A stretch of 64,000 nucleotides of DNA from Parashewanella tropica. GTDB lineage: Bacteria > Pseudomonadota > Gammaproteobacteria > Enterobacterales > Shewanellaceae. The DNA is taken from NCBI RefSeq assembly GCF_004358445.1, contig NZ_CP037951.1:2405501-2469500 (forward strand), read 5' to 3'. Shown piece by piece: positions 1 through 64,000 of the stretch. The position numbers and the translations under genes were made by a program. Position 1 is the first letter of the stretch. Each line of letters opens with the position of its first letter. The notes under the pieces are model-generated. The model was not told the origin of the DNA. It saw nothing but the letters and a program-made list of their open reading frames with translations, and made no database searches.

Positions 1-144
1 TGGTGTGCCACCCGGCTCACGAGTGCAAACAATGGTTTGCCCAGTGTGTTTTTCAATATAATCACGAACTAAATTGATGGCGCTAGATTTTCCAGCACCT
101 TCAAGGCCCTCAATAACAATAAATTTGCCTTGTTCTACGGTCAT
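1..144 (-). CDS. tmk: Thymidylate kinase, N-terminal part (cut by window edge)
   Basis: The first 48 codons of dTMP kinase, which phosphorylates dTMP to dTDP for DNA synthesis. The visible N-terminus reads as a P-loop kinase: [15 protein letters not shown] carries the Walker A GxxGxGKS at about residues 14-21, and CTREPGGTP matches the conserved REPGGT dTMP-binding stretch. The ATG at 144 overlaps the mltG TGA (141-143), so the two are translationally coupled. The pabC-mltG-tmk order is standard in gammaproteobacteria. The rest of the gene lies outside the window. Confidence 0.93.
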
Positions 145-1139
145 TTTCTATTTCTCTGGTACTGATTCACAGCACGATTGTGTTGTCTTAATGTTTTAGA
201 AAAAATATGACTGCCATCATTTCTAGAAACAAAATATAAGTAATTTACATCAGCAGGATGCGCTGCGGCTTGAATGGATGCAAGACTTGGTGCCGCAATT
301 GGAGTCGGTGGCAACCCATTTATTCGATAGGTATTAAATGGTGTTTTTTCCCTAAGATCTTTACGAGTAATATTTCCCTTAAACCTTTCACCCATTCCAT
401 AGATAACCGTAGGATCCGTTTGCAGACGCATTCTCTTGCGTAAACGATTATTGAATACCGCTGAGATGATATCTCGCTCACTCGGTTTTGCCGTTTCTTT
501 TTCGATGATGGATGCCAAAATTAGCAACTCGTATGAATTACTAACCTGAACATTTTTAGCTCGATTATCCCAAATTTGCTGTAATTCAGCCTGCATCTTT
601 TTATAGCTTTGGTTAAGAATATCCACCAGCTTTGTCGAAGACGTATATTGATAAGTATCTGGAAAGAACTTTCCTTCAGGTTTACCTGATGTGTCTCCAT
701 TGAGCTCCAAGACTTGTTCAAAAATGTTGTTATCCACTACCAGTCTTGGTTGACGTTGAAGCAGTGCTAACCATTGTTGAATCGTATGCCCTTCAATCAA
801 AGTCACGCGATATTTTTTAACATCACCCGTGTTTAACTTAGTAATGAGTGAAAGCGGTGTATCTTGAGGTGTTAACTGATACACGCCTTTTTGTAGATTT
901 TGATGTTCGGGGTAGAGCTTAAGGTAGAGTTTGAATTTCCAAACCTCAGTAAGATCTCCCTGACGTACCAGTTTATTTAGAGTTCCTGTCATCGAAGCGC
1001 CATTCTCGACCCACAATTCTCTCGATTCTGAGATTTTCATTGGCGTCTTCATGTATGCTTCGACTTGGTGCTTAACAACAAACACTGATGCAATCACAGT
1101 AATAAACAAAACAGAAAGCACTATTTTCAGCCATTTCAT
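141..1139 (-). CDS. mltG: Endolytic murein transglycosylase MltG
   Basis: 332 aa, the usual length for MltG (YceG), an inner-membrane lytic transglycosylase that cuts nascent glycan strands and sets their length. One N-terminal membrane anchor spans about residues 5-24, followed by a LysM-like region ([11 protein letters not shown] near 90-100) and the catalytic domain. The motif ASIIEKET places the catalytic Glu near residue 213, and [10 protein letters not shown] follows as in the family. It overlaps pabC upstream (ATGA) and tmk downstream by 4 bp each, so it is part of one operon dcd-pabC-mltG-tmk. Confidence 0.95.
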
Positions 1140-1984
1140 AAGCTGACTCCTAACTGAGATCTCAGAGTCTCAGTTATCGAACTTTTATCGAACACCTTGT
1201 CATCTATTTGCACAATATCAACCACGCCCATCAAGCTATTGGTGATAAAAGAATGTTGCATATGCTGAAATTTTTCTTTGGGGATGGACTGAACTTCAAC
1301 GTGCTCACCAGATTCAAGTAACCTCTGAATGACTTGTTCACGCATCACGCCCGATACCCCACTTTTGGAAAGGCACGGCGTTAACCACTTTTCACCATCA
1401 TGAAAAAAGATATTAGCCATTGATGATTCAATCACCATATCGTCAGTATCCATGACCAGCCAATCTTGAAAACCTTCACTCAATGATTGAGATTTGATCA
1501 TCACTTGTTCTAAACGGTTCAAGTGTTTCATTCCAGCTAATATCGGTTGCTTAGCTAATTTGATAGCTGAACTTTGAAGCTTTATACCTTGCTTTTGCCA
1601 ATTTGAATATTGTTCTGGCAGTGGAAATACTGAAACCAACTCAGTAACACTAGATGAATCAGGTGCTTGATAGCCTCGACCACCGACACCACGAGTAATG
1701 AGGAGTTTTAGCCCTTGCAAAGGATGTTGAAGCGAGACTTCCTTTAGATGTTCGAGTAAAGCTGAATTAGGACTCCAGTATTGCTGATCTACTTTTATAT
1801 TTAGTCTAAAGGCGGCTTGAGTAAGCCGCTGGATATGAGTATCAAGAAACTGAATTTGCCCATGTGAATCTATTCGCATTGTTGCAAATAGTCCATCACC
1901 ATAGGCCATTCCTCGATCAAAGGCGTTGCAATGCTTTCCCTGCAAATCAGATTCACTCTGACCATTAATCCATAACTTCTGCAT
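1136..1984 (-). CDS. pabC: Aminodeoxychorismate lyase (PabC)
   Basis: 282 aa fold-type IV PLP enzyme that releases pyruvate from 4-amino-4-deoxychorismate to give p-aminobenzoate for folate synthesis. The stretch GMKHLNRLEQV holds the Schiff-base lysine (about K153), and FDRGMAYGDGLFATMR is the typical N-terminal block. I start at the ATG at 1984 and not the TTG two codons upstream: an AGGA lies 6 nt before the ATG but would touch the TTG. It begins 2 bp after the dcd stop and overlaps mltG by 4 bp. A branched-chain or D-amino-acid aminotransferase is the related alternative, but context favours PabC. Confidence 0.92.
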   Translation of the reverse strand: MQKLWINGQSESDLQGKHCNAFDRGMAYGDGLFATMRIDSHGQIQFLDTHIQRLTQAAFRLNIKVDQQYWSPNSALLEHLKEVSLQHPLQGLKLLITRGVGGRGYQAPDSSSVTELVSVFPLPEQYSNWQKQGIKLQSSAIKLAKQPILAGMKHLNRLEQVMIKSQSLSEGFQDWLVMDTDDMVIESSMANIFFHDGEKWLTPCLSKSGVSGVMREQVIQRLLESGEHVEVQSIPKEKFQHMQHSFITNSLMGVVDIVQIDDKVFDKSSITETLRSQLGVSL

Positions 1985-1986
1985 TA

Positions 1987-2568
1987 TCAATCCTGACTAA
2001 TACGACTGGCTACAGCTTCTTGTTGATCTTTATACTTGGCACTTTTACGTTTGTTATAAGGTCTAGCTACTGGAGTAGAAAGTCGCTCAAAGTTCAACGC
2101 GCCAATGGTCATGTTTGGTCGCAATGCCAGCGGCAATTTGCCACTGTTGTAAAACTCTAAAACAATTTTTCCTTGCCAGCCTGGATCAATACGATGAGCT
2201 GTAACGTGTACCATCAACCCCAATCGAGCCAATGACGAGCGACCGTCTAACCAACCCACAATATCTGGGGGTAAAGTAACACTTTCATAAGTCACAGCGA
2301 GCGCTAATTCCCCAGGATGAAGGAAGAATGCTTCCCCATCAGGAATATCAATTTGCTCGCTCATAACTCTGTCTAGTGCCGCTTGCACATCAGCGCTAGG
2401 ACCACTTAAATCAATGAATGGTGCGGTGTGATCTTTAAATACACGAAACTGATTACCTAATCGAACATCCATGCTGACTCCCGAAATAGCTTCGGGCTCT
2501 GGTCGTGGAGTAATAATAATTTCTTGGTTGTCTAACGCTTTTTCGATTTCAATATCAGTTAATCGCAT
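1987..2568 (-). CDS. dcd: dCTP deaminase
   Basis: 193 aa, the same length as E. coli Dcd, which converts dCTP to dUTP as the main source of dUMP for thymidylate synthesis. The GRSSLARLG and [18 protein letters not shown] blocks are diagnostic; the catalytic base Glu falls at residue 138 as in E. coli. It heads the tight run dcd-pabC-mltG-tmk, so two steps of dTTP supply (Dcd and Tmk) share a transcription unit with folate and cell-wall genes. In many relatives fabF occupies the position upstream of pabC. Confidence 0.96.
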
Positions 2569-2635
2569 TTCTAATTAGATTCCTTGTGCCAAATACAATG
2601 TCCTTCCACTAACATCAATAACCTTAGCTAGTGGG

Positions 2636-3277
2636 TTACTTCGCCAATAAATGCTGAATTCTGGCTTTTAAAATGTCGGTTGCAATACGGTTTTTACCGC
2701 CTCTTGGAACAATAATATCAGCATATTGCTTAGAAGGTTCTATAAACTGCATAAACATAGGGCGAACAGTCTTTTTATACTGTGAGATAACCGACTCCAT
2801 TGTACGACCACGCTCTTCAACATCACGCTGTAAACGACGTAAGAAGCAGATATCTAGCGGAGTATCCATGAACACGCTCGCATCAAAAAGCTCTCTTAGC
2901 TTAGGGTCGGTCAGCAGTAAAATTCCCTCAAGAATAATGACTTTTTTAGGCGTGATATGGTTTGTCTCATCAGGCTTGCGAGTATGAGTTACATAGCAAT
3001 ATTGCGGGATCTCAATATCATTTCCCGCTTTCAGATCCAAAAGGTGCTCTCTAAGTAAAGCGTGATCCATAGACTGTGGATGGTCATAGTTAGTTTTAAC
3101 TCTTTCTTCCATCGTCATGTGGCTTTGATCATGATAGTAGGCATCTTCGTTAATTACGGCAATTTGGTCCGTTCCTAGATCACGTCTAAGTTCATCAAAA
3201 ATCGTCCTTGCAATTAAACTCTTTCCTGAGGCTGAAGCTCCTGCGATAGCGATGATCACACACTGCTGAGAATTCAT
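2636..3277 (-). CDS. udk: Uridine kinase
   Basis: 213 aa, standard length. Phosphorylates uridine and cytidine to UMP and CMP in pyrimidine salvage. The P-loop GASASGKS is at residues 13-20, [10 protein letters not shown] is the substrate-binding block, and YDHPQSMD and LEGILLLTD follow in family order. It is transcribed 9 bp downstream of apbC on the same strand and 67 bp upstream of dcd, consistent with one nucleotide-metabolism unit. Confidence 0.96.
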
Positions 3278-3286
3278 ACTTATACC

Positions 3287-4123
3287 TTACTCATCATCTG
3301 AAATACTAATAGAGACACTTGATTGTTGCTGAGCTGCAACTTGCTTCACAATTTGGTTAGCAATCTGAATATATAAATCACTAATGGCAGAGTCTGGGTC
3401 TGAAACCAAAGTTGGCTTACCCATATCCATAGCTTCCCGAATACTGAGTTGTAACGGTAATGCTCCCAAAAATGGAACTTGATATTGTTCTGCGGTGCGT
3501 TTGCCACCTTGTTCACCAAAAATAGGTTCTTGATGGTTACATTGGCTACAAATATGAATGCTCATATTTTCCACTACGCCCAAAATTGGCACGTTAACCT
3601 TTTGGAACATCTGAATCCCTTTCCGAGCATCAGATAAAGCAACATCTTGAGGTGTGGTTACGATTACGGCACCTGTTAAAGGCACTTTTTGAGATAGCGT
3701 TAACTGGATATCCCCAGTACCTGGAGGCATATCAACAAATAGATAATCTAGCTCAGGCCAAGCCGTTTCGTTCATTAATTGCGTTAATGCACCTGCCGCC
3801 ATTGGACCACGCCAGATAGCGGCATCTTCACTGTTGATTAAAAAACCAATGGATTGAGCAGTAATACCGTGAACCGATGCTGCCGTCATTTTCTTATCAC
3901 CAACCGCATCAGGCTTGAAGCTCTCTACTCCAAGCATAAGTGGGATAGACGGACCATAAATATCCGCATCTAATACTCCAACTTTCGCTCCAGTTTTCGC
4001 CATTGCAAGTGCAAGGTTTACCGTGGTTGTTGACTTACCAACACCACCTTTACCCGATGCAACGGCAATTACATGCTTAACCGATTTTAATAAAGGTGAA
4101 GAGTTCTGATTTGGTGGATTCAT
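3287..4123 (-). CDS. apbC: Mrp/ApbC iron-sulfur cluster carrier, short form
   Basis: P-loop NTPase that binds and transfers Fe-S clusters. The deviant Walker A GKGGVGKS is at residues 24-31 and the cluster-binding CSQC is at C192/C195. I choose the ATG at 4123 because the family alignment starts just before VKHVIAVASGKGG; a GTG at 4216 would add 31 residues that resemble nothing, and neither has a good Shine-Dalgarno. The N-terminal MIP18/DUF59 domain (about 90-100 residues) found in E. coli Mrp and most Shewanella homologs is absent, and there is no room for it before metG. It is divergent from metG. Confidence 0.9.
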   Translation of the reverse strand: MNPPNQNSSPLLKSVKHVIAVASGKGGVGKSTTTVNLALAMAKTGAKVGVLDADIYGPSIPLMLGVESFKPDAVGDKKMTAASVHGITAQSIGFLINSEDAAIWRGPMAAGALTQLMNETAWPELDYLFVDMPPGTGDIQLTLSQKVPLTGAVIVTTPQDVALSDARKGIQMFQKVNVPILGVVENMSIHICSQCNHQEPIFGEQGGKRTAEQYQVPFLGALPLQLSIREAMDMGKPTLVSDPDSAISDLYIQIANQIVKQVAAQQQSSVSISISDDE

Positions 4124-4355
4124 AATGCGTTTACGCAACCCGCAGAAAAATTTGCCCAAGTTTACCAGATAAACGTGATATTCGTCTTGTTGAGCGATTA
4201 TTTTTAGAGCGAACACATCAATAAACTTAAATATTTATCCAAAGTATTTTTTTTGATTACAAATAAGCCCGCTAATCCACTTTCATTAATGAAAAATTCA
4301 AGCACATCAGTTAAGATGCCAGCAATTGTACGAAATATTTATACGAAATAAGAAA

Positions 4356-6392
4356 ATGGCTGACACTCAACGCAAAATCTTAGCGACTTATGCACTTCCA
4401 TACGCCAACGGCTCTATTCATCTAGGCCACATGCTTGGTTTTATCAAAACTGATATTTGGACACGTTATCAAAAGCTTCGTGGTCATGAATGTCATTTCG
4501 TTTGTGCTGACGACGCTCATGGCACCCCAATCATGCTTAAAGCTCAACAAATGGGTATTAAGCCAGAAGAAATGATTGCTGCAGTTCAAAAAGAACATGA
4601 GCAAGATTTTGCCGATTTTAGAATCGCTTTCGATAACTATCACACTACTCACAGTGAAGAAAACAAATCGTTGGCGAGTGAAATTTATCTTAAGCTAAAA
4701 GAAAACGGTTACATCAAGACGCGTACCATTTCTCAGCTATTCGATCCTGAAAAATCCATGTTCTTACCAGATCGCTTTGTAAAAGGCACTTGCCCAAAAT
4801 GTAAGGCTGAAGAACAATACGGTGATAACTGCGATGTGTGTAGCGCGACCTATAGCCCGACAGATTTAATTAACCCTAAATCAGCGGTTTCTGGTGCTAC
4901 ACCAGTAATGAAAGATACTGAGCACTTCTTCTTCGACTTACCTGCGTTTGAAGACATGCTGAAAGAATGGACTCACTCAGGTTCACTACAACAAGAAATG
5001 GCGAATAAGCTGAATGAATGGTTTGAGCAAGGTCTACAACAATGGGATATCACTCGTGACGCACCATATTTCGGTTTTGAAATTCCAGGTGCTGAAGGCA
5101 AATACTTCTACGTTTGGCTAGATGCACCTATCGGTTATATGGGGTCATTCAAAAATCTGTGTGACAAACGTGGTGACTTAGATTTCAACGAATTCTGGAA
5201 GCAAGATTCTGATGCTGAAGTGTATCACTTCATCGGTAAAGACATCATGTACTTCCACAGCTTATTCTGGCCTGCAATGCTTAAAGGTTCTGGCTATCGC
5301 CAACCTAACAACGTGTATGTTCATGGCTTTGTCACGGTTAACGGTGCCAAAATGTCTAAGTCGAAAGGCACTTTCATCAAGGCTCGTACTTATCTTGAGC
5401 ATTTAGATCCTGAGTACCTACGTTATTATTATGCAGCCAAGCTAAACAGCCGTATTGATGATTTAGATCTGAACCTTGAAGATTTTGCTCAACGTGTGAA
5501 TTCTGACTTAGTTGGTAAATTAGTAAACCTTGCTTCTCGCACTGCTGGTTTTATCAAAAAACGTTTTGATGGAAAGTTAGCGGCTATCGAAGATAAAGCA
5601 CTTATCGAGCAATTTATTGCTAAGAAAGATGCGATCGCTGAAAGCTATGAAGCCCGTGAATTTGGTAAAGCCATGCGTGACATTATGGCACTGGCTGATA
5701 TCGCCAACGCTTACGTTGCTGAAATGGAACCTTGGAAGCTTATCAAGGAAGAAGACAAGCAACCTTTAGCTCACCAAGTATGCAGCACGGCATTAAATCT
5801 ATTCCGTGTTCTAGTGACTTACTTGAAGCCTGTTCTTCCACGTCTATCACAAGATGTTGAAGCCTTCATGAATGTTGAACTGACTTGGGATAGCCTAGAT
5901 GCTGATTTTGCTAACCATGAAATCAATGCATTCAAACCTATGATGCAACGTATTGAAATGGATAAAGTGAATACTATGGTTGAAGCGTCTAAAGAACACT
6001 TAGAAGCTGCGACTGCTCCTGCACAGCCAGAAGCTACAGGTCCACTTGCTGATGATCCAATCTCAGATACCATCGAATTTAATGACTTTGCTAAGTTAGA
6101 TCTTCGCATTGCAAAAATTGCTAAAGCCGAACACGTTGAAGGCGCTGATAAACTGCTTAAATTCCAACTCGATTTAGGTGGCGAAACCAAACAAGTATTT
6201 GCGGGCATTAAGTCTGCCTATAACCCTGAAGATTTAGAAGGTAAGCTTACGGTTATGGTTGCAAACCTTGCTCCACGTAAAATGAAGTTTGGTATTTCTG
6301 AAGGTATGGTGTTAGCCGCAGGTCCTGGTGGCAAAGATCTTTGGATTTTAGAGCCCCATGAAGGCGCACAACCAGGTATGCGTGTAAAATAA
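4356..6392 (+). CDS. metG: Methionyl-tRNA synthetase
   Basis: 678 aa, the dimeric class I enzyme that charges tRNA-Met. The HIGH motif appears as HLGH at 22-25 and KMSKS at 332-336. A zinc knuckle with paired CxxC (CPKC and CDVC near 145-160) sits in the connective domain. The C-terminal 100 residues ([12 protein letters not shown] to the end) form the EMAP-II/Trbp111 tRNA-binding domain that dimerises. The start [13 protein letters not shown] is used; an upstream TTG at 4326 would add ten unconserved residues. Confidence 0.97.
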
Positions 6393-6409
6393 TTAACTCA
6401 CACTAGCAT

Positions 6410-6437
6410 CAGAGGGCTTAGTAAACAAAGCCCTCTG
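6410..6437. terminator. Hairpin between convergent metG and OGFr-like gene
   Basis: A 10-bp perfect stem (CAGAGGGCTT pairing with AAGCCCTCTG) with an 8-nt loop lies 18 bp after the metG stop. No U-run follows on either strand, so it is a weak intrinsic terminator or an mRNA 3'-end stabiliser. Confidence 0.55.
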
Positions 6438-6476
6438 CTCTCCAAACTAGACCATATTCACGCCCTAATCTTTTGA

Positions 6477-7571
6477 TTATAAGCTTACGACCCGATACCC
6501 CAAATTTTGAGCATCTAATTTCTGTCTTAAAGTTAACGTAACTTTTTCTAGTTTACTTTTATCTCTACCTCTTGCTGCGTTAACTGGTAAATACTCAGTG
6601 AGAACATCATGTAAACTCATAGCACAATCTTCAAAACCCACTTGTTTTAAAAATTGCACTGTTTGACAAATGCGGTCCATATTATGGTCGTATGTTGCCT
6701 TTTCCCACCTACTTTGAGCTTTAACTTCATCAGTAATAGAAACTCGATTACCTTCACGTTTCAACCCCCAGAAATCCAGCATAAAATCTAAACGTGCTGC
6801 AACACACTGTTGTAAATGCTCGCTCTCTTGTATCTCAACCGCCATAGGCTTGGTTAGTAAAGCGCCTTTACCTTTGCTTTCATGCTTTTGACTTGTAGGG
6901 AAAAGTAACTGGAAATAGCTTTTGTTTCTGTCTAGTACATCAGGCTCCATGTTCCTAATTTGTTCAAATGTGTATTTTGCACCGGGGGCTTGGTAAGCAT
7001 CGTCCTGAAGAGATTTCAACCAATGCTTTGTCATTGAGTTTTCAACTCTAGGCGAGCGTTCGGCTGTCGAACTCACTTTTACTCGAGGAAGGTTATGTCC
7101 TGAAGCAGTATGCTCTTCTAGCAAGCTGGTTCTCTCATCAGGAAACGATACAGGTGGCGAGACTATAACAGTGGGGGTTGTTGGTAAATTTATCCAAGTA
7201 AGATCTTTATTTAATGTAACTATTTCATCTTGATTATCATCTACAATGGCGAAACGATAGCGCCCTTCACTTTCTAGTGTAACCTTAGGCCTTAACTCAC
7301 TCTCATTTCCAACATAACTCATGAACTCTGCCATAGCGTACATTGCTTCCCTGCAGTATTGAGCGTGATAAATTTGATATATCGCGTGTGTTGCTCTTAC
7401 CTTTGATGTTCCGCAAACCCAGTCTTTTGCCTTATCACCGGATGTAGTCGAATCCACAAGGTCTTTTTCTTTCCTTAAGCTCATTACATGCCTAATCTCA
7501 GCTTCAGTTATACTTCTGGATGACGGCAGGCAACAATTAGTACTCGATAAACTAACAGCAACACCACTCAT
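6477..7571 (-). CDS. Opioid-growth-factor-receptor (OGFr)-like domain protein
   Basis: 364 aa. Residues about 195-330 follow the OGFr conserved region (Pfam family known in animals and some bacteria): a YFQLLFP block at 219-225 in the place of the family's YIQWLFP, ALLT at 237-240, MLDFWGL at 264-270, and DHNMDRI with a helix ending in LKQVGFE at 296-314, in the place of DHNHLRITRIL..LG. Residues 1-190 are unrecognised and Ser/Thr-rich near the start. No signal peptide or membrane span. It stands alone between housekeeping genes and is probably acquired. The domain call rests on remembered motif order; the function of bacterial members is not established. Confidence 0.6.
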   Translation of the reverse strand: MSGVAVSLSSTNCCLPSSRSITEAEIRHVMSLRKEKDLVDSTTSGDKAKDWVCGTSKVRATHAIYQIYHAQYCREAMYAMAEFMSYVGNESELRPKVTLESEGRYRFAIVDDNQDEIVTLNKDLTWINLPTTPTVIVSPPVSFPDERTSLLEEHTASGHNLPRVKVSSTAERSPRVENSMTKHWLKSLQDDAYQAPGAKYTFEQIRNMEPDVLDRNKSYFQLLFPTSQKHESKGKGALLTKPMAVEIQESEHLQQCVAARLDFMLDFWGLKREGNRVSITDEVKAQSRWEKATYDHNMDRICQTVQFLKQVGFEDCAMSLHDVLTEYLPVNAARGRDKSKLEKVTLTLRQKLDAQNLGYRVVSL

Positions 7572-7653
7572 AACTTTTCCACATCAACTTACAATGCGGC
7601 TAATTTAGCAAGAATGGCGTGTTGATAGTGAATTATGAACAGAATTTAACGTA

Positions 7654-8409
7654 TTAGACTGGATTAGGAATATCTATAAATTGATGCTTCAAATCAAATT
7701 GGTTAGCAAGGTGTTCTCCAAGAGCCTGAATGCCGAACCTTTCTGTAGCATGATGTCCTGCAGCAAAATAATGAATCCCTTGCTCAACAGCACTATGGAA
7801 AGTTCTTTCAGAAACTTCACCGCTGATATAGGCATCAACGCCTAGTTGAGCAGCTGTATCGATATAATCTTGTGCACCACCAGTACACCAAGCAATAGAT
7901 TTGATTACTTGCTTTACATCCCCGATATGGAGCGCTTCTCTGCCAAGGGTTTGCGTTAACTGATTTTTGAATTCACTAGCCGAAATAGCTTTGCTCAATT
8001 CGCCTTGCCATAGTAGATCTTGCGAGACACTTTCAACAACTTGAATATTGTGTATTCCTAGCTTTTTCCCTAATTGGACGTTATTTCCAACTTGATGATG
8101 AGCATCAACAGGCAAGTGATAGCCCATCAAATTAATGTCGTTAATTAACAGCGCCTTAATTCGCTTCTGTTTCATTCCGGTAATGACTTGTGGTTCACCT
8201 TTCCAAAAATACCCATGATGTACCAAAATCGCATCCGCATTTACCTCAATTGCGGCATCGATTAAAGCTTGGCTGGCTGTCACACCAGTTACTATGTTTG
8301 ATATATTATTCTTACCTTCTACCTGCAAACCGTTAGGCGCGTAATCCTTAAATTTGAATGTTTGTAAATAATCATCAAGGTATTTTACCAATTCATCACG
8401 AGTTATCAT
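7654..8409 (-). CDS. Nif3/YbgI-like dinuclear metal-centre protein
   Basis: 251 aa from the ATG at 8409 (a GTG four codons upstream is less like the family start). Close to E. coli YbgI: DYAPNGLQVEG, IVTGVTASQALIDAA and ILVHHGYFWKG carry the metal-binding histidines (HHG), and the C-terminal YFAAGHHATERFG supplies the second metal site. These proteins form toroidal hexamers with a dimetal centre; they are sometimes labelled GTP cyclohydrolase I type 2, but a physiological role is not firmly established. Single-gene unit. Confidence 0.9.
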   Translation of the reverse strand: MITRDELVKYLDDYLQTFKFKDYAPNGLQVEGKNNISNIVTGVTASQALIDAAIEVNADAILVHHGYFWKGEPQVITGMKQKRIKALLINDINLMGYHLPVDAHHQVGNNVQLGKKLGIHNIQVVESVSQDLLWQGELSKAISASEFKNQLTQTLGREALHIGDVKQVIKSIAWCTGGAQDYIDTAAQLGVDAYISGEVSERTFHSAVEQGIHYFAAGHHATERFGIQALGEHLANQFDLKHQFIDIPNPV

Positions 8410-8579
8410 TTTATATCTCACACGAAAGCTATTAGTTTTTTTTGAATTTTATCACGCTAAAACCTGCTATTTGACTCTAAATTCGGCGAATGACGCTGGA
8501 AATTGGACATTTTCCACAAATAAACGCTAAAATCACTCAATTGTTTTGTAACAGTTTAATAATAATTAGGTTATAACCC

Positions 8580-8924
8580 ATGGCGACATTAAGCAAAGAA
8601 GAGACTATCTCAGCACTCACGGCAGCAATAAAAAAGCATGAAGGTCGTGATGTAACCATAGAACAAAAGGGAAGCTGGTATAAAATTGATGGTGGTAAGT
8701 CAATGCGTTTCAGCGAGCTAGAAACTATGCTTGCATCATTTGGCTCTGAAAGCAGTCCTGTTGTAGAAGTAAAAAAAGAAACGGCTAAACCAAAGGCTGA
8801 GAAAAAAGCAAAGCCTTCTACAAAGAAATCAGCTGATAATACAGAAGGAAAACTACCGAAAGAATATTGGTTAGACTACCTATTCTCTTTAGGTGGCACA
8901 GTTACCCTTCCACGCGGCTTCTAA
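8580..8924 (+). CDS. Small conserved protein of unknown function
   Basis: 114 aa, cytoplasmic by composition. It has a compact N-terminal part (residues 1-55, helix then a possible beta hairpin with GSWYKIDGG), a Lys/Ala/Pro-rich flexible linker (62-90) and a short C-terminal tail YWLDYLFSLGGT. It ends in a clear terminator. I do not recognise a family with confidence. The charged linker between two ordered pieces suggests a protein or nucleic acid binding adaptor, but that is inference. Confidence 0.75.
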   Translation: MATLSKEETISALTAAIKKHEGRDVTIEQKGSWYKIDGGKSMRFSELETMLASFGSESSPVVEVKKETAKPKAEKKAKPSTKKSADNTEGKLPKEYWLDYLFSLGGTVTLPRGF

Positions 8925-8950
8925 GCTGAATTGATAGCTTTACTTCAATA

Positions 8951-8980
8951 AAAAACCTCCGTTGCTGGAGGTTTTTTTAT
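8951..8980. terminator. Bidirectional intrinsic terminator
   Basis: Stem AAAAACCTCC / GGAGGTTTTT with a 6-nt loop, flanked by A- and T-runs so that it works on both strands. It separates the convergent genes ending at 8924 and 8983. Confidence 0.9.
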
Positions 8981-8982
8981 TG

Positions 8983-9450
8983 CTACATCGCTTTGTCGAC
9001 TCTCACAAACCCTGTTAAATAAACAACTCTGACTTTATCTTTTGGATGAAATACCATCCCTGGATCAAAGTCCTGAATTACCCGAACTGTTTGTCCATCG
9101 TCTTGTTTTATCATTAACTCAACTAACTTATAAGTTCTATACTCGGGCCGGTGGTTATTTCGAGCGATTCCTCCACCAATGATCGCCCCTAAAGCTGTTG
9201 CTACATCTCGCCCAGAACCTTTACCAAATTGATTCCCGATAACGCCACCTAACAAGGCACCTCCAAAAGTTCTCCACCCTTGATTTCTGTCTTTTATTAG
9301 TTCTTGCTTGGTAATATTACGTACAGAAATGACACCACCGTATACTACTTTTTCTACGGGCTGCGCTGTATTTCGATCGTATGGGCCAGCAAACGTATAA
9401 CTGCTTAATATCAGTAATATTAATAGAAAATAGTTTATGGGTTTTAACAT
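8983..9450 (-). CDS. Glycine-zipper 2TM domain envelope protein (SlyB-like)
   Basis: 155 aa with a signal peptide (hydrophobic residues 7-20, cleavage after about SSYTFA). The central stretch FGGALLGGVIGNQFGKGSGRDVATALGAIIGGGIA (given here as positions about 62-96) is a glycine zipper of two antiparallel membrane-associating helices, as in SlyB/PcpRX-type outer-membrane proteins. The C-terminus (YKLVELMIKQDDGQTVRVIQ) matches the conserved SlyB tail. No lipobox Cys is visible at the cleavage site, so it is probably not a lipoprotein, unlike SlyB itself. Confidence 0.8.
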   Translation of the reverse strand: MLKPINYFLLILLILSSYTFAGPYDRNTAQPVEKVVYGGVISVRNITKQELIKDRNQGWRTFGGALLGGVIGNQFGKGSGRDVATALGAIIGGGIARNNHRPEYRTYKLVELMIKQDDGQTVRVIQDFDPGMVFHPKDKVRVVYLTGFVRVDKAM

Positions 9451-9502
9451 AGGTCGATTTCCGTTAAGTTATAAACATTGATGACTTCAATAAAGTACGA
9501 AT

Positions 9503-10207
9503 TTGCAATCATTAACTTTTTTATCCGATGACACTGTTTCCTTTCCACCTGTCAATCACGCTCTTGATGAGCCTAACGGCTTATTAGCTGTAGGCGGTGA
9601 TTTAAGCTCGAAGCGTTTGTTACAAGCTTATTATAGTGGTATTTTCCCATGGTTTAATGAAGACGACCCTGTCTTATGGTGGTCACCCGATCCAAGAGCA
9701 ATTATTCTTCCCGGCCAACTCCATATCAGTAAAAGTTTAGCTAAGTTTAATCGAAGACATAACTGGAAAATTACCATTAATCATGCTTTTGACCAAGTCA
9801 TACATCAATGTGCAAATCTTAGAGCCGATGAACAAGGTACATGGATTACAAAAGCCATTGAGCAAGCATACATCAAACTTCATCATTTGGGTCAAGCACA
9901 CTCAATTGAAGTTTGGGAAAATGATGGACTTATTGGTGGTTTATACGGCATTTCAGTAGGTAAAGTGTTTTGTGGAGAATCAATGTTTCACACTAAGACC
10001 AATGCCTCAAAAATTGCCATGATAGCCTTAGATATGCATCTACAAGCTTCAGAGTATGAATTATTGGACACCCAACTTATGAACCCACACTTGCAGAGTA
10101 TGGGAGCAAAAGAAATATCCCGAAAAGACTTTATCCAGCTATTATCAGTATTAAGAGAAAAAAATACAGTTTCAGACTGTTGGAAACCCGTTGTATTGAG
10201 GGAGTAA
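9503..10207 (+). CDS. aat: Leucyl/phenylalanyl-tRNA--protein transferase
   Basis: 234 aa. Transfers Leu or Phe from aminoacyl-tRNA to proteins with N-terminal Arg or Lys, making them ClpS/ClpAP substrates. Motifs EPNGLLAVGGDLS, YYSGIFPWF, WWSPDPRAI, GTWIT and HSIEVWENDGLIGGLYG...FCGESMF are all present. The start is TTG at 9503; an in-frame TAA at 9491 rules out anything longer and the family N-terminus aligns here. Bpt follows after 3 bp. Confidence 0.95.
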   Translation: MQSLTFLSDDTVSFPPVNHALDEPNGLLAVGGDLSSKRLLQAYYSGIFPWFNEDDPVLWWSPDPRAIILPGQLHISKSLAKFNRRHNWKITINHAFDQVIHQCANLRADEQGTWITKAIEQAYIKLHHLGQAHSIEVWENDGLIGGLYGISVGKVFCGESMFHTKTNASKIAMIALDMHLQASEYELLDTQLMNPHLQSMGAKEISRKDFIQLLSVLREKNTVSDCWKPVVLRE

Positions 10208-10210
10208 GTC

Positions 10211-10939
10211 ATGACAGAAACAACGTCACCCAAAGAAAACGCGATATATTTGGGGTTAACTCAAGCATTTCCCTGCAGTTATCTAGATGATAAACAAGAA
10301 CAGTTACTCACTCTGACAGACACTGTTGTTGAAGCAGGTTTATATGAGCGCATGCTCGGTCTGGGATTTCGACGCAGCGGTAACGCCATATACAAGCCAC
10401 ATTGCCCAAGTTGTTCAGCCTGTCAGTCCATCAGAATTCCTGCCATAGACTTTAAACCATCGCGCCGACAAAAACGGACTTTAAAGCAAAATCATCAGTT
10501 TACATGGCGCCATACAACCCAAATAAATTCAGACTATTACCCTCTGTACGAAAAGTATATTAATAAACGTCACCAAGATGGTTCTATGTATCCTGCATCT
10601 CAAGAACAATTTGACCAATTCTTGTTATGTGACTGGTTAAACGATAACTATATTGAAGTCTATGATGAGAAACGCTTAATTGGTGTTGCTGTTATTGATG
10701 TTTTAAGTAAAAACATCAGTGCGATTTACAGTTTTTTTGATCCTGAATACCATAAACATTCTTTGGGTAGTCATATGATTTTGCTAACCATCGAACTGGC
10801 TAAGCAACTTAATAAAGACTATGTTTATCTTGGTTATCAAATTGATGCTTGCCGAAAGATGAATTACAAAACCAAGTATCAGCCGTACCAATTACTGACC
10901 GATGCGGGTTGGCTTATTCAAGAAGAGCTTTCTCCATAG
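10211..10939 (+). CDS. bpt: Aspartate/glutamate leucyltransferase (Bpt, formerly Ate)
   Basis: 242 aa GNAT-fold aminoacyl-tRNA-protein transferase. The N-terminal Cys-containing block (PCSYLDDKQEQ), CPSCSACQSIRIP, and the R-T-E-like C-terminal block GYQIDACRKMNYKTKYQP are typical of bacterial Bpt, which adds Leu to N-terminal Asp or Glu. It forms an operon with aat upstream and probably reads into infA (121 bp gap). With clpS and clpA nearby the locus contains the whole bacterial Leu/N-degron route. Confidence 0.93.
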   Translation: MTETTSPKENAIYLGLTQAFPCSYLDDKQEQLLTLTDTVVEAGLYERMLGLGFRRSGNAIYKPHCPSCSACQSIRIPAIDFKPSRRQKRTLKQNHQFTWRHTTQINSDYYPLYEKYINKRHQDGSMYPASQEQFDQFLLCDWLNDNYIEVYDEKRLIGVAVIDVLSKNISAIYSFFDPEYHKHSLGSHMILLTIELAKQLNKDYVYLGYQIDACRKMNYKTKYQPYQLLTDAGWLIQEELSP

Positions 10940-11057
10940 TCATAATCTTGTCAACCAGCTGCTGAAGGTCATGTTTTATGCACCGCCCCTTTACTTACAT
11001 CAGAAATTGGGGCATGATACGCCCGATTTTATATTTGAAGGCTAATGGGATACTTAA

Positions 11058-11279
<222 letters not shown>

Positions 11280-11315
11280 TTAGACTTCACTCCTAGATAA
11301 GAATATCTAGATAAT

Positions 11316-11343
11316 AAAAAACCCGGATAAACCGGGTTTTTTT
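11316..11343. terminator. Bidirectional intrinsic terminator
   Basis: ACCCGG (11321-11326) pairs with CCGGGT (11332-11337) around a 5-nt loop, extended by A-run and T-run arms. It serves infA and the convergent clpA. Confidence 0.9.
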
Positions 11344-11359
11344 GTAGCTAGTACTAACG

Positions 11360-13621
11360 CTAATTTACTAGTTTTTCTTTGCTCTTTGCTGTAACGACTA
11401 TTTCACCATCTTTTGCATCAATATAAGCCGTTCCTCCAGCTTCAAGTTCACCAAATAGAATTTCATCTGACAAAGGACGCTTGATCAATTCGGTAACGAC
11501 ACGACCCATAGGTCTTGCTCCCATGGCTTTATCATAGCCTTTTTCTGCTAGAAGCGTTCTTGCTTCATCACTGACTACCATAGTGACAGACTTTTCATCT
11601 AACTGAGCTTGAAGCTCTACTAAGAACTTATCAACCACTTTGGCAATGATGGTCATGTCTAAATGGTTAAACCATATAATTGAATCTAAACGGTTTCTAA
11701 ACTCAGGAGAAAAGACACGATTGATTTCAGCCATGGCATCGGCACTGTGATCTTGCTGCTGGAAACCAATAGATTGCTTTTGTGTTTCTTGAACACCCGC
11801 ATTAGTCGTCATAACCAGTGTCACGTTTCTAAAATCGGCTTTACGACCATTGTTATCAGTCAGTGTACCGTGATCCATAACTTGTAAAAGTAAGTTATAA
11901 ACATCGGGGTGCGCTTTTTCGATTTCATCCAACAAGACGACACAATGAGGTTGTTTAATAACCGCATCGGTAAGTAATCCACCTTGCTCATAGCCAACAT
12001 ACCCTGGAGGCGCTCCGATTAAACGAGCAACCGCATGAGCTTCCATATACTCTGACATATCAAATCGAACGAGCTTCATGCCTAAGCAAGATGCAAGTTG
12101 ATTTGTTACCTCAGTTTTACCCACACCTGTTGGACCTGCTAATAAAAAGCTACCTACAGGTTTAGTTTCATTCGATAAACCACTTCGAGATAAACGGATT
12201 GCCGACGATAAAGACTCTACAGCTTTATCCTGACCAAACACCACCATTTTCAAATTGCGCTCAAGATTTTTAAGTAAATCTTTATCCGAAGCGGTAACGG
12301 TCTTCTCAGGAATGCGAGCAATCTTGGCAATGATTTCTTCAATCTCAGTTTGACCGATTGTCTTCTTGCGCTTGCTTTGCGGTTGCATCGCCATTCGCGC
12401 ACCCGCTTCATCAATCACATCAATGGCTTTATCGGGTAAGTGACGGTCATTAATATGCTTATCCGATAATCGAGCGGCAGCACTTAATGCTGACTGTGTG
12501 TACCGAACAGCATGGTGTTCTTCATACTTTGGTTTTAACCCTTTTAAGATCAAAGTCGTTTCTGCAACGCTAGGTTCTGTAATATCTATCTTTTGAAAAC
12601 GGCGTGCCAAAGCCTTATCTTTATCAAAGATATTTTGGAACTCTTGGAATGTGGTCGACCCCATACAACGCAAATTTCCGCTAGAAAGTAACGGCTTTAA
12701 TAAGTTAGAGGCGTCCATTACGCCACCAGAAGCAGCACCAGCCCCAATTATGGTATGAATCTCATCAATGAATAAAATGGCATGCTCATCTTCTGCTAAT
12801 TCTTTCAGCAGCCCTTTAAAGCGTTTTTCGAAATCACCACGATATTTAGTTCCTGCAAGCAAAGCTCCCAAATCAAGCGAATAAACTGTGGCATTTTTGA
12901 TCACTTCAGGGACTGAATCGGTATGGATGAGGTAAGCCAAACCTTCTGCAATTGCGGTTTTGCCTACGCCAGCTTCCCCAACTAATAAAGGATTGTTTTT
13001 ACGGCGACGGCAAAGGGTTTGAATGGTACGCTCTATTTCTAGGTTTCGCCCGATTAAAGGGTCAATTAACCCTTGTTCAGCTTGTTTGTTTAGATTGGAA
13101 GTAAATTGAGCAAGTTTACTGGTGTCTTCTTCTGACTCGGTCTCATTTTCTGTCGGTTCGAAACTCACCGAGCCATCTTCCGGATCTGATTTACTCACTC
13201 CATGCGAAATAAAATTAACCACATCCAAACGTGTAATATCGCAACGACGAAGCAAATATACAGCCTGTGATTCTTGCTCACTAAATATGGCCACCAATAC
13301 GTTAGCACCAGTAACTTCGTTACGACCTGAAGATTGTACGTGGAATACTGCACGCTGCAATACACGCTGAAAACCAAGAGTAGGCTGCGTTTCTTTTTCT
13401 AAATCTGGTTCGGTGAGGAGCGGAGTTGTCTGGTTGATAAAGCGTTCAACTTCATTTCTGAGTCTTTCTATATCAGCACCACATGAAACTAAAGCTTCAC
13501 GAGCAGAAGGATTATCCAGCAACGCCAACAATAAATGCTCCACAGTCATGTATTCATGCCGTGATTCTTTGGCTTGTTGAAAGGCCACATTTAATGTGAC
13601 TTCAAGATCTTTATTCAGCAT
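11360..13621 (-). CDS. clpA: ClpA, ATPase subunit of ClpAP protease
   Basis: 753 aa double AAA+ unfoldase feeding the ClpP peptidase. The N-domain (1-145) binds ClpS. D1 has Walker A GEAGVGKT and D2 has GPTGVGKT, with DEIHTIIGAG and LDEIEKAHPDV as Walker B blocks. The IGF tripeptide in KQSIGFQQQ is the ClpP-docking loop. The ATG at 13621 gives MLNKDLEVTLN, which aligns with E. coli; an upstream TTG at 13633 would add four residues. It lies 45 bp after clpS. Confidence 0.97.
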   Translation of the reverse strand: MLNKDLEVTLNVAFQQAKESRHEYMTVEHLLLALLDNPSAREALVSCGADIERLRNEVERFINQTTPLLTEPDLEKETQPTLGFQRVLQRAVFHVQSSGRNEVTGANVLVAIFSEQESQAVYLLRRCDITRLDVVNFISHGVSKSDPEDGSVSFEPTENETESEEDTSKLAQFTSNLNKQAEQGLIDPLIGRNLEIERTIQTLCRRRKNNPLLVGEAGVGKTAIAEGLAYLIHTDSVPEVIKNATVYSLDLGALLAGTKYRGDFEKRFKGLLKELAEDEHAILFIDEIHTIIGAGAASGGVMDASNLLKPLLSSGNLRCMGSTTFQEFQNIFDKDKALARRFQKIDITEPSVAETTLILKGLKPKYEEHHAVRYTQSALSAAARLSDKHINDRHLPDKAIDVIDEAGARMAMQPQSKRKKTIGQTEIEEIIAKIARIPEKTVTASDKDLLKNLERNLKMVVFGQDKAVESLSSAIRLSRSGLSNETKPVGSFLLAGPTGVGKTEVTNQLASCLGMKLVRFDMSEYMEAHAVARLIGAPPGYVGYEQGGLLTDAVIKQPHCVVLLDEIEKAHPDVYNLLLQVMDHGTLTDNNGRKADFRNVTLVMTTNAGVQETQKQSIGFQQQDHSADAMAEINRVFSPEFRNRLDSIIWFNHLDMTIIAKVVDKFLVELQAQLDEKSVTMVVSDEARTLLAEKGYDKAMGARPMGRVVTELIKRPLSDEILFGELEAGGTAYIDAKDGEIVVTAKSKEKLVN

Positions 13622-13666
13622 AGGCGCCCCCAAAAAAAATTCCCATACTCTTAGCGTAATCTATTT

Positions 13667-13975
13667 TCATATTTTCTCTAGCGTGCATAGTAAAGGATGT
13701 TCATTTTCCCGTGAAAACTGGTTTACTTGCACTACTTTTGTTTCGGCAACATCAAGTGTAAATACACCACAAATTCCTTTTCCTTTGTGATGAATTGCAA
13801 GCATGATCTCCGTTGCTTCTTCAACATTTTTGTTAAAAAATATCTGTAAAACGTCAACAACGAAGTCCATAGGGGTATAGTCGTCATTATTTAATACCAC
13901 TTGATACATAGATGGTGGACGAAGTTCGGTTTCAAGACTTTCCTCTAATTCTTCAATGCTACCCACGTTACTCAT
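13667..13975 (-). CDS. clpS: ClpS adaptor for N-degron substrates
   Basis: 102 aa. Binds N-terminal Leu, Phe, Tyr and Trp and delivers proteins to Clp[17 protein letters not shown] lines the hydrophobic pocket (with the typical D-D and M), and [14 protein letters not shown] is the second conserved block with the pocket-capping His. The flexible N-terminal 25 residues enter the ClpA pore in the known mechanism. Same strand and likely same operon as clpA. Confidence 0.97.
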
Positions 13976-14173
13976 TATCTGGTCATACCTCTTCTAAAAT
14001 AGCCGTAAATACTACAGGCTTTGTCAAAAAAACACACTCTTGTTATATTTTTGTTAATTTTATCTTGACATCTTCTTTTCATAATTACATTCTGGTTGCC
14101 GAGCGGTGATCGTTTCCCCGCTATTTAGTTTTACTATCTTAACGGGAAGTTGACAACAGAAGGAAGTGGAAGT

Positions 14174-14380
14174 ATGGCAAGCGGAACTGTGAAGTGGTTC
14201 AACAACGCCAAGGGATTTGGGTTTATTTGTCCTGATGAAGGCGGCGAAGACATTTTTGCACACTATTCAATTATTGATATGGATGGGTATCGTACCCTAA
14301 AAGCTGGGCAACCAGTAGAGTATCAAGTTGAACAAGGCCCCAAAGGCATGCATGCATCAGCAATTACGCCAGTAAAATAA
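14174..14380 (+). CDS. cspD: Cold-shock-like protein CspD
   Basis: 68 aa OB-fold nucleic-acid binder with RNP motifs KGFGFI and DIFAHYS. The C-terminal VEYQVEQGPKGMHASAI and the position divergent from clpS-clpA identify CspD, the stationary-phase DNA-replication inhibitor in E. coli, in place of the cold-induced CspA. The ATG at 14174 has an AGGAAG upstream; the TTG at 14150 would add eight unconserved residues. Confidence 0.93.
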   Translation: MASGTVKWFNNAKGFGFICPDEGGEDIFAHYSIIDMDGYRTLKAGQPVEYQVEQGPKGMHASAITPVK

Positions 14381-14405
14381 TAAAAAATTTGGGCATTTAA
14401 CCAGT

Positions 14406-14435
14406 AAAAAAGGCAGGTTTAAACCTGCCTTTTTA
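14406..14435. terminator. Bidirectional intrinsic terminator
   Basis: A nearly perfect palindrome in which AAAAAGGCAGGTTT pairs with AAACCTGCCTTTTT. It lies between the convergent cspD and icd. Confidence 0.92.
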
Positions 14436-14487
14436 TTTACTCGCTTCACAGCGTGGCTGAAAACTAATTCTCAGCCACACATACTCA

Positions 14488-16725
<2,238 letters not shown>

Positions 16726-16875
16726 TTACGGGTAGAACACTAGAGTTCCCTATAATGGGCACGAGGTTAAAATTTTGGATGAATCATCATAGCGAATCGA
16801 TCGCATAAATCAAATTCCAAACAGGAGAAAACCCTTGTAAACTGTCAAGTTAAACTCACATGCTCGATTGTAACA

Positions 16876-17538
16876 GTGACCTTTAAACGCACCACAGCAG
16901 CGAAACGCCCCCATTACGCCAAAAAAAATGCACGCTCTAACCCGCGCAAACATAAACAGGTAGTACCACCTGAAGAAAGAAAATTAGTGCTTTTTAATAA
17001 GCCATTTGACGTACTTTGCCAGTTTACTGATGACGAGGGACGTAAAACATTAAAAGATTTTATTCCCATTCCTGATATTTACGCCGCTGGCCGCTTAGAT
17101 AGAGACAGCGAAGGCTTATTGTTACTCACTAACGATGGTAAGTTACAAGCAAAGCTCACTCAGCCTAAAAAGAAGACCTTTAAAACCTATTGGGTTCAAG
17201 TTGAAGGTGATCCTAGCGAGTCCGATTTAGACAAATTGAGAATTGGCGTCACCTTAAAAGATGGCCCAACGCTTCCCGCTAAAGTTCGAAAAATAGATGA
17301 GCCCGATTTTCTTTGGCATCGCATACCGCCTATTCGTGAGCGAAAAAACATACCCACTCAATGGCTTGAGATTCAAATTCACGAAGGTCGAAATCGACAA
17401 GTTCGCCGTATGACTGCACATATCGGTCATCCCACGTTAAGATTATTGCGCTATAGTATTGGAAGTTATTCCTTAGATAACCAATCTGGCTCAAGATTAC
17501 AGCCGGGTGAATACAGAATAATTCCACTGAACACTTAA
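16876..17538 (+). CDS. rluE: 23S rRNA pseudouridine(2457) synthase RluE
   Basis: 220 aa RsuA/RluB/E/F-type pseudouridine synthase. The catalytic Asp is in [17 protein letters not shown], and [27 protein letters not shown] is the conserved C-terminal block. A basic N-terminal tail (residues 1-35) and no S4 domain match RluE. The start is GTG at 16876; no better ATG exists before the conserved KLVLFNKP. NudJ follows after 16 bp, as in E. coli, so the two are an operon. Confidence 0.93.
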
Positions 17539-17554
17539 TAAAAAGAGGGTTTCT

Positions 17555-18025
17555 ATGGCTGAACGTTATAAACCAAATGTCACCGTTGCTGCTATTGTCG
17601 TATGGCAAGACAAGTTTCTTATTGTAGAAGAAATCATTGACGGTCAAACCGTTTACAACCAACCAGCCGGTCACCTAGAGCCACAAGAAAGCTTAATTAA
17701 GGCTTGTGAACGAGAGGTGACCGAAGAAACCGGCATCGCCGTAAAATGCCAGTCCATCACTGGCATTTATCAATACCAAGCCAATCCCGATTTACAGTTC
17801 CTTAGATTCACCTTTCATTGTATTGTTAATCAATACGGAACCACACTAGAACCACCTCAAACTCGCCCGCAAGACCCTCAAATTGTTGCTGCACATTGGC
17901 TAACACATGACCAAATTAAAGCCATAGAGCCTCAACTTAGAAGCCCGCTTATTCTAAAGTCGATAGAGGATTATTTCGCCAGTAAAAGCGCTACATTACG
18001 TATTCTATCTGATGAATATTTATAA
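17555..18025 (+). CDS. nudJ: Nudix phosphatase NudJ
   Basis: 156 aa. The full Nudix box GHLEPQESLIKACEREVTEETGI (positions about 43-65, Gx5Ex7REVxEExGx) is present. In E. coli NudJ hydrolyses HMP-PP (a thiamin precursor), and nucleoside di- and triphosphates. It lies between rluE and mnmA, the usual neighbourhood, with a good purine-rich RBS (AAAGAGGG) ahead of the ATG. Confidence 0.92.
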   Translation: MAERYKPNVTVAAIVVWQDKFLIVEEIIDGQTVYNQPAGHLEPQESLIKACEREVTEETGIAVKCQSITGIYQYQANPDLQFLRFTFHCIVNQYGTTLEPPQTRPQDPQIVAAHWLTHDQIKAIEPQLRSPLILKSIEDYFASKSATLRILSDEYL

Positions 18026-18131
18026 AGGTTTTACATAGCTCTACACCTGATACCGTGATAAAATAGCGCTCCGAATTTTTCGGAATATAGGCAACAGCCT
18101 CAGTTATGATTCAAACTCGGTTTCAGGATTT

Positions 18132-19247
18132 ATGACATCTACAATTCCCTCTTCAAATGGTAAAAAAGTCATCGTTGGTATGTCTGGCGGTGTGGATTCT
18201 TCAGTTTCAGCTTATCTATTAAAACAGCAAGGTTATCAGGTAGAAGGCCTGTTCATGAAGAACTGGGAAGAAGATGATAATGACGAATACTGTGCCGCTG
18301 CGGAAGATTTAAAAGATGCTCAAGCAGTTTGTGACAAGCTTGGCATTACCTTACACACAGTAAATTTTGCAGCTGAATATTGGGATAATGTTTTCGAATA
18401 CTTTTTAGCTGAATATAAAGCTGGAAGAACGCCTAACCCAGACATCATGTGCAACAAAGAGATCAAATTTAAAGCATTTCTTGATTTTGCAGATGAAATA
18501 TTAGATGCCGACTACATTGCCATGGGGCACTATGTTCGCCGCCGTGATATCGACGGCAACACTGAAATGCTTCGTGGTGTAGATGGTAACAAAGATCAAA
18601 GTTATTTCTTATACACGTTAAGCCACGATCAAGTCGCCCGAAGCCTTTTCCCAGTAGGTGAACTTGAAAAGCCTGAAGTGAGAAAAATTGCTGAAGAACA
18701 GGGCTTAGTTACCGCCAGCAAAAAAGACAGTACTGGTATTTGCTTTATTGGTGAGCGTAAATTCACTGAATTTCTATCTAATTACTTGCCAGCAAAACCT
18801 GGAAAAATCGAAACAACAGAAGGTAAAGTGATCGGCGAACATCAAGGTTTGATGTATCACACCCTAGGGCAACGTAAAGGTCTAGGTATTGGCGGCCTAA
18901 AAGACAGCTCTGAAGCGCCATGGTATGTGGTTGATAAAGATCTTGAACGCAATGTACTTATTGTCGGCCAAGGCGGTAAGCACCCTCGCCTAATGTCTGT
19001 AGGTATGAAAGTAAATCAGCTTCATTGGGTTGATCGAAAAGGCCCAGAAAACGGCAGTAAAATTACCGTTAAAACCCGCTATCGCCAACAGGATGTACCT
19101 TGCCATATATCATATATTGACGATCAAACCATTCGCGTCATGTTTGACGAACCTGTAGCAGCAGTGACTCCCGGACAATCTGCGGTATTTTATGACGGTG
19201 AGGTGTGTCTTGGTGGCGGTATTATTGATGTTTTAATAAAGGACTAG
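18132..19247 (+). CDS. mnmA: tRNA-specific 2-thiouridylase MnmA
   Basis: 371 aa. Thiolates U34 of tRNA-Lys, Glu and Gln using sulfur relayed through TusE. The PP-loop SGGVDSS is at 18-24; the two catalytic cysteines are C107 ([12 protein letters not shown]) and C204 ([10 protein letters not shown]). The C-terminal beta-barrel ends in GGGIID. HflD follows after 3 bp and purB after that, the standard gammaproteobacterial order. Confidence 0.97.
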
Positions 19248-19250
19248 CTC

Positions 19251-19865
19251 ATGGATAAGCAAAGCTCGGAGCAAGCCATCGCATTTGCAGGAATACTTTA
19301 TGCGCTTAAACAAGTGCAACAAGTAGCCAGAACCGATGAATATGATACGGAATCTGTTGAGGCTAGCTTAAACACCCTGTTAGTTACCGATCCAGATAAT
19401 ATCCTAGATATCTATCAAGATCGCTCAATTGTTATTGATGGCTCTAAAGCCATCGTTGATCAATTAGAAAGTGACAAAAAAGATATGGAGCTGACTCGCT
19501 ATCTTGTTGGTGTTCTATCTTTAGAGCGCAAATTAGCTCGCTCTGGTCAAATGGGAATTCTTGCAGAGCGCATTTCTCAAATTAAACGTCAAACCGCTCA
19601 TTTTAATATTAATGACAACCAAATCATCAACAACATCGCTAGCATCTACAGTGATTTGATCAGTAACCTTGGCCCCAAAATCATGATTATAGGTAACCCC
19701 AAGATACTACATAAAGATATCACCCAAGAACGTGTTCGAGCATTACTGCTTTCAGCGATAAGAAGCGCCGTATTATGGCGCCAACTAGGCGGCAAACGCA
19801 GAGAGTTGGTTTTCTTTAGAAAACGCATGATCAATGCCGCAAAGCATAATTTAAAAAATATATAA
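19251..19865 (+). CDS. hflD: HflD, lysogenization regulator homolog
   Basis: 204 aa alpha-helical, membrane-associated protein. The start (AIAFAGILYALKQVQQVAR) and the end (AVLWRQLGGKRRELVFFRKRM) are family signatures. In E. coli HflD binds phage lambda CII and lowers lysogeny; its native cellular role is unclear. It sits in the mnmA-hflD-purB operon. The GTG/ATG choice is not in doubt, since ATG follows the mnmA stop by 3 bp. Confidence 0.94.
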   Translation: MDKQSSEQAIAFAGILYALKQVQQVARTDEYDTESVEASLNTLLVTDPDNILDIYQDRSIVIDGSKAIVDQLESDKKDMELTRYLVGVLSLERKLARSGQMGILAERISQIKRQTAHFNINDNQIINNIASIYSDLISNLGPKIMIIGNPKILHKDITQERVRALLLSAIRSAVLWRQLGGKRRELVFFRKRMINAAKHNLKNI

Positions 19866-21332
<1,467 letters not shown>

Positions 21333-21341
21333 TTGTGTATT

Positions 21342-21381
21342 TCAAGCTAAGTTGTTTTAACAGCTTAGCTTGATGTTTTTT
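21342..21381 (+). terminator. Intrinsic terminator of purB
   Basis: TCAAGCTAAG (21342-21351) pairs with CTTAGCTTGA (21364-21373), with partial pairing inside the loop, followed by TGTTTTTT. Confidence 0.85.
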
Positions 21382-21401
21382 CCTTAATGAGCTTGCGTAA
21401 G

Positions 21402-21875
21402 CTAATCATTTTCCATTGTGTTCTGTTCAACCTCTTCTGCTAATAGAGAACTTAATGACTCACAACTTCCTTCACCTTGACCTACTAATGAACTGGAACG
21501 GGAATCAGCTTTTTCATCAGTAAGCAGATTATGGCCTGGTCGCCATACAGCCTTTGTTACTGAGTGATACTTATAAGGCCAAGAAGGATGCACTGAAATT
21601 AAGCGCTGCATAGAAGCTGAATAGTTATTGTTAATCCATTTAGGCTGCTCACTTTGTTTATCCTTAAAGAAGCAATGGATTTTATTATTGTCGTCTTTGG
21701 TTAGATGAAATTCGTGAGGTATCTTATGCTCACCGATCACAACTAGTGCTTCGAATTCAACCTTTCCTGTATCTACAAGATGCTCAATTTTGGGGTTGAG
21801 CCAGTCCTGAGCGCCTTCATTTATTACAGAGTAATTTGAACCATCCCAAGCTAGGTTTGCTTCACCAAGTGACAT
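21402..21875 (-). CDS. Unknown accessory protein
   Basis: 157 aa, no signal peptide and no membrane span. The N-terminal 110 residues are mixed charged and aromatic (several Trp), with no motif I recognise; residues about 122-148 are Ser/Glu-rich (SRSSSLVGQGEG...SLSSLLAEEVEQ) and probably disordered. It is a single gene inserted between purB and roxA, which are often near neighbours in Shewanella, so it is likely a lineage-specific addition. Function unknown. Confidence 0.6.
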   Translation of the reverse strand: MSLGEANLAWDGSNYSVINEGAQDWLNPKIEHLVDTGKVEFEALVVIGEHKIPHEFHLTKDDNNKIHCFFKDKQSEQPKWINNNYSASMQRLISVHPSWPYKYHSVTKAVWRPGHNLLTDEKADSRSSSLVGQGEGSCESLSSLLAEEVEQNTMEND

Positions 21876-22048
21876 TTAACTTACCTTTACCATGTTTCAT
21901 ATTAAATATCAGTATATTAATCATCAGCTTAACCTAAGCTAAATATCTATTAGGTTTTATTTTTACAACAAGCATTAATAGAATCATGGACAAGTTCCCA
22001 TTTGATTTCTAAAATCCCAATCTTTCAACTTTGCAGCTAAGAGCATTC

Positions 22049-23176
22049 ATGATCAGCTTAAACTTCGATATTCAATCTTTTTTAAAACAACATTGGCAGC
22101 AAAAACCCATTGTTATTCGAAATGCCATTAAGGATTTTGAAGATCCCATTACCGCTGATGAACTTGCAGGCTTAGCGTGTGAAGAAGAAGTGAGTTCACG
22201 GGTTGTTGTTACCGCCGATAACGATTGGCAAATTATTCAAGGACCTTTTGAAGATTACGAGCAATTTGGCGACCAAAAATGGCAGCTTTTAGTTCAAGCT
22301 GTTAACCATTGGCATCCTGAAATAGAACCTCTGGTTGATGCATTTAGATTTATTCCAGACTGGCGCTTCGATGACGTTATGGTGTCATTCGCGACCCCAA
22401 ATGGTGGCGTGGGCCCCCACATTGATAATTACGACGTTTTTATTTTACAAGGTGAAGGTCAACGTGCATGGAAAGTGGGCGATAGAGGCAATCATCAACA
22501 ACGTAATGGCGATAAAACTACAGCACTTGTGGAAGATTTTGAGCCTATTATTGAAGTAACACTTAATAAAGGGGATATCTTATATATTCCGCCCGGCTAC
22601 CCTCACTGTGGACAAACACTCACCAATGCGATGAGTTACTCACTTGGGTTTCGTGCACCGAGCCAGCAAGAGTTAATCTCTGAAGTTGCTGATTTCCTCA
22701 TTGATAATAATTCTGGCTTACAACGCTTCACTTCAGACAATGAAACTTGTGTTGCCGGAAGTGTAGATGAAGCCCACCAACAAAAGTTAATGGGATTGCT
22801 AAGCGCTCTTTGCTCGCAGCCAAAAGCCTATCAGCCTATCTTAGGACAGTTACTGAGCCGCAACCGTTTTGATTTAGATGTAAGCCCTGATGAAAACATT
22901 GACCCTGAAGCCTTAGTCGATGCAATTCAAGCAGGTGCGGTGATTCAACGTATTGGCGGTTTAAAGGTACTTCGTTTAGAAAACGATGCTGAAAAACGAT
23001 TGTTTATTGATGGTGAACCCTACTCACTAAGTACAACTGATGAGTCAGTGTTAGGCTATTTAAGTGAAAATTTCTTGTATGAAAACGAATGGCTATTAAT
23101 GAATCTTGACAACACTGAGTTACAGGAGTTTTTGGTAGATATTTTAAAGATGGGTTACGTATATCTGTCTGAATAA
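22049..23176 (+). CDS. roxA: Ribosomal protein L16 arginine hydroxylase RoxA (YcfD), cupin
   Basis: 375 aa Fe(II)/2-oxoglutarate-dependent JmjC-type oxygenase that hydroxylates an Arg of L16. The iron ligands are H124 and D126 (PHIDNYDVF) and H186 (PGYPHCGQT), matching E. coli H125, D127 and H187. The C-terminal half has the dimerisation and winged-helix parts of the family. The ATG at 22049 (MISLNFDI) is preferred to TTG at 22031. A hairpin follows. Confidence 0.94.
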   Translation: MISLNFDIQSFLKQHWQQKPIVIRNAIKDFEDPITADELAGLACEEEVSSRVVVTADNDWQIIQGPFEDYEQFGDQKWQLLVQAVNHWHPEIEPLVDAFRFIPDWRFDDVMVSFATPNGGVGPHIDNYDVFILQGEGQRAWKVGDRGNHQQRNGDKTTALVEDFEPIIEVTLNKGDILYIPPGYPHCGQTLTNAMSYSLGFRAPSQQELISEVADFLIDNNSGLQRFTSDNETCVAGSVDEAHQQKLMGLLSALCSQPKAYQPILGQLLSRNRFDLDVSPDENIDPEALVDAIQAGAVIQRIGGLKVLRLENDAEKRLFIDGEPYSLSTTDESVLGYLSENFLYENEWLLMNLDNTELQEFLVDILKMGYVYLSE

Positions 23177-23188
23177 AACAGTAAACTA

Positions 23189-23212
23189 CGGGGCAATAAA
23201 ATCATTGCCCCG
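23189..23212. terminator. Hairpin between convergent roxA and DUF4826 gene
   Basis: CGGGGCAAT pairs with ATTGCCCCG around a 6-nt loop. GC-rich and strong but without a U-run on either side. Confidence 0.55.
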
Positions 23213-23220
23213 CATCAAAC

Positions 23221-23712
23221 TTACGCTTCTTGCCAAAGTTTGTCATCGGCTTGCATTTTATAAAGGTCTTCAGCTCTAGAGATCAATAGATTTGCATATT
23301 TGGCTTGAGTTGGCTCTCTTGTGACCCCAGTTCGAATCAAGTTTTCAGCCTTCATTTGCCAAGTCATCGAGAAATGACGAACGGCCTCTCGTGCGGTTTT
23401 AGCAACGCTCACTTCAACGATATCTGATGGCAGATCACCAGATAATACCCAGTATGTTTTTTTAGTAGGTTGCTTGGTTTCCATTTTCCAAAGCGCGATA
23501 AATGGAACTAGGTAACGACTTTCTTTATCGTGAACTTTATGAGGAATAATGCCTTTTTCGGCCATGAAGCGATTGGCTTTTTGAAATTGCTCCCTAACCC
23601 ACGCACTTTGTGCTTGTTCAATCTGTTCTTGAGTAGGTTGTGCTGGTTGAGTCATACTCGCCTTCATACCAACATTCATATCTTCTTTTTTATCAATTAC
23701 TTGTTCCGTCAT
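23221..23712 (-). CDS. DUF4826 family protein
   Basis: 163 aa soluble protein. After a 30-residue low-complexity, Gln-rich start, the stretch WVREQFQKANRFMAEKGIIPHKV and the block YWVLSGDLPSDIV, then AREAVRHFSMTWQMKAENL, match what I remember of the DUF4826 family common in Shewanella and allies. No function is known. Single gene with its own upstream region (23713-23974) shared with the divergent leucine dehydrogenase. Confidence 0.75.
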   Translation of the reverse strand: MTEQVIDKKEDMNVGMKASMTQPAQPTQEQIEQAQSAWVREQFQKANRFMAEKGIIPHKVHDKESRYLVPFIALWKMETKQPTKKTYWVLSGDLPSDIVEVSVAKTAREAVRHFSMTWQMKAENLIRTGVTREPTQAKYANLLISRAEDLYKMQADDKLWQEA

Positions 23713-23974
23713 TATTACTACCTTTTATAATTATTGTCCTTGCTACTAGAGCTTTTTTAACCACTTATTGTTTGTTATTTGATATCTACGTAGCATTTAT
23801 CTACAAAGTGGAAAGCAAAATTGCCACATTCCTCAAAATATTTACATAAGGGATTTTGTTCAGAGTATCGCTAAATGCTAATGTTTCGCAACAAATATAA
23901 CAAGGTCTCATAAATAAGATTTTATTAAGAGACAAGGATCAACAGATCCTAAGATTCTTTGGAGAATAGAAATA

Positions 23975-25012
23975 GTGGCAGTTTTTGATAGCGTGTCTTT
24001 CGACAATCACGAGCAAATTGTACATTGTCATGATAAAGAGACAGGTCTAAAAGCGATTATCGCTGTGCATAACACCAACCTAGGCCCAGCATTCGGCGGT
24101 TGCCGTATGTGGAACTATGATTCAGACAAAGAAGCGCTAAACGATGTGCTTCGTCTGTCACGCGGCATGACTTACAAGAATGCACTTGCAGGATTAAGCA
24201 TGGGCGGTGGTAAATCAGTAATTATTGCCGACCCTAAAAATATCAAAGACCGTGAAGCCCTATTCCGTGCTTTTGGTCGTGCTGTTCACAAATTGGGCGG
24301 CAACTATTATTCAGCTGAAGATGTTGGCGTTGGTACCGCTGATATCATGATGGCACATCAGGAAACCCCTTTTGTTGCAGGCTTAGAAGGTAAAAGTGGT
24401 GATCCATCCCCATTTACCGCTCTAGGTACTTATTTGGGAATTAAAGCGGCGATTAAACACCAACGCGGCTTAGAGTCACTTAAAGGCATTAAAATCTCCG
24501 TGCAAGGTGTTGGCCATGTAGGTTACTACCTATGTAAACATCTACATGAAGAAGGTGCTGAGCTTTTTGTTACCGATATCAATCAAGACAACTTAAACAA
24601 AGTTGCCAACGACTTTGGTGCAACTATCGTCGCTCCTGAAGAAATCTACGACTTAGATGTTGATGTTTATGCGCCATGTGCATTAGGTGCAACCATTAAC
24701 GACGATACAATCCCTCGTATTAAAGCCACGATTGTTGCAGGTTGCGCCAACAACCAGTTAGCGGAATTGCGCCACGGCGACAAGCTAAAAGAACTAAACA
24801 TTCTTTATGCTCCTGATTACGTCATCAACGCTGGCGGCATCATCAATGTATCATTTGAAAATAATTATGATGCTGCGGCATCTACTGCGAAAGTAGAAAA
24901 AATTTACGACACTCTACTTGAGATTTTCAACCGTGCAGATGCAGAGAATCGTACGACAAATGTTGTTGCAGATGAAATGGCTCGTGCCATCATCGAAGGT
25001 GCAGCTAAGTAA
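23975..25012 (+). CDS. Leucine dehydrogenase (Leu/Phe/Val dehydrogenase)
   Basis: 345 aa Glu/Leu/Phe/Val dehydrogenase family. Reversibly deaminates branched-chain amino acids with NAD+. GGCRMWNY, substrate-binding K68 and catalytic K80 (SMGGGKSVI) align with Bacillus leucine dehydrogenase; the Rossmann motif GVGHVG is near 180 and APDYVINAGGIINV near 290. The start is GTG at 23975, after GGAG about 13 nt upstream. Common downstream of this same housekeeping block in Shewanella. Confidence 0.92.
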   Translation: MAVFDSVSFDNHEQIVHCHDKETGLKAIIAVHNTNLGPAFGGCRMWNYDSDKEALNDVLRLSRGMTYKNALAGLSMGGGKSVIIADPKNIKDREALFRAFGRAVHKLGGNYYSAEDVGVGTADIMMAHQETPFVAGLEGKSGDPSPFTALGTYLGIKAAIKHQRGLESLKGIKISVQGVGHVGYYLCKHLHEEGAELFVTDINQDNLNKVANDFGATIVAPEEIYDLDVDVYAPCALGATINDDTIPRIKATIVAGCANNQLAELRHGDKLKELNILYAPDYVINAGGIINVSFENNYDAAASTAKVEKIYDTLLEIFNRADAENRTTNVVADEMARAIIEGAAK

Positions 25013-25032
25013 AAAATATCAATCTATAAATG

Positions 25033-25057
25033 AAGGGAGCTAGATGCTCCCTTTTTT
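25033..25057 (+). terminator. Intrinsic terminator of leucine dehydrogenase gene
   Basis: AAGGGAGC / GCTCCCTT stem, 5-nt loop, then TTTTTT. Confidence 0.9.
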
Positions 25058-25187
25058 ATGTTTATAACTGGAAATTTCCTAATTTTTTGCTTGAATTAAA
25101 CCTAATCAAGATCCAAATTGTTCTGCTCTGAACTGCCTGTATTGGTTCTCTTAATTTTTAATCAAATTAGTAAAGAAGAATACAGCT

Positions 25188-25535
25188 ATGGTGCGATTCC
25201 AATACCAAGTCGATCAGGATAGTGTTGAATTACAGGCCAGCAATTGGTTTGGAATGGAAAGGTTAATTGTTAACGGCGAACAAGTAACTCAAAAAATCAA
25301 CATCAACAACACATCTAGTCACCAATTTAAACTTTCAAATGGCAAAAATTGTCGGTTTCAGATGTTTGTCGATCCTATTACCGAAGGACTGGTTTGTCGA
25401 ATTTACAAGAACGAGCAATTAGTAACCAGTTTAAAGCAAACCAAAACAAGCTTAAAATCGAGTCAGAAAAAATTACAACTTGGTTTACTTCTCACTGGTT
25501 TTATTTCTATTTTGTTTTTTTTAATCTTGCAGTGA
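25188..25535 (+). CDS. Small C-tail-anchored membrane protein, unknown
   Basis: 115 aa. Residues 1-75 form a beta-rich soluble domain ([35 protein letters not shown]), followed by a Lys/Gln/Ser helix and one C-terminal transmembrane span (about 96-114, [16 protein letters not shown]). Its 3' end overlaps the 3' end of the convergent tnaA by 29 bp. No family recognised. A membrane-anchored small regulatory or stress protein is possible, but nothing in the sequence decides it. Confidence 0.65.
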
Positions 25536-26895
25536 AATGCCGCAAAATACGCGGCTCATATTCAAAATCTAAGCCTATGACCTCATGCCGACGTTTAAAG
25601 ACTTCAATAATAGCATCCGCTATATAATCCATATGATCATTGGTATAAGTTCGTCTTGGAATAGTCAGCCTTAACAATTCAAACGGAGATGGCTTTTGCT
25701 CTCCTGTTTCTGGATCACGCCCAAGCAATAATGAGCCAATTTCAACGCCACGAACTCCAGACTCTAAATACAATTCACAAGCTAGAGCATGCGCTGGAAA
25801 CTGCTGTGCTGGTATATGAGGTAACATCCTTCCAGCATCAACAAATACGGCGTGACCACCTGTGGGATATTGAATTGGAACACAAGCCTCTCGTAAGCGT
25901 TCACCAAGGTACGCGACTTGTCCAATACGATAATTCAGCATGTCCTCATTACAACTGTCTTCAATCCCTATCGCTAACGCTTCCATATCACGCCCAGCAA
26001 GACCACCATAGGTGACAAAGCCTTCCATTGGTACACAGCGTCCTTGGCAAGCTTGAAATAGAGTTATGTCGTCTTTTATGCACAACAAGCCTCCGATGTT
26101 TACCATGGGATCTTTTTTCGCAGAAAGCGTCATCATGTCGCCATAACTGAACATTTCCGCCACAATCTCTTTCACCGATTTATCCTGATAACCATCTTCT
26201 CTTTGTTTAATAAAAAATGCATTTTCAGCGTAACGTGCTGAATCAATAACAACAGGAATGCTGTGTTTTTGAGCGATGGCACTCACTTCTTTAATATTCG
26301 CCATTGAAACAGGCTGGCCACCAGAGCTGTTACAGGTAACAGTGATAATAATCCCAGCAACATTCTCACCACCATGAAATTCAATTTGGTGATTTAACGC
26401 TTCAATATCAAAATCCCCTTTCCACGGGTGAAAGGTTTCGGTATCTAAGGCGTTCTTAGTAAGGGTATTAATCGCTTTGGCACCACTGATTTCAACATGG
26501 GCCGCGGTAGTATCAAAATGATAGTTAGATATGAATACAGGTTTATCACTACCGCATTTTTCAACAAGACACGGAAACAGAACTTGCTCAGCCCCTCGCC
26601 CTTGATGTACAGGCATAACATATTGATAGTCAAACATATCTTGAGCATTTTGTTCTAAATGGAAAAAGTTACGGCTGCCTGCATAAGACTCATCTCCCAC
26701 CATCAAACCAGCCCATTGGCGATCACTCATCGCGCCTGTACCAGAGTCGGTTAATAAGTCGATATAAACGTCTTCGCTGCGTAATAAAAAAGGATTGTTA
26801 CCAGCTTCGGCTAAGGCTTTTTTTCGGTCGTAAAAGTCGGTAACACGAATAGGTTCAACCATTTTTATTCTAAATGGTTCAGGTATACGTTTCAT
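25507..26895 (-). CDS. tnaA: Tryptophanase
   Basis: 462 aa fold-type I PLP lyase splitting Trp into indole, pyruvate and ammonia. The PLP lysine is K261 in SAKKD. Assigned as tryptophanase and not tyrosine phenol-lyase because it has [12 protein letters not shown] where TPL has the substrate Arg (MERG), and H453 in LRHFTARL matches tryptophanase H463, which is Phe in TPL. Some blocks ([22 protein letters not shown]) are closer to TPL, so the two are not sharply separated in this lineage. A TnaC-like leader peptide and marR lie directly upstream. No tnaB permease is adjacent. Confidence 0.9.
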
Positions 26896-26905
26896 TGTGA
26901 TTTCT

Positions 26906-26934
26906 CCAATTGTTAATAGATAAGATTCAATTGG
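26906..26934 (-). promoter_or_regulatory. Inverted repeat overlapping the tnaA Shine-Dalgarno
   Basis: CCAATTG and CAATTGG flank a 15-nt spacer. On the mRNA strand the 3' arm ends in ...CAATTGG, continued by AG to make the GGAG that precedes the tnaA ATG by 8-9 nt. Pairing would partly occlude the ribosome binding site. The stem is only 7 bp and A/T-rich, so its effect is uncertain. Confidence 0.4.
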
Positions 26935-26941
26935 AAAACAA

Positions 26942-27025
26942 TTAGAACAGCAGGGAATTTTTAGATAGCTCGTGGTCTAGCACAAACCACTTCAAGCTTT
27001 GATTGGACATTGGAACTACTTTCAT
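26942..27025 (-). CDS. tnaC: TnaC-like tryptophanase leader peptide
   Basis: A 27-codon ORF (ATG at 27025, TAA at 26942-26944) located 46 bp before tnaA and 7 bp after the marR stop, with GGAG 11 nt before its ATG. It carries K12-W13-F14-x-x-D17, matching the E. coli TnaC stalling core K11-W12-F13-x-x-D16, where W12 and D16 are essential for Trp-dependent ribosome arrest. The single Trp codon and the distance to tnaA fit known leaders. Odd point: the proline at E. coli position 24 (12 residues after the Trp) is Leu here and the peptide runs on two residues. TAA termination would require release factor 1 or 2. Confidence 0.75.
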
Positions 27026-27032
27026 AAGAAAA

Positions 27033-27449
27033 CTACTCCAAACGATTCACTTTTCTGAGAATGTGATAAAAATTATCGTGTTCTTCAGGTGTAAGATCTG
27101 AAAGCATCTGTTCATATAAGCGCTCAAGCTCAGTACAAACATCTTGCTCTAAAGCTTTTGCCTCATCAGTTAAATAAACTTGAAAAGCACGACGATTATC
27201 TTGCTCTTGGTGACGATAGATATAACCTTGTTCCTGTAATACATCGAGGAATCGAGTCATTGTATAATTAGCAACATCGCATCGTTGAGAAAGTTCTGTT
27301 TGTGTTATCCCTTCCTTTTCCCAAAGCGCAAATAAAATTGGCCAATATTTAAGGTCGAGTTGATAGCGTTTAAGCTTCAAGTCCATTTGCTTTTGAAGCT
27401 CAACATTGAAATGAGAAATTAAGTAACCCAGACTTTGCTGTCGTTGCAT
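27033..27449 (-). CDS. MarR family transcriptional regulator
   Basis: 138 aa winged-helix protein. The helix-turn-helix covers about 49-75 (TQTELSQRCDVANYTMTRFLDVLQEQGYI) and the wing is EQDNRRAFQVYLTD, the typical DxR wing. Long N- and C-terminal helices make the dimer interface. Its position immediately before tnaC-tnaA on the same strand suggests it regulates tryptophan or indole metabolism, or senses an aromatic compound; this is inference from context. Confidence 0.9.
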   Translation of the reverse strand: MQRQQSLGYLISHFNVELQKQMDLKLKRYQLDLKYWPILFALWEKEGITQTELSQRCDVANYTMTRFLDVLQEQGYIYRHQEQDNRRAFQVYLTDEAKALEQDVCTELERLYEQMLSDLTPEEHDNFYHILRKVNRLE

Positions 27450-27505
27450 TTTCAGTTTCCTTACTGCTCACCATGCAACCACTTTACTGAATAAAATTAG
27501 ATTTG

Positions 27506-27940
27506 TTAATTATTTTCGGTTAAAAATTCTTCGATAAATCGGTAGTAGCAAGCTCGGTTTAAGCTTGCCATTAAACCATTAGGTAACTTACAAGATATAC
27601 AAGCATCTGAAACTAAAAAGGTTTCTATACTCCCTAACGAATATTCTGTTTCAATCGATGTCATTACTTGCACAGTGTTATCACTAGCTATTTTGTAATC
27701 AACAATTTTAAAGGGCTCAGCTTCGACTTCAACTCGAACTTTTTCAACAGGAGTCACCAAAAAGTACTCCTGATCTTGCTTCTTTAAAATACCACTGAAC
27801 AAGCGTGCGAACTTGGTTGGTAACGGAGAATTTTGGTAAAACCAGCGCCCTTCTGAATCAATATCAAAGAGAGCATCTTCACTGCATAATTGAGGTTCTG
27901 ATGCTAATGATTTCAATACATCTGAAGCTTGTTGGCTCAT
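27506..27940 (-). CDS. DUF1285 domain protein
   Basis: 144 aa from the ATG at 27940, which follows AGAGG by 6 nt; the GTG at 27946 is less likely. Typical DUF1285 blocks are present: DIDSEGRWFYQNSPLPTKFARLFSGILKK then YFLVTPVEKVRVEVEAEPFKIVDY. The family forms a small beta-rich fold of unknown function. The gene begins 8 bp after the ydiJ stop and is clearly co-transcribed with it. Confidence 0.88.
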   Translation of the reverse strand: MSQQASDVLKSLASEPQLCSEDALFDIDSEGRWFYQNSPLPTKFARLFSGILKKQDQEYFLVTPVEKVRVEVEAEPFKIVDYKIASDNTVQVMTSIETEYSLGSIETFLVSDACISCKLPNGLMASLNRACYYRFIEEFLTENN

Positions 27941-27948
27941 ATTCACCT

Positions 27949-30900
27949 CTAATCCAGAGTCTCTAGTAATACTTCTACAGGATGCTGACTTCTAAACCCA
28001 GCAAAGCGTTTAACTTGACTACGACATGAGAACCCTGTCACCAACACTTGTTCTGGTTGTTGAACATCAATCCCCCCTTTCCACGACAAATCATAAAGCT
28101 TTTTACTTCGCTCTAGGTTTTTAAGTTCGTGTCCATACGTTCCTGCCATGCCACAACAACCTAGGCTTTTAACTTCAAGCTCTAATCCAAATAAACTGAA
28201 TATTTGCTTCCATTCATTACCAGAATTAGGTCTTGCGGTAGCTTCAGTACAGTGATTCATTAAAGTAAATTTTTGGCTTTGAGCTTTAGGGTTGATGCCA
28301 TTTAAATCCAACTTCGCTAGCCATTCATTTACAAGTAGCACATCGAATTCGCCGCATTTATCACCAAGAATTTCTTGATATTCATCTCGATAACAAAGCA
28401 CTAAAGCAGGATCTAAACCGATCATCGGCATATCCAGTTTTGCAATTTGAGTTAAAAAGTCAGCACTATCTTTGGCAACCGTCGCAAATCGTTCTAAGAA
28501 TCCTTTAATGTGAATCGGTTTACCATTCGGCTTATACGGCAATAACACGGGACGTAAACCTAGCTTTTCGATGAACTTAATCAATTTCACCACTAATTGA
28601 GCATCATAAAAGCTATTAAACGGGTCTTGAACAATTAACACATAATTTAAACGCTCAGAAACAGGAATCGCTTGTAACTTCGCTAAATCATAACTTGTTG
28701 CATCATGCTGTTTGAGTTGAGAGTTTAACGTAGGCACAGATAACGCAGGAGCATCGACATAGCCTAATGTTTTTTGCATCATCCACTGACTAAAGCCATT
28801 TTGCGATAAAGCATTCATAAGCCTTGGTACTTTGGCCATCATTGGCAAGCTTTGCTCTATACCTGCAACTAAATAATCGGTTGTTGGACGCAAGTATCTT
28901 TTGTAATAAATATCAAAGAATTGAGCACGGAACTTTGGCACATCGACTTTAACAGGACATTGGCTAGAACACGCCTTACAAGCCAAACAACCTTGAAGTG
29001 ATTCCATCACTTCTTGAGAAAAATCGTATTCATTTTTGGCTTTTACGGTATTGATGGTTCGAGAAATAACCCCTTGAGGTTTTTCAGTTGCTAATTGATT
29101 TATATCGACACCGCTTTTAGACAGCAAACGTAACCATTCACGCATAACACCTGTTCTGCCCTTCGGCGAATGGATTCTATCACCTGTGGCTTTATACGAT
29201 GGGCACATCGGCGATTGTGGACTGTAATTAAAACAAAGGCCGTTACCATTACAATTCATCACATCAGGAAAACTGTCTCTGATATTTACTGGAATTTCTC
29301 TATCAAAGCTGCCTCGCTTTTTACTATCTACATTGTATTTAAGCTCACCACCATCTGGTGCAAATAGCTTTCCGGGGTTTAAGCGATTATCTGGATCAAA
29401 GGCACGTTTGATCTGACATTGAATTTGGTAAAGTTCCTCACCAAATACAGCAGGCGCATATTCACCACGAACACCTTTGCCGTGTTCTCCCCACATTAAA
29501 CCACCATACTTCATGGTTAATGCTGCCACTTCATCAGACACTACTTTCAAGAGCTTTTCGTCATTCGGATCACACATATCTAATGCAGGGCGAACATGTA
29601 GAACACCAGCATCCACATGCCCAAACATGCCGTAGTTTAATTTATGGCTATCTAATAATGCTCGGAACTCCATAATGAAATCAGCAAGGTTTTCAGGCGG
29701 CACTGCGGTATCTTCAGCAAAAGCTAACGGCTTACGCTTACCTTTGGTCGCACCTAACAACCCCACAGCTTTTTTACGCATGGCATAAATTTTACTGATA
29801 CTGTTTGCATCATCAGTAAACTGATAATCTAGAACCCCTGCTTGCTGTTCTTTGATCTGAGCATCCAGTCGAGTCTTTAAATGTTCTAACCTTTGCAGAA
29901 CGTCTTCTGGCTCACCAGCAAACTCAACCATGTTTAAACCATCAATTTCTTGATTGGGCACATCAGAAATTAAATCAGAAACCGAGTGCCAAATAATGTC
30001 TTCTTTGGCTAAATTCAGAACCTTCGAGTCAATGGTTTCAACAACAGTAGCATTGGCTTTCACTAAGTCTGGCGCATGACGTAAAGCTGATTCAAAAGAA
30101 TCATATTTGATGTTCACCATCAATCGCTTTTTCGGCAACGGCGTAATATTTAGCTTAGCCTCAGTAATGATAGATAACGTACCCTCGGAGCCCGTTAAGA
30201 TTCGAGATAAATCAAACTGAGTTAAATCATCATTCCAAATATGTTTTAAATCGTAACCGGTAAGAAAACGGTTTAAGTCAGGGAATCTGTCGAGGATTAA
30301 CGAGCGCTTTTCACGGCAGAGATCGGCAATATTTAATACAAAATCGGCTTGTGCTTTGGTCTGCTCTGCTGATATCGGGGTAGTATCTAAAATACTGCCA
30401 TCAAGCATGACACTAGAAAGCCCTAGGACATGATCAGAGGTTTTGCCGTAAACCAAGGAGCCCGCACCTGAAGCATCGGTATTAATCATGCCACCAACCG
30501 TCGCACGGTTTGAGGTCGATAAATCAGGACTGAAAAAGAAGCCATGTGGTCGCAACGCATCATTAAGCGCATCTTTCACCACACCTGTTTGTACTTTAAC
30601 CCAACCTTCTTCAGCATTAACTTCAAGGACCTTGGTTAGGTAGCGAGAAAGGTCGATAATAATGCCATGAGTTAATGATTGACCATTTGTGCCTGTTCCA
30701 CCACCTCTAGGACTGAACGTCACCTGCTTGTACTGTTCTTGATTTGCAAGCTTGATTGCGATTTGCACATCTTGCTGGCTTTTCGGATAAATAACCGCTT
30801 GAGGAATAAATTGATAAACCGAATTATCGGTCGCTTGTACAACACGGGTGTTATAACGCTTATCAACATCACCAGAAAAATCGCTTTGCTCTAGTGCTTC

Positions 30901-30957
30901 AAGATATGAAAGGTAAACAGGTTCAATCGTTTGGTTATGGCTAAGCTGGGGTAACAT
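27949..30957 (-). CDS. ydiJ: YdiJ-type FAD and Fe-S D-2-hydroxyacid (D-2-hydroxyglutarate) dehydrogenase
   Basis: 1002 aa (E. coli YdiJ 1018). Order of parts: FAD-binding type 4 (about 60-270, with SPRGGGTGTNGQS and TDASGAGSLVYGK), FAD-oxidase C-terminal domain (about 280-540, HVDAGVLHVRPALD), a ferredoxin-type region with CLACKACSSQCPVKVDVP near 650, and a C-terminal CCG-type cysteine-rich domain (CCGMAGTYGHE). The family oxidises D-2-hydroxyglutarate and related D-hydroxyacids and passes electrons on. First gene of the run ydiJ-DUF1285-marR-tnaC-tnaA. Confidence 0.93.
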   Translation of the reverse strand: MLPQLSHNQTIEPVYLSYLEALEQSDFSGDVDKRYNTRVVQATDNSVYQFIPQAVIYPKSQQDVQIAIKLANQEQYKQVTFSPRGGGTGTNGQSLTHGIIIDLSRYLTKVLEVNAEEGWVKVQTGVVKDALNDALRPHGFFFSPDLSTSNRATVGGMINTDASGAGSLVYGKTSDHVLGLSSVMLDGSILDTTPISAEQTKAQADFVLNIADLCREKRSLILDRFPDLNRFLTGYDLKHIWNDDLTQFDLSRILTGSEGTLSIITEAKLNITPLPKKRLMVNIKYDSFESALRHAPDLVKANATVVETIDSKVLNLAKEDIIWHSVSDLISDVPNQEIDGLNMVEFAGEPEDVLQRLEHLKTRLDAQIKEQQAGVLDYQFTDDANSISKIYAMRKKAVGLLGATKGKRKPLAFAEDTAVPPENLADFIMEFRALLDSHKLNYGMFGHVDAGVLHVRPALDMCDPNDEKLLKVVSDEVAALTMKYGGLMWGEHGKGVRGEYAPAVFGEELYQIQCQIKRAFDPDNRLNPGKLFAPDGGELKYNVDSKKRGSFDREIPVNIRDSFPDVMNCNGNGLCFNYSPQSPMCPSYKATGDRIHSPKGRTGVMREWLRLLSKSGVDINQLATEKPQGVISRTINTVKAKNEYDFSQEVMESLQGCLACKACSSQCPVKVDVPKFRAQFFDIYYKRYLRPTTDYLVAGIEQSLPMMAKVPRLMNALSQNGFSQWMMQKTLGYVDAPALSVPTLNSQLKQHDATSYDLAKLQAIPVSERLNYVLIVQDPFNSFYDAQLVVKLIKFIEKLGLRPVLLPYKPNGKPIHIKGFLERFATVAKDSADFLTQIAKLDMPMIGLDPALVLCYRDEYQEILGDKCGEFDVLLVNEWLAKLDLNGINPKAQSQKFTLMNHCTEATARPNSGNEWKQIFSLFGLELEVKSLGCCGMAGTYGHELKNLERSKKLYDLSWKGGIDVQQPEQVLVTGFSCRSQVKRFAGFRSQHPVEVLLETLD

Positions 30958-31108
30958 GGCTCGAACTTTATATCTTAGTTATAACTGAATTATACCTGAT
31001 AATGTTGGATAAAATTAGGCTAAAAAAATAGAAAACTCCTTACATTTATTAAGGTTCTACTTGTTTTAAAACAACAGGGACACTATTGAACATTGTTTTA
31101 TTGTATTT

Positions 31109-31513
31109 CTACTCCCAAGCCTTACATGAACTTTCGGTACAAATGAGTCCAATTTTATTGTCTACTCTTCCATTGAAAATAACTTTATTTTCCAACTTAT
31201 TCGTTACAACAAAGTTTGCCGAATCATTAGGTAAGCGTTCATCCATAAAGGCCTCCCCAAGTTCTTGCGTAATTTCGGCATTTTTAATGATCCCATCAAC
31301 ATTGATAATAATTGAAGACTTACCAATATTAAAAAATGGGTAGCAAATATTTTTTTCTGGAAAATCAATGCGACAAACCTCTTGCCCGCTTTCTCCTCCC
31401 CTTTCAGAAAAATTACTATTAACCAAGAAGCTAACCCGCGCAATTTGATGGGCATGCGATATCTGACTTATAAATAATAAATTCAGTAAAATAATGAAAT
31501 TTCTTATTTTCAT
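31109..31513 (-). CDS. Secreted protein of unknown function
   Basis: 134 aa from the ATG at 31513, which has AGGAG 8 nt upstream; reading from 31549 would bury the signal peptide. Residues 1-21 (MKIRNFIILLNLLFISQISHA) look like a Sec signal ending AHA-like. The mature part has four cysteines (EVCRID, NICYPF, GLICTESSCK), suggesting two disulfides in the periplasm or outside. No family recognised. Isolated gene between ydiJ and the pst operon. Confidence 0.7.
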   Translation of the reverse strand: MKIRNFIILLNLLFISQISHAHQIARVSFLVNSNFSERGGESGQEVCRIDFPEKNICYPFFNIGKSSIIINVDGIIKNAEITQELGEAFMDERLPNDSANFVVTNKLENKVIFNGRVDNKIGLICTESSCKAWE

Positions 31514-31616
31514 ATTACCGCTCCTACTGACAACAGATGATTGGAACACTCAATGGTAAGACGGTTCATGCTCTCATTTTTAGCCTAGAGACCAAAAGAA
31601 TGATATCTACTATCTC

Positions 31617-31646
31617 ATAAAAAAAAGCCCTACAACTGCAGGGCTT
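31617..31646 (-). terminator. Intrinsic terminator of the pst-phoU operon
   Basis: On the minus strand AAGCCCT, an 8-nt loop, then AGGGCTT followed by a run of eight T. It lies 35 bp after the phoU stop. Confidence 0.9.
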
Positions 31647-31680
31647 AATAACTAATTAAAAAATCTAATGGGAACATTCC

Positions 31681-32391
31681 CTAGTCTTGCAAATCTTTTT
31701 CCATATCTTCATACGAAGTATGGCGAACATCTTTACCTTTAACATAGTAGATGATGTATTCGCAGATATTCTTACAACGGTCACCCACACGTTCTACCGC
31801 ACGGGCTGCCCATAGTACATCGAGTACACCAGGAATTGAGCGTGGATCTTCCATCATATAAGTCATGAGTTGGCGGATAATGCCTTCGTATTCAGTGTCG
31901 AGTTTTGCATCTGATTTATGCAGTTCAAATGCGGCATCGGCATCCATACGCGCTAGCGCATCGAGAGTTTGATGAAGCGTATGAGTTGCGTGACGCCCCA
32001 TGCTTTCAATGCTTACTAACAATGGCTGTTGATTCTTTTTACGTTTTTCAAGTGCCGCTTTTGCAATACGAACCGTTGCATCACCAATACGCTCTAAATC
32101 GGCAATAGTCTTTGAAATGGCGATAATCAGACGCAAGTCACTCGCCGCAGGCTGACGCTTAGCGATGATACGAGTACACTCCTCATCAATAGACACTTCC
32201 ATGCCATTAACTTTGTGGTCGCCCTCGATAACTTTAGAGGCAAGCTCTGCATCGAGCGTTGCTAAAGCATCAAGTGCTTGTTCTAATTGACGTTCTACTA
32301 ATCCGCCCATAGCCAATACACGGTTACGGATATCACCTAACTCAGCATTAAACTGACCAGATATATGCTTGTTTAAGCTAATGTTTTCCAT
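31681..32391 (-). CDS. phoU: Phosphate signalling protein PhoU
   Basis: 236 aa, two repeated three-helix bundles with the E(D)xxxD metal motifs ([28 protein letters not shown]). PhoU links the PstSCAB transporter to the PhoR kinase and holds it inactive when phosphate is plentiful. Last gene of pstC-pstA-pstB-phoU, 30 bp after pstB. Confidence 0.96.
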
Positions 32392-32421
32392 TTTGAATCT
32401 CTCTTTTATCCGTATCCAGTA

Positions 32422-33246
32422 TTAACCGTAACGACCAGTAATGTAGTCTTCGGTTTTCTTCTTTTGCGGTGTAGTGAAAATAGTATTGGTATCAGCATAC
32501 TCAATCAGTTCACCCATGTACATGAAGGCTGTTTGATCTGATACACGCGCCGCCTGTTGCATGTTATGGGTAACTATCACTACTGTGTACTTAGATTTTA
32601 GCTCAGTGATCAGTTCTTCAATAGTCAATGTAGAAATTGGATCAAGTGCCGACGTAGGTTCATCAAGTAGTAACACTTCAGGCTCAATCGCAATGGCACG
32701 TGCAATTACCAAACGTTGTTGCTGACCGCCAGATAATCCAAAAGCATTATCGTGTAGACGATCTTTTACTTCATCCCAAATCGCTGCACCACGTAATGAA
32801 CGCTCACAAGCTTCATCTAGAACACGGCGATTGTTTTCACCCTGCAGACGCAAACCATAAACCACATTTTCATAGATTGATTTAGGAAACGGGTTTGGAC
32901 GCTGGAACACCATTCCAACATTTCGACGCAGTGCTGCTACGTCCACCGCTTTGTCATAAATATTTTGACCGTGGAGTAAGATCTCACCATCAATATGACA
33001 AGTATCAACCAAGTCATTCATTCGGTTGATACAACGTAGTAGAGTGGATTTACCACAACCACTTGGACCGATGAAAGCCGTTACTTGTTTTTTCGGGATT
33101 TTCATACCGATATCGAATAACGCTTGCTTGTCGCCATAACGCAAATTCAAACCACGAATTTCTAGCGCAGTTTCAGAGTCAGGCAAGTTAGCTAAATCTA
33201 CTTTTTCTGCATCCGTTTTGGTCTTATTTGGGTCAATTGAAATCAT
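32422..33246 (-). CDS. pstB: Phosphate ABC transporter ATP-binding protein PstB
   Basis: 274 aa ABC ATPase with Walker [11 protein letters not shown]-loop VFQRPNPFP, signature [16 protein letters not shown] and Walker [25 protein letters not shown] and the C-terminal DYITGRYG are PstB signatures. A 104-bp spacer with two hairpins separates it from pstA. Confidence 0.97.
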
Positions 33247-33283
33247 ATTCTTTCCTAATCACATCAGGTAAATCTGTTATTCG

Positions 33284-33343
33284 TGGCTGACTTACCTGTC
33301 AGCCATCATAAAATTCGTTTTGCTCCTAACTCTTATCAGGAGC
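33284..33343 (-). other. Two hairpins in the pstA-pstB spacer
   Basis: TGGCTGAC (33284-33291) pairs with GTCAGCCA (33298-33305), and GCTCCT (33322-33327) with AGGAGC (33338-33343). Neither is followed by a U-run, so they are more likely mRNA processing or stability elements setting PstB/PhoU levels against PstA/PstC. The second one contains an AGGAGC that is far from the pstB start. Confidence 0.45.
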
Positions 33344-33350
33344 GATAGCT

Positions 33351-35003
33351 TTAGTGCTCTAGTGAACGATATTTTTCACGTAAATGGTTACGAACACTAA
33401 TGGCTGTAAGGTTTAGGGCAACAATGACACTCACAAGTAAAAATGAGGTTGCGTAAACCAAAGGACGTGCCGCTTCTACGTTCGGGCTTTGGAAACCAAC
33501 ATCATAAATATGGAAGCCAAGATGCATGAACTTACGTTCTAAGTGAACAAACGGGAAGTTCATATCAATCGGCAACGTTGGCGCTAATTTCACAACACCA
33601 ACCAACATTAATGGCGCTACTTCACCTGCTGCACGGGCTACTGCTAAAATCAAACCAGTCATAATCGCAGGACTTGCCATTGGGATCACAATGCGCCATA
33701 AGGTTTCGGCTTTAGTCGCACCAAGGGCTAAGCTACCTTGACGAACCGAGCTAGGAATACGGCTTAAGCCTTCCTCTGTCGATACAATCACAACTGGCAA
33801 TGTCAAAATTGCTAAGGTAATCGCTGACCAAATGACACCCGGAGAACCAAAGGTTGGTGACGGTAAAGCTTCTGGGTAGAACAATTGGTCAATAGAACCA
33901 CCGACCATGTATACGAAGAAACCTAAACCAAACACACCATAAACGATTGATGGAACACCCGCTAAGTTAATCACCGCAATGCGGATCATGCGAGTAATTG
34001 GACCTTTTTTCGCATATTCATGTAGATAAATCGCAGCAATCACACCAAATGGCGTTACGATAACCGCCATTAGCAATACCATGAAAACAGTACCGAAAAT
34101 CGCTGGGAATACACCACCTTCAGTGTTCGCTTCACGTGGATCGCTAGAGATGAATTTACCAACACCCACGAACCAATGCCCCAACTTAGCAAAGAAGCCC
34201 ATATCATTAACGTATGTCGCATCTAAAATGGTATTCATTGGTAGACGTAAGACTTCACCCGTCATATCACGGATCAATACGGCATCTCGCCCAGCTTTAG
34301 TGCGAAGCTTAAAGAAGGTCTTTTCAAGTTCTTTATATTCAAGGTTTAGCTTTTCACGAGCATCGGCAATTTCTTGCTTCCTGGCGTCAGTTAACTGCCC
34401 TTCCAACTCGTACTTACGGCTCTTAAGTCGTAAGTTTTCAAGGTCATAATTAATACGGCCAATTTCACCTTTCTGAAGAGAGTGAGCTTCATCTGATAAC
34501 TCAACCGCACGCTCAATAAGCTGATCTAACTTAGCGCGTAAATCACCATTTTTAATTTCTTTACCGTCTTCAACCACAGCAACTGGGAAACCATAGAAAT
34601 TACCGTTCTTGGTACGTTCCAGCACCACGATATCTTTTGGTGTGGTACGGCTTAGAATGTCCGTTTCTAAAATCCAACGGAAATCTAAGCTAACGCGCTC
34701 ACGGTTACCAGTTTTAATCAAATAACGGGTTACCGTTTCACCAGGGTGAGTTGAGAATTTATGCCCTGCTGATTCTAAACGTTCAGTCGGCACTTCTTCA
34801 CGGTCATAAATCTCACCAATTAAAGTGTATTTTTTGCCATGTTGATCTTTAAGCTGCCACTGGTAAACATCACCTACCCAGAAGAAGCTTAAACCACGCC
34901 ATGCAATCAGCAGCAACAACCCTAATACTGCAATCAAGCTTAAGCTGACCGCTCCACCTGTCATCCAAATCCAAGGAGAGCCAGATTTAAACCACTTACC
35001 CAT
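33351..35003 (-). CDS. pstA: Phosphate ABC transporter permease PstA, long form
   Basis: 550 aa against about 296 in E. coli. TM1 at about 15-38 is followed by a 230-residue non-membrane insertion that includes a long predicted coiled coil (about 165-245, rich in E, K, L and R in heptad spacing). The five remaining helices and the EAA-type loop (GSLALGATKAETLWRIVIPMASP) follow from about residue 300. Long PstA of this kind is known in Shewanella and Vibrio. Follows pstC by 68 bp. Confidence 0.95.
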   Translation of the reverse strand: MGKWFKSGSPWIWMTGGAVSLSLIAVLGLLLLIAWRGLSFFWVGDVYQWQLKDQHGKKYTLIGEIYDREEVPTERLESAGHKFSTHPGETVTRYLIKTGNRERVSLDFRWILETDILSRTTPKDIVVLERTKNGNFYGFPVAVVEDGKEIKNGDLRAKLDQLIERAVELSDEAHSLQKGEIGRINYDLENLRLKSRKYELEGQLTDARKQEIADAREKLNLEYKELEKTFFKLRTKAGRDAVLIRDMTGEVLRLPMNTILDATYVNDMGFFAKLGHWFVGVGKFISSDPREANTEGGVFPAIFGTVFMVLLMAVIVTPFGVIAAIYLHEYAKKGPITRMIRIAVINLAGVPSIVYGVFGLGFFVYMVGGSIDQLFYPEALPSPTFGSPGVIWSAITLAILTLPVVIVSTEEGLSRIPSSVRQGSLALGATKAETLWRIVIPMASPAIMTGLILAVARAAGEVAPLMLVGVVKLAPTLPIDMNFPFVHLERKFMHLGFHIYDVGFQSPNVEAARPLVYATSFLLVSVIVALNLTAISVRNHLREKYRSLEH

Positions 35004-35071
35004 TACGCGAACCTCTCAAGCTCTTTCGAAAATTCTTATAAAATCGCATTGTTATTCTGTCCTTTTGATTC

Positions 35072-37324
35072 TTATAGCGAGCTATATTTATCGCGTAAAC
35101 GCTGTCTAACCACTTCTGCAATCGTATTGAAGAAGAAAGTAAATACGAATAGAACAAATGCAGCGAGGAACAATACTCGATAGTGAGAACTACCAATCGC
35201 CGACTCAGGCATTTCAACCGCAATGTTAGCCGCCAAGGTACGCATACCTTCGAAGATGCTCCAATCCATAATTGCAGTGTTACCTGTTGCCATGAGTACA
35301 ATCATGGTTTCACCTACTGCTCGGCCTAAGCCCATCATTACGGCTGAGAAAATACCCGGACTTGCCGTAAGTAGCACAACACGAGTTAACGTCTGCCACT
35401 GCGTTGCACCCAACGCCAAACTGCCGTTTGATAAGTGACGAGGTACAGAGAAAATCGCATCTTCAGCAATAGAGAAAATAGTCGGAATAACCGCGAAGCC
35501 CATTGCGATGCCAACAACCATGGCATTACGTTGGTCAAAAGGAATACCTAGGTCATTAGTGATGTACGAACGCATGTCACCACCAAAGAAAGCTATCTCG
35601 ATTGTCGGACTGATAGCAAATGAGAACCAACCGACAAAGCAAATCACAGGGATCAGCATTAGTTCTTGATAAGTTTCTGGTAAACGGTTTTTCCACTTAC
35701 GTGGTAGCTTGCTCCAGCCAAATGCCGAGGCCAATACCGACGTTGGAAGCAAAATAAGAAGTATCACAATTCCCGGCAAATTTTCCTCGAACAACGGCGC
35801 TAACCAAAGACCCGCTAAGAAACCAAGAATAACCGTTGGTAGTGCTTCCATAATTTCAATGGTTGGTTTTACCACACCACGAATTTTTGAAGACATGAAG
35901 TATGCAGTATAAATCGCACCCGCAATAGCTAACGGCACAGCAAACAACATGGCGTAAAATGCCGCTTTCATAGTACCGAACGCAAGAGGCATCAAGCTTA
36001 ACTTAGCTTCGAAATCATCAGAGCCAGACGTCGACTGCCAAACAAATTTAGGTTCTGGATAACCTTCGTACCAAACTTTTTCCCATAGCGCACTCCAAGA
36101 CACTTCTGGGTGAGGATTATCCACTTTGAATAAATGTAATTTACCGTCAGCTTCAACAACTAAACCGTCTGAGCGAGGGTTAAAGCCCATCGCTTGGGTT
36201 TTACCAATCTTGAATGATTCACTCAGCAACTCACGATGACTGGTAGTATATAAAAGCGTTAAAGTTCCATCTGGGCTGCCAACAACAAAGCTTTTACGGA
36301 AAAATTCCGTCGTCATGCTTGATACTGGTGGAATGTTATCAAAGCCACGAATACGTTGATACAAACGCCCTTTGTCACTGGCAACTTGGAAATATTGCTC
36401 AACGTCGCCAGAGTCATAAGACACCATAATTGAACTCGCACCAGACAACAGCTGAATGTCGGTTACATGAGCATTTGCACGTTCTAAATTAATCACTTGG
36501 AATAAACTGGTTTCATCCATGTAGCGAATATCATAGACAAATACTTTATCGTCTGACATTAGCATCAACTGGCGTTGGTATGGAGTGATTAATGCTTTAG
36601 AAATGTGATTTGGAGTATCAGTGAGCTTAGCTTCTTCGGCTACCCACTCCACTTCTTCGGTGATCATGTTTTCTTCACCTTCGAAGCGTTTTAGAACAAA
36701 TTGCTTTTCAGAATTTTGGAACAAAATTGAAATTTTGCTTGGATTATAAGCAAATGCAATATGCTCAATAGGCTCTCCAGACTCGCTCACTACAAGTGGT
36801 GCTTCACCCGCTGGGTATGACACTTCAGGTGTAATGGTGCGAACATTATTTGGGTATGAAACACCAAATTTAATGGAAAATAACAACGCTTCACCGTTGC
36901 TTAAACCTAAAGCAAACATCTGCTGATCAGGCATTGAGCGACTACTACTTACTACCGTTACTCCGGCTGGTAAATTTGGCGTAAAGTCTAAAACTTGTTT
37001 GCCAGAAGCTGCATTATAAAATTGTACTTCCCCTGATTGGGTAACACGATAAACGACTTCATTTTGCTCATCGCTACCCACCATCAAACTTGTGCCTTTA
37101 TCGCTTATTTCATCGATGGTATTCACTTGAGTCATGGTAGCGCTATCAAACACAGGTTTGATCACATACAGCAGATAGAAGAAGATAAGTAACAGAGCAA
37201 CAAACACCATAGTACCGCCAATAGATACACCGATTTGTGTTGCTTTATCTTTAATTGTTCGTCGACTCGTAACGCCGCGTAATAACAGCGACTTAGAATC
37301 AGGTGGAGTAACCTGACTTTCCAT
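35072..37324 (-). CDS. pstC: Phosphate ABC transporter permease PstC, long form with periplasmic domain
   Basis: 750 aa against about 319 in E. coli. TM1 spans about 30-56; residues 60-430 form a periplasmic domain with repeated beta motifs (VVYRVTQSGEVQFYNA, ALGLSNGEALLFSI, MVSYDSGDVEQYF, VVGSPDGTLTLLY, VVEADGKLHLFKV) that look like blades of a propeller. The permease core starts near 450; the EAA loop is GSLALGATQWQTLTRVVLL. First gene of the operon, behind a Pho box. No pstS lies in this cluster, so the binding protein must be encoded elsewhere. Confidence 0.94.
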   Translation of the reverse strand: MESQVTPPDSKSLLLRGVTSRRTIKDKATQIGVSIGGTMVFVALLLIFFYLLYVIKPVFDSATMTQVNTIDEISDKGTSLMVGSDEQNEVVYRVTQSGEVQFYNAASGKQVLDFTPNLPAGVTVVSSSRSMPDQQMFALGLSNGEALLFSIKFGVSYPNNVRTITPEVSYPAGEAPLVVSESGEPIEHIAFAYNPSKISILFQNSEKQFVLKRFEGEENMITEEVEWVAEEAKLTDTPNHISKALITPYQRQLMLMSDDKVFVYDIRYMDETSLFQVINLERANAHVTDIQLLSGASSIMVSYDSGDVEQYFQVASDKGRLYQRIRGFDNIPPVSSMTTEFFRKSFVVGSPDGTLTLLYTTSHRELLSESFKIGKTQAMGFNPRSDGLVVEADGKLHLFKVDNPHPEVSWSALWEKVWYEGYPEPKFVWQSTSGSDDFEAKLSLMPLAFGTMKAAFYAMLFAVPLAIAGAIYTAYFMSSKIRGVVKPTIEIMEALPTVILGFLAGLWLAPLFEENLPGIVILLILLPTSVLASAFGWSKLPRKWKNRLPETYQELMLIPVICFVGWFSFAISPTIEIAFFGGDMRSYITNDLGIPFDQRNAMVVGIAMGFAVIPTIFSIAEDAIFSVPRHLSNGSLALGATQWQTLTRVVLLTASPGIFSAVMMGLGRAVGETMIVLMATGNTAIMDWSIFEGMRTLAANIAVEMPESAIGSSHYRVLFLAAFVLFVFTFFFNTIAEVVRQRLRDKYSSL

Positions 37325-37398
37325 TAAGAACCTCTATTGTTATGTCTGTGCAAACTGTACAAATTAACCAGTTCACATGTCCTTTTTTTACCGTGTGA

Positions 37399-37432
37399 AT
37401 TTTATGACGTAAAGATTACACTAATATTACAA
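37399..37432 (-). promoter_or_regulatory. Pho box and -10 of the pst operon promoter
   Basis: On the minus strand two 7-mers TTGTAAT and GTGTAAT are separated by ATTA (37415-37432), matching the PhoB half-site pattern CTGTCAT-N4-CTGTCAT. Ten bases after the second 7-mer comes TAAAAT (37399-37404), the expected place for the -10 of a PhoB-activated promoter that lacks a -35. A third weak 7-mer, ACGTCAT, follows at the same 11-bp period. The implied start lies about 65 nt before pstC. Confidence 0.7.
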
Positions 37433-37536
37433 TCAAGCCGAAACCATTGCGTTTATTAGACTCTAACTTATTTATTTTGAAAAATTTATTACATGCAGTT
37501 GAACGTTCGGTGACGCATTTATCAAACAGAATAAAA

Positions 37537-38136
37537 CTAAATGAATTCACCGAGAACAGGGACGATAGACAGCACTAATAATCCTGCCATTAAAAAGTTG
37601 AATAAACGTTGCTGACGCTCGTTTTTAAGCCATGTTTTTAATTTGGCACCCGCTAAAAGCCAAACACCTACACATGGAAATGCAGAGCCGAAGAACACCA
37701 ATGCAATAATGCAAACTTGATAAAATAAACCAGTTGAAAGGCTGCTGTATGTGGCAATAGCACCAGTTGCCATCATTAAAGCTTTGGGATTAAGCCACTG
37801 AAACACTGCCGCTTGCAAGAATGAAAATGGCTTTCCTGATTCGACATCGAGTTTGCTTGTCGGAGTGTTAGCAATCCTCCAAGCTAAATAGAGCAAATAA
37901 ATGATACCTAATAGTTTGATGACTTCATGCAAGATTGGAAATAGCTTAAACAGTCCCTCGAACCCTAAGCCTACACCAAGCACCATGATCGGAAAGCCCA
38001 TACAGATCCCCAAAAAGTGTGGCAAGCTTCGCTTAACGCCATAATTCATGGCTGAAGTCATGATCATCAAATTATTAGGGCCTGGCGTCACAGACGTTGA
38101 CACAGCAAACAACACAATTGCGAAAAAATGTTCCAT
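37537..38136 (-). CDS. LysE/RhtB family amino-acid exporter
   Basis: 199 aa with five to six hydrophobic spans. The N-terminus (FAVSTSVTPGPNNLMIMTSAMNYGVKRSLPHFLGI) is the signature of LysE/RhtB exporters, which pump amino acids such as homoserine, threonine or cysteine out of the cell. QWLNPKALMMATGAIATY is the second conserved block. Its ATG overlaps the stop of the HAD gene by one base. The substrate cannot be told from sequence. Confidence 0.9.
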   Translation of the reverse strand: MEHFFAIVLFAVSTSVTPGPNNLMIMTSAMNYGVKRSLPHFLGICMGFPIMVLGVGLGFEGLFKLFPILHEVIKLLGIIYLLYLAWRIANTPTSKLDVESGKPFSFLQAAVFQWLNPKALMMATGAIATYSSLSTGLFYQVCIIALVFFGSAFPCVGVWLLAGAKLKTWLKNERQQRLFNFLMAGLLVLSIVPVLGEFI

Positions 38137-38729
38137 TACACTTTATTCCAATTTAAGTAAGCTTCATCAGCCAACTTTAAAAGCTCTTTATCTTCTGAGG
38201 TATCACCGTATGCATAAATACACTCAAATTGATTTAACTGGTAGCTCTGTTTCACCCTTGCCGCTTTTTTTTCTCGGCTACAATCACCTTGAATATACCG
38301 TCCAGTGCATCTACCTTTTTGCATATCGAGCTCGCTGCATAGCAATTGAAAACCATTAGCATCACACCAAGGTTTCAAATACACATCAAGAGAGGCAGAA
38401 ACCACCACGATGACATCACCACTTTCTTTATGCCACTCTAATTGTTTCTTTGCACGTTCCATGACTCGCGAAGGAATAACTTGCTTCGCATACTCTCGTC
38501 CTAACGCTTCAACCTCTTTTTGGCTTCTAAACTTAAAGGCAACAAAGCTAGCAATAGGCCGCATAATATATGACGGTAAAAGCCCTAGTTTAAACAACAA
38601 GTAGAAAGGAAGAATGATAATGTTACCGATGGTTTTTCTTTTCTTTGTTGCTCCATACTTCAAAAATGGAGTAAACATATCTTTATCGGTAATCGTGCCA
38701 TCAAAATCAAATAACGCTATATTAGGCAT
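38136..38729 (-). CDS. HAD-IB family phosphatase
   Basis: 197 aa SerB-like HAD hydrolase. Motif I is DFDGTITDKD, motif II VVVSASLDVY, and motif III/IV ends in YGDTSEDKELL. An amphipathic or hydrophobic cap helix (about 36-60) replaces a larger cap. Related proteins act on phosphoserine, phosphoethanolamine or lipid phosphates. It overlaps eamA by 8 bp and lysE by 1 bp, so the three are one operon with two transporters. Confidence 0.88.
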   Translation of the reverse strand: MPNIALFDFDGTITDKDMFTPFLKYGATKKRKTIGNIIILPFYLLFKLGLLPSYIMRPIASFVAFKFRSQKEVEALGREYAKQVIPSRVMERAKKQLEWHKESGDVIVVVSASLDVYLKPWCDANGFQLLCSELDMQKGRCTGRYIQGDCSREKKAARVKQSYQLNQFECIYAYGDTSEDKELLKLADEAYLNWNKV

Positions 38730-39609
38730 GTGTTTTTTTGACTCTGGCTTGCAGTAAACTTCGCAATGAAACTTGAGAAATGATCATACCCGCTAGCATT
38801 AAGCTACAGCCGAGCAACTCTCTTTCTGTGAGCATTTGATTCAATATCCACATACCACCGATAGCCGCAAAAACGGCTTCTAAACTGAGAATAATTGCGG
38901 CATGAGCGGGGTGCGCTTTTTTTTGAGCGACAGTTTGAAGTGTATAGGCAATACCTACAGAAGCTAACCCACCATAAAGTATGGCTCCTGTCGCAGAAAT
39001 AAGGCCATCAACTGTTGTCGTTTCAATAAATAAAGACGTAATTAGGCTTAGTACCCCGCAGATAAAAAACTGTATCAGTGATAAAACTAAAGCAGAGTTC
39101 TTTTTAGTGAAGTGATCAATAACTAAAATATGAAAAGTCCAGAATATGGCGCCGATTAATTGCAAAGTATCGCCGTAGCCTAAAGTTAGCCCGTCTTTTA
39201 TGCTTAAAAAATACAATCCCACTAAGGCTAAACCACAACCAAGCCATGTGTTTATGCCTGTTTTATGTTTTATAACCAGCCCTAAGATAGGAACAAATAC
39301 AACGTATAATCCTGTTATAAAGCCAGCATTTGCCGCTGTCGTATAAAGTAAACCTACTTGCTGCAATGATGCTGCAATAAACAACAAAATCCCCATTAAG
39401 CTTGAGCCAATAATGAGCGACTTTTTGTCACCTAAATCTAGCTTGTTTTTTTTATGAAAATAATAGATCAAAGGCAACAAACTTATCGCACCTAATAAAA
39501 ATCGATAGCCATTGAATGCGTAAGGCTGAATATGCTCCATTCCTAATATTTGAGCAATAAAACCAAAGCCCCATAAAGCTGCTGTAATTAACAAAAGTAG
39601 ATTGGCCAC
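38722..39609 (-). CDS. EamA/DMT superfamily transporter
   Basis: 295 aa with ten transmembrane helices in two repeated EamA halves (WGFGFIAQILGMEHIQPYAFNGYRFLLGA and LYGGLASVGIAYTLQTVAQKKAHPAHAAIILSLEAVFAA, the typical motif in each half). Probably a metabolite or amino-acid exporter. The start is GTG at 39609 after an AAGGTAAG. First gene of the operon with HAD phosphatase and LysE. Confidence 0.9.
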   Translation of the reverse strand: MANLLLLITAALWGFGFIAQILGMEHIQPYAFNGYRFLLGAISLLPLIYYFHKKNKLDLGDKKSLIIGSSLMGILLFIAASLQQVGLLYTTAANAGFITGLYVVFVPILGLVIKHKTGINTWLGCGLALVGLYFLSIKDGLTLGYGDTLQLIGAIFWTFHILVIDHFTKKNSALVLSLIQFFICGVLSLITSLFIETTTVDGLISATGAILYGGLASVGIAYTLQTVAQKKAHPAHAAIILSLEAVFAAIGGMWILNQMLTERELLGCSLMLAGMIISQVSLRSLLQARVKKTHA

Positions 39610-39730
39610 GCAGACTTACCTTTACTGAACATGCGAAAGCAGGAATGTTACCCGTTTGTATACAATTTACAAGCGGTATAGACGGCATGATTTGATATAC
39701 TCACATCAAAATATAAATAAGAGCAAAGCA

Positions 39731-40594
39731 ATGTTTGGAACCTTATTAAAAATGGCGGTATCTCTAAATGAAGAGAATACTGTCCAATATCATCTAAGAG
39801 TTGGCGATGAGCGACTCCATTTAAATCCTGTCATCGGACAAAAACTGACACTGACTCATACAGGAAAAATTCTTTGTAGTAATTGTGGAAAACGAACCAA
39901 AAAAAGTTATTCCCAAGGTCATTGTTTTGTTTGTACTCAAAAACTGGCGAGCTGTGACTTATGTATTATGAAGCCAGAAACTTGCCATTTTGATCAAGGC
40001 ACCTGCCGTGAACCTGATTGGGCAAAAACTCATTGTTTTGTTCCTCACTATGTATACCTTTCTAATACTTCTGGGCTGAAGGTAGGCATTACACGCCATA
40101 GCCAAATTCCAACACGCTGGATAGATCAAGGAGCAACTCAAGGCTTACCGATTTTTAAAGTTTCAACTCGTCAGTTATCTGGCTTAATTGAAGTCGAATT
40201 GGCTAAATTGGTAAACGACAAAACCCATTGGCAAGCCATGCTTAAAGGTAATGCTGAAGATCAAAATCTAAGTGCCCGTGCAAATGAGTTGATCCCACAA
40301 ATTGAAGGTCGCTTACATGAGCTATGCATGGAAAATGGTGACTATGAAATCGAGCGCTTAAATGAAAATATCCAGCCCATTCATTTCCCTGTTACTGAAT
40401 TTCCCACAAAAGTGAAATCCCATAATTTTGATAAGACACCTGAAGTTTCTGGTACCTTGATAGGCATTAAAGGACAGTATTTGATATTTGATACTGGTGT
40501 TATCAATATCAGAAAGTTTACCTCTTATGAAGTTGAAGTCTCTGTTGATACTCCGGAGCAAAAACCTGAATCTGAGCAGTTGAGTTTAGTATGA
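39731..40594 (+). CDS. DUF2797 family protein
   Basis: 287 aa. Two paired-Cys zinc-ribbon-like segments (ILCSNCGKRTKKSYSQGHCFVC; CDLCIMKPETCHF) precede HYVYLSNTSGLKVGITRHSQIPTRWIDQGAT, which resembles a GIY-YIG-type core (VYL...KVGIT...R). That block is typical for DUF2797. The function is not known; a nucleic-acid role is inference from zinc ribbon plus GIY-YIG-like pattern. The ATG at 39731 is used. It overlaps the next gene by 4 bp (ATGA). Confidence 0.88.
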   Translation: MFGTLLKMAVSLNEENTVQYHLRVGDERLHLNPVIGQKLTLTHTGKILCSNCGKRTKKSYSQGHCFVCTQKLASCDLCIMKPETCHFDQGTCREPDWAKTHCFVPHYVYLSNTSGLKVGITRHSQIPTRWIDQGATQGLPIFKVSTRQLSGLIEVELAKLVNDKTHWQAMLKGNAEDQNLSARANELIPQIEGRLHELCMENGDYEIERLNENIQPIHFPVTEFPTKVKSHNFDKTPEVSGTLIGIKGQYLIFDTGVINIRKFTSYEVEVSVDTPEQKPESEQLSLV

Positions 40595-41142
40595 ACGACT
40601 TTCATAAAGAGTTAATCGCTCACACTGACAATTGGGTCAAGCGTGTGATCATGAAGTACAATATTTGCCCGTTTGCTCGTCAAGAAGTTGAACGCGACAC
40701 GATTCGTTATTTAGTCATTGATGAAACCAAAATTGCAAAACTGGCAGATAAGCTACTAGAAGAATATCAATACCTTGATAAACATCCTGAAGCTGAAACC
40801 AGCCTTGTGATTCTACCTAATGGTTTTGGGGACTTTAATCGCTACCTTGAAGCCGTCTACTTAGCCGAAGACTTAATTGAAGACTTAGGTTATGAAGGAA
40901 CATACCAAATAGCCAGTTTTCATCCAGAGTATTGCTTTGAAGGTGAAGATTTCGATTCGCCAACGAATTTCACTAATAGAGCGCCTTACCCAACGTTACA
41001 CATTATTCGAGAAGCGAGCATAGAAAAGGCCTTAGAAAACTATAATGAACCAGAGTCTATTCCTGAGCGAAATATGGCTTTTGCTGAAAGAAAAGGCACG
41101 GAGTTTTTTGTTGAACTACTAAAATCTTGTAAAAAGAATTAG
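40591..41142 (+). CDS. DUF1415 family protein
   Basis: 183 aa soluble protein. WVKRVIMKYNICPFARQEVE at the start, LVILPNGFGDFNRYLEAVYLAEDLI in the middle, and ASFHPEYCFEGEDFDSPTNFTNRAPYPTLHIIREAS are the DUF1415 blocks. The conserved Cys, His and Asp hint at an enzyme but none is known. Translationally coupled to the DUF2797 gene and closed by a strong terminator. Confidence 0.9.
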   Translation: MNDFHKELIAHTDNWVKRVIMKYNICPFARQEVERDTIRYLVIDETKIAKLADKLLEEYQYLDKHPEAETSLVILPNGFGDFNRYLEAVYLAEDLIEDLGYEGTYQIASFHPEYCFEGEDFDSPTNFTNRAPYPTLHIIREASIEKALENYNEPESIPERNMAFAERKGTEFFVELLKSCKKN

Positions 41143-41149
41143 TCTATTA

Positions 41150-41180
41150 AAAGTGACACCTATATTTTAGGTGTCACTTT
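41150..41180. terminator. Bidirectional terminator hairpin
   Basis: AAAGTGACACCT pairs with AGGTGTCACTTT (12 bp) around a 7-nt loop, between the convergent DUF1415 and GDSL genes. U-runs are short. Confidence 0.8.
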
Positions 41181-41187
41181 CACTTAA

Positions 41188-42432
41188 CTATCCGTTATTA
41201 CAATAAAATCCATTTTCTTTCAAAATATCACAAGCCTTATCAGCAATTATTTTATGAGTGATTGTTGTTGGATGAACACTATCCCAAAACATATACTGTT
41301 CAGGGTGTTGGCATATCTGGCCGTTAGGTGTTGCCATTTCATTTGCAGCACGCAAACTCGGGTTGGTTTCTTCTAAATTCGTATCGTCAATTCCTGGTGT
41401 CGGGATTCTTGAACAAGGGTCATGAATATCCTTGAAACCATAGCTGTTCGCATTATCCATAATGCCCTTAAAAATAGCATTAGCATCCACTAAAACAAGC
41501 TTAACGCCTTTGCTTTCATACTTCCGATTTAACTCTCTATATTTATCTTCCTGAAGCTGGTTGTTTAAATCTATCAAGCGCTTAGTTTCTGCCGCTTTAT
41601 CTTTAGCACCCCCACTTATATAACGTGGGGTAAGTGAAATGTCGGGCATATTTAACCATGCGATATTTCTAGCACCATGTTCAATTTCCTGTTCAATAAC
41701 CTCGGCCTGAACATTTACAACACGTTGTGGATCTTGATACAGGTTGAGGTAATCATTACCACCAAAGAACACTACGGCTAAATCATTGGGTCTGTAATCT
41801 CCATATTTATAATGGACACCTTTAGCGATTAAATCTAAACAAGGCGGGATCAAACTTCCATTGATCATATCCTTAGCGACCTTAGTTAAATCGCCAAATA
41901 AATCACCAATACCGATAATTTTATCTGTTAGACATAAAGTCCAACCACCAGCATGAGAAACATTAATATATCTTTGCTTGTTACTCGTTGGTATGCCCAT
42001 TTTTTTCGACAAGTATTCAGGCCAAAGTAAGCCATTACTCCAACGACCGTTGTCGTAATGTTTTGCAGGAAGGACTGGTACGGCTTTTGATACGGTTAAA
42101 ATGCTAATTGCTGCACTTAAAATACCGCGCTCAACCGTTCTGCAAGGTACCAGTTTCCAACTACAAAACCAGCCATAACCGGGAATACGATCTGACAACC
42201 AAGATCTTACCCAAGGTTGAATGTGATCTATCCCTGCATCACCGGTTTCTCCGTTCATGGTTTTTAATAGATAGAGTGTAGAATTGTTACCGCCATCATC
42301 GGATAAACTATCCCCTAAGATGATCAGTCGGTCGACTTGTCTTTCTTGAGCAACAGCTATCTTTTGTATACCTAATAAACAAAAGACAGCTGTAAAAATA
42401 GAGATGAATATTTTGCGCTTGAGTAAATTCAT
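41188..42432 (-). CDS. Secreted SGNH/GDSL esterase or lysophospholipase
   Basis: 414 aa. Signal peptide over residues 1-28 (cleavage near AVAQ). GDSL block I is ILGDSLSDDGGN with catalytic Ser near 42, block III FFGGNDY, and the catalytic D384 and H387 are in WDSVHPT. These blocks and the overall size resemble the Legionella PlaA/Vibrio hemolysin-type GDSL acyltransferases and lysophospholipases. Several cysteines in the middle suggest disulfides outside the cell. The ATG at 42432 follows GAGG; TTG at 42447 is rejected. First of an accessory run of genes, possibly host-interaction related. Confidence 0.85.
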   Translation of the reverse strand: MNLLKRKIFISIFTAVFCLLGIQKIAVAQERQVDRLIILGDSLSDDGGNNSTLYLLKTMNGETGDAGIDHIQPWVRSWLSDRIPGYGWFCSWKLVPCRTVERGILSAAISILTVSKAVPVLPAKHYDNGRWSNGLLWPEYLSKKMGIPTSNKQRYINVSHAGGWTLCLTDKIIGIGDLFGDLTKVAKDMINGSLIPPCLDLIAKGVHYKYGDYRPNDLAVVFFGGNDYLNLYQDPQRVVNVQAEVIEQEIEHGARNIAWLNMPDISLTPRYISGGAKDKAAETKRLIDLNNQLQEDKYRELNRKYESKGVKLVLVDANAIFKGIMDNANSYGFKDIHDPCSRIPTPGIDDTNLEETNPSLRAANEMATPNGQICQHPEQYMFWDSVHPTTITHKIIADKACDILKENGFYCNNG

Positions 42433-42517
42433 GAGAGGTATCCTCAATACTGGGCTGCCTCTTAATCATATCAAGAGTAAAAGATGTGACTTAGTTTATT
42501 TATTTATTATTAAATAA

Positions 42518-43621
42518 CTAAATACGTTTTTGTAGCTCTTGCTTCCACATTTTAAAATCCGGTTTATGCTGAACTTCAACCGGAACAGAGCGTTCAACTA
42601 CTTCTAAAAAATTTGTCCACGTTTTTTCTTGCGTCACAGGTAATTTACTCTCTGGATCAAAATTTCCTCTGAAATAGCGACCAACCAAATTTGACCACAT
42701 TTTCTTTTGGTCATTATTACTTTCTAACGCCATTAACTGCACAAGACTCTCTGAAGCACCTAAGTTTTCCGCTATTTTTTCAGCATAATCGGAAAGAAAT
42801 TCATCAAAGAAAATTCTCTGAGTGGCACCTCTTTCATCTTTATATTTGAAACACCCTAACTCCGTCTTTTCTATAACTTGTTCAGCCCGAATTATCGGTA
42901 TTTTGGTAGTTCTTTCTCTTGAAGCAAACCAATCTTTTGCTTTTAACGCAGCCGTTCCTAAACGTAGTTCAACACACTTTTCAGCAAGAAATGCAAGAGT
43001 AAGCCCTCGTGGTTGCTGTTTTTCCCATATTCGCCTCATTATTACCAATCCTGCAAACTCACATCCTTTATACTCCTTTATCTGTGGTATATCAGCCCCA
43101 CATCCACATTGGGTAAATAGCCAAGTCATATCGGATACGGATATACCAATATCTTCAGAAACTATGATGAATTGTTCAAAGGTAAGCGGCTGAGTTTCCA
43201 AGCGAGGATCTGGTAATGCTGAAAAAAATCGTTCTTTTAAAGAAACTTTACTTGGATTAATCCCCCAAATATTTCTAAGTAACTCTTGAGTTTCAACAGC
43301 TCTACGTTCATTCGAATTGATTATCAATGATGATTGAATGGCAAACGCTAAACTCTGTGAATTGAGTTTCTTTTGTTGCTTTAGCGTTTTCACAAATAAG
43401 TAGCACAGTGCAGGATCTGATTTTTGTATATCAATTAAGCTTTGAAGGTTATCATCCCACTCAGCGCCTGCTAATAAGGCTATATGTGCTAAATTTCGAT
43501 TCAGTTGACCATTTTCAGTTAGTGACTGTATAAGCTCAGTGACTTTATCTTCCAATGTTTTCGATGTTAACTCTTTTGCATACTGTACAAGAGATACTAC
43601 TACTGAACGAATTGCTGCCAT
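42518..43621 (-). CDS. Helical protein with possible death-fold repeats
   Basis: 367 aa, no signal peptide, nearly all alpha-helical. Residues about 146-226 follow a death-domain pattern: a helix with an inner Trp (DMTWLFTQCG), then ADIPQIKEYKG, then IMRRIWEKQQPRGLTLAFLAEKCVEL, in the places of W..LA, I..I......, LL..W......T...L...L. Residues about 36-95 and 272-352 (ending in KTWTNFLEVVER) echo the same order more weakly. The pattern is suggestive, not proof. If right, this would be a bacterial protein able to imitate or engage host death-fold signalling, as proposed in other marine symbionts. Confidence 0.4.
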   Translation of the reverse strand: MAAIRSVVVSLVQYAKELTSKTLEDKVTELIQSLTENGQLNRNLAHIALLAGAEWDDNLQSLIDIQKSDPALCYLFVKTLKQQKKLNSQSLAFAIQSSLIINSNERRAVETQELLRNIWGINPSKVSLKERFFSALPDPRLETQPLTFEQFIIVSEDIGISVSDMTWLFTQCGCGADIPQIKEYKGCEFAGLVIMRRIWEKQQPRGLTLAFLAEKCVELRLGTAALKAKDWFASRERTTKIPIIRAEQVIEKTELGCFKYKDERGATQRIFFDEFLSDYAEKIAENLGASESLVQLMALESNNDQKKMWSNLVGRYFRGNFDPESKLPVTQEKTWTNFLEVVERSVPVEVQHKPDFKMWKQELQKRI

Positions 43622-43752
43622 AACTTTCTCAAACTAAATGTGACTACTAAAATGCTAAGTTATGAAACGAAGAATATATACTTAACTAAACAAAGGTTAA
43701 TAACCGATTTAAATAGGCTCTAGATTAGCGAAAATAGGAATAAGCTTTAGAA

Positions 43753-44106
43753 CTATTCGTTTGATTTCTCCATAATGATCCCCGCCGACTCATTGTTATC
43801 ATATGCATAATTAAAACCACCATCGAATTGTTGGGAGCTCTTTGTTGTTCCTTCTCCCTGACCAATCCCAACAGACAAGGGTTTCCAACCATTTTGGAGA
43901 GCTGCTACCAAATTTTTGTAATCCGTCTCGCCATCTTTGCTATAACACTGAACTGGAGTATTTGGAACTTTATCTTTATTTAATACACTTGCCCCCGTCA
44001 TAAAACATACTGCTGTTACTGTTTCTGCAGAAACGTTTAATGATGTAAAAGTACAACCCAATATAAGCGCTAACAAGCCTGAACTGACTAATTTAACCTG
44101 CTTCAT
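43753..44106 (-). CDS. Small secreted protein, unknown
   Basis: 117 aa from the ATG at 44106, with an excellent AGGAGG 8 nt upstream; the longer reading to 44277 overlaps the next gene and is rejected. Residues 1-28 are a signal peptide (hydrophobic core LLALILGCTF, cleavage near VSA-E). The mature part is about 90 residues with two Cys (AVCFMTG, VQCYSKDG) likely in one disulfide. No family recognised. Confidence 0.75.
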   Translation of the reverse strand: MKQVKLVSSGLLALILGCTFTSLNVSAETVTAVCFMTGASVLNKDKVPNTPVQCYSKDGETDYKNLVAALQNGWKPLSVGIGQGEGTTKSSQQFDGGFNYAYDNNESAGIIMEKSNE

Positions 44107-44258
44107 AAACTGCCTCCTAAGGCTTTTTGGTAGACAAAATAGGCTAGCAAACTTGTGAAGAAGTGATATGGGCAAGCAATTAAAAGTACATGAACAAATT
44201 TTCACAAATAAGAGATGTTTAAAGTATGGATATATGTGATTTGTGACTACCTCCCTCC

Positions 44259-45056
44259 TTAAACTACCCCTGAACACTCCTCAGATACACGATAACCCGA
44301 CTGTTTATTTCTCATTTCTACGGCAAATTCAAAAACACTGCTACTAGGAAGAAAGTCTTGCCTAGCACCTCTATTTTCGTATTTGCCTTCTCTTAATCCA
44401 ATTTTAAGCAAGCTCAACACCGCGTGAGCACCATTGTTCGCTTGAAGGCTATACGAAGATAAATCTTCATACTTTTTCCACTCGACTAACATTGCGCCAG
44501 TATCTAGCCCTCGAAGCACAACTTTACTCATACAGGTTTTCAAGTCACAACCCCAGCGGCGAATATCAAGAGCTAAATTATCCATTTGGCTCCTAATACA
44601 AAAACGCTTTTTAACTTCATTAAATTCAGACGTTTTGAACATTGCTAAATTAAACGCCTCAACTTCTCGCTCAAAATAAAATGAACAATAATGCAATTGC
44701 CCATTGGATTTTATAAGCAAGGGAATATGTCTTTTGTCATAATTTAGTACCATTACATCATGATCTTTGAATGGTTGATTACAAATTGAAATAGAAGCAG
44801 AAACTACGTCTTTTCCTAGTATAGTCGGGGCTTTACATGCATAGATAAACCCCTTGATTGCAGTAAAAATGATATTAGAAGAAGGTAGCGCTAAGGTATA
44901 AGTTCGAGGCAATACTCCATTTGATGATGCTGGTAATTCAAAAGTATCACTTGTAACTATATCTTGTTGCGATGCGCCTGTAGGTACATCATTATTATCA
45001 TTTACTGTCCAATAGTCATTAGAGCGAATGGGGGGAAATTGAGGGTCGTGAGACAT
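44259..45056 (-). CDS. Unknown accessory protein
   Basis: 265 aa, no signal peptide or clear membrane span. Disordered N-terminus (1-45), then a mixed alpha/beta region. The segment SLQANNGAHAVLSLLKIGL (about 206-224) recalls the N-C-x-x-x-V-x-x-L-L helix of papain-like effector families, but the nucleophile Cys is replaced, so no enzyme is claimed. It runs in the same direction as the secreted 117-aa protein. Function unknown; accessory. Confidence 0.55.
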   Translation of the reverse strand: MSHDPQFPPIRSNDYWTVNDNNDVPTGASQQDIVTSDTFELPASSNGVLPRTYTLALPSSNIIFTAIKGFIYACKAPTILGKDVVSASISICNQPFKDHDVMVLNYDKRHIPLLIKSNGQLHYCSFYFEREVEAFNLAMFKTSEFNEVKKRFCIRSQMDNLALDIRRWGCDLKTCMSKVVLRGLDTGAMLVEWKKYEDLSSYSLQANNGAHAVLSLLKIGLREGKYENRGARQDFLPSSSVFEFAVEMRNKQSGYRVSEECSGVV

Positions 45057-45269
45057 GTAACTGAATTAATCGGAGAACCTTTATTTCTTTATACAGTATA
45101 TTCCTCATAGAATTGATAAATTATTGTTCACACCTAGCAGGTGTTTCCATGATAAACCCAAAGTAACCACCATCTACGCTTCGCTTATTGTAAAAAAGTG
45201 TTAAAACTCTTGTGATTAGGCTATATCAACCTGTATCGTGGCATTTATCTAAAACACTGGAAACTGATA

Positions 45270-46103
45270 ATGCTTCAAACTTCCGAGCCCAATACCATAA
45301 GAAATACCTTATTAATTACTGCGTTTGATATTCAGAAATTATTTTTGCAACGCCGAGGCGTTGTTGCACTCAGTTGCTTTTCATTAGTCTGGCTGTTCCT
45401 ATTAATTTATCCTATACATGGTGCTGTAGAGCTGTTATCAAGCCCAAACGTCAAAGACTTCATTATTGGTTTAGCTCAAATAAGCCAAACTGAAAAGCTA
45501 CTAAATTGGCAAGTGCCTGAACTTACTGTCTATTGGATAATAGCACTGTATTTGTACCCAATGTTCAGTATCATTATTACCGCAGATCAATTTGCTTCAG
45601 ATAAACAAAGAGGCACATTGCGGTTTTTATTATTAAGAACCAATCGTGACAGCCTGTTTTTCGGTCGATTTTTAGCACAAGTTGCAATACAAGGTATTTT
45701 GATTGCTATCTCTCTTTTGGCCACAATAATACTAGCAATCTACCGTGAAGCTGATTTATTACTACCAGCCCTTTCTGCAAGCTTATATATCGCACTAGCA
45801 CTTATTATCAATTTATTACCTTACACAGCATTAATGGCTTTGTTGTCCTTACACGCCAATAGCGCTAGACAAGCGACTTTATATGCAGTGCTATTTTGGA
45901 TGATTACCAGTTTTGGCTTAGCCATTATTAACTATATTGTCCCTCAAACTGAGTTCTTACAATTTATAAAGCCTGGAATGCAACTTTCTGACATGCTGAA
46001 CACACAAGGTATAGGAGTACTATCATATTCAGTAATTCCTTTGTTACAAGCCGCTGTTTTATTAGTTTTGGGTAGAACTTACATGCAAAGGAGTGCACTA
46101 TGA
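45270..46103 (+). CDS. ABC-2 type transporter permease
   Basis: 277 aa with six membrane spans. After a cytoplasmic helix, LVWLFLLIYPIHGA is TM1; ADQFASDKQRGTLRFLLLRTNRDSLFFGRFLAQ is the typical intracellular coupling stretch of ABC-2/NosY-like permeases. Overlaps the ATPase gene by 3 bp, so the two form an exporter. The substrate is unknown. Related pairs secrete copper-linked factors, antibiotics or lipids. Confidence 0.9.
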   Translation: MLQTSEPNTIRNTLLITAFDIQKLFLQRRGVVALSCFSLVWLFLLIYPIHGAVELLSSPNVKDFIIGLAQISQTEKLLNWQVPELTVYWIIALYLYPMFSIIITADQFASDKQRGTLRFLLLRTNRDSLFFGRFLAQVAIQGILIAISLLATIILAIYREADLLLPALSASLYIALALIINLLPYTALMALLSLHANSARQATLYAVLFWMITSFGLAIINYIVPQTEFLQFIKPGMQLSDMLNTQGIGVLSYSVIPLLQAAVLLVLGRTYMQRSAL

Positions 46104-47002
46104 GCCTGATTACTGCCAATTCTCTCAGTAAACATTACGGAGCAAACAAGGCTCTTAATAACGTTAGTTTTGAAATCGAACATGGATTACCAACGGCACT
46201 AGTTGGACCTAATGGCGCAGGTAAAACGACTCTTTTTAAATTGATATGCGGTTTTATGGCTCCGACATCCGGAGAGATTCAAATTTTAGGTCAAAAACCA
46301 GGAAGTAATCCATTGATAGGCAAGATGTCTGCCCTACCTCAAGATTGCTTACTAGATCCAAACTTATCCATCGCAGCACAATTGACTCAATTTGGGCAAT
46401 TACAAGGTTTGAGTCTTTCTCAAGCGAAACTTGAAGCCTCAAGAGTATTAGACGTTGTAGAGCTCAGTGACGCCATAAAGGAAAAGCCTACTGCATTAAG
46501 CCATGGTATGGCTAAACGAGTTGCCATAGCTCAAGCACTAATTGGTGATCCTGAACTTATTTTGCTTGATGAACCAACGGCAGGTATTGACCCTTCTAAC
46601 GCAAAAACCATTCGTGACTTAATTGCCGAACAAAGGGTTAAAAGTAAGTTTTTAATCAGTTCCCATAATCTCGATGAACTAGAAAAACTGTGTGATCAAG
46701 TGTTATACCTTGATAAAGGCGTATTGCAGCAATCTATATCAATTCAAGATCACTCAGATCAGCATGAGTTTTTGACTCTTACGATGAAACCTATGTCTAT
46801 GAAAAAAGTCATTTCAGCGTTAAATACGGTCAATCAAGTTGAAACGATAGAGCAAACAAGTCAACACGAACTGGTTTTACAGTATCAGCCTAATAGCGGT
46901 GTAGAACTTGAAATTCAATTACTTCAATGTCTCTACCAACATGGCTTGCAATATCAAAGTATCTATAAAGGCAAACGTTTAGAAGATAAGTTGTTTTCTT
47001 AG
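46100..47002 (+). CDS. ABC transporter ATP-binding protein
   Basis: 300 aa. Walker A GPNGAGKTT near 36-44, Q-loop ALPQD, degenerate signature LSHGMAKRVAIAQAL in place of LSGGQ, Walker B ELILLDEPTAGIDPS, and H-switch ISSHNLDEL. The C-terminal 90 residues form the extra domain common in drug/lipid ABC-2 exporters. The LSHGM signature is also seen in NosF/CcmA-like ATPases. AAGGAG precedes its ATG. Confidence 0.92.
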   Translation: MSLITANSLSKHYGANKALNNVSFEIEHGLPTALVGPNGAGKTTLFKLICGFMAPTSGEIQILGQKPGSNPLIGKMSALPQDCLLDPNLSIAAQLTQFGQLQGLSLSQAKLEASRVLDVVELSDAIKEKPTALSHGMAKRVAIAQALIGDPELILLDEPTAGIDPSNAKTIRDLIAEQRVKSKFLISSHNLDELEKLCDQVLYLDKGVLQQSISIQDHSDQHEFLTLTMKPMSMKKVISALNTVNQVETIEQTSQHELVLQYQPNSGVELEIQLLQCLYQHGLQYQSIYKGKRLEDKLFS

Positions 47003-47094
47003 ACTCTTTCTTACCTTGAAAAATTTAATCTATTGATATATTGCAACTTATTCTAATTTAGCCAAAATTTAATAATAAGTTGCAATTAATTCAA

Positions 47095-48465
47095 ATGGAT
47101 TTGAACATGTTTGCTCATGGTGTTTCTTCAGTTCCTCAACCAAGCCACTCTTCATCATCCGATCCAACAGCTTCTAAGTCTGCGACTTTAAAGGTAAGCC
47201 TAGGTTACGGTAGAACTTATCTTGCTACAGTTACCGAAACACCAGCTGCAGAACATGAGTATTCAGTTTCAATAAAGCAAAGCAGTGCTTTTGCATCACT
47301 AGTAAATTTTTTCCAAGACATGTTAGGCAGGATACTCGGAGGTACTGATTCTCAAATGGGAAAAGAAAGAAATTTGGAGCATGTTTCTCAACTCGCCATT
47401 AAGGAATACCAATCAATAGCGACGAGCCCAACACAATCAACACTTTCCTTTCTTCTACCTGATAGCCAAAACACAAAAGAAAACCATAAGGTTAGTCGTC
47501 ATGTCACAGATTCAACTACACCTTCTAGTGCTCAATCCAAATCAACAACACCACCACTTCCACAATTTAGTCATCTTAACGAGGAAGTCCCCCCCTTTCC
47601 TGAAGCCTTTGATGCACTGCATAATCAACTCATTACTGACATTGACATAGATGCTATTGCCAATCACCCATCAGTAAAAATGAACAAGCAAAAGCTCTAT
47701 GAAACATTAGCAACAGCCATTTTGGGAAAGCCAAGACCTTATACACTACAAGAAAAAAATGCGATAAGGCTAGCCGCTTATGATTTGCCTGAAGCACAGG
47801 TCGAGCGTACACATTTTTCTAAAGCCGAAAAAAAGCCACAAGCGACTCAAAGGTCTGATTCCCTTCCATTGCAAACCCAGCTATATGATATTCAACACGT
47901 TGTATTATCCCAACAAGATGTTGAAGATTTAAAAACTTATTTAGATAGTGACAACAAAGATATGGGATTTGCACTGGAGTTTTATATTCATCATCGCGAA
48001 AACGGAAGATTAGGTATTGATAAGCCTGAAAGTATCATTGACAACCCAGATTCGCCACCAGCTAAAGTAGTCCGAGAGTGTCATAAATTTTTAGCACAGA
48101 AAATTCAAGCATCAAAAGAAGAAGCTAGAATACAGCTGGCCAACCAACAAGCAACACCATCTCCGCAAATGGTAGATCCTATTCCAGCCGCAAGAAGAGA
48201 GAAATACCTTGAAACTCAAGCTTCGATACAACAAAAATTTTACCGTAAAAGGATTACAAGGGCAGAATTTATAGCTAAAGCCAAACAAGCTGGATTTACA
48301 GAAGATACATTTCAAATCGAAAGCAGAGTTGCCGTATCAGGGCGGATGAAAGAAATGGATTCCTATGATGGCCAATCTACCGTTCGCCACATTCATGTGA
48401 ATATTGAAAAATTCAACTCTGTTCGGATGATGAATCAGCTTTTAATGCTTAATGAATTGCTCTAG
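47095..48465 (+). CDS. Effector-like protein of unknown function
   Basis: 456 aa from the ATG at 47095 (a TTG at 47080 and an ATG at 47107 are alternatives; none has a strong RBS). The first 40 residues are Ser/Thr/Pro-rich and could carry a type III-type secretion signal. Residues about 45-100 are ordered (LGYGRTYLATVTE; FASLVNFFQDMLGRILGG), 125-170 and 225-265 are low-complexity linkers, and the C-terminal third is helical. No catalytic motif is recognised. It lies next to the ABC exporter but on its own promoter or leader. An effector role is inference from composition and neighbourhood. Confidence 0.55.
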   Translation: MDLNMFAHGVSSVPQPSHSSSSDPTASKSATLKVSLGYGRTYLATVTETPAAEHEYSVSIKQSSAFASLVNFFQDMLGRILGGTDSQMGKERNLEHVSQLAIKEYQSIATSPTQSTLSFLLPDSQNTKENHKVSRHVTDSTTPSSAQSKSTTPPLPQFSHLNEEVPPFPEAFDALHNQLITDIDIDAIANHPSVKMNKQKLYETLATAILGKPRPYTLQEKNAIRLAAYDLPEAQVERTHFSKAEKKPQATQRSDSLPLQTQLYDIQHVVLSQQDVEDLKTYLDSDNKDMGFALEFYIHHRENGRLGIDKPESIIDNPDSPPAKVVRECHKFLAQKIQASKEEARIQLANQQATPSPQMVDPIPAARREKYLETQASIQQKFYRKRITRAEFIAKAKQAGFTEDTFQIESRVAVSGRMKEMDSYDGQSTVRHIHVNIEKFNSVRMMNQLLMLNELL

Positions 48466-48472
48466 AAATGAA

Positions 48473-48499
48473 AAAGCCGCGACATTAAGTCACGGCTTT
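48473..48499 (-). terminator. Intrinsic terminator of the cold-shock gene
   Basis: AAAGCCGCGAC pairs with GTCACGGCTTT with one C/A mismatch and a 5-nt loop; TTTTT follows on the minus strand. It may also serve the convergent 47095-48465 gene. Confidence 0.85.
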
Positions 48500-48524
48500 C
48501 GAAATCTTGTCGCTCTAATCGATA

Positions 48525-48734
48525 TTAACCGATTACGCTTACTTCTTCAGCTTGAGGACCTTTTTGACCTTGAGTTACGTTGAACTCAACTTTTTGGCCT
48601 TCTTCAAGAGTTTTGAAACCATCAGAAAGGATAGCGCGGAAGTGAACGAATACATCTGGACCTGATTCTTGCTCGATGAAACCAAAACCTTTGTCAGAGT
48701 TGAACCATTTAACGGTACCAGTAGTCTTTGCCAT
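48525..48734 (-). CDS. CspA-family cold-shock protein
   Basis: 69 aa single OB-fold RNA chaperone. RNP1 KGFGFI and RNP2 DVFVHF are intact, and the ending [11 protein letters not shown] is of the CspA/CspC/CspE group, unlike the CspD at 14174. The ATG at 48734 follows AGGA. A leader of about 128 nt precedes it, as in cold-regulated csp mRNAs. Confidence 0.95.
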
Positions 48735-48896
48735 GATATAAATCCTGTAAATTTTAAATTTAAGCCTTAGCGGCGGTGGAGCTGAAAATGCCGGTATTAC
48801 TTATGTTTTACAGGACGAACAGGTCGTGATGAATACATAAATATAAGTCCAACTTTCTAGCTGAGTAGACTATATACCATTTTGCAACTATGTCAA
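48735..48896 (-). promoter_or_regulatory. Promoter and long 5' leader of the cold-shock gene
   Basis: Minus-strand -35 TTGACA (48891-48896), 16-bp spacer, and -10 TATAGT (48869-48874), close to the sigma-70 consensus. Transcription should start near 48862, leaving about 128 nt of untranslated leader. Long leaders in cspA mRNAs act as thermosensors; I see no exact E. coli cold box here. Confidence 0.7.
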
Positions 48897-49035
48897 CTTA
48901 CGAACCAAGGTTAAAAAAAAAATTAATAAAATCAGCTAAAAATATGAAATATCTTCAGATTTTTTTGGTTAAACACTGTGCTTTAAACTGAACTATGACT
49001 GACTAAAACTTCATTAAATTCAAGTAGAATACGAA

Positions 49036-49845
49036 TTATTGTCGGCGATGCAATTGGATCTTAAAGTCAAGCTCACACTCAAATCCTTGCTGACATAACT
49101 GTTGTTTTTGTGAGTCATCTAACTTCCAAGCATAAGGTGTCATATTCAGAAAGTTTTGAATATCATCTTTTTGTTTTAAATTGATTTTCTGCTGTAATCT
49201 TTCACTATGTATTAATTCAAAACCATCTAGATTATCCGTTTCTTCTGGATGTGGCTTTGGCTCATCATAGATCTCGGTTTTCAAAAACCAATGGTGCTTA
49301 GGGCCTGCTGAAACGGTTAAAAGGAATCCATCCTTTTTGATAACTCTCTTTAATTCGTCCAACTTCGAAGGTGCATAGATTCTTAACACAGCATCAAAAG
49401 ATTGTGATGTAAATGGCGTATCAAAGGCGCTCGCGACACAAAAGTTAATATCTTTATAGCGTTTAGCACCATATCGAACAGCTACTTTGGAAATATCTAA
49501 ACCATAAAGTTCTACTGACTTAGCTTTCAATGCTTCTGCAAGTCGTCCAGTGTAATACCCCTCACCGCAGCCTAAGTCTAATAAAGTACTTTTATCTACA
49601 AGATTACTCGATAAAAGCTCATTCACGCGATCACTTAAAAATTGATAATAGCCTTGATTCAAGTAATCACGCCTTGCCTGTATCATCAACTGGTTATCAC
49701 CCGGATCTTTCGTTTTTTTCTTCTGAACAGGAAGAAGATTTACGTACCCTTCTTTAGCAAGATCGAAACAATGATTTTTTTGACATTTCCAAGTGCGATC
49801 ATTCAATTGAAGTTGATTAGAACAGATTGGACAAATATAAGGCAT
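49036..49845 (-). CDS. rlmA: 23S rRNA (guanine-N1-745) methyltransferase RlmA
   Basis: 269 aa from ATG 49845 (MPYICPICS, as in E. coli MSFSCPLC); the GTG at 49857 is rejected. The N-terminal zinc finger has CPIC and CQKNHCF. Then comes LAKEGYVNLLPVQKKKTKDPGDN and a SAM-binding Rossmann domain (LDLGCGEGYYTGRLAEAL). It methylates G745 in helix 35 of 23S rRNA. Single gene followed by the csp gene. Confidence 0.94.
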   Translation of the reverse strand: MPYICPICSNQLQLNDRTWKCQKNHCFDLAKEGYVNLLPVQKKKTKDPGDNQLMIQARRDYLNQGYYQFLSDRVNELLSSNLVDKSTLLDLGCGEGYYTGRLAEALKAKSVELYGLDISKVAVRYGAKRYKDINFCVASAFDTPFTSQSFDAVLRIYAPSKLDELKRVIKKDGFLLTVSAGPKHHWFLKTEIYDEPKPHPEETDNLDGFELIHSERLQQKINLKQKDDIQNFLNMTPYAWKLDDSQKQQLCQQGFECELDFKIQLHRRQ

Positions 49846-49930
49846 TTCAGTTACCACAGCTTAAACTAAGCCGACAGTATAACTTGGACATAAAGTTTCT
49901 GCTCAACCAAATAACAGAACTTGAAATGCA

Positions 49931-49962
49931 TAAAAAATACCCCCTTGCAAAATGCTAAGGGG
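49931..49962 (-). terminator. Intrinsic terminator after the DUF1501 gene
   Basis: On the minus strand CCCCTT...AAGGGG with an inner GCA/TGC pairing, followed by GTATTTTTT. It ends the DUF1800-DUF1501 unit. Confidence 0.85.
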
Positions 49963-49991
49963 TTATTCACGTAGGAGCTAAATAAATATAC

Positions 49992-51401
49992 CTATGTTTT
50001 AATCAATCCTAATGGCATATCACCTGATGAAAAGTCATGGAACTTATGAAGATTCGGGAACAAATTCCCCAATTGACTCGATTTAGCACCAAACCATAAT
50101 GCCAATTCTGCATAAGCCTCATCAGTTGAGGTCGTTGGAATAAGAACACCATTTCCAACATCAAGTGGATTTGAATTTCCTAAGGTAAGGTTAGGATATG
50201 AACCAAATACTTTACCTCCTTCAACTGGGCCCCCCATTACCATGACATTGCCACCCCAACCGTGATCGGTACCGTTACCGTTTGAGGTTAAGGTTCTACC
50301 AAAGTCAGAGCCCGTCATGGTAACAACTTGATCGGTTAAGCCCATTTTATCCAAGCATTTTTGGAACTCACCTAAACCACGACTTAATACTCTTAGCATT
50401 CTTTGTTGGTTCACCAATAACTCATCGTGGTGATCCCAACCCATATAACGGATAAAGAATGTTTGTTGTGGAGTACCTAAGTCTTCTGACGACTTGATAC
50501 TTTGTGCAACCATTTTCAACTGTTGAGATAATGGCGAATCATTAAAACGACCAGGCACACGATTACCACTTATGGATTTTCTAAACTTCTCATGCAGAGA
50601 TTGCGCTTTCCTGGTTAGCTTCAAGTAAGTCTGCTTAAATGGATCATTTTCGTACTTATGATTAAGAAGCGATTCGAAATTCTTTAGAATAATACGGTTT
50701 AACTCTCGCATGTCACTGGATTGTCTGCGATTTGGCTTAACGACAAGACCTACACTACCCTTTTCGGTGATCGCATAGCTGGTGCTTTCAACGCCATCTT
50801 GCATGATATTACGGCCAGCGAGAGAAATTCCCATCGGTACTTGGTTTAGCTTAGGGTTAGGCTGAATTGAATCAGCCATAAAACCAAACCAACCTTGGTT
50901 AACTCGTTCGCCCGGTCTAGCTGATTGCCAATGCTTAAATTGGTCTGAGTGAGACATCAAGCCTAATGGTAATTCTGCACTGTTATTTTTAAAGGTTTCT
51001 TTCGTTACAGGCTCAATTAATGGGCCAATATTTGAAATAAACGACAGTTTTTTCTGAGCAAATAAATCTCGAACTTCAGGCATACTCGGATGCACAGCAA
51101 AGCTTCTGTTTTGCTTATCTTTAAACCCTTCCAACGAAAGTAAACGAGGGTGTTTCAAAGCTAAATTGCTTCTGGTTTTATTATATTCCGCATAATGAAG
51201 CTGTGAATACGGTACCAACATATTGTAACTGTCGTTACCGCCATCAAGCATAATAAAAACAAGGGCTTTTTTATTACCTGAGTTAAAGCTACCTACTTTG
51301 GGTGCAGAAAATGCTGGTGCAACACCTGTGATCCCAACCCCAGCGGCTACAGCAGCGCTAGATTTCAAAAATCGACGACGAGATAAGTTAGTTGTAGACA
51401 T
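49992..51401 (-). CDS. DUF1501 family Tat-exported protein
   Basis: 469 aa from the ATG at 51401, which follows CAGGAGG; the longer reading to 51470 is not supported. The N-terminus has a twin-arginine signal (LSRRRFLKSSAAVAAGVGITG, given as positions 6-26). The body is an alkaline-phosphatase/sulfatase-like DUF1501 fold with FIMLDGGNDSYNMLVPY, a conserved TGSDFGRTLTSNGNGTDHGWGGN and HDELL. Starts 2 bp after the DUF1800 gene. The pair is widespread, thought to be secreted, function unsettled. Confidence 0.9.
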   Translation of the reverse strand: MSTTNLSRRRFLKSSAAVAAGVGITGVAPAFSAPKVGSFNSGNKKALVFIMLDGGNDSYNMLVPYSQLHYAEYNKTRSNLALKHPRLLSLEGFKDKQNRSFAVHPSMPEVRDLFAQKKLSFISNIGPLIEPVTKETFKNNSAELPLGLMSHSDQFKHWQSARPGERVNQGWFGFMADSIQPNPKLNQVPMGISLAGRNIMQDGVESTSYAITEKGSVGLVVKPNRRQSSDMRELNRIILKNFESLLNHKYENDPFKQTYLKLTRKAQSLHEKFRKSISGNRVPGRFNDSPLSQQLKMVAQSIKSSEDLGTPQQTFFIRYMGWDHHDELLVNQQRMLRVLSRGLGEFQKCLDKMGLTDQVVTMTGSDFGRTLTSNGNGTDHGWGGNVMVMGGPVEGGKVFGSYPNLTLGNSNPLDVGNGVLIPTTSTDEAYAELALWFGAKSSQLGNLFPNLHKFHDFSSGDMPLGLIKT

Positions 51402-51403
51402 GA

Positions 51404-53197
51404 TTAGGCCTCCTGCACTGTGAATTCTGGAGAAATAGTCAACATGAAGGCGATGGTCTGCACCACCCACTCAGGGTTATTTTTAAACTGCTGAAATGAT
51501 AATTTTATTTGCTCATGAATATCCAATTTGTGCTTACCCGTTAATATCAGGCTCATGCGCTTGATAAGCTCATCATGTTTGCTTTCATCTTTAGCCATTT
51601 GAATTTCTTCACTAAAGTTCAGCTTTAATTTGTCACTCTGATAATTTTTAAGAACATCAGGATCAAGCTCTGGTACATTTTGAATGGTGGGTGATTGATT
51701 AATCACCGTTGATACGGCAGGATAATAATCGCCAAAGAACCAGTAATACATCATGTTCACATAAGATATAGAAGTTGCTGATGTATGAAGCTCAAACTCA
51801 GGAGCAACCAACCCTCTATCTTCTATGTCACCATGTGGCGTAAAGTCTGGCTTATAAAAATTAAACACACTCGGTGAAGACATTGGCAGTTGCTGGGTTT
51901 GCTCTTTTATATCATCACCAATAAACCATAACTTACCTGAGTCATTACTCGCATTAAATGCCCTTAAAATTTGAGTCGTTCTGAGCGCTGGCGATTTCAA
52001 CTTTTGAGATTGAACACCATTATCATGAGAGGCAAATTTCGCTTCACTTACAGGCTTAGAAAGCGGGTAAAGCAATATTTCTTTGATTGCTGCTTTTAAG
52101 TTACCTTGTGGTCCAAATTTTTCTGCTACGGCTTTAACATAGGCTTTAGATGGATTTGAAGTAACCAATTGATTGATCAACTTGGTCGCAATAAATGGTG
52201 CAGCACTTGGATGGCTTACTAACTGACGCGTAACCGTTCTAATTTCTTGTTGACAACTTTGCTTTCCAGGCAGATTAATATGCCCTTTTAGTAGTTGCTT
52301 AGGAAGACGGTCATGATAATCCTCATCCACCGTCATTGGCTTAACCATATTTACAAATGGTACTACCTTATATGACTTATCAACCCCGTCATCAAATCCA
52401 ACACTGTAGCCGTTAAAGCTCGATTCCCAAAAACTGGTTCTCCATTCATACTGATAACTATCAGCTTTAAGGCCTGTGAAAACTCGTGCCATTGCACGGA
52501 TATCATTGTTGTCGTAAGTCGGAATGTCTTCACCACGACTGTTTTGTTTACGGGTACCATCTGGGTTTAATTCAAATAAACCAATACTAAACAACTGCAT
52601 GATTTCACGAGCATAATTTTCATCTGGATGAATATGCTTAGCAGGCTCAGCCTTACGGTTATTCATGTGCGAAAGGTAAATACCCATACATGGGTGGAAT
52701 GAAACGTCATACAGAAGATCAGAAAAACTGCCGAATGCATGTTTGTAAAGCAAGTCATAATAGCTCGCCATACCAACCGAGTTTAGTTCTAATAAAGAAT
52801 TATCAGAGATAACTAAAATCTCACTTAAAGCTTGTGCTACACGCTGTCTGAGCAACCCCGTTTGTGATTGAAGCGTTTGATCCCACCACGCCATACGGAA
52901 ATACCACTTATATGGTAATGCAGGATTATTACCCTCACCATTAATGGCGCTCTCACCATAAGTCGAAACGAGTTTTTGACGAAATTGTTGCCAAATTTGA
53001 TTGGTCTTATTTTCAAATAATGAAGGTTCTGCTTGATGCTGTAACTCTTGCTCCAACCAATTCTCTGCGCCTACTTCTTGAACTTGGCGGATCAAGTTGT
53101 AATCAGCTCCCAAAGTCGCTTGCATTAAAAAGCGACTACTTCTTTCATATTGCTGCATGAGCTTTACCTTAGACTTCTTATTTAATGCTTTTTTCAT
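51404..53197 (-). CDS. DUF1800 family protein
   Basis: 597 aa. SRFLMQATLGADYNLI near the start, NYAREIMQLFSIGLFELNPDG (about 190-210), and SPSVFNFYKPDF match DUF1800. A second in-frame ATG at 53158 has an AAGG upstream and may be the true start; 53197 gives a Lys-rich 13-residue extension. No signal peptide visible in either reading. Always paired with DUF1501, as here, and translationally close to it. Confidence 0.88.
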   Translation of the reverse strand: MKKALNKKSKVKLMQQYERSSRFLMQATLGADYNLIRQVQEVGAENWLEQELQHQAEPSLFENKTNQIWQQFRQKLVSTYGESAINGEGNNPALPYKWYFRMAWWDQTLQSQTGLLRQRVAQALSEILVISDNSLLELNSVGMASYYDLLYKHAFGSFSDLLYDVSFHPCMGIYLSHMNNRKAEPAKHIHPDENYAREIMQLFSIGLFELNPDGTRKQNSRGEDIPTYDNNDIRAMARVFTGLKADSYQYEWRTSFWESSFNGYSVGFDDGVDKSYKVVPFVNMVKPMTVDEDYHDRLPKQLLKGHINLPGKQSCQQEIRTVTRQLVSHPSAAPFIATKLINQLVTSNPSKAYVKAVAEKFGPQGNLKAAIKEILLYPLSKPVSEAKFASHDNGVQSQKLKSPALRTTQILRAFNASNDSGKLWFIGDDIKEQTQQLPMSSPSVFNFYKPDFTPHGDIEDRGLVAPEFELHTSATSISYVNMMYYWFFGDYYPAVSTVINQSPTIQNVPELDPDVLKNYQSDKLKLNFSEEIQMAKDESKHDELIKRMSLILTGKHKLDIHEQIKLSFQQFKNNPEWVVQTIAFMLTISPEFTVQEA

Positions 53198-53922
53198 AAT
53201 GACAATTGCGATTTCGCTTACGAGAAATACACACTCCTTGCTATTAGTGAACTGACGTTTGATTGCTAAAAAACGAGTAGATTGTCACAATGTAAATCAA
53301 TCGAACTAAATTGCAAGCAGATATTCATGCCAAATGAATTCCCAAAAATTATTTTACTGCAAACAAATATAGATAAATAGAGCACAAACCCTTTATTTTC
53401 ATAAGCTTATGAAAAATTTGCCGTCATTTTTTTGACAAAAACAAGCAAAAAAAATAATTTTTATCAATCGTCAAATTTATTACCCCAGCGTGGACAAAAA
53501 TTCGACACAATATCGAGCTAAATACTTTCATCATAAGTACCCATGCAAATGAAAACATATCTTTTGATCCCCCTTTTAAGCACTGCGCTGTGTTCCTATT
53601 GCTTGAAAGACTGCCGGTATTACCGACATACAAAACTGTCGTTATTACATTGCCTTCGCAATAGCGCCTTGCTCAGCACTTAGAATGAATACCAAAACTA
53701 TTCGATTACATTTGCATGAGTACTTAAACTCCACGGGTATAGGAAATAACAGCTGCTCAACATTCAAAAATAAAGAGAAACTAAACATCAACTCAGCCAT
53801 TTGTTTTTAAATGGATTCCACATATTTAAAACTAAACATTCACTTTTTTTTGAAATATAAAAACCCATCCCTCGGTCTTAACAAAAAGTCAACAAACAAC
53901 ATCTACTGGACGAGTGAACGTT
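53198..53922. other. 725-bp gene-free stretch
   Basis: A/T-rich divergent intergenic region between the DUF1800 gene and the outer-membrane protein gene. I see no RNA gene, repeat or clear promoter consensus. A 46-codon ORF at 53543-53683 begins with a hydrophobic run (MKTYLLIPLLSTALC) but has no convincing RBS or coding pattern and is not called. Long spacing suggests regulated divergent promoters. Confidence 0.5.
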
Positions 53923-54759
53923 ATGACCAACAAATTAAAAGTTAACAATACCTCTATTAAAGCACTCTTAATCGCAGCTCCTTTCGCGTTTGCAGCATCA
54001 AATGCTTCAGCTGGAGCTTGGGTTGCGGAAAAAGGCTCAGGCTATGCAAAACTTGGCTATGCCAGTTACGATGCCGATAAATATAAAGGCAACAACCCAA
54101 CCTTTGAGAGCTTCAAAAGTGACAACGTTTCTTTTTATGGAGAATACGGACTAGGAAATAATCTTGCTCTTTACGGTTCTCAGTTATTCCAATCGTATGA
54201 CCAGTCTGATTCTAAAGATGGAAAAAGCAGTGCAAGTGGCTTAAGTGATACTGAATTAGGTATCAAATACCAATGGCAAGCTAACCCTTTTGTTCTTTCA
54301 ACCTCATTTTTAGTCAAAGCACCTTTGTTTTATAAAGCTGAAGACGGCTTAGGTAATCACCAAGTCGATTATGAGGCTCGTGCGCTCATTGGTAAGAGTT
54401 TGAACGAATACGGTTACTTCGGTTTAGAAATGGGCTATCGCTTAAGAGCTGGCGCACCATCAGATGAATATCGTTACCTGGTTGAATACGGCTTTGACAT
54501 TAATAAAAACCTTTATTTCCGCACAAAATTAGACGGTACATTGAGTGCTAAAAACTCAGATACGCCTGACACAATCAATACCAACCTTTCAAATCCATTA
54601 GAGTTTGATGTTGGGAAGCTAGAACTTACTACTGGCTGGAAGTTTGATAACAAAGCCATGAAAGGCTACGGATTAGAATTCACTTTTACCCGTGAAATTT
54701 ACGGTGAAAATGTTTTACAAGGCAATCGTTTTGAGCTGGCTTTAACTAAAGTTTTCTAA
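53923..54759 (+). CDS. Outer-membrane beta-barrel protein
   Basis: 278 aa from the ATG at 53923 with GAG 8 nt upstream. Signal peptide 1-30 ends ASNASAG. The mature part alternates hydrophobic residues in short strands with aromatic girdles (YAKLGYASYDA; VSFYGEYGLGNNLALYGS; YGYFGLEMGYRLRAG) and ends in the Phe expected for BAM recognition (ALTKVF). Probable 12-strand barrel of the transporter/phenol-degradation-like group. Followed by a strong hairpin, and likely an outer-membrane channel for the downstream pathway. Confidence 0.85.
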   Translation: MTNKLKVNNTSIKALLIAAPFAFAASNASAGAWVAEKGSGYAKLGYASYDADKYKGNNPTFESFKSDNVSFYGEYGLGNNLALYGSQLFQSYDQSDSKDGKSSASGLSDTELGIKYQWQANPFVLSTSFLVKAPLFYKAEDGLGNHQVDYEARALIGKSLNEYGYFGLEMGYRLRAGAPSDEYRYLVEYGFDINKNLYFRTKLDGTLSAKNSDTPDTINTNLSNPLEFDVGKLELTTGWKFDNKAMKGYGLEFTFTREIYGENVLQGNRFELALTKVF

Positions 54760-54770
54760 TAACCATAACA

Positions 54771-54823
54771 ATGAAATACACGAGGATTGTTGTTTCCTCG
54801 TGCATTTCATCTAGAGTTTTTAA
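54771..54823 (+). terminator. Hairpin after the outer-membrane protein gene
   Basis: ATGAAATACACGAGGA (54771-54786) pairs with TCCTCGTGCATTTCAT (54795-54810) with one A/C mismatch, followed by CTAGAGTTTTT. It could be a terminator or an attenuator lowering expression of the following genes. Confidence 0.7.
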
Positions 54824-54862
54824 AAATAGCCGATCATTATTTTTACAAAGGGTTGTTTAGCC

Positions 54863-56350
54863 ATGTCGTCGATTAGTTGGTTTTTTATTACCATTCATTT
54901 TGTTTTATTAGGCATTTTATGTCTTTTTGGTCTTCACCGACTCTCAATGGTATTTCGTTGGTTTAAATACCGCAATAACCAACCAACTGAGCCAGAAACC
55001 TTTTCCACTCTGCCAACTGTAACGGTTCAAATCCCTCTTTATAATGAACGACTTGTCGCTAAGCGAATCGTAGATTCAATCGTAAAACTTGAATATCCAC
55101 AAGATAAACTGCAAATTCAGATTGTTGATGATTCTACTGACGAAACCTGTGAGTTAGTGGCAGAACGAGTTAAATACTATCAACAGCAAGGCATTGATAT
55201 TCATCATGTGCAGCGAGTTCATCGACACGGATTTAAAGCGGGCGCACTAAAAGATGCGATGGAAACAGCCACTGGTGAATTTATTGCGATATTTGATGCT
55301 GACTTTATTCCACATACTGACACCCTGCTAAAAACCATTCACCACTTTACAGAGCCAGATATGGCCATGGTTCAGTTTAGATGGGAACACTTAAACCGCA
55401 GAAGCAGCTTACTCACAAAGCTGCAAGCTATTATGTTGGATGCGCACTTTGGTTTAGAACAACGTGTTCGCTGTGCCAGTAACATGTTGTTCAACTTTAA
55501 CGGCACCGCTGGTATTTGGCGTACTGAAGCGATTATTGATGCTGGTCATTGGAGCGCCGATACTCTTACCGAAGATCTTGACCTCAGCTATCGCGCCCAA
55601 CTCGCAGGCTGGAAGATGCGTTACCTCAATGACGTTACCTGCCCCGGTGAATTACCAGCGGATATGAACGCATTTAAGAGTCAGCAATTCCGCTGGGCAA
55701 AAGGCGGCGTGGAAGTCATGATGAAAATGCTTCCAACCGTATGGAAAGCCAAGCTTCCTATCACGAAAAAAATTGAGTCCACTTTCCATCTCTCAAACAA
55801 CCTTGCGTATTTTGTCATGCTGGTAGATACCTTAATTTTTCTGGTGCCCAGTTTATACCTCAGAGATCAGCATGACTTCGTCAACGTCTGGTGGCTAGAT
55901 ATTCCATTGCTAGCCATGTCATCGGGTGGTCATTTAGCGTATCTGTTTTTCGGTCAAGTAGTATTAGGACGCTCAAAACTTAGTGCATTTATCAAACTAC
56001 CAGGATTGATGGTTCTAGGTATCTTGCTTGCCATTAATAATTCAAAAGCGGGAATGGAAGGGTTATTTGGTAAACGCTCTGAATTTGTTCGTACCCCAAA
56101 AACTGGCGAACTAGGCGATGAGTCACCAACGCCACAAACAAAACCAAGTACAGAGAAAAAACAGTACCGAGCCATCCCACCAAAAGGTGCATTGTTTGAA
56201 TTGGCAATAGCCATCGTCTATTCCACAGTATTTTTATGGGCAGTAGGACAAGGTCATTGGTTTATGTTGCCATTCTTACTTTTATTGGCTGTAGGTTTTG
56301 TACTTTCCGCGTTTCATAGTTTTTACAGCCATATGCAGCTATCAAAGTGA
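54863..56350 (+). CDS. Membrane GT2 glycosyltransferase, cellulose-synthase-like
   Basis: 495 aa. TM helix about 5-30, then a GT2 domain with PLYNERLVAKRIVDSI, DDSTDET, DXD motif IFDADF (about 152), acceptor-site TEDLDL (about 237) and QQFRWAKG (Q-x-x-R-W, about 273), all hallmarks of CesA/HasA-type processive GT-A enzymes. Four to five membrane spans follow, split by a Pro/Thr/Lys-rich loop. It uses a nucleotide sugar at the inner face. It starts the pathway block with the next membrane GT overlapping nearly at its stop. Confidence 0.88.
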   Translation: MSSISWFFITIHFVLLGILCLFGLHRLSMVFRWFKYRNNQPTEPETFSTLPTVTVQIPLYNERLVAKRIVDSIVKLEYPQDKLQIQIVDDSTDETCELVAERVKYYQQQGIDIHHVQRVHRHGFKAGALKDAMETATGEFIAIFDADFIPHTDTLLKTIHHFTEPDMAMVQFRWEHLNRRSSLLTKLQAIMLDAHFGLEQRVRCASNMLFNFNGTAGIWRTEAIIDAGHWSADTLTEDLDLSYRAQLAGWKMRYLNDVTCPGELPADMNAFKSQQFRWAKGGVEVMMKMLPTVWKAKLPITKKIESTFHLSNNLAYFVMLVDTLIFLVPSLYLRDQHDFVNVWWLDIPLLAMSSGGHLAYLFFGQVVLGRSKLSAFIKLPGLMVLGILLAINNSKAGMEGLFGKRSEFVRTPKTGELGDESPTPQTKPSTEKKQYRAIPPKGALFELAIAIVYSTVFLWAVGQGHWFMLPFLLLLAVGFVLSAFHSFYSHMQLSK

Positions 56351-56364
56351 TAAGGCGCGAAGTT

Positions 56365-57804
56365 ATGATTCAGCTGATAAGTCATTTACAACAAAACTTA
56401 CCCGTCAAGGCTCGAACTTGGCTACATATAACAAGCTTGGCAGGAGTTGTTCTTTCTAGCTTAGCGAGCCATTGGTTATCAGAGTTCAAAACAACCCCAA
56501 ACTCTCCTCACTTAGCTGAAATGGGTATCTATATCATCATTCAGTTCAGTGTGATGGGGCTATTCATGTTATTAGCTTGGGCGACGGCTCCTGCTTCTAA
56601 CGCGTTGAAAGACTTTAAACTGATTTTGATCGCAGCCGTGATTGCAAGAGTCGTTTTACTTGATGTGGCTCCCTATACCTCGAATGATGTAGATAGATAC
56701 TTATTCGATGGTCGAATTGCCTACGAAGGGTTTGACCCTTATCGAGTCAGCCACGATGCTCCTGAATTACAGGAACTAAGAGCTCAGTGGCAACCGCCAC
56801 AGGAACACGCAAAGTATGTCACCTTATATCCGCCTGTAGCATTGAGTTTTTTTGCCTTGGCGGCTTCAGCAGATGTTGATAATGCTCAATTGGCTTGGAG
56901 TGCTATCTTACTTGTCAGTGGGTTACTAACCCTATACTTTTCTGCACAAGTATTGCAAAAGCTGGGCAAGCTAAAGCATCTCCCCTTAGTGGCTTTATCC
57001 CCATTATTGATTTTAGAAACTGGCGTAGGGCTTCATCTTGATGCACTTTCAGCATTGACTGTAATTGTGGCCGTTTATTTGTGGCTACACCAGCGATTTG
57101 TGTTGACCGGAATCATGATTGGAATAGGAATGTCGACAAAGATATTACCTATGATGTTGTTACTGCCCTTCCTGTTTTTTTTACTTGGTAAAAAAGAATT
57201 CAAAACCTTTGTAACGCTACTAGCTAGCACAATCGTAGCCATCGCCAGCATTTATTCACTCACCATTGCCCTTGGTTATCACCCAGTCGGTAGTATCAGT
57301 GTCTTTTTTGAAAAATGGCGTTTCGCCTCTCCGCTTTTTAATTCTCTCGATGCTTTTATATCTGGCTATCCACTGATTTTCACTCTAATGACGATTGCGA
57401 CGATTATTTGCTTATTAATCGGCTTTTTCAGCTTATCGTCAACGCCTTTAGCGTCAAAAGACAGCAAATTAGGCTCGTGTTTACAACTTGCTCTATCTGT
57501 ACCGCTATTTTTAGGCCCTGTGCTTTTTCCTTGGTATTTAATGCCATTAATCCCATTACTGGCATTAAGACCCAACCTTTATCTGATTGCTTGGACATTA
57601 CTCATGCCTTTGACTTATGAAGTCATAGGTAACTTCTTGTGTTGTCAGCAATGGCAACCTGCTCAATGGCCAATCATCATTCTCGGAATTCTATATCTAA
57701 TAACAACAATAAAACTCACAAAATGGCTTTATCAAAATAAATCACAACTAAAATTAAAAAGTCATTTGAGCAATGACAACCAAAGAATGAGTACCTGTCG
57801 ATAA
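56365..57804 (+). CDS. Polytopic membrane glycosyltransferase (GT-C type)
   Basis: 479 aa from the ATG at 56365, which follows AAGG; the GTG at 56347 overlaps the stop of the preceding gene and is less likely. About ten to eleven transmembrane helices. The luminal-type loop SNDVDRYLFDGRIAYEGFDPYR with its Asp pair is typical of GT-C/GT87-like mannosyltransferases that use polyprenyl-phosphate sugars. The last codons (STCR, stop at 57802-57804) lie inside the inverted repeat element 57790-57949, so the native C-terminus may have been changed by its insertion. Confidence 0.8.
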   Translation: MIQLISHLQQNLPVKARTWLHITSLAGVVLSSLASHWLSEFKTTPNSPHLAEMGIYIIIQFSVMGLFMLLAWATAPASNALKDFKLILIAAVIARVVLLDVAPYTSNDVDRYLFDGRIAYEGFDPYRVSHDAPELQELRAQWQPPQEHAKYVTLYPPVALSFFALAASADVDNAQLAWSAILLVSGLLTLYFSAQVLQKLGKLKHLPLVALSPLLILETGVGLHLDALSALTVIVAVYLWLHQRFVLTGIMIGIGMSTKILPMMLLLPFLFFLLGKKEFKTFVTLLASTIVAIASIYSLTIALGYHPVGSISVFFEKWRFASPLFNSLDAFISGYPLIFTLMTIATIICLLIGFFSLSSTPLASKDSKLGSCLQLALSVPLFLGPVLFPWYLMPLIPLLALRPNLYLIAWTLLMPLTYEVIGNFLCCQQWQPAQWPIIILGILYLITTIKLTKWLYQNKSQLKLKSHLSNDNQRMSTCR

Positions 57805-57949
57805 GTTCTTTGAAAAATTTGTGCTCAGGTTTAGTGCAATACAAGGCGCAATGAAGGACGCATAGCCGTAGCTATGTAACCGGAATTGCAACGCAGTAGA
57901 GCGGTGAAGATGAGCGCAAAAAATCTTAAGCAACTTATGGTCAGGTACT
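57790..57949. repeat. MITE-like inverted-repeat element, copy 1
   Basis: About 160 bp with imperfect terminal inverted repeats of about 39 bp: AGTACCTG at 57790-57797 and CAGGTACT at 57942-57949, continuing as ATAAGTT... and ...TTTGYGCTCA on each arm. The core has CAAGGCG, a small hairpin CATAGC-CGTA-GCTATG, and CAACGCAG...AGCGGT. No ORF. It overlaps the end of the preceding gene and lies 14 bp before the next start. The core is shared with the element at 61890. Confidence 0.7.
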
Positions 57950-57962
57950 AAAGGAACGCATT

Positions 57963-60317
57963 ATGATCAAAGCAATCAAAAACTATACTCATTGGCTGCA
58001 TGGACAGTGGCCAGACGGAACACCAGAAAAGCTCCCTCTCGTTGATACTAACGGTACCACTAACATCAAAGGCGTTTATGTGGTTGGTGATCTAACAGGC
58101 ATACCACTTCTCAAGTTTTCGGCTGATACAGGTGCTAAAGCCATCAATCAGATCATCAATGACGATGCTTTTAGCAAGCGTACTCAAAGCGATGAAATAA
58201 CTGATGTCATTATTGTTGGTGGCGGTGTCAGTGGTTATTCGGCGGCGATTGAAGCTAAAAAACATGGGTTAAGTTTTACATTGCTTGAAACGAATCAGCC
58301 ATTATCAACTATAGAGAACTTCCCAAAAAACAAGCCGATTTACACTTATCCAACGGATTTAGAACCAGAAGGTGAATTAGAGTTTTCGGACAAGATCACC
58401 CACAAAGAGAGCTTACTGTCAGAACTAAAAGCTCAGCTGACTAAGTTCGATATCAAGGCTGACATTGCTAAAGTTAGCCATGTAGAAAAGTGCTCGCAAT
58501 ACATTGATGTTGTCCTAGAAAATGGTGACAAATTAAAAGCACATAGAGTCATTATCGCCATTGGGCGTTCAGGTGGATATCGAAAGCTCAATATTCAAGG
58601 TGAGGAGTTAGGAAAAGTCAGTAATCGTTTAATCGATCCTGCCGTTTACGCAAATAAAAAATTATTGATTGTCGGCGGTGGTGACAGTGCCCTTGAAGCC
58701 GCTATCGCAACTGCCAATGAAAAAGCCGAAGTTACGCTTTCTTATCGCAAGGGAGAGTTTAATCGTGCTAAAAGCGAAAACGTTGAACAACTCTACGAAC
58801 TGGCAAATACAAACCAAATAAAATTAAGATTGAACACCAATCTTAGTGAAATTACTGAAAGTAACATCACTCTCACCAATCAAACGGGTGAAACTGAAAC
58901 GTTAGAAAATGACAACGTGCTTTTGGCTACGGGGCGTGAAGCACCTTTAGATTTTTTCAGACGTTCTAAAATCAAAATCCAAGGCGAAAGTACGTGGCAA
59001 GGCTGGATTGCTTTCGCACTATTTCTAGCGGCCATGTTCGCCCTTTATGATTGGAAAGGCTTTGGTTTTTTAAACTCATTTTGGAGTACTTTTTCCTATC
59101 CTGATCAAATGCCAACACTTATTGCTGGCTGGGGTGAATGGTGGCAAGCGCAAGTTAATGACCGCAGTACCTTAATTGGAACCATAGCGATTTCATTAAA
59201 AAGCCGTTCTTTTTATTACACTTTACTTTACACCATCATTATCGCCATTTTTGGTTGGCAACGAATTCAAAGGCGTAATACACCTTACGTCACTCGACAA
59301 ACCATTGTGTTATTTATGGTTCAGTTGCTGCCACTGTTTTTGCTTCCTGAGATTATTCTGCCGTACCTAGGTTATAACGGCGTTTATGATGCGGGATTTG
59401 GCAAAACCTTTGCCGATACCTTGTTCCCAAGTTACATCTCAGCTCAAGATCTAGCCGCTCAAAACTGGCCTGAGTGGGGGCACCCTCGTGCTTATTGGCA
59501 TGCTTACAGCTTGATTTTGGCTTGGCCGTTAAGTGTCTACACTGTGTTTACCGACACGCCACAAATCGCTTGGCTAGTCATTGCCGCATTACAAGTGTTA
59601 GTGATCATTCCTTTCATTGTGTACAAGTGGGGTAAAGGCGCTTATTGCGGTTGGATTTGTTCTTGTGGTGCTATGGCTGAAACCTTGGGTGATACCCAAC
59701 GCCATAAAATGCCGCACGGTTCTAAATGGAACAAGCTCAACATGCTTGGGCAGTTCATTTTATTGCTCGCAGTGACTTTATTGATTATCCGTATCCTAGG
59801 TTGGATATTTCCAGATACTTGGATGAACGGCATGTTCAATCTGATCTTTAAAGGTGAGAACTCCAGTGGTCAGTTAGTGAACGGTTTCAGCTACAAGTGG
59901 ATCATTGATGTTCTGTTTGCAGGTGTGCTCGGCTTTGGTTTGTATTTTAAATACTCTGGAAGAACATGGTGTCGCTTTGCCTGCCCGCTTGCTGCTCTCA
60001 TGCACATTTATGCTCGCTTTAGTAAATTTGCCATTGCCAGCGAAAAATCAAAATGCATCAGCTGTAATTTATGTACCAGCGTATGCCACCAAGGCATTGA
60101 TGTGATGGCCTTTGCCAGCAAAGGTAAACCAATGACTGATCCGCAATGTGTTCGTTGTTCAGCCTGCGTAAGTACTTGCCCGACCGGCACCTTATCTTTT
60201 GCACAAATCAATCGTAAAACATCAGAAGTGATAAAAACTGACTCACTTGCTGCGAGCCAAGTGCAAATGGCAGAGAAAGTGAAAGCCCACGGAGTAATAG
60301 AGGTTAATAATGTATAA
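57963..60317 (+). CDS. Flavoprotein oxidoreductase fused to NapH/RnfB-like 4Fe-4S membrane protein
   Basis: 784 aa. Residues 1-70 resemble the C-terminal end of thioredoxin-reductase-like proteins (GVYVVGDLTG). Then comes a FAD Rossmann site (VIIVGGGVSGYSAA, about 82), a second nucleotide site (LLIVGGGDSALEAA, about 232), a membrane part from about 350 with five or six spans, a cytoplasmic CGWICSCG (562-569) as in NapH/CcoG, and two ferredoxin clusters with CxxCxxCxxxC at about 698 and 729. It should pass electrons from NAD(P)H to a membrane or periplasmic acceptor. The next gene starts within its 3' end. Confidence 0.85.
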   Translation: MIKAIKNYTHWLHGQWPDGTPEKLPLVDTNGTTNIKGVYVVGDLTGIPLLKFSADTGAKAINQIINDDAFSKRTQSDEITDVIIVGGGVSGYSAAIEAKKHGLSFTLLETNQPLSTIENFPKNKPIYTYPTDLEPEGELEFSDKITHKESLLSELKAQLTKFDIKADIAKVSHVEKCSQYIDVVLENGDKLKAHRVIIAIGRSGGYRKLNIQGEELGKVSNRLIDPAVYANKKLLIVGGGDSALEAAIATANEKAEVTLSYRKGEFNRAKSENVEQLYELANTNQIKLRLNTNLSEITESNITLTNQTGETETLENDNVLLATGREAPLDFFRRSKIKIQGESTWQGWIAFALFLAAMFALYDWKGFGFLNSFWSTFSYPDQMPTLIAGWGEWWQAQVNDRSTLIGTIAISLKSRSFYYTLLYTIIIAIFGWQRIQRRNTPYVTRQTIVLFMVQLLPLFLLPEIILPYLGYNGVYDAGFGKTFADTLFPSYISAQDLAAQNWPEWGHPRAYWHAYSLILAWPLSVYTVFTDTPQIAWLVIAALQVLVIIPFIVYKWGKGAYCGWICSCGAMAETLGDTQRHKMPHGSKWNKLNMLGQFILLLAVTLLIIRILGWIFPDTWMNGMFNLIFKGENSSGQLVNGFSYKWIIDVLFAGVLGFGLYFKYSGRTWCRFACPLAALMHIYARFSKFAIASEKSKCISCNLCTSVCHQGIDVMAFASKGKPMTDPQCVRCSACVSTCPTGTLSFAQINRKTSEVIKTDSLAASQVQMAEKVKAHGVIEVNNV

Positions 60318-61047
60318 GGGACATAGAGTTGCGGTAGTGATCCCAGCATTAAATGAAGAAAACGCGATTGGTGTAGTAACTACTGCACTCAACGCACTCA
60401 GATTTGAAAACCAACAAGTGATTGATGCCATTGTCGTCTGTGACAATGGTTCAACCGATAATACAGCTTCAGTGGCACGAGCTGCTGGAGCAATCACGGT
60501 AAGGCAAGACATTCCGGGCTACGGTATTGCCTGTTTGACCGCCATAGATAACTTACCTCAGTGTGATATCGTGCTTTTTGTTGATGGAGATGACTCTTGT
60601 TTTGCCGAACAAGCTATTCCTATGCTTGAAGGAATCGTCAATGGTGATGATTTAGCCATTGGTTCTCGAAATTTAGGAAAGATCGAAAAAGGCGCTCTAA
60701 CTCAAACTCAAATGTTTGGAAATTGGCTTTCAAGCCATCTCATCACGTTTTTTTGGGGACAAAAAATCACAGATTTAGGGCCTTTTAGAGCCATTCGTTA
60801 TTCGGCGTTGCAAACCATCAATATGCAAGACAAAACCTTCGGTTGGACAGTAGAAATGCAAGTCAAAGCCATTATTCACGGTATGCAAGTAAGCGAGTAT
60901 GCAGTGGATTCCAAAGTGCGTATTGGTGAGTCCAAAATCAGCGGAACACTCAAAGGTTCAGTCAAAGCTGGAATTGGTATTTTATCCATGATAGGCAAGC
61001 TGTACTTCACTCAAGGTCAACTAAGACGAGCTGCCAGCCGTATATGA
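60310..61047 (+). CDS. GT2 glycosyltransferase, DPM1/UgtP-like
   Basis: 245 aa GT-A enzyme. VVIPALNEENAIGVV, CDNGSTDNT, VDGDDS (the DXD motif, about 92), GSRNLG, and DLGPFRAIRYSAL are the GT2 blocks of polyprenyl-phosphate sugar synthases and TIGR04283-like enzymes of arsenosugar clusters. A C-terminal amphipathic helix may attach it to the membrane. It overlaps both neighbours (8 bp and 4 bp). It could make the lipid-linked sugar used by the GT-C enzyme encoded at 56365. Confidence 0.87.
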   Translation: MYKGHRVAVVIPALNEENAIGVVTTALNALRFENQQVIDAIVVCDNGSTDNTASVARAAGAITVRQDIPGYGIACLTAIDNLPQCDIVLFVDGDDSCFAEQAIPMLEGIVNGDDLAIGSRNLGKIEKGALTQTQMFGNWLSSHLITFFWGQKITDLGPFRAIRYSALQTINMQDKTFGWTVEMQVKAIIHGMQVSEYAVDSKVRIGESKISGTLKGSVKAGIGILSMIGKLYFTQGQLRRAASRI

Positions 61048-61877
61048 AAAAAGTGGTAATAGTTGTTGGCTTGGTTTTATCAATATTGCTGTATAAAGGG
61101 GTTTCACTTTATGCAGCCATCACTCCTCAAGCCAATACATTTTGGGAGTCCAGTCAACCTGATAACACTCTAAAGGTTGATCATCAGCTCTGGCAAACTT
61201 TGCTAGATAAATATTTAGTAGAAGAACAAAACTCTAGGTCTTTCGCTTATTCGTCCGTTTCAGCCGACGATAAAAAAGCACTAAAAGCTTACCTAAAACA
61301 GTTGAGTTCAATTGACCCAAGATCGTTAAATCGAAATGAGCAACTGGCATATTGGGTTAACTTATATAATGCGCTGACAATAGATCTCACCCTTAATCAC
61401 TACCCAATAAAATCAATTAAAGACATTGGTGATGGCATAACGGGGCCTTGGAATATCGAAGTTATTCAGATATCTGGTCAAGCAGTTACCCTCAACCAAA
61501 TTGAGCACAAAATTTTACGTCCAATATGGAAAGATCCACGAATCCATTATGTGATTAATTGTGCTAGTCGTGGATGCCCTGATCTTCCAACTAAAGCCTT
61601 AACCAGCCAAAATATTGAAGCGCAACTCAATCAGGCAGCGGTTAGATTTATCAATCAAACCAAAGGGGTAGATATTCAAAATGATCAATTAACCCTTTCG
61701 AGTATCTACAATTGGTTTTCTGAAGATTTTGGCAAAGATCGACATGCGTTAATTTCACACATCAACACATTTGCTAAGCCAAGTTTAAAAGCCGAACTCG
61801 CCAAAGACAAACCTTTGAACATCAAATTTCAATATGATTGGAAATTAAATTCGCCAACGGCAGGTCATTTAGATTAA
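61044..61877 (+). CDS. DUF547 domain protein, exported
   Basis: 277 aa. An N-terminal signal anchor spans about 5-26. The DUF547 domain covers about 90-220 with LAYWVNLYNALTIDL, HKILRPIWKDPRIHYVINCASRGCPDL and LSSIYNWFSEDFG. In arsenosugar gene clusters DUF547 proteins are common companions, but their function is unknown. Its conserved C-x-x-x-x-C-P stretch (NCASRGCP) may be catalytic; that is inference. Last gene before the second inverted-repeat element. Confidence 0.9.
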   Translation: MKKVVIVVGLVLSILLYKGVSLYAAITPQANTFWESSQPDNTLKVDHQLWQTLLDKYLVEEQNSRSFAYSSVSADDKKALKAYLKQLSSIDPRSLNRNEQLAYWVNLYNALTIDLTLNHYPIKSIKDIGDGITGPWNIEVIQISGQAVTLNQIEHKILRPIWKDPRIHYVINCASRGCPDLPTKALTSQNIEAQLNQAAVRFINQTKGVDIQNDQLTLSSIYNWFSEDFGKDRHALISHINTFAKPSLKAELAKDKPLNIKFQYDWKLNSPTAGHLD

Positions 61878-61889
61878 GTACACAAAAGT

Positions 61890-62121
61890 TTAACCTAAAA
61901 ACATCAGTTGGCTACGTTTTCAAGCGTAGAAAAAATGACTGATAGCAAGGCGTAGCTTGCAGCAAGTAGCCATTCTACTTGCAAAAGTTACAACACAGCT
62001 AGCGGTCATTTTGGCAAGCTTGCGGGCGTAGAGCCTTCACTCAATGACTGAAAGATGAGATGAGTTAAACCATATTGTATTTAATCATTTTTAAAGCGTT
62101 CAACTGATGTTTTTAGGTTAA
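61890..62121. repeat. MITE-like inverted-repeat element, copy 2, perfect terminal repeats
   Basis: 232 bp bounded by an exact 21-bp inverted repeat: TTAACCTAAAAACATCAGTT plus G at 61890-61910, and its complement at 62101-62121. Both ends carry TTAA. The core has CAAGGCG, a hairpin CAAGTAG-CCATT-CTACTTG, and CAACACAG..AGCGGT, the same layout as copy 1. No ORF. The right end lies 6 bp before the start codon of the ArsM fusion and provides its only AGG-type RBS. Confidence 0.8.
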
Positions 62122-62127
62122 CAATTA

Positions 62128-63963
62128 ATGATAAAACCACTACCAACACTTGTTGTCTTCTGTAAAAGACCAAAGCTACACCAAGGCAAACAACGCCTAA
62201 CAGAAGGTACAAGCCCCGAAAATGCGTTAGAGATTGCCAAAGCTTTACTGAGTTGCGCCATAGAAGACGCAAAAACTTGGAAAGGTAATGTTGTGCTAGC
62301 GTGTGCTCATCAACAAGATGAGCGCTGGATGCAAGCCCAATTACCTGAAGCAGAGGTGATGTCGCAATTGCCACTAGGAGAAGAAGGTAATCTTGGTAAG
62401 CGCCTTAACTATATTGATTCAACATTAAGAAGTCAGGGACATAAGCAAATCCTTTACATAGGTACTGATGCCCCAATCTTGAGTGAAAGTCATTATTCAT
62501 CAACACTGTCGGCTCTCAAAGACCATGATATCGTACTGAACCATGCTGATGATGGTGGTGTCGTCATTATGGCAAATAATCACCCTTGGCCTTATATCAG
62601 CCAGCTTTCATGGAGTACAAACACACTTGGCAAAGAGCTGGAAAATGCGTGCCAAACTCATCAATTATCTGTGACTTCAGCCCTTAGTGGTTACGATATT
62701 GATTATGTCTCCGATATCAAAAAGCTCTACCAAGATCTCCAAACTGATTTACGTCCAGCGCGACAATACCTGCTTTCTTTAATTACTGATTTATTTTCTT
62801 TGGATGTTCTCAAAATGACACAGAATTCCCAATGCTGTAGTACCAGCACAGAAACCAATGTTTCAGATAACAACACCCATAATGTTGTTAAAGATTATTA
62901 TGGAAAAGTACTTGAAAGCTCGGAGGATCTTCAAACCAACGCTTGCTGCACCGATGATGACTTATCATCTCAAATGAAAACCGTACTATCCAACATCCAT
63001 GACGAGGTACTTACCCGTTACTATGGCTGTGGATTGGTGACTCCTGAATCTCTCGAAGGTTGCCATATTCTTGATCTAGGCTGTGGTGCTGGACGTGATT
63101 GCTATGCCCTAGCCCAATTAGTTGGCGAAACTGGTTCTGTCATTGGTGTTGATATGACTGATGAGCAGCTTGCTGTTGCCAACAAACATATTGAGTATCA
63201 CCAGCATAAATTTGGCTACGCCGAGCCAAACACACGTTTTTTAAAAGGCTACATTGAAAGACTCAACGAGCTTAACATTCCTGACAACAGCATTGATATT
63301 GTCATATCAAACTGCGTCATTAATTTAAGCCCAGATAAACATGCGGTACTCAAAGAAGTCTTTCGCATTCTAAAGCCTGGTGGTGAGATCTATTTTTCAG
63401 ATGTATATGCCGATAGACGCGTTCCTCAACAATTAGTTGACGATCCACTACTATATGGAGAATGTCTAAGTGGTGCGCTGTATTGGAATGACTTTGAAAA
63501 TATCGCCAAACAAGTAGGTTTTGCCGAACCAAGATTAGTGACAAGTCGTGCCATAACGATTGATAACCCTGAGCTTGCTGCAAGGCTGAAAGATATCCAA
63601 TTTACATCTGCAACTTACCGTTTATTTAAAGCAGAACACCTTGAGCCTCAACCACAAAACTATGGTCAGCAAGTTACCTATTTAGGCACTATTGCTGAGC
63701 ATGAAACTGAATGGCAAATAGATGACACCACTTGTTTTACACGTGGCGTAACTACTCACGTTAGCGGAAATATATGGCACACCCTAAAGCAGTCTCGCTT
63801 TAGTCAACACTTCGTGTTTACCGATGAAGGTGAAGGTCACCTAGGTTTCTATCAATCACAAGCACTGAGAACAAGCGCTGATTTTGACTTTCAAAAAAGC
63901 TTAAGTAACACAAGTGCGAGCTGTTGTGCACCGACACAAACTACCAAAAAGAGTTGTTGCTAA
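62128..63963 (+). CDS. arsM: Fusion: arsenosugar-type glycosyltransferase (TIGR04282-like) plus ArsM arsenite methyltransferase
   Basis: 611 aa. Residues 1-215 match the short TIGR04282 glycosyltransferase of arsenosugar clusters (VVFCKRPKLHQGKQRL, YIGTDAPILSE, NHADDGGVVIM). Residues 240-611 are an ArsM of the Cyanidioschyzon type: Rossmann LDLGCGAGRDCYALAQL, SNCVINLSPDKHAV, SDVYADRRVP, LYGECLSGALY, and a C-terminal domain ending SCC. The four arsenic-binding cysteines align at about C273/274, C325, C396 and C446. An internal ATG at 62815 could start a separate ArsM but lacks a clear RBS, so I read one fused protein. SAM-dependent methylation of As(III) and sugar transfer would then be physically linked. 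Confidence 0.88.
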   Translation: MIKPLPTLVVFCKRPKLHQGKQRLTEGTSPENALEIAKALLSCAIEDAKTWKGNVVLACAHQQDERWMQAQLPEAEVMSQLPLGEEGNLGKRLNYIDSTLRSQGHKQILYIGTDAPILSESHYSSTLSALKDHDIVLNHADDGGVVIMANNHPWPYISQLSWSTNTLGKELENACQTHQLSVTSALSGYDIDYVSDIKKLYQDLQTDLRPARQYLLSLITDLFSLDVLKMTQNSQCCSTSTETNVSDNNTHNVVKDYYGKVLESSEDLQTNACCTDDDLSSQMKTVLSNIHDEVLTRYYGCGLVTPESLEGCHILDLGCGAGRDCYALAQLVGETGSVIGVDMTDEQLAVANKHIEYHQHKFGYAEPNTRFLKGYIERLNELNIPDNSIDIVISNCVINLSPDKHAVLKEVFRILKPGGEIYFSDVYADRRVPQQLVDDPLLYGECLSGALYWNDFENIAKQVGFAEPRLVTSRAITIDNPELAARLKDIQFTSATYRLFKAEHLEPQPQNYGQQVTYLGTIAEHETEWQIDDTTCFTRGVTTHVSGNIWHTLKQSRFSQHFVFTDEGEGHLGFYQSQALRTSADFDFQKSLSNTSASCCAPTQTTKKSCC

Positions 63964-64000
63964 TGAGTACGGCAGAGCAAGTGAATCATTGGACACACAC
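63963..64000 (+). CDS. Start of next gene (cut by window edge)
   Basis: The ATG at 63963-63965 overlaps the TAA of the ArsM fusion (TAATG), so it is translationally coupled and belongs to the same operon. Only 12 residues are visible (MSTAEQVNHWTH), too few to identify. A radical SAM ArsS would be the expected partner in an arsenosugar cluster, but nothing visible proves that. Confidence 0.6.
   Translation, partial: MSTAEQVNHWTH

Follow-up and report, generated by a model that had tools for sequence, protein, structure and literature searches.

Arsenosugar formation in Synechocystis relies on the methyltransferase ArsM together with ArsS. The enzymes that convert an adenosylated arsenical to an arsenosugar have, to our knowledge, not been established. 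The Synechocystis ArsM–ArsS pathway is mentioned in PMC8552651, and adenosylation of arsenic by a radical SAM enzyme is described for oxo-arsenosugar biosynthesis in PMC12159101. ArsM fusions of other kinds are already known: NCBIfam holds models for ArsM–AhpD and ArsM–DUF2284 fusions, and PMC10190100 reports the fusion ArsRM to be bifunctional. No paper on a TIGR04282–ArsM fusion was found in the open-licence literature. A fusion of this type is encoded in the window analysed here (the whole stretch of 64,000 nucleotides of Parashewanella tropica DNA), and the locus as a whole is likely to be best explained as a real, lineage-specific fusion residing in a conserved gene cassette with an arsenosugar-type route.

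The fused gene (62128..63963, forward strand) is a frame of 611 codons that begins with the ATG at 62128, runs to the stop at 63963 and contains no internal stops. Its domain matches are TIGR04282/CofC-like and ArsM, and an equal ORF is found in a second genome of the genus, G004. A sequence-only reading of this DNA had claimed a single polypeptide of this composition, which is borne out by the 611-aa frame and the domain alignments. In a profile search, the TIGR04282 (glyco_like_cofC) match covered residues 8–197 (62149..62718, forward strand) with all 189 model positions aligned, at 114.7 bits for the whole protein and 117.4 bits for the N-terminal part. The curated cut-off of 134 bits was missed by both fused proteins (window, 114.7; G004, 102.6), and TIGR04282 is a hypothetical-equivalog model; with the cut-off unreached, 'glycosyltransferase' is best read as a putative name for this domain. 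The Pfam family DUF2064 (PF09837) was passed at residues 49–164, with 56 bits against a gathering score of 25.8. Kinship to CofC appears to be distant only: the N-terminal domain missed the model of this 2-phospho-L-lactate guanylyltransferase (TIGR03552) with 25.7 and 29.1 bits against a curated 105, and 20 of 23 relatives matched it weakly (E 0.001 or better). Residues K13, K21, R23, D114, P116, D142, G143 and G144 are conserved in at least 90% of the 23 aligned relatives. The closest solved structure is the putative nucleotide-diphospho-sugar transferase 3cgx (E 1.3e-19); kinship to CMP-KDO synthetases was also considered and rejected as not significant (E 0.03 to 0.18).

The ArsM methyltransferase region, residues 246–577 (62863..63858, forward strand), aligns with CmArsM (PDB 4fr0) at E 4e-92. 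In this alignment C273 (62944..62946), C301 (63028..63030), C396 (63313..63315) and C446 (63463..63465), all on the forward strand, correspond to CmArsM C44, C72, C174 and C224, respectively. The sequence-only reading was thus right that all four ArsM-type cysteines are kept and had correctly listed C273, C396 and C446; its C325, however, aligns with a CmArsM valine, while C301, the counterpart of C72, was absent from its list. The domain search that it had called for was likewise favourable in part, in that the ArsM half aligned with CmArsM and TIGR04282 aligned at full length but below its cut-off. All NCBIfam arsenite methyltransferase models remained under their curated scores (PRK11873, 188.2 of 263; NF038099 AsSugarArsM, 94.7 of 400; NF040538, 161.4 of 500), and extra cysteine pairs flank the ArsM part (C236/C237, C599/C600 and C610/C611). 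A structure model of the fused protein, built on a shallow 14-row alignment whose short rows have some misaligned residues in their tails, reached a mean pLDDT of 73 and a pTM of 0.51. Its top structural matches were ArsM/AS3MT structures (TM-score by target 0.79–0.85), and 3cgx was the best structural match for the N-terminal domain (TM-score 0.80). Values of pLDDT below 50 were obtained at residues 225–290, which include the joint, and at residues 573–611, and judging from the model the linker between the domains is probably disordered or flexible. One further alignment, whose short rows seemed misaligned, was left out of the analysis. The fold and the four cysteines suggest that the ArsM domain methylates As(III).

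A search of 117 genomes (its own included) with the fused protein revealed the second complete fused frame in G004 (L009:1495-3330), which likewise encodes 611 aa and is 78% identical. The G004 assembly consists of about 230 contigs, and that of the window genome of a single contig. The fused state is thus present in two of the five genomes of the genus, while the two genes are separate in the other three (G001, G002 and G003). In the same order, both genes are present but separate in five more genomes (G108, G074, G084, G091 and G106); the same search gave a strong match to ArsM only in G085 and to the N-terminal type only in G104 and G080. Alignment with the unfused Parashewanella genes located a net 4-nt deletion in the junction (62776..62868, forward strand). 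In a seven-sequence alignment, the 4-nt gap common to the window and G004 lies 19 nt upstream of the former arsM start codon (at about 62795/62796), while a three-sequence alignment puts it about 39 nt before this codon, i.e. about 20 nt further upstream. The exact deletion site is therefore uncertain, though the protein sequence of the upstream frame can still be aligned as far as the later (19-nt) position. At the level of nucleotide alignment, these comparisons show that the two frames were merged by a deletion. The former arsM start corresponds in the junction alignment to an internal ATG, Met230 (codon 230; 62815..62817, forward strand), which is retained in both fused species and is preceded by AGGAG in G001 and G002 at the old arsM ATG, by AGGA in G004 and by GGA in the window.

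Among 14 unfused loci, the likely arsM ATG lies from 16 nt before to 10 nt after the point where the upstream gene ends, these starts being predictions for which the ATG nearest the upstream gene's end was chosen (alternatives exist in 5 of the 14 loci, besides downstream GTG codons). At nine of the 14, including all three unfused members of the genus, the two genes lie in different frames with an 8-nt overlap. At one locus (L092), the TIGR04282-like gene and arsM share one frame and are separated by just a stop codon and 3 nt. Concatenation of four cassette proteins from eight genomes gave a tree in which the window and G004 grouped with 100% bootstrap and the node joining G003 to the inner branch of the outgroups received just 55% at the next split. 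Parsimony makes the unfused state the older one. The pattern is explained by one net 4-nt deletion, just upstream of arsM, in the ancestor of the two species: it put the upstream gene into the arsM frame with loss of its stop codon, and an overlapping, probably translationally coupled pair became one 611-aa two-domain protein. On this comparative evidence, the fusion is young, rare and lineage-specific rather than an ancient channelling enzyme, and it would mainly fix a 1:1 ratio of the two activities. The strict co-production that the sequence-only reading had offered as its weaker proposal is therefore plausible, though it adds little, since an 8-nt overlap already links the unfused genes at nine of the 14 loci measured.

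Rarity was also apparent from wider surveys. A class-level TIGR04282 search matched 200 of 369 genomes; among its matches listed to about E 1e-50, beyond which divergent members such as the window's own lie, the 15 rows with frames of at least 385 aa had no ArsM match in the same frame (phmmer). At the phylum level, the fused protein used as a query matched 97 of 398 genomes at 1e-20, and nine listed rows with frames of at least 449 aa, the window's own aside, were followed up. Three candidates were rejected. The match in G600 spans both halves, but has five stops inside and represents two separate ORFs, and in G543 and G818 ArsM is encoded by an ORF of 370 and 357 aa, respectively. For the six other rows from the phylum and for G328, the matches listed at E 1e-5 (the best 25 of 27 families for L056 and the best 25 of 26 for L057) did not include TIGR04282, a search in which G004, used as a positive control, was matched. 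The occurrence survey suggested by the sequence-only reading thus yielded the fused state in G004 and otherwise none among the long frames examined. The G600 locus (L055:2595-5284), from another class, contains a DUF547 gene, a TIGR04282-type gene and arsM as adjoining but separate genes, and no relative of the radical SAM protein described below was matched in its 8.5 kb. This trio may represent an older module, to judge from its gene order.

Six genes precede the fused gene in a syntenic block, the window members of which all lie on the forward strand. The block opens with a conserved protein without a Pfam or NCBIfam match (53914..54759), placed by synteny, followed by a GT2 of the PgaC/cellulose-synthase type (54863..56350) and a GT87-family glycosyltransferase (56347..57804), both assigned by family match and synteny. 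Next are a single 784-aa ORF (57963..60317), the family matches of which combine a flavin pyridine-nucleotide reductase (YpdA/TrxR-like) with a NapH-like polyferredoxin, a GT2-family glycosyltransferase (60310..61047) with AglJ and a dolichyl-phosphate hexose transferase as its best NCBIfam matches, both below cut-off, and a DUF547 protein (61044..61877; family match and synteny). The radical SAM gene starts directly at the end of the fused gene (63963..64000, ending outside the window at L001:3381), its ATG overlapping the TAA of the fused gene by one base (TAATG), and is followed outside the window by an ArsC-type LMW phosphatase (L001:3420-3839) and an MTA phosphorylase (MTAP; L001:3861-4709). 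The latter passes TIGR01694 (283 bits against a curated 274.85), and the ArsC falls short of the cut-off that NCBIfam sets for arsenate reductase (149.9 of 174.3). Just past the cassette (L001:4838-9015), small predicted secreted proteins are encoded on both strands, some of them paralogue-like by eye.

The whole block is present in the window genome, G001, G003 and G004, and in G002 it ends at a contig end. A profile search at E 1e-60 found the radical SAM gene in 16 of 394 genomes of the order. It has arsM beside it in 15 of the 16, the remaining locus (G890/L091) beginning at a contig end; MTAP accompanies it in 13 of the loci and a clear ArsC in 11. The TIGR04282-like gene is directly before arsM or fused to it in 12 of the 16, lies 0.8 kb off in G091 and 2.2 kb off in G106, and was not seen in G085 and G890, both of which have loci beginning near contig ends. 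No MTAP was found in the stretches examined of G085, G091 and G106. By its gene content, the cassette is conserved but not uniform. An MTA/SAH nucleosidase above cut-off is encoded elsewhere in all six genomes tested, and the cassette MTAP therefore looks dedicated; routine salvage of MTA is unlikely to require it. Among the loci with GT2 and GT87 genes, the flavoprotein–polyferredoxin ORF occurs in seven (window, L028, L030, L031, L033, L089 and L093) and is missing in four (L032, L086, L087 and L088); its product might act as an electron donor for the radical SAM enzyme. Between the DUF547 gene and the fused gene, the window carries a MITE-like element of about 232 bp (61890–62121) with perfect 21-bp terminal inverted repeats, which ends 6 bp before the fused ATG and has 14 full or partial matches in its own genome, itself included. 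As the corresponding gap in G004 is only 22 nt, the element is probably a later insertion, one that by its position probably provides the fused gene with its present leader.

The cassette radical SAM protein, of about 305 aa, has nine invariant cysteines in 12 members, namely a CX3CX2C motif and six C-terminal ones. It was rejected as an ArsS, since it scored 44.5 of 300 bits with TIGR04167, and no match to this family above the cut-off was found anywhere in the genome. Its best NCBIfam match was the Rv1681 family (119 of 380, far below cut-off), and no cut-off was reached among the NCBIfam families listed, for which reason any assignment of its chemistry is a guess. A model of the protein (mean pLDDT 80) matched SPASM/twitch-type and other structures in Foldseek, e.g. 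SkfB, BlsE, MoaA and viperin; such predicted similarity to proteins of several functions does not tell its chemistry. ArsL was rejected as well, as the length of about 305 aa and the nine cysteines disagree with BgArsL, a comparison based on the published description of that protein. Near arsM in two other genomes, radical SAM proteins of greater length (L056:2443-3693, 416 aa; L057:8318-9514, 398 aa) show weak similarity to the cassette protein (133 bits).

Based on this gene order, an ArsS-independent, arsenosugar-type pathway is proposed, the individual steps of which probably follow from the order and families of the genes. ArsC would reduce arsenate, the ArsM domain would yield methylated As(III), and the radical SAM enzyme would add a 5'-deoxyadenosyl group onto the methylated arsenic. 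MTAP would then remove adenine by phosphorolysis, giving 5-deoxy-5-arsinoyl-ribose-1-phosphate, and the N-terminal domain of the fused protein would activate or transfer this arseno-ribose-1-phosphate, leaving the GT2 and GT87 enzymes to finish a glycolipid or glycoside. For activation speak the conserved K13, K21 and R23 of the domain and its distant kinship to CofC. Enzymes of the GT2 and GT87 families could use a polyprenyl carrier. A more specific version can be offered tentatively, namely an undescribed ArsS-independent pathway in which a new radical SAM family adenosylates the arsenical, a dedicated MTAP produces dimethylarsinoyl-ribose-1-phosphate, the TIGR04282 domain acts as a nucleotidyltransferase instead of a glycosyltransferase to form NDP-arsenoribose, and GT2/GT87 enzymes load the sugar onto a polyprenyl carrier, from which it reaches an acceptor in the periplasm or a lipid acceptor. 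If true, the NDP-arsenoribose version would supply the steps after formation of the adenosyl–arsenic bond.

Several other explanations of the fused frame were weighed. A sequencing or assembly frameshift, with two truly separate genes in the window strain, would agree with the two frames of the three unfused genus genomes and with the short T runs near the joint. The separately assembled G004, however, shows the identical 4-nt loss and a 611-aa frame at 78% identity; two identical independent errors would be needed, which makes this explanation very unlikely, to the point of being negligible, and the sequencing error near 62800 about which the sequence-only reading had cautioned is not the source of the fusion. 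Selection on the fused frame was assessed from the N-terminal half, for which the comparison of the window with G004 gave a dN of 0.231 and a dS of 2.38 (ratio about 0.10), in an analysis in which the unfused N-terminal rows were trimmed, two of them lacking their first residues. As far as codon comparison can tell, purifying selection has evidently acted on this half since the two fused species diverged, and the near-saturated synonymous divergence means that the frame has been open for a long time. In the arsM half, synonymous sites were too saturated, dS being estimable among genus members for G001–G002 alone. A frame kept open across such divergence would also suit true channelling, in which the domains form a defined complex and hand a methylated arsenical to a sugar, as the sequence-only reading had favoured. 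That proposal fits poorly with a derived fusion limited to two sister species, two of the five genus members, whose near relatives have this cassette with the two proteins unjoined, and with a low-confidence, probably flexible linker. The likeliest route moreover puts the radical SAM enzyme and the phosphorylase between the fused activities; since these are not consecutive, direct channelling is unlikely, and the defined complex as a whole is given very little credence. A further possibility is that the readthrough fusion coexists with free ArsM started at Met230, so that 611-aa and 382-aa proteins are both made and the fusion is nearly neutral. The conservation of the ATG in both fused species, the AGGA that G004 retains upstream of it and the agreement of its aligned position with the likely arsM start of the unfused genus members speak for such an internal start, whereas the reduction to GGA in the window, where G001 and G002 have AGGAG, and the loss of the stop codon that would re-position ribosomes speak against it. 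As the old ATG survives, the cell may continue to produce some free ArsM, though coexistence of the two proteins on a scale that leaves the fusion nearly neutral is rather doubtful.

For the pathway, the main competing explanation is an arsinothricin-like product, with the phosphorylase serving to clear MTA. The adjacency of arsM and the radical SAM gene resembles the arsQML cluster of Burkholderia gladioli as described in PMC8552651, and the SAM cleavage involved would presumably leave MTA, an MTAP substrate. The same paper, however, gives BgArsL as a protein of 428 aa with three conserved cysteines, against about 305 aa and nine invariant ones here, several sugar-transferase-type genes belong to the cassette, and an MTA/SAH nucleosidase is already encoded elsewhere. 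An arsinothricin-like product thus appears improbable, and the arsenosugar-type route is preferred.

Compared with known proteins, the fused enzyme resembles CmArsM and human AS3MT (PDB 4fr0 family and 8xt7) in the whole ArsM region, the four catalytic cysteines and the fold, and differs in its added N-terminal TIGR04282-like domain and extra flanking cysteine pairs. With the TIGR04282 'arsenosugar biosynthesis glycosyltransferase'/DUF2064 proteins (3cgx), it shares a full-length alignment and the motifs K21-x-R23, D114-x-P116 and D142-G143-G144, though it stays under the cut-off and is joined to ArsM. ArsRM from Brevundimonas sp. M20 is likewise an arsenite methyltransferase fused to an arsenic-pathway protein, its partner being, according to PMC10190100, an ArsR regulator instead of the sugar-enzyme-like domain found here. 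As regards the cassette, the arsQML arsinothricin cluster similarly combines arsM with a radical SAM gene, but the radical SAM protein of the present cassette has another length and another number of cysteines than that described in PMC8552651, and sugar-transferase-type genes are present; no transporter was seen among the cassette genes scanned by family. The Synechocystis pathway also pairs ArsM with a radical SAM enzyme, whereas the radical SAM protein of the cassette is not an ArsS by score and is accompanied by MTAP, ArsC, GT2 and GT87. The fusion clearly exemplifies how a small deletion can merge overlapping genes. Of more interest than the fusion is the cassette: it ties ArsM to an unclassified radical SAM protein, a nucleoside phosphorylase and sugar-transferase-type proteins, and thereby offers testable candidates for each step.
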